This document shows positions 1 through 10,251 of a DNA stretch of 10,251 nt, in pieces. The DNA lies in NCBI GenBank assembly GCA_011620045.1, contig WOZY01000174.1, positions 1 through 10,251 on the forward strand, written 5' to 3'. A program made the position numbers and the translations under genes. How positions within the stretch are numbered: the stretch's first letter is position 1; each line of letters starts with the position of its first letter. Source of the stretch: Mesotoga sp. (GTDB taxonomy: Bacteria > Thermotogota > Thermotogae > Petrotogales > Kosmotogaceae). Below the pieces are notes generated by a model, which did no database searches, was not told where the DNA came from, and saw only the letters and a program-made list of their open reading frames with translations.

Positions 1-318
1 GATCTCTACAGTTTTCAGCAATATGAGCTTGCAGGACATGCTTGGCTTCTAGAAACAGACAAGGTCCACTACTCCATTGAGCTTTACACTCATGATTGTA
101 GAGATGAAGAGATGAAAATCTCTCAAGCTACAGTGAAGGTAGTCGAGGGAGAGAATATCAGAGAGATACTCTTCCTACCGCCAGACGACTTGCAGGGATT
201 AGCAAGAAGAGTCAATTATAAAGCAGAAAGAAATGCTTCCCTCTCTTTCATCGCTGAAGTAACCTTTGGCTTTGGAGAGTTGAAAACCGAAGAGGTGAAG
301 ATGAACTACCACTTCTGA
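1..318 (+). CDS. 3' end of an unrecognised protein-coding gene (partial)
   Basis: The frame is open from the first base and ends at TGA 316-318, giving the last 105 residues of a protein that begins outside the window. The internal ATG at 112 is unlikely to be the true start, because the frame upstream of it continues in coding-like sequence (…YELAGHAWLLETDKVHYSIELYT…) and no clear Shine-Dalgarno precedes it. The sequence alternates hydrophobic and polar residues (for example SLSFIAEVTFGFGEL), suggesting a beta-rich domain, with no membrane segment or recognisable catalytic motif. I do not recognise the family. A 70-base gap containing a possible promoter separates it from the next gene, so it probably belongs to an upstream transcription unit. 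No convincing terminator hairpin follows it. Confidence 0.7.
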   Translation, partial: DLYSFQQYELAGHAWLLETDKVHYSIELYTHDCRDEEMKISQATVKVVEGENIREILFLPPDDLQGLARRVNYKAERNASLSFIAEVTFGFGELKTEEVKMNYHF

Positions 319-340
319 TAGCGAGAGTCAAGACTTTTGT

Positions 341-368
341 TTGATTATCTTGCATGCTCAGATACAAT
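341..368 (+). promoter_or_regulatory. Possible sigma-70-type promoter for the methyltransferase/GNAT pair
   Basis: TTGATT (341-346) is followed after 16 bases by TACAAT (363-368), matching the -35 and -10 consensus at 4/6 and 5/6. Transcription would start near 375, giving a leader of only about 14 bases before the TTG start at 389 and leaving the Shine-Dalgarno (378-383) very near the 5' end. This is a motif match only. Transcription could also read through from the upstream gene. Confidence 0.35.
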
Positions 369-388
369 CTCTATAGTAGGTGAGTAGA

Positions 389-1009
389 TTGCAGAGACGA
401 GAATGGCTTGAAGAATATAGAGAAAAAACGCTTGAGCAAACGCCTATCGCCTTCGAGATAGAGAAGGAGAAACTGCAGGATTTCATACTTCGAATGGCGG
501 GCTTTCTTGAAGAGTCAAATATCATCGCAGACTTTGGATGTAACTCCTCGGATTTCTGGCCTCTACTGAGAGACATGAATCTCAGAGTCGTGGGTGTTTC
601 CTGCAATAGAATCGTGAAACAGACAAAGGGTGTCCGAATAATGAACATCGGACTCTCCGATTTCAACTTGCTTGGTATATTTGAAGGGTTCGTGGCAGTT
701 GGAATACTCCAGAGACTTCACCCGGAGTTGTGGTCAAGGACCCTTCTGAAAATAGTAAGGTCTGTCAAGACTAGCGGTGTTGGACTTATCGTTACCGGAG
801 TCAGCGAAGAGGAAGAGGCAAAGACCAGGCATGACTTTCTCAAGAAAAGTGGTCTCCCGGTAGTTGTGGGAGAGTACATAGATGACAATGGTAAATATAA
901 TTTCAAACCACTGAAGAGCTGGTACGATCAGTGGTTGAGAAATGTTGGCTTCTACATTTTTAGAGAGGAAGTGTCGAGAGACTTAGTCTATACTCTTGTA
1001 AGGAAATAA
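389..1009 (+). CDS. Class I SAM-dependent methyltransferase-like protein
   Basis: Encodes 206 residues with a Rossmann-type methyltransferase layout. A helical N-terminus of about 45 residues is followed by motif I (ADFGCNSSDF, about residues 47-56), the second strand (VVGVS), a motif resembling the post-motif II region (FVAVGILQRLHPE) and a later strand (GVGLIVTG). The C-terminal part (SWYDQWLRNVGFYIF…YTLVRK) resembles the end of small SAM methyltransferases. Motif I lacks the usual GxGxG spacing, and the acidic residue normally ending strand 2 is replaced by Ser/Cys, so SAM binding is uncertain and no substrate can be named. I chose TTG 389 because AGGTGA (378-383) lies five bases upstream. 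The alternative GTG at 380 overlaps that Shine-Dalgarno and is preceded by an in-frame TAG (377-379). The gene lies 12 bases before the GNAT gene, so the two are probably co-transcribed. Confidence 0.6.
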   Translation: MQRREWLEEYREKTLEQTPIAFEIEKEKLQDFILRMAGFLEESNIIADFGCNSSDFWPLLRDMNLRVVGVSCNRIVKQTKGVRIMNIGLSDFNLLGIFEGFVAVGILQRLHPELWSRTLLKIVRSVKTSGVGLIVTGVSEEEEAKTRHDFLKKSGLPVVVGEYIDDNGKYNFKPLKSWYDQWLRNVGFYIFREEVSRDLVYTLVRK

Positions 1010-1021
1010 TATGGAGTTTGC

Positions 1022-1792
1022 ATGACTACCGAAGAGATAAGAGTCTATCATTTTGACGACCAATGTCTCCGGAATCAGACTGGATTGCTGCAGGCAAGAA
1101 GTGCGGCTCGCGTTCTAGGACTTAGACTGACCGAACTCAATCTGGTAGAAGCAAGCTCAGATGATCTCGTTTTCTTTCCTTTTTCGTTAGTTCACGGAAA
1201 TTTCAAGATCGCAGGCCCTGTCCCGTCTGGTTTTATTGTTGAGATTGTCACTGGTATGAGGACAGTAGTTCAGCAAAATGAAACGGTTGTTAAACCGTCT
1301 GGAAAGTGCGACAGTCTTAGGCCTTATTCACGAGAGTCGTTGAGGGATGCGTGTAATATCTGTACCAATGGGACCGGTAGAGGAACAGAGGAGAAAATTA
1401 ACTGGTACAGACGCTCCCGGGGAGAAGACAAGGTTTTTGGCTTTGTTTCATATGTCAATGAGAGACCTGTAGCCTTCTGCGAAATGATCCCCTCCTCTTC
1501 TTCTCCCTATTCAATACCGAGGGACGATCGTACAGCATTCATAAGCTGTATATACAACTCTCCCGATGAGCCGCTTGATTTCAGGGGAGAGCTAATTGAT
1601 GAAGTTATCGCTGAAAGTAAGCGTCGCAAATATAAGAGAATCGAGGTGTTGTCTGGAGTCAGAAGCCCATTTCCAAACGGGCCAGCGCGTTTCTTTGAAA
1701 GCAAAGGTTTTTTTGGCGATGAACAACTTCTAGATTCGGTAATCATGCTCTCGGGAAGCGATGAGATTACACTTTTGACAAAAGATCTGTAA
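1022..1792 (+). CDS. GNAT-type acetyltransferase with an extra N-terminal domain
   Basis: Encodes 256 residues. GGAG (1013-1016) lies five bases before the ATG and supports the start. Residues 1 to about 85 form a separate alpha/beta domain (VYHFDDQCLRN…VFFPFSLVHGNFKIAG) that resembles a thioredoxin-like fold without a CxxC active site. Residues from about 100 on look like a GNAT domain of the subgroup with a Cys pair (C111-x2-C114) followed by EEKINWY, then GFVSYVNERPVAFCEM, AFISCIY, a helix after FRGELIDEVI, and a closing PARFFESKGFF. The CoA pyrophosphate loop (LDFRGELI) is degenerate compared with the canonical RxxGxG/A, so catalytic competence is uncertain. The substrate is unknown. It follows the methyltransferase-like gene by 12 bases and probably shares its transcript. 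Confidence 0.6.
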   Translation: MTTEEIRVYHFDDQCLRNQTGLLQARSAARVLGLRLTELNLVEASSDDLVFFPFSLVHGNFKIAGPVPSGFIVEIVTGMRTVVQQNETVVKPSGKCDSLRPYSRESLRDACNICTNGTGRGTEEKINWYRRSRGEDKVFGFVSYVNERPVAFCEMIPSSSSPYSIPRDDRTAFISCIYNSPDEPLDFRGELIDEVIAESKRRKYKRIEVLSGVRSPFPNGPARFFESKGFFGDEQLLDSVIMLSGSDEITLLTKDL

Positions 1793-1823
1793 TTGTTGAA
1801 ACTACCCTGCTTAGAGGTATGAA

Positions 1824-2003
1824 ATGGAATCTTTGCAGAGACTACAGTTGACTTCTCTGAAGCATTTATGGTGGTTCGAAAGTTCCGATTTTCCTCATCC
1901 TCATTTACTAGCGAATAGAGATGGTTTTCCGCAACCTATCAAGATCTCCCTTTTCGATGGCAATTCTGATACTACACAAATACCTCTCTGCTTCCTCCAA
2001 TGA
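1824..2003 (+). CDS. Doubtful small ORF (59 codons) overlapping the tyrA tail antisense
   Basis: The ATG at 1824 is preceded by AGAGGT (1813-1818) with a five-base gap, a reasonable Shine-Dalgarno, and lies 31 bases after the GNAT stop. The frame stops at TGA 2001-2003. The first 28 codons lie in the gap between the convergent units (starting MESLQRLQLTSLKHLWWFE), and the rest is antisense to the end of tyrA. It could be a small third gene of the rightward unit, the remnant of a gene truncated where the aromatic operon now sits, or chance. I recognise no family, and the antisense half has no independent sign of coding. Confidence 0.2.
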   Translation: MESLQRLQLTSLKHLWWFESSDFPHPHLLANRDGFPQPIKISLFDGNSDTTQIPLCFLQ

Positions 2004-2675
2004 AGAAGCGATATTTGGACCATTGAATCTAGCCATATCTAGAACCATATCCATGTTCTGTCTTCCAAGTCTAGAGGTTGAATCGTAACCGGGGCCAGAA
2101 TACTTCTCAACATCTTTGCCGAGTTTCAATACGGCCCCAGAAAGAAAATAGACTGCTTGGCTTACTCTGCTCACTATATAGTCGTGTTTTTCCGGAGATA
2201 GAAATTCTGGTATAGAACCGAGGTCAGCGACGATTTCCAGTACAAGATCCACGTCTTGCTTGGTCGCACACTCTCCCGGCCACAACATGAATGTGCGGCC
2301 ATCGAACATGAATTCATTCCAACCCTCCGGACCTACATTCTCATTGCCGGCCATGGGATGACCGCTGACGAATCTTATCTTCCTTCTGTTGGCGATCGTT
2401 TGGAAAGGCTGCATTACACTGGCGACGTCAACTACTGGTCCTCCAATAGAAGCCGAATTAAGTAACTCTGCCTCGGAACTCATGGGAATAGCGAGTACTG
2501 TGAGATCTACACCCTCGCAAAGACCTGAGCAAACCTCAAAATCCACTCCTCTTTTTCTCAGCATATCATTCGTGTCTCTATTCTTGTCAAACACAGACAG
2601 TTCATGTCCAGCTTTCGATAGCCTTAATGCGATTGAGCCTCCAATAGAACCGGCCCCCACTAACTGAATTCTCAT
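1908..2675 (-). CDS. tyrA: Prephenate dehydrogenase
   Basis: Oxidatively decarboxylates prephenate to 4-hydroxyphenylpyruvate using NAD(P)+, committing carbon to tyrosine. The 255-residue protein starts with a Rossmann dinucleotide loop (GAGSIG, 7-12) and has Asp30 at the end of strand 2, which usually favours NAD. VVDVASV (81-87) is the family's D-x-x-S segment, and SGHPMAG (104-110) carries the conserved catalytic His106. The C-terminal half is helical (from about 155), as in TyrA dimerisation domains. There is no ACT or fused chorismate mutase domain, and it is on the short side for the family. The ATG overlaps the aroH stop (ATGA). AAGGAA upstream can pair with the adjacent TTCCTT, so its Shine-Dalgarno may be partly masked unless the upstream gene is translated. 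It is the last gene of the operon. Confidence 0.92.
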   Translation of the reverse strand: MRIQLVGAGSIGGSIALRLSKAGHELSVFDKNRDTNDMLRKRGVDFEVCSGLCEGVDLTVLAIPMSSEAELLNSASIGGPVVDVASVMQPFQTIANRRKIRFVSGHPMAGNENVGPEGWNEFMFDGRTFMLWPGECATKQDVDLVLEIVADLGSIPEFLSPEKHDYIVSRVSQAVYFLSGAVLKLGKDVEKYSGPGYDSTSRLGRQNMDMVLDMARFNGPNIASSLEEAERYLCSIRIAIEKGDLDRLRKTISIR

Positions 2676-3031
2676 ATAAAGGAATCTTCCTTAAGTACTT
2701 GATCGGGTCTAAGATTCTTTGCGCGACGCAAGTACACGAAATTCTTCGTTTTGGATTCGCAGTGAACTAACACTCTGATAATTCCGTTAGTAGATCCGCC
2801 AAAAGAAGCTTCATAGAGACATAACAGCGCGACATCGCTCTGATTAAATGCCTTTCTAAAAGCAGTTGCTGGATTGTAAGATGTTATGTCATTTGTGACG
2901 GTGAATATGACGGAGTGCAGTTCGGTGATCTCATTCCTTCTGAATATCTCCTCCATAAGCTCTATCACGGAGTCTCGTATCTCTTCCGGGCAATCTGCTT
3001 CAATAGATGTTGCTCCCCTTATAGCTTTCAC
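2672..3031 (-). CDS. aroH: Chorismate mutase, AroH type
   Basis: Converts chorismate to prephenate. The 119-residue protein matches the monofunctional trimeric AroH fold known from Bacillus subtilis rather than the helical AroQ-type mutase. Active-site residues are visible: Arg5 (in AIRGAT), Arg59, Glu74, Arg86 (in GIIRVLV), Tyr100 (in FVYLR) and Arg108 (in LRPD). These correspond to B. subtilis Arg7, Arg63, Glu78, Arg90, Tyr108 and Arg116. The start is GTG at 3031, overlapping the aroQ stop as GTGA, with GGGAGG about seven bases upstream. It supplies the substrate of TyrA, whose gene follows it with an ATGA overlap. Confidence 0.92.
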   Translation of the reverse strand: MKAIRGATSIEADCPEEIRDSVIELMEEIFRRNEITELHSVIFTVTNDITSYNPATAFRKAFNQSDVALLCLYEASFGGSTNGIIRVLVHCESKTKNFVYLRRAKNLRPDQVLKEDSFI

Positions 3032-3480
3032 TTTGTCGCCTCCCGATCTGTTAACGAATTAAGATGTGAAACTGCATATTCTATGGCAAGCAAGTACCCC
3101 TGCAGTCCAAGTCCTGCGATTGTTCCGCTGCATACCGGAGAGATCACCGACTTGCTTCTGAACTCTTCTCTAGCGAAGATGTTTGAGATGTGTACTTCGA
3201 TTTTGATCCCCTTAAACAATTCAAGTGCGTCTCTTAGCGAGTAGCTGTAATGAGTGAGTGCACCGGCATTTATGACAACTGCATCATAGTCAATGTTATG
3301 AATCCTGCCAACAAGCTCTCCTTCGTGATTGGACTGGAACAACTCACTTGAGGCCCCGCTTTCGACGCACTTTCTTTCGACGGCTTCACAAAGCTCATTG
3401 TATGTGAAGTCACCATACAGACTCTTTTCCCTCATTCCAAGCATATTCAGGTTAGGCCCGTTCAATATGAGTATTTTCAT
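3028..3480 (-). CDS. aroQ: 3-Dehydroquinate dehydratase, type II
   Basis: Dehydrates 3-dehydroquinate to 3-dehydroshikimate, the third shikimate step. At 150 residues it has the normal length for the small dodecameric type II enzyme, unrelated to type I AroD. Visible motifs are NGPNLNMLG (7-15), the catalytic-loop tyrosine Tyr22 in SLYG, QSNHEGELV (carrying the conserved Glu), VINAGALTHYS (the usual NPGAYTH block with Ala for Pro), EVHISNIFAREEFR with the conserved His, and a GLGLQGY segment near the C-terminus. The ATG overlaps the aroKB stop as ATGA, so translation is probably coupled. Confidence 0.95.
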   Translation of the reverse strand: MKILILNGPNLNMLGMREKSLYGDFTYNELCEAVERKCVESGASSELFQSNHEGELVGRIHNIDYDAVVINAGALTHYSYSLRDALELFKGIKIEVHISNIFAREEFRSKSVISPVCSGTIAGLGLQGYLLAIEYAVSHLNSLTDREATK

Positions 3481-4964
3481 ACGACCACAGCCAGCAAATC
3501 ATCTAGTCTTACCTTTGCAAATTCAAAGGAACCGGGGGTCCTGACAAGGGGTATCTCTATCTCCATGCTCTCCGAGGTCATCGCCTTCTTGTCATTTCTA
3601 AGCAGTCTTAGAGCATCCTCGACAGGTAGCTGCGGGAAATCCAGACCGACGATTTCGGATAGCGTTTCCGATACTTCTCTGTACACTACCTCATCTATAA
3701 GACCTAGATTTGCGAAGTAGCGCATCTCCCTTTCCAGACCCCACGCCACCGCCATGCCGTGCGAGACTCCGGTTAATGGCTCGTAGAGATGTCCCAATGT
3801 GTGGCCAAGATTCAGAATCCTTCTTATTCCTGTTTCACGCGTATCAATCGCCACTATTCTATCCTTCTGCTTTACGGCTTCTTCCAGCATCTCACTCAGC
3901 GCGCCCAGATTCCTATTCTTCAAGTCTCTGCACTGGCTCTTGAAATTCTCATACCATCGGCCTGTGATGAGAAATATCTTGAAGGCCTCTACCAGGCCTT
4001 CTTCAAACCGGCCTTCGTCCATCGAAAGCGTTACGACTGGATCTATGATGGTCTCATAGGGCATATAGAAGTTGCCGACTACATTCTTGCATCCTTTGAA
4101 ATTAAGCCCATTTTTCCCGCCTATTGAAGCGTCTACTTGAGCTAGAAGAGTCGTCGGATATAGGGTTATTGGAACACCCCTCTTAAATGTCGAGGAAGCG
4201 AATCCAACGAGATCCGTTACCGTTCCTCCACCCGCACCGACCACCATGTCGCTTCTCGAAAGTCCCCGATCCATGAGATACTCATAGATTTCAAAGAGTG
4301 TATGAAATCCCTTTGCCTCTTCACCGTCATCTATGGATAGAGCCGAAGAGGGGATCCATTCGGAAAAGATCCTCTGGACTCTTCTTGAGACTACCGTGTT
4401 CGGCATCCTACCTATGGACTTGAACCCACCCGGTGATATTGAGACAGGGTGAGAACTGCTATTAAGCGTTTTGCTTTCACCAGCGGCAATTTTCATAGAT
4501 ATCGCTGCAACGGTCTCCCACTGGGTCTGGCTCGAAGTATCAACGGACGGGAACTGCTCATAGAGCTCCCTTCGTTCCTCCCAAATTCTGAAGATACTCT
4601 CCTTGCCTTCCTTCAGTAGCGGGCGATCCTTCACACTGACCCTTCTGTAGAGATCTGCTGGCGGAAGTCTGAGATAGACGGTATTTTCTCCCTTCAATAT
4701 CTGACGGTTCTCCTTATCAAGTATTAGACCCCCACCCGTCGAAACGACAATCTCGTCGCTGCGGACGAGCTCTTTCAGAAGGTTCTTCTCCAGTCTTCTG
4801 AATTCTTTCTCACCCTCTTTCTCGAAAATCTCACTTATGCTCATCCCCTTAACTCTTTCGATCTCAGAATCCATGTCTATGAATCCTTTATCGAGAACGG
4901 AAGAGAGGATTCTACCTATCGTGCTCTTCCCCGAACCCATCATCCCAATGAGGAACACTCTCAT
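3477..4964 (-). CDS. aroKB: Fused shikimate kinase / 3-dehydroquinate synthase
   Basis: One 495-residue chain carries two non-consecutive shikimate activities. Residues 1 to about 160 are shikimate kinase: Walker A GMMGSGKST (7-15), DMD (30-32, Asp32 for shikimate), FRRLE (Arg56), GGG (77-79) and the lid DRPLL (Arg114). Residues from about 175 are dehydroquinate synthase: GAGGGTVTDLVGF (243-255), PTTLLAQVDASIGGKNG (270-286), KNVVGNFYMP, and likely metal ligands Glu326, His388 (in NLGHTLGH) and His402. The usual HGEAV reads HGMAV here. The same fusion is known from Thermotoga maritima at nearly the same length. The ATG has GGAGG seven bases upstream, which fixes the start even though it lies 53 bases inside aroC. 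Confidence 0.95.
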   Translation of the reverse strand: MRVFLIGMMGSGKSTIGRILSSVLDKGFIDMDSEIERVKGMSISEIFEKEGEKEFRRLEKNLLKELVRSDEIVVSTGGGLILDKENRQILKGENTVYLRLPPADLYRRVSVKDRPLLKEGKESIFRIWEERRELYEQFPSVDTSSQTQWETVAAISMKIAAGESKTLNSSSHPVSISPGGFKSIGRMPNTVVSRRVQRIFSEWIPSSALSIDDGEEAKGFHTLFEIYEYLMDRGLSRSDMVVGAGGGTVTDLVGFASSTFKRGVPITLYPTTLLAQVDASIGGKNGLNFKGCKNVVGNFYMPYETIIDPVVTLSMDEGRFEEGLVEAFKIFLITGRWYENFKSQCRDLKNRNLGALSEMLEEAVKQKDRIVAIDTRETGIRRILNLGHTLGHLYEPLTGVSHGMAVAWGLEREMRYFANLGLIDEVVYREVSETLSEIVGLDFPQLPVEDALRLLRNDKKAMTSESMEIEIPLVRTPGSFEFAKVRLDDLLAVVV

Positions 4965-6039
4965 CCTTCACCCTCCTTTTTATCGAGCAGAAATCACCAT
5001 TTCCAAATCTTTCGAGAATCGCCTCGAGTAACAAGAGCGAGAGCATAGACTCTCCTACGACTGCAGCCGCCGGAACCGCCGTAGTATCGGAACGAACGTA
5101 AGGAGTCCTTGTCTCATTTAAGTCGCTCAGATCGACGGAAGAGATTCCCCTCCTCAAGGAAGGAATCGGCTTCACGCTTGCCTCAACAACGATTCGTTCG
5201 CCGTTCGATATCCCACCCTCGATACCGCCAGCGTTATTTGTCTTCCTGAAAACTAGCCCGTCTTCAATGTAGAGCTTATCGTGGTATGCGCCTCCTCGAA
5301 GCCTCACATCGGGATTTCCAATGAAGACGCCCTTAACTGAGGGAATCGCCATGAAGTGCTTCCCGATTCTCGAATCGAGTCTTTCAAAGAGACTGCCATA
5401 TCCGCCGGTCCCCGCCGGTATTCCATCGGCGATTACAACGAATCTTCCCCCAAGGGTTTCCCCAAACTCCCTTGCAGTATCGATCTCCTTCAACATCTCT
5501 CGGTAGGCGATTTCATCGTGGCAAAAAAGCGAAGATCCACGATCCCTCGAAACCCATTCTCTCCATGAGGGGCGTTCACAGCTGACGTTTCCGATCGCTA
5601 TGACTGAACTGCACACGGTAATTCCAAGCTCTTGAAGAATCTGGGATGAGACTGAACCGATAGCCATAAGTGCTGCAGTCCATCTCGCACTGCTTCGCTC
5701 TGCATAGACCGCCAGATCATTCAGTTTGTATCTCGTCCACGCAGCATAATCGGAATGTCCGGGCCTTGGGATGCTTCTCACGCTCTTCTCGGCACTGGAA
5801 ATCTTATTCTCTATCTCAATCAGAAGAGGGGCACCAGTCGTAAGGTCCTTCCACAGACCCGACTTCACTATTGACCTGTCCTGCTCGCCCTTCATCCTCT
5901 CTCCCCTGCCATAGCTCTTCTGTCTTCGCTGTAACTGTTTATCTATCTCTTCGATTGAAAGAGAAACACCAGAGGGCAACTCCTCGATAAGCCCGAAGAC
6001 GCCGCTGCCATGAGAGTCTCCGGCTACGGTAAACTTCAT
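4912..6039 (-). CDS. aroC: Chorismate synthase
   Basis: Converts 5-enolpyruvylshikimate 3-phosphate to chorismate using reduced FMN, the last step of the common pathway. The start is ATG 6039, overlapping the aroE stop as ATGA. The 375-residue protein begins MKFTVAGDSHG, as in Thermotoga, with conserved His10, then SYGRGERM, RPGHSDY (His95), AERSSAR (113-119) and RSDTTAVPAAAVVGESM near the C-terminus. The frame is open further upstream, but that region is aroE coding. Two oddities stand out. The second family signature, usually SARETxxRV, reads SARWTAALM. The C-terminus runs 53 bases into aroKB in another frame, giving a tail (about KDESVPHWDDGFGEEHDR) beyond the usual end. Function still seems likely because the rest of the core is intact. 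Confidence 0.93.
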   Translation of the reverse strand: MKFTVAGDSHGSGVFGLIEELPSGVSLSIEEIDKQLQRRQKSYGRGERMKGEQDRSIVKSGLWKDLTTGAPLLIEIENKISSAEKSVRSIPRPGHSDYAAWTRYKLNDLAVYAERSSARWTAALMAIGSVSSQILQELGITVCSSVIAIGNVSCERPSWREWVSRDRGSSLFCHDEIAYREMLKEIDTAREFGETLGGRFVVIADGIPAGTGGYGSLFERLDSRIGKHFMAIPSVKGVFIGNPDVRLRGGAYHDKLYIEDGLVFRKTNNAGGIEGGISNGERIVVEASVKPIPSLRRGISSVDLSDLNETRTPYVRSDTTAVPAAAVVGESMLSLLLLEAILERFGNGDFCSIKRRVKDESVPHWDDGFGEEHDR

Positions 6040-6818
6040 TGCACCACTTCCCAGAACGCCTTTTCGAAGACCTCGCCTGAAGGCAGACCCCAAATTCTGA
6101 GATTCTCGAGAGCCTGGTGAAGCAGCATCTGTCTTCCGTCAAGAACGGTTTCTACTCCACAGCTGTAAGAAAGCTCGATCAAGGGCGTCTTCCAGTAAAT
6201 CAGATCGTAAACGAGGCTCTTACCGTCCAGTTCTTTATAGGTGATCCCCGTTTCCTCTCCATTCATTCCAAGAGAGGAAGCATTAACTATACTCATGCTC
6301 CTCGAAGCAACCTCTCTGATTGACTCAAACGGAAAGACACTCACTTCAAACCGCCCTGGTATCTCGAACTCCTCTTTGATCTTCTCCGACCTGGAAAGCG
6401 TTCTGTTCACGAGTTCTATCCTCTTCACGCCCGCTTTCCTCAAGAAAAAAATCACTGCCCTCGCAGCACCTCCGGCTCCAATAACCATTACAGGCTCCTT
6501 TATCGATCTCTCGAGCAAAGGCTTACCAAAACCTACCCAGTCCGTGTTATACCCCATTCCCTCAAAGACGCAATTTATTGCCGAGAGCGGAGGTTCAACC
6601 TGGCTGACCACGTAAGCGATAACCTTCTCCTTGAAAGGGATGGTAACGTTGAACCCATCGAAATGCTGAACAACTGAAGCTATCTTTTCTGCGAATTCTT
6701 CTGGAAGAATGTCAACCGCTTCGTAAGTTGCATCGATGCTCATTCTTTCGAAAAACCGTCCGTAAATGGCCGGCGATAGACTGTGGGAAACTGGATGTCC
6801 AATTATGCATAACCTCAC
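6036..6818 (-). CDS. aroE: Shikimate dehydrogenase
   Basis: Reduces 3-dehydroshikimate to shikimate with NADPH. The 260-residue protein shows the shikimate-binding SHSLSP (11-16), FNVTIPFKE (56-64, catalytic Lys63), GYNTDWVGF (89-97, catalytic Asp93), the nucleotide loop GAGGAARA (114-121), VNRT (137-140, typical of NADP binding) and a QALENLRIWG block near the C-terminus. I chose GTG 6818, which overlaps the aroA stop (GTGA) and has GGAGG seven bases upstream. The resulting start MRLCIIGHPV matches the family's usual beginning. A TTG at 6824 is in frame but lies one base from the Shine-Dalgarno. Confidence 0.94.
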   Translation of the reverse strand: MRLCIIGHPVSHSLSPAIYGRFFERMSIDATYEAVDILPEEFAEKIASVVQHFDGFNVTIPFKEKVIAYVVSQVEPPLSAINCVFEGMGYNTDWVGFGKPLLERSIKEPVMVIGAGGAARAVIFFLRKAGVKRIELVNRTLSRSEKIKEEFEIPGRFEVSVFPFESIREVASRSMSIVNASSLGMNGEETGITYKELDGKSLVYDLIYWKTPLIELSYSCGVETVLDGRQMLLHQALENLRIWGLPSGEVFEKAFWEVVQ

Positions 6819-8074
6819 TGACAAACCTCCTCGAGTGTTTCGAAGAACCCCGGAAAGGAAACATCGACTGCTTTCGAGTCGCCTACCTCAACTCCTTCAC
6901 TGCTAAGCAGTCCGGCTATTGAGAAAAGCATCGCAATCCTGTGATCACCATAAGAGTCGACCTTGCCTCCCGTTATTCTTTGAGGGCCTTCAACGCTAAA
7001 ACCATCTTCATATTCAAGGATCTCTACGCCAATTCTTTTGAAGTTCTGAACGGTAACGGATATCCTGTCCGACTCTTTCTTTCTCAACTCCTTGGCCCCT
7101 CTGACAGTCGTTGTGCCTTCCGCAAAAGCTCCAGCAAGCGCAATCAGCGGAAGCTCATCTATCATTGAAGGAATCAAATCACTTCCAACATCCACTCCTT
7201 TAAGGCGGGAAGTCTTGGCCACGATTGTGCCAACCGGTTCTGGCAAGCTCTCTTCAATCTCAAGCTCGATGTCTGCACCCATACTCATGAGAAGTCTTAG
7301 GAATCCGGTCCTCCCTTGATTCAGTCCGACATTTCGAATCGTCACCTTGCCATTTTCATGAAGAATCGCCAGAACTATCAGAAAGGCGGCCGAAGAGATG
7401 TCCCCGGGTATCGAAAACCGGACAGGTAGAAGTTCGCTCTTTTCTACCTCAACTCTCTTTTCAATCACACTAATTTTGGCACCCATTGAGCGGAGGAGCC
7501 TCTCTGTGTGGTCCCTGCTGCAGTGTGGCTCAGTAACGGCCGTAGTACCTTCCGCTTGAATCCCAGCCAGCAGAATCGCACTCTTAACCTGAGCGCTGGC
7601 AACTGAGAGAGAATGTTCACATCCCCTTAGCTCTCCTCCAGATATGCACATTGGAAGAAGTGAATCCTGGCGAGCCGATATGCTCGCCCCCATCTCTCTT
7701 AAAGGGGTAACGACTCTCTTCATGGGCCTGCCTGACAGAGAATCATCTCCAAAGAGAACGTGAAAACCTCTCTTTCCCGAAAGAACTCCGGCCATCAGTC
7801 TAGCAGTAGTCCCGGAATTCCCACAGTCAAGAGGCCTAGACGATTCTCTCCACGACGCCGAAGATATTTCCATTCTGTCGAAACCGCCTCTGAAGTCCCC
7901 TCCAAGTTCGCAGATCATTCTAAACGTCCTCAAAGTATCTTCGCTTTCAAGCAGGTTGTGGACAATACTAACGCCGCTACTCATAGAGCACATCATTAGA
8001 GCTCTGTGAGAAATCGATTTATCAGGAGGAACAACAATTTCTCCGACAACTTTCTTTGAAGGCAGCAATCTCAT
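6815..8074 (-). CDS. aroA: 3-Phosphoshikimate 1-carboxyvinyltransferase (EPSP synthase)
   Basis: Transfers the enolpyruvyl group of PEP to shikimate 3-phosphate. The 419-residue protein has PPDKSISHRA (16-25, Lys19, Ser20 and Arg24 for substrate), CGNSGTTARLMAG (84-96, the PEP-binding block), DSLSGRPMKR (111-120), SAQVKSA (160-166), DELPLI (306-311), RKKESDRI (331-338), GDHRIAM (376-382) and a final DVSFPGFFETL. The GNSGTT wording is closer to the Gram-positive-type enzymes than to the GNAGTAMR of E. coli. The start is ATG 8074 with GGGAGG about five bases upstream. An in-frame TTG at 8095 overlapping the aroF stop lacks a suitably placed Shine-Dalgarno. The gap to aroF is 17 bases. Confidence 0.95.
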   Translation of the reverse strand: MRLLPSKKVVGEIVVPPDKSISHRALMMCSMSSGVSIVHNLLESEDTLRTFRMICELGGDFRGGFDRMEISSASWRESSRPLDCGNSGTTARLMAGVLSGKRGFHVLFGDDSLSGRPMKRVVTPLREMGASISARQDSLLPMCISGGELRGCEHSLSVASAQVKSAILLAGIQAEGTTAVTEPHCSRDHTERLLRSMGAKISVIEKRVEVEKSELLPVRFSIPGDISSAAFLIVLAILHENGKVTIRNVGLNQGRTGFLRLLMSMGADIELEIEESLPEPVGTIVAKTSRLKGVDVGSDLIPSMIDELPLIALAGAFAEGTTTVRGAKELRKKESDRISVTVQNFKRIGVEILEYEDGFSVEGPQRITGGKVDSYGDHRIAMLFSIAGLLSSEGVEVGDSKAVDVSFPGFFETLEEVCQ

Positions 8075-8091
8075 CTTTTCCTCCCAACCTA

Positions 8092-9108
8092 TCAAGTGAG
8101 CGAAAGCTCGGCGGCACTGGCCAGTTCTTCGAGACTATTCATAAGCTTTTCAAACTCGCCGAAACTAAGACTTTGTTTGCTGTCGGAAAGAGCCTTCTCC
8201 GGCCTTGGATGAACCTCAACTTCGATACCATTGGCTCCGACCGCCAAAGCTGCTCTGGAAAGCGGTATTATCAAGTCTCTTCTCCCGGAGGCGTGGCTCG
8301 GATCAACAATGATCGGAAGAGGCGATTGCAGCTTTATTAGAGGAACTGCAGAGATGTCCAGCGTGTTCCTCGTTGCCGTCTCGAAGGTCCTGATTCCCCT
8401 TTCACAAAGTATTATCGACATATTTCCCCTCGATGCGATGTACTCTGCGGAAAGAAGAAGTTCTTCGACCGTATTCATGAAACCCTTCTTCAAAAGAATA
8501 GGTTTGCTCTTTTCGGCCACCTTCTGTATAAGCTGAAAGTTCTGCGAGTTTCTCGCGCCAATTTGCAGTATGTCGCTCATTTCACAGACAGCTTCAAGCG
8601 TCCCTTCACCGGTTACCTCGGTCACTGTCTTGAGACCATAATGATCTGCGGCTTCTTTCAAGTATCTCAAGCCAATCTCTCCGAGTCCCTGAAAAGAGTA
8701 CGGGGAAGTCCTCGGCTTGAAGGCTCCCCCTCTGATTACCCTGACCCCCATTTCCGAAAGAAAGGCGGCGCTCTCTTCTATCATAGGTCGATCTTCAATC
8801 GCGCAAGGACCGGCCATGACTATGAACTTGCCTTCTCCTACCGACAAATCCCCGATCTCCACTGAGATATCTTTACTGTGAAACTCTCTCGATACGAGCT
8901 TGAAAGGCTTGAGAACACGCACAACCTGCTCAACACATTCAAGAGCCTCAAAGCGTTCCACCGACATATACCTGTCGTCTCCAATCACACCTATTACTAC
9001 TCTTTCCATCCCTCTGGAAACATGACAGCTCAGCTTCAGACTCTCTGAAAGAGACTCGACTTGCTTAATTTCCTCTTCACCGGTACCTCTCTTAAGAACG
9101 ACTACCAT
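8092..9108 (-). CDS. aroF: DAHP synthase with N-terminal ferredoxin-like regulatory domain
   Basis: Condenses PEP and erythrose 4-phosphate to 3-deoxy-D-arabino-heptulosonate 7-phosphate, the entry step. It has 338 residues, the same length I recall for the T. maritima enzyme. Residues 1 to about 70 form the ferredoxin-like domain that in T. maritima confers feedback inhibition by Tyr and Phe, and the rest is the TIM barrel. Visible blocks are AGPCAIE (99-105), RGGAFKPRTSPYSFQGLG (126-143), LLKKGFMNT, CERGIRTFETATRNT and DPSHASGRRD (269-278). The metal ligands Cys102, His272, Glu298 and Asp309 are all at the expected positions. I chose ATG 9108, behind GGGGTGGTGA and matching the family N-terminus. 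The open frame extends upstream to GTG 9216, but that stretch is the attenuator. Expression is probably controlled by the terminator just upstream. Confidence 0.95.
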   Translation of the reverse strand: MVVVLKRGTGEEEIKQVESLSESLKLSCHVSRGMERVVIGVIGDDRYMSVERFEALECVEQVVRVLKPFKLVSREFHSKDISVEIGDLSVGEGKFIVMAGPCAIEDRPMIEESAAFLSEMGVRVIRGGAFKPRTSPYSFQGLGEIGLRYLKEAADHYGLKTVTEVTGEGTLEAVCEMSDILQIGARNSQNFQLIQKVAEKSKPILLKKGFMNTVEELLLSAEYIASRGNMSIILCERGIRTFETATRNTLDISAVPLIKLQSPLPIIVDPSHASGRRDLIIPLSRAALAVGANGIEVEVHPRPEKALSDSKQSLSFGEFEKLMNSLEELASAAELSLT

Positions 9109-9130
9109 TTCACCACCCCACATTCCTGTT

Positions 9131-9165
9131 GAAAAAGAAAAGGGTCTCCGGATTGGAGACCCTTT
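9131..9165 (-). terminator. Intrinsic terminator of the aro leader (attenuator)
   Basis: Reading the minus strand, AAAGGGTCTCC (9165-9155) pairs perfectly with GGAGACCCTTT (9149-9139) around a five-base loop, and the run TTTTCTTTTT follows directly (9141-9132). The stem is 11 bp with six G-C pairs in its core. It sits 23 bases before the aroF start and downstream of the operon promoter, where a constitutive terminator would make no sense. It is therefore best read as the conditional stop of an attenuator. Confidence 0.88.
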
Positions 9166-9216
9166 CGTATCTTTCATCCGGAGTAAATGCAAGAAGCACT
9201 TACCCGGAGTTATCAC

Positions 9217-9288
9217 TCACAAGCAAATGCTTCTGTTGTTATAATAATAGGAATATGCATTTATCCAGGAAAAACTGAAGTCTATCAT
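9217..9288 (-). CDS. Aromatic-rich leader peptide of the aro operon
   Basis: A 23-codon ORF begins ATG 9288 and ends TGA 9219-9217. GGGGAG (9302-9297) lies eight bases upstream, and a promoter start is expected near 9310. The peptide begins MIDFSFSWINAYSYYY and continues NNRSICL. It has two Phe, one Trp and four Tyr (three consecutive TAT codons, 9249-9241) among 23 residues, and all aromatic codons lie before the first pairing segment of the attenuator. Its role would be to report charging of tRNA-Phe, tRNA-Trp and tRNA-Tyr by ribosome position, as in the trp and phe leader peptides of enteric bacteria. It is too short to be a conventional protein, and the peptide product is probably without function itself. 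Confidence 0.82.
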   Translation of the reverse strand: MIDFSFSWINAYSYYYNNRSICL

Positions 9289-9316
9289 TTACTCAACTCC
9301 CCGCTGGTATGAAAGG

Positions 9317-9346
9317 ATTCTACACTTTTGTCGTCTACCATGTCAA
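9317..9346 (-). promoter_or_regulatory. Sigma-70-type promoter of the aro operon
   Basis: Reading the minus strand, a perfect TTGACA (9346-9341) is followed after 18 bases by TAGAAT (9322-9317), a 5/6 match to the -10 consensus. Upstream is an A/T-rich stretch (CATAATTAAATC) that could act as an UP element. Transcription would begin near 9310, about 20 bases before the leader peptide ATG and just upstream of its Shine-Dalgarno. A weaker TATTAT at 9250-9245 further down lies inside the leader ORF and is less likely to be used. Confidence 0.75.
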
Positions 9347-9502
9347 CTCTCTTGAGTAGATTTAATTATGATGCATTACGCTCCTAAGGCAACGAATCGA
9401 TCTCTAATTAGCAGAAACTTTGACTTATTGGTTACAATAACAAGGACAGATAATTACTTGCGAGAAGAAATCTGGGTTTTCTTGTCTCCAGCTCAAGACT
9501 AT
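9347..9502. other. Intergenic region between the second GNAT gene and the aro promoter
   Basis: This A/T-rich stretch contains no convincing gene. A short inverted repeat, TTATTG GTTA CAATAA (9425-9440), and a palindrome CTAATTAG lie here. Either could be a weak hairpin or a protein-binding site, but nothing ties them to a regulator. No hairpin followed by a U-run is visible after the GNAT stop, so the GNAT transcript may read into the aro leader. Confidence 0.4.
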
Positions 9503-10234
9503 TTACCCTGTAAATAAATATTCCTGATCTACAATGTACTCTCTAAAACCCAGAGCGCGAGAAACCTTTAACGATGCATAGTTCAAGACGTTATGTCTGT
9601 ACTGAATAAGCTTCTTGTTGATGACAGCCCACTCGCTCGCTCTAGAACCAAGAGCCTTACCCAGACCGAGCTCTCTGAAATCAGGTATTGTAATTATGCC
9701 GATATCTGCAATTTTATCCCACTCGATTATGCTGGAGACTGCAACGATTTCGTCTTCGTACAGCGCTCCGAAAACGGCAATGTGATCAAGTTCTACAAAC
9801 CCCTCGGCCAGATCCTCCCTGGTGCACTGGTTTCTAAAACGATAGAAGGCCGTTCTGTCGCCTTGATTGAGTCTTCTCACCGTGAACTCGGCAGGCGGGT
9901 AGAAAGGAACGTAATTTGAAGGATTAAGATACTTGATGGAAGTCTTCTTCAAAAGAAGAAATGAGTCTCGAATCAAATCGGCCAGATAGTCACCGGGATT
10001 TTCATCCTGAGTTTCAATAGACTTGAAAACATCTTCCAGCAAGGGATCGTATAAGATGACGGTCTGCCTTTCAAAACTCAGTTGCTCGATCCCGCCCTTC
10101 GCTCTCTTACTCTCATCGGGAAAAAAGAAATAGGTTCCAAGGAGAAATCTATCAAATGAAAAACCCAATCGCTTTGACCACGCTTCAAGTATTGCCCTTT
10201 TCAGATCTTCCTCTCTCAATTTCCTTTCCTCCAT
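9503..10234 (-). CDS. GNAT-family N-acetyltransferase with an unassigned N-terminal region
   Basis: Encodes at least 243 residues. The C-terminal half (about 117-240) is a GNAT domain: FTVRRLNQGDRTAFYRFRNQ, the strand pair FGALYEDEIVAVSSI, ADIGIITIPDFRELGLGKAL with a canonical acetyl-CoA loop R187-x-x-G190-x-G192-x-A194, and the closing NYASLKVSRALGFREY. Residues 1 to about 115 (EEDLKRAILEAWSKRLGF…) are a charged, partly helical region I cannot assign. The small-molecule or protein substrate is unknown. ATG 10234 lies 17 bases from the window edge, has no clear Shine-Dalgarno before it, and the frame stays open to the edge, so the gene may start outside. It shares the aro operon's strand but is separated from the promoter by about 155 bases. 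Confidence 0.75.
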   Translation of the reverse strand: MEERKLREEDLKRAILEAWSKRLGFSFDRFLLGTYFFFPDESKRAKGGIEQLSFERQTVILYDPLLEDVFKSIETQDENPGDYLADLIRDSFLLLKKTSIKYLNPSNYVPFYPPAEFTVRRLNQGDRTAFYRFRNQCTREDLAEGFVELDHIAVFGALYEDEIVAVSSIIEWDKIADIGIITIPDFRELGLGKALGSRASEWAVINKKLIQYRHNVLNYASLKVSRALGFREYIVDQEYLFTG

Positions 10235-10251
10235 TTCTTCAATCGAGCTCA

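Follow-up and report, generated by a model that had tools for sequence, protein, structure and literature searches.

A putative ribosome-mediated attenuator with an aromatic leader peptide upstream of the aro operon of Mesotoga, and related leaders in other Thermotogota

The attenuators of the trp, pheA and his operons of E. coli combine a leader peptide carrying regulatory codons with mutually exclusive hairpins, and in each of these operons the regulatory codons match one amino acid. An aroR leader of aroF in Corynebacterium glutamicum was reportedly described by Neshat and coworkers in 2014. Passages of two papers place this Phe-Tyr-Phe leader in front of the DAHP synthase operon and state that stalling raises transcription (PMC11802643; PMC4046766). 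In Acholeplasma, according to a passage of a further paper, attenuation has been proposed for the uORFC-13-1 motif before aroF (PMC8632094), and it is considered in part of another study that the attenuator motifs covered there may have arisen in gamma-proteobacteria (PMC3766115). Thermotogae were among the groups for which leader genes were counted in PMC4833913, in the passages concerned, and the lists of that study could contain the ORFs described here. The relevant passages of PMC4833913, PMC2965389, PMC3766115 and PMC3636130 describe no aromatic leader of Thermotogota, and those of four surveys of leaders, attenuators or structured RNAs are without amino acid attenuators of this phylum. 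A literature search combining Mesotoga with leader peptides gave no result. In the papers and passages covered by the literature search, no description of such a leader for the aro operon of Thermotogae was recognized, in agreement with the initial annotation.

The window analyzed here is a stretch of 10,251 nucleotides from Mesotoga sp. (contig WOZY01000174.1), and all features given below lie on its minus strand. The initial annotation had proposed a 23-codon ORF with many aromatic codons, preceded by a consensus-like promoter and a Shine-Dalgarno (SD) sequence and followed by a complete shikimate operon, and each of these elements is indeed present. The ORF (9217..9288) starts with an ATG at 9288, comprises 23 codons and ends with a TGA at 9219-9217. 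The encoded peptide, MIDFSFSWINAYSYYYNNRSICL, contains Phe at positions 4 and 6, Trp at position 8 and Tyr at positions 12, 14, 15 and 16. The SD sequence GGGGAG is located 8 bases 5' of the ATG, and a sigma-70-like promoter (TTGACA-18-TAGAAT, 9317..9346) with 11 of 12 consensus matches is found further upstream, with 28 bases between the -10 element and the ATG. This promoter is present in all seven aligned upstream sequences, the window included, and its -35 element reads TTGACT in L007 and L008. The first gene of the operon encodes DAHP synthase (8092..9108) and starts 108 bases behind the stop codon of the leader. It is followed by the genes for AroA, AroE, AroC, an AroK-AroB fusion, AroQ (type II DHQase), an AroH-type chorismate mutase and prephenate dehydrogenase (1908..8095). 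The products of all eight genes score above their Pfam cut-offs, with AroE and prephenate dehydrogenase below the NCBIfam equivalog cut-offs. The operon is preceded on its own strand by a gene for a GNAT-like acetyltransferase with a weak Pfam match (9503-10234). From the sequence data presented here, we consider it very probable (about 0.86) that the region between this promoter and aroF is a ribosome-mediated transcription attenuator of the whole aro operon.

The initial annotation had also named loss of the leader in close relatives as a finding that would speak against attenuation. No such loss was observed in a comparison of 10 genomes of the same genus: nine match the leader stretch, and the leader peptide is encoded in all nine; in the tenth, G002, the contig begins inside the DAHP synthase gene and the upstream region is absent. 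The leader of G007 was assembled over two contigs with a 60-base overlap, and the contig of G006 stops before the gene. The peptide variants run from MIDFSFSWINAYSYYYNNRSICL to MSIFDFSWINANSYYYIMSICS and MLSQRFSWINANRYYYFNMSICS, and Phe 6, Trp 8 and three consecutive Tyr residues are invariant. Among seven aligned leaders, the two gaps inside the ORF measure 6 and 3 bases, both multiples of three, and single-base gaps are confined to the sequence outside the ORF. Furthermore, no base differs among the nine genomes in the 18-base stretch TTTTCCTGGATAAATGCA around the Trp codon, and because this identity extends to the third codon positions, it suggests a role of the RNA in addition to its coding role. 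The C-terminal residues SIC[LS] are kept in the genus as well. This conservation could be taken as a sign that the peptide itself functions as a small protein, and leader peptides can act in trans according to a passage of PMC7298713, but we regard this as very unlikely: the C-terminal codons coincide with helix B (see below), so that the conservation of these residues is explained by the helix, and between families the peptide sequence differs and the aromatic clusters persist.

The leader RNA can adopt alternative structures built from four segments and a terminator. Segment A, CUGGAUAAAUGC (9257..9268), holds the Trp codon and can potentially pair with segment D. Segment B, AGAAGCAUUUGCUUG (9220..9234), consists of leader codons 19-23 and pairs with segment C, CUCCGGGUAAGUGCUUCU (9192..9209), which pairs with either B or D. 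Segment D, GCAUUUACUCCGGAU (9176..9190), has three possible partners, namely C, A or, as an antiterminator, the terminator. The predicted intrinsic terminator hairpin E:F, AAAGGGUCUCC-AAUCC-GGAGACCCUUU (9139..9165), has a stem of 11 bp and is followed by a U-rich tract, the whole terminator-like site spanning 9166..9138. Its loop and 3' arm contain AUCCGGAG (9146..9153), the 8-base antiterminator partner of D. Energies calculated with ViennaRNA are -25.0 kcal/mol for B:C, -18.7 kcal/mol for C:D, -18.2 kcal/mol for the terminator and -16.0 kcal/mol for D:terminator with inner pairs, the bare 8-bp helix of the latter reaching -11.2 kcal/mol. An alignment of seven genus leaders (G000, G009, G001, G004, G003, G008 and G007; the near-identical G005 and the partial G006 were excluded) revealed complete pairing of A:D (84/84 cells), C:D (91/91) and E:F (77/77) and nearly complete pairing of B:C (126/131) and D:terminator (52/53). 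Two-sided changes within the genus occur only in B:C (columns 48/75) and in the terminator stem E:F (columns 111/135); in A:D no base varies among the seven leaders, and this helix is hence without covariation support. In G007 the terminator loop is reversed, and the UCCGGA needed by D is kept, shifted to the 5' side.

The leader of the window is highly structured (z -6.0), a property that would also be expected of another RNA sensor, such as a T-box or an aptamer, with the ORF arising by chance. This explanation is extremely unlikely, as the leader matches no Rfam family at the gathering threshold and comes near no cut-off when the threshold is relaxed, and the aromatic cluster persists in each family with a recognized leader although the remaining peptide differs. 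A T-box or another known riboswitch was considered separately and rejected: no T-box match was obtained from Rfam, and the relaxed matches belong to sRNAs, miRNAs, antisense RNAs and one cis-element, all far below their cut-offs.

For the attenuator, we infer the following order of events. Transcription would start near 9310 and a ribosome would begin to translate the leader. If Phe-tRNA or Tyr-tRNA, possibly also Trp-tRNA, is scarce, the ribosome would stall on the aromatic codons and leave B exposed. B could then pair with C, which would bar D from C, and D together with the emerging terminator arm would form an antiterminator that permits read-through. With an ample supply of these amino acids, the ribosome would reach the stop codon and cover B, C would capture D, and the terminator would form.

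The relation between ribosome position and helix choice was analyzed by masked folding, with 14 bases upstream and 12 bases downstream of the first base of the P-site codon masked and the 3' arm of the terminator only partly grown. The partial 3' arms are our own choice, and the equilibrium test at full length is uninformative: at full length the terminator forms here to 100% at every ribosome position, and the E. coli trp leader, treated by the same procedure, also forms it to 100% at full length under any mask. As the terminator always wins at full length in the computation, switching can only be kinetic. For the window leader, folded from the likely start and with the arm extended to GGAGAC, the antiterminator forms to 99-100% for every A-site position from codon 4 to codon 18; it then declines to 97% at codon 19, 50% at codon 20 and 27% at codon 21, and drops to 2% at codon 22 and 1% at the stop codon. 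With the same arm and start, the antiterminator at the stop codon is at most 2% in eight of eight leaders. At codons 6-16 and with this arm, it amounts to 100% in L001-L004 and to 44-100% in L007; the weak leaders are L005 (16-100%, codons 6-14), L008 (3-94%) and G007 (4-57%, codons 6-17). If the arm is grown only to GGAG, 61-67% antiterminator are still present at the stop codon in L001-L004, among them the leader of the window, and the remaining four leaders do not exceed 4%. About 8 extra bases at the 5' end led to a sharper drop directly past the last Tyr codon in L001, and L004 and L005 discriminate poorly under this condition, so the exact percentages, which shift with the 5' end, call for caution. 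Under the two widest masks, the state at the stop codon fails, with 48% and 93% antiterminator in L001 and 81% and 98% in L007.

Folding without a ribosome (arm to GGAGAC) resulted in 99, 99, 100, 100 and 85% antiterminator for L001-L005, 34% for L007, 27% for L008 and 1% for G007. Read-through is therefore predicted for the ribosome-free leader of the window (99%), yet a longer fold shows the terminator. Superattenuation, in which the absence of a ribosome would lead to termination through A:D and B:C, was rejected as a general feature, as it is seen in the long fold and is not robust across leaders. Taken together, the positions of the aromatic codons agree in general with the computed switch: with the arm to GGAGAC, codon placement fits most genus leaders, is weak in L005, L008 and G007, and is sensitive to the 5' end and the mask width. 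The proposal of ribosome-mediated attenuation in the initial annotation is well supported by the conservation of the ORF, by alternative helices with compensatory changes and by the match between codons and helices in most leaders of the genus.

The initial annotation had furthermore claimed that the operon is tuned to all three aromatic tRNAs. This is the weakest part of the claim and is only partly supported, as no gene of the Trp pathway was found in the genus. The N-terminal domain of TrpE (PF04715) and the chorismate-binding domain (PF00425) were each found in 0/10 genus genomes, and TrpA (PF00290) exceeded its cut-off in 0/10, with one sub-threshold match in G006. The controls of these searches were positive in 14/14 genomes each. 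Completeness reaches 90% or more and contamination stays at 5% or less in seven of the ten genus genomes; the window's own genome is 79% complete. Prephenate dehydratase is present in 7/10 genus genomes and was not found in this 79%-complete genome. Because TrpE, the chorismate-binding domain and TrpA were not found, the shikimate pathway appears to end at Phe and Tyr in this genus. As the pathway apparently cannot feed Trp and the Trp codon lies in the D-pairing segment A, Phe and Tyr are the likely signals, and a response to Trp is possible, though not needed. In its strict form, this reading says that the attenuator senses Phe and Tyr only and that the UGG codon is kept as part of segment A, which narrows the main explanation and does not oppose it. 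We rate its chances as slightly better than even. It is in line with the missing Trp-pathway domains, with the invariance of the 18 bases around the Trp codon down to the third positions in 9/9 genomes, and with the sister genus g5 (G013), where the leader MKKNYGFFAYFYINSTYR without Trp precedes chorismate mutase and prephenate dehydrogenase. On the other hand, A:D shows no two-sided change, stalling at Trp 8 could still occur in a Trp auxotroph, and masked folds with the ribosome at Trp 8 give the antiterminator in most leaders (exceptions with the likely start: L005 and G007).

The relationship between Trp codon and Trp pathway was also compared across the phylum in 28 leader rows, with one row each for the genera g1, g9 and g35. 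Trp codon and TrpA are concordant in 23 rows (16 with both, 7 with neither). The discordant rows are three with a Trp codon and no TrpA, representing the window's genus and the g6 copies of G030 and G035, and two with TrpA and no Trp codon (G049 and G050). Fisher's exact test gave p 0.003, a value uncorrected for relatedness and based on partly incomplete genomes. In G057, TrpA is present and no match to TrpE was found. In genus g16 the leader reads NFWYY with TrpA and NYGYY where TrpA was not found; likewise, g27 leaders read NYWWFYYY with TrpA versus EYYYYY without. The codon content of the leaders thus tends to follow the biosynthetic ability inferred from the genomes. The Trp codon of the window is an exception, which could be explained by its placement in segment A or by sensing of Trp that has been taken up.

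A search of 103 Thermotogota genomes identified DAHP synthase in 58. We collected 58 upstream regions from 54 of these genomes and omitted G002, G007, G041 and G043, where a contig boundary lies at or close to the start of the gene. An ORF preceded by an SD sequence and containing at least four F/W/Y in six residues is present in 37/58 regions, compared to 233/5800 Markov shuffles and 2/58 regions on the opposite strand. If no SD sequence is required, these numbers change to 43/58, 1001/5800 and 13/58, respectively. L005, L007 and L008 of the window's genus are not captured by the criterion with SD sequence, and the leaders of L055 and L056 lie farther upstream. Family-specific patterns, which were written after the leaders had been seen, identify a leader in 43/58 regions and none in 15, the latter including L055, L056, eight of the ten g6 regions, and regions of g10, g11, g12 and family f8. 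Within the sequence analyzed, 37 of the 43 leaders are followed by a terminator-like hairpin, compared to 17 of 1290 shuffled segments; in L052, one of the six misses, a terminator appears when more sequence is included.

These terminators also bear on control at the level of translation, in which the leader or the hairpins would couple to or hide the aroF start without termination. The leader stop and the aroF start lie 108 bases apart on one presumed transcript, and reinitiation has been proposed for short leaders in a passage of PMC4833913. Nevertheless, this reading is quite unlikely, considering the strong predicted terminator with its U tract between leader and aroF, the excess of terminators behind leaders of the phylum and the position of the aroF SD sequence, which lies outside every helix described (A:D, B:C, C:D, E:F and D:terminator).

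The RNA itself extends beyond the genus. Families f4, f7, f10 and f11 share the architecture of the window's family, and in these four further families the homologous RNA precedes either the DAHP synthase gene or a chorismate mutase gene ahead of it. The latter arrangement is found in G042 (f7) and G100 (f11), where the leader is followed by an AroH-type chorismate mutase (PF07736) and then by DAHP synthase. In f10, B forms the end of the leader ...NYYYFWFNRGTCP, and C and D correspond to GCUCCGGGCAGGUGCC and CUGCCCGGAGC, respectively; because the terminator contains GCUCCGGGCAG, a partial copy of C, D pairs with it perfectly over 11 bases. For a comparison across families, 11 sequences representing five families were selected. 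Of the B:C cells, 128/132 are paired, with two-sided changes at 7/12 positions. C:D is paired in 151/165 cells with two-sided changes at 5/15 positions, a result favoured by the manual delimitation of C and D and by the one-base bulge allowed in f1. B:C and the terminator together are paired in 97.6% of the cells and contain 9 two-sided pairs compared to a shuffle mean of 3.3 (0/500 as high), and further pair types in these helices are not above shuffles (130/500 as high). Sliding the partners by 1-3 columns reduced pairing to 35-55%.

An antiterminator that shares sequence with the terminator is found in 11/11 sequences, where D pairs with the arm or the loop over 8-12 bp, counted with G-U pairs allowed. 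To control for chance, the two pieces were shuffled 2000 times for each of the 11 sequences. A helix equal in length to the 8-base D:terminator helix of the window occurred in 60/2000 shuffles. In 9/11 sequences a helix as long was obtained in 5-60 of 2000 shuffles (at most 3%), and the helix is within chance in G007 (335/2000) and G045 (730/2000).

Differently built aromatic leaders are present in four further families. The leaders of g7, g8 and g9 (L012-L015, L017, L019, L022, L023 and L025) have a common tail of approximately KTPILV.LFCR. In the g9 copies, the tail codons look complementary by eye to the 5' arm of the terminator (ACACCCATTT with AAATGGGTGT), and because of this complementarity the antiterminator of g9 may lie inside the leader ORF. 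The simple masked fold fails to explain the leaders with this shared tail. Masked folding throughout the phylum covered 37 loci with leader and terminator, and a difference in terminator probability of 0.2 was used as cut. In 18/37 loci the probability with the ribosome at the stop codon exceeds that on the aromatic cluster by more than 0.2, in 4/37 it falls below it by more than 0.2, i.e., in the opposite direction, and 15 loci lie in between. With the longer arm, 14 loci behave as predicted and 2 in the opposite direction. At the level of genus means, 5 of 13 are positive with the shorter arm (g1, g35, g38, g25 and g20) and two are negative (g6 and g27); with the longer arm g38 goes down to 0.04 and g27 up to 0.17. 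With the exception of g25 (f3), the positive genera are all members of the group with the homologous RNA. The leaders of f2, f5 and f9 are mostly neutral and some are opposite under the masked fold, and most do not fit the simple model. Several of their ORFs extend into the hairpins and need a different model.

A covariance model, R1, was built from the 11 cross-family sequences. It matches 44/103 genomes at E 0.01 or better, the weak matches being unreliable. Outside the training genomes, it detected the leader of G013 mentioned above (L108, G013:C17; E 9e-10), followed by a chorismate mutase gene identified by eye and a prephenate dehydrogenase gene (PF02153); no DAHP synthase was found in a search of this genome. 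Weak matches (E 1e-5 to 8e-4) comprise trp leaders 5' of TrpE in g9 and g7 and transporter leaders in f4. The former are Trp-rich leaders (...NWWWHLG and ...RTWWWHL; L110-L112 and L115) with a terminator just 5' of TrpE. The latter were found in G046 and G039 (L116 and L117), where aromatic leaders are located ahead of the gene for an ABC substrate-binding protein (PF04392) and a genome search gave no DAHP synthase. The window's genus has a second aromatic leader before a PF04392 gene as well, in 9/9 full-length genes including that of the window genome; in the tenth genome, G006, no match to this transporter was found. These leaders are of the type ...YAYWFRRNVLS..., as exemplified by MTRAAYVSYVYAYWFRRNVLSSDSSSVCLS (L125 = G000:C132; also L118-L124 and L126), and a terminator-like hairpin was seen by eye behind the leader in the two regions L121 and L125. 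We consider it likely that in this genus synthesis and presumed uptake are each controlled by an aromatic leader of their own. In front of PheA, no SD-preceded ORF with at least three F/W/Y was found in 6/6 genus upstream regions. The prephenate dehydratase of G004 (L086 and L087; G004:C1:36295-36829) appears in two overlapping pieces with an internal TGA, which points either to a disrupted or frame-shifted gene or to an error in the assembly.

It seems reasonably likely to us that these leaders belong to an ancient aromatic attenuation regulon of Thermotogota, in which one homologous RNA composed of B, C, D and a terminator already governed the DAHP synthase operon in an ancestor shared by several families, and the codons of each leader were adapted to the aromatic amino acids that its host makes. 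In this reading, D would be the switch strand with competing partners and the terminator a copy of C in some families, Trp codons would come and go with the Trp pathway, and the same principle would guard aromatic uptake or branch genes where the pathway has been wholly or partly lost. Ribosome-sensing leaders at the first step of the shikimate pathway in a phylum distant from the gamma-proteobacteria would open both the age and the convergence of attenuation to direct tests. Leaders with two or three kinds of regulatory codons could be used to examine how several tRNA signals are integrated by a single RNA, the variation of the Trp codon is a natural experiment on a leader following the loss of a pathway, and hyperthermophilic members would show coupling at high temperature.

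The mechanism proposed here is known, and the place and the architecture of the element were not found described. Like aroR of C. glutamicum, the leader has aromatic codons in a peptide upstream of a DAHP synthase operon; aroR belongs to another phylum, encodes another peptide and is reported to answer to Phe and not to Tyr. Features in common with uORFC-13-1 (PMC8632094) are a uORF, one or more Phe codons and a terminator, all located ahead of aroF; that motif is restricted to Phe and has been reported solely from Acholeplasma and environmental sequences. The trp leaders of g9 and g7 (...NWWWHLG* and ...RTWWWHL*) stem from the same phylum and likewise consist of a leader followed by a terminator, but their Trp codons form a cluster, the Trp branch is controlled, and they match R1 weakly. 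Finally, in the masked fold the leader resembles that of E. coli trp in being only kinetically switchable. In contrast to the E. coli attenuators, codons for Phe, Tyr and Trp occur together in one leader, and the shared partner is D, a distinct segment situated between C and the terminator.
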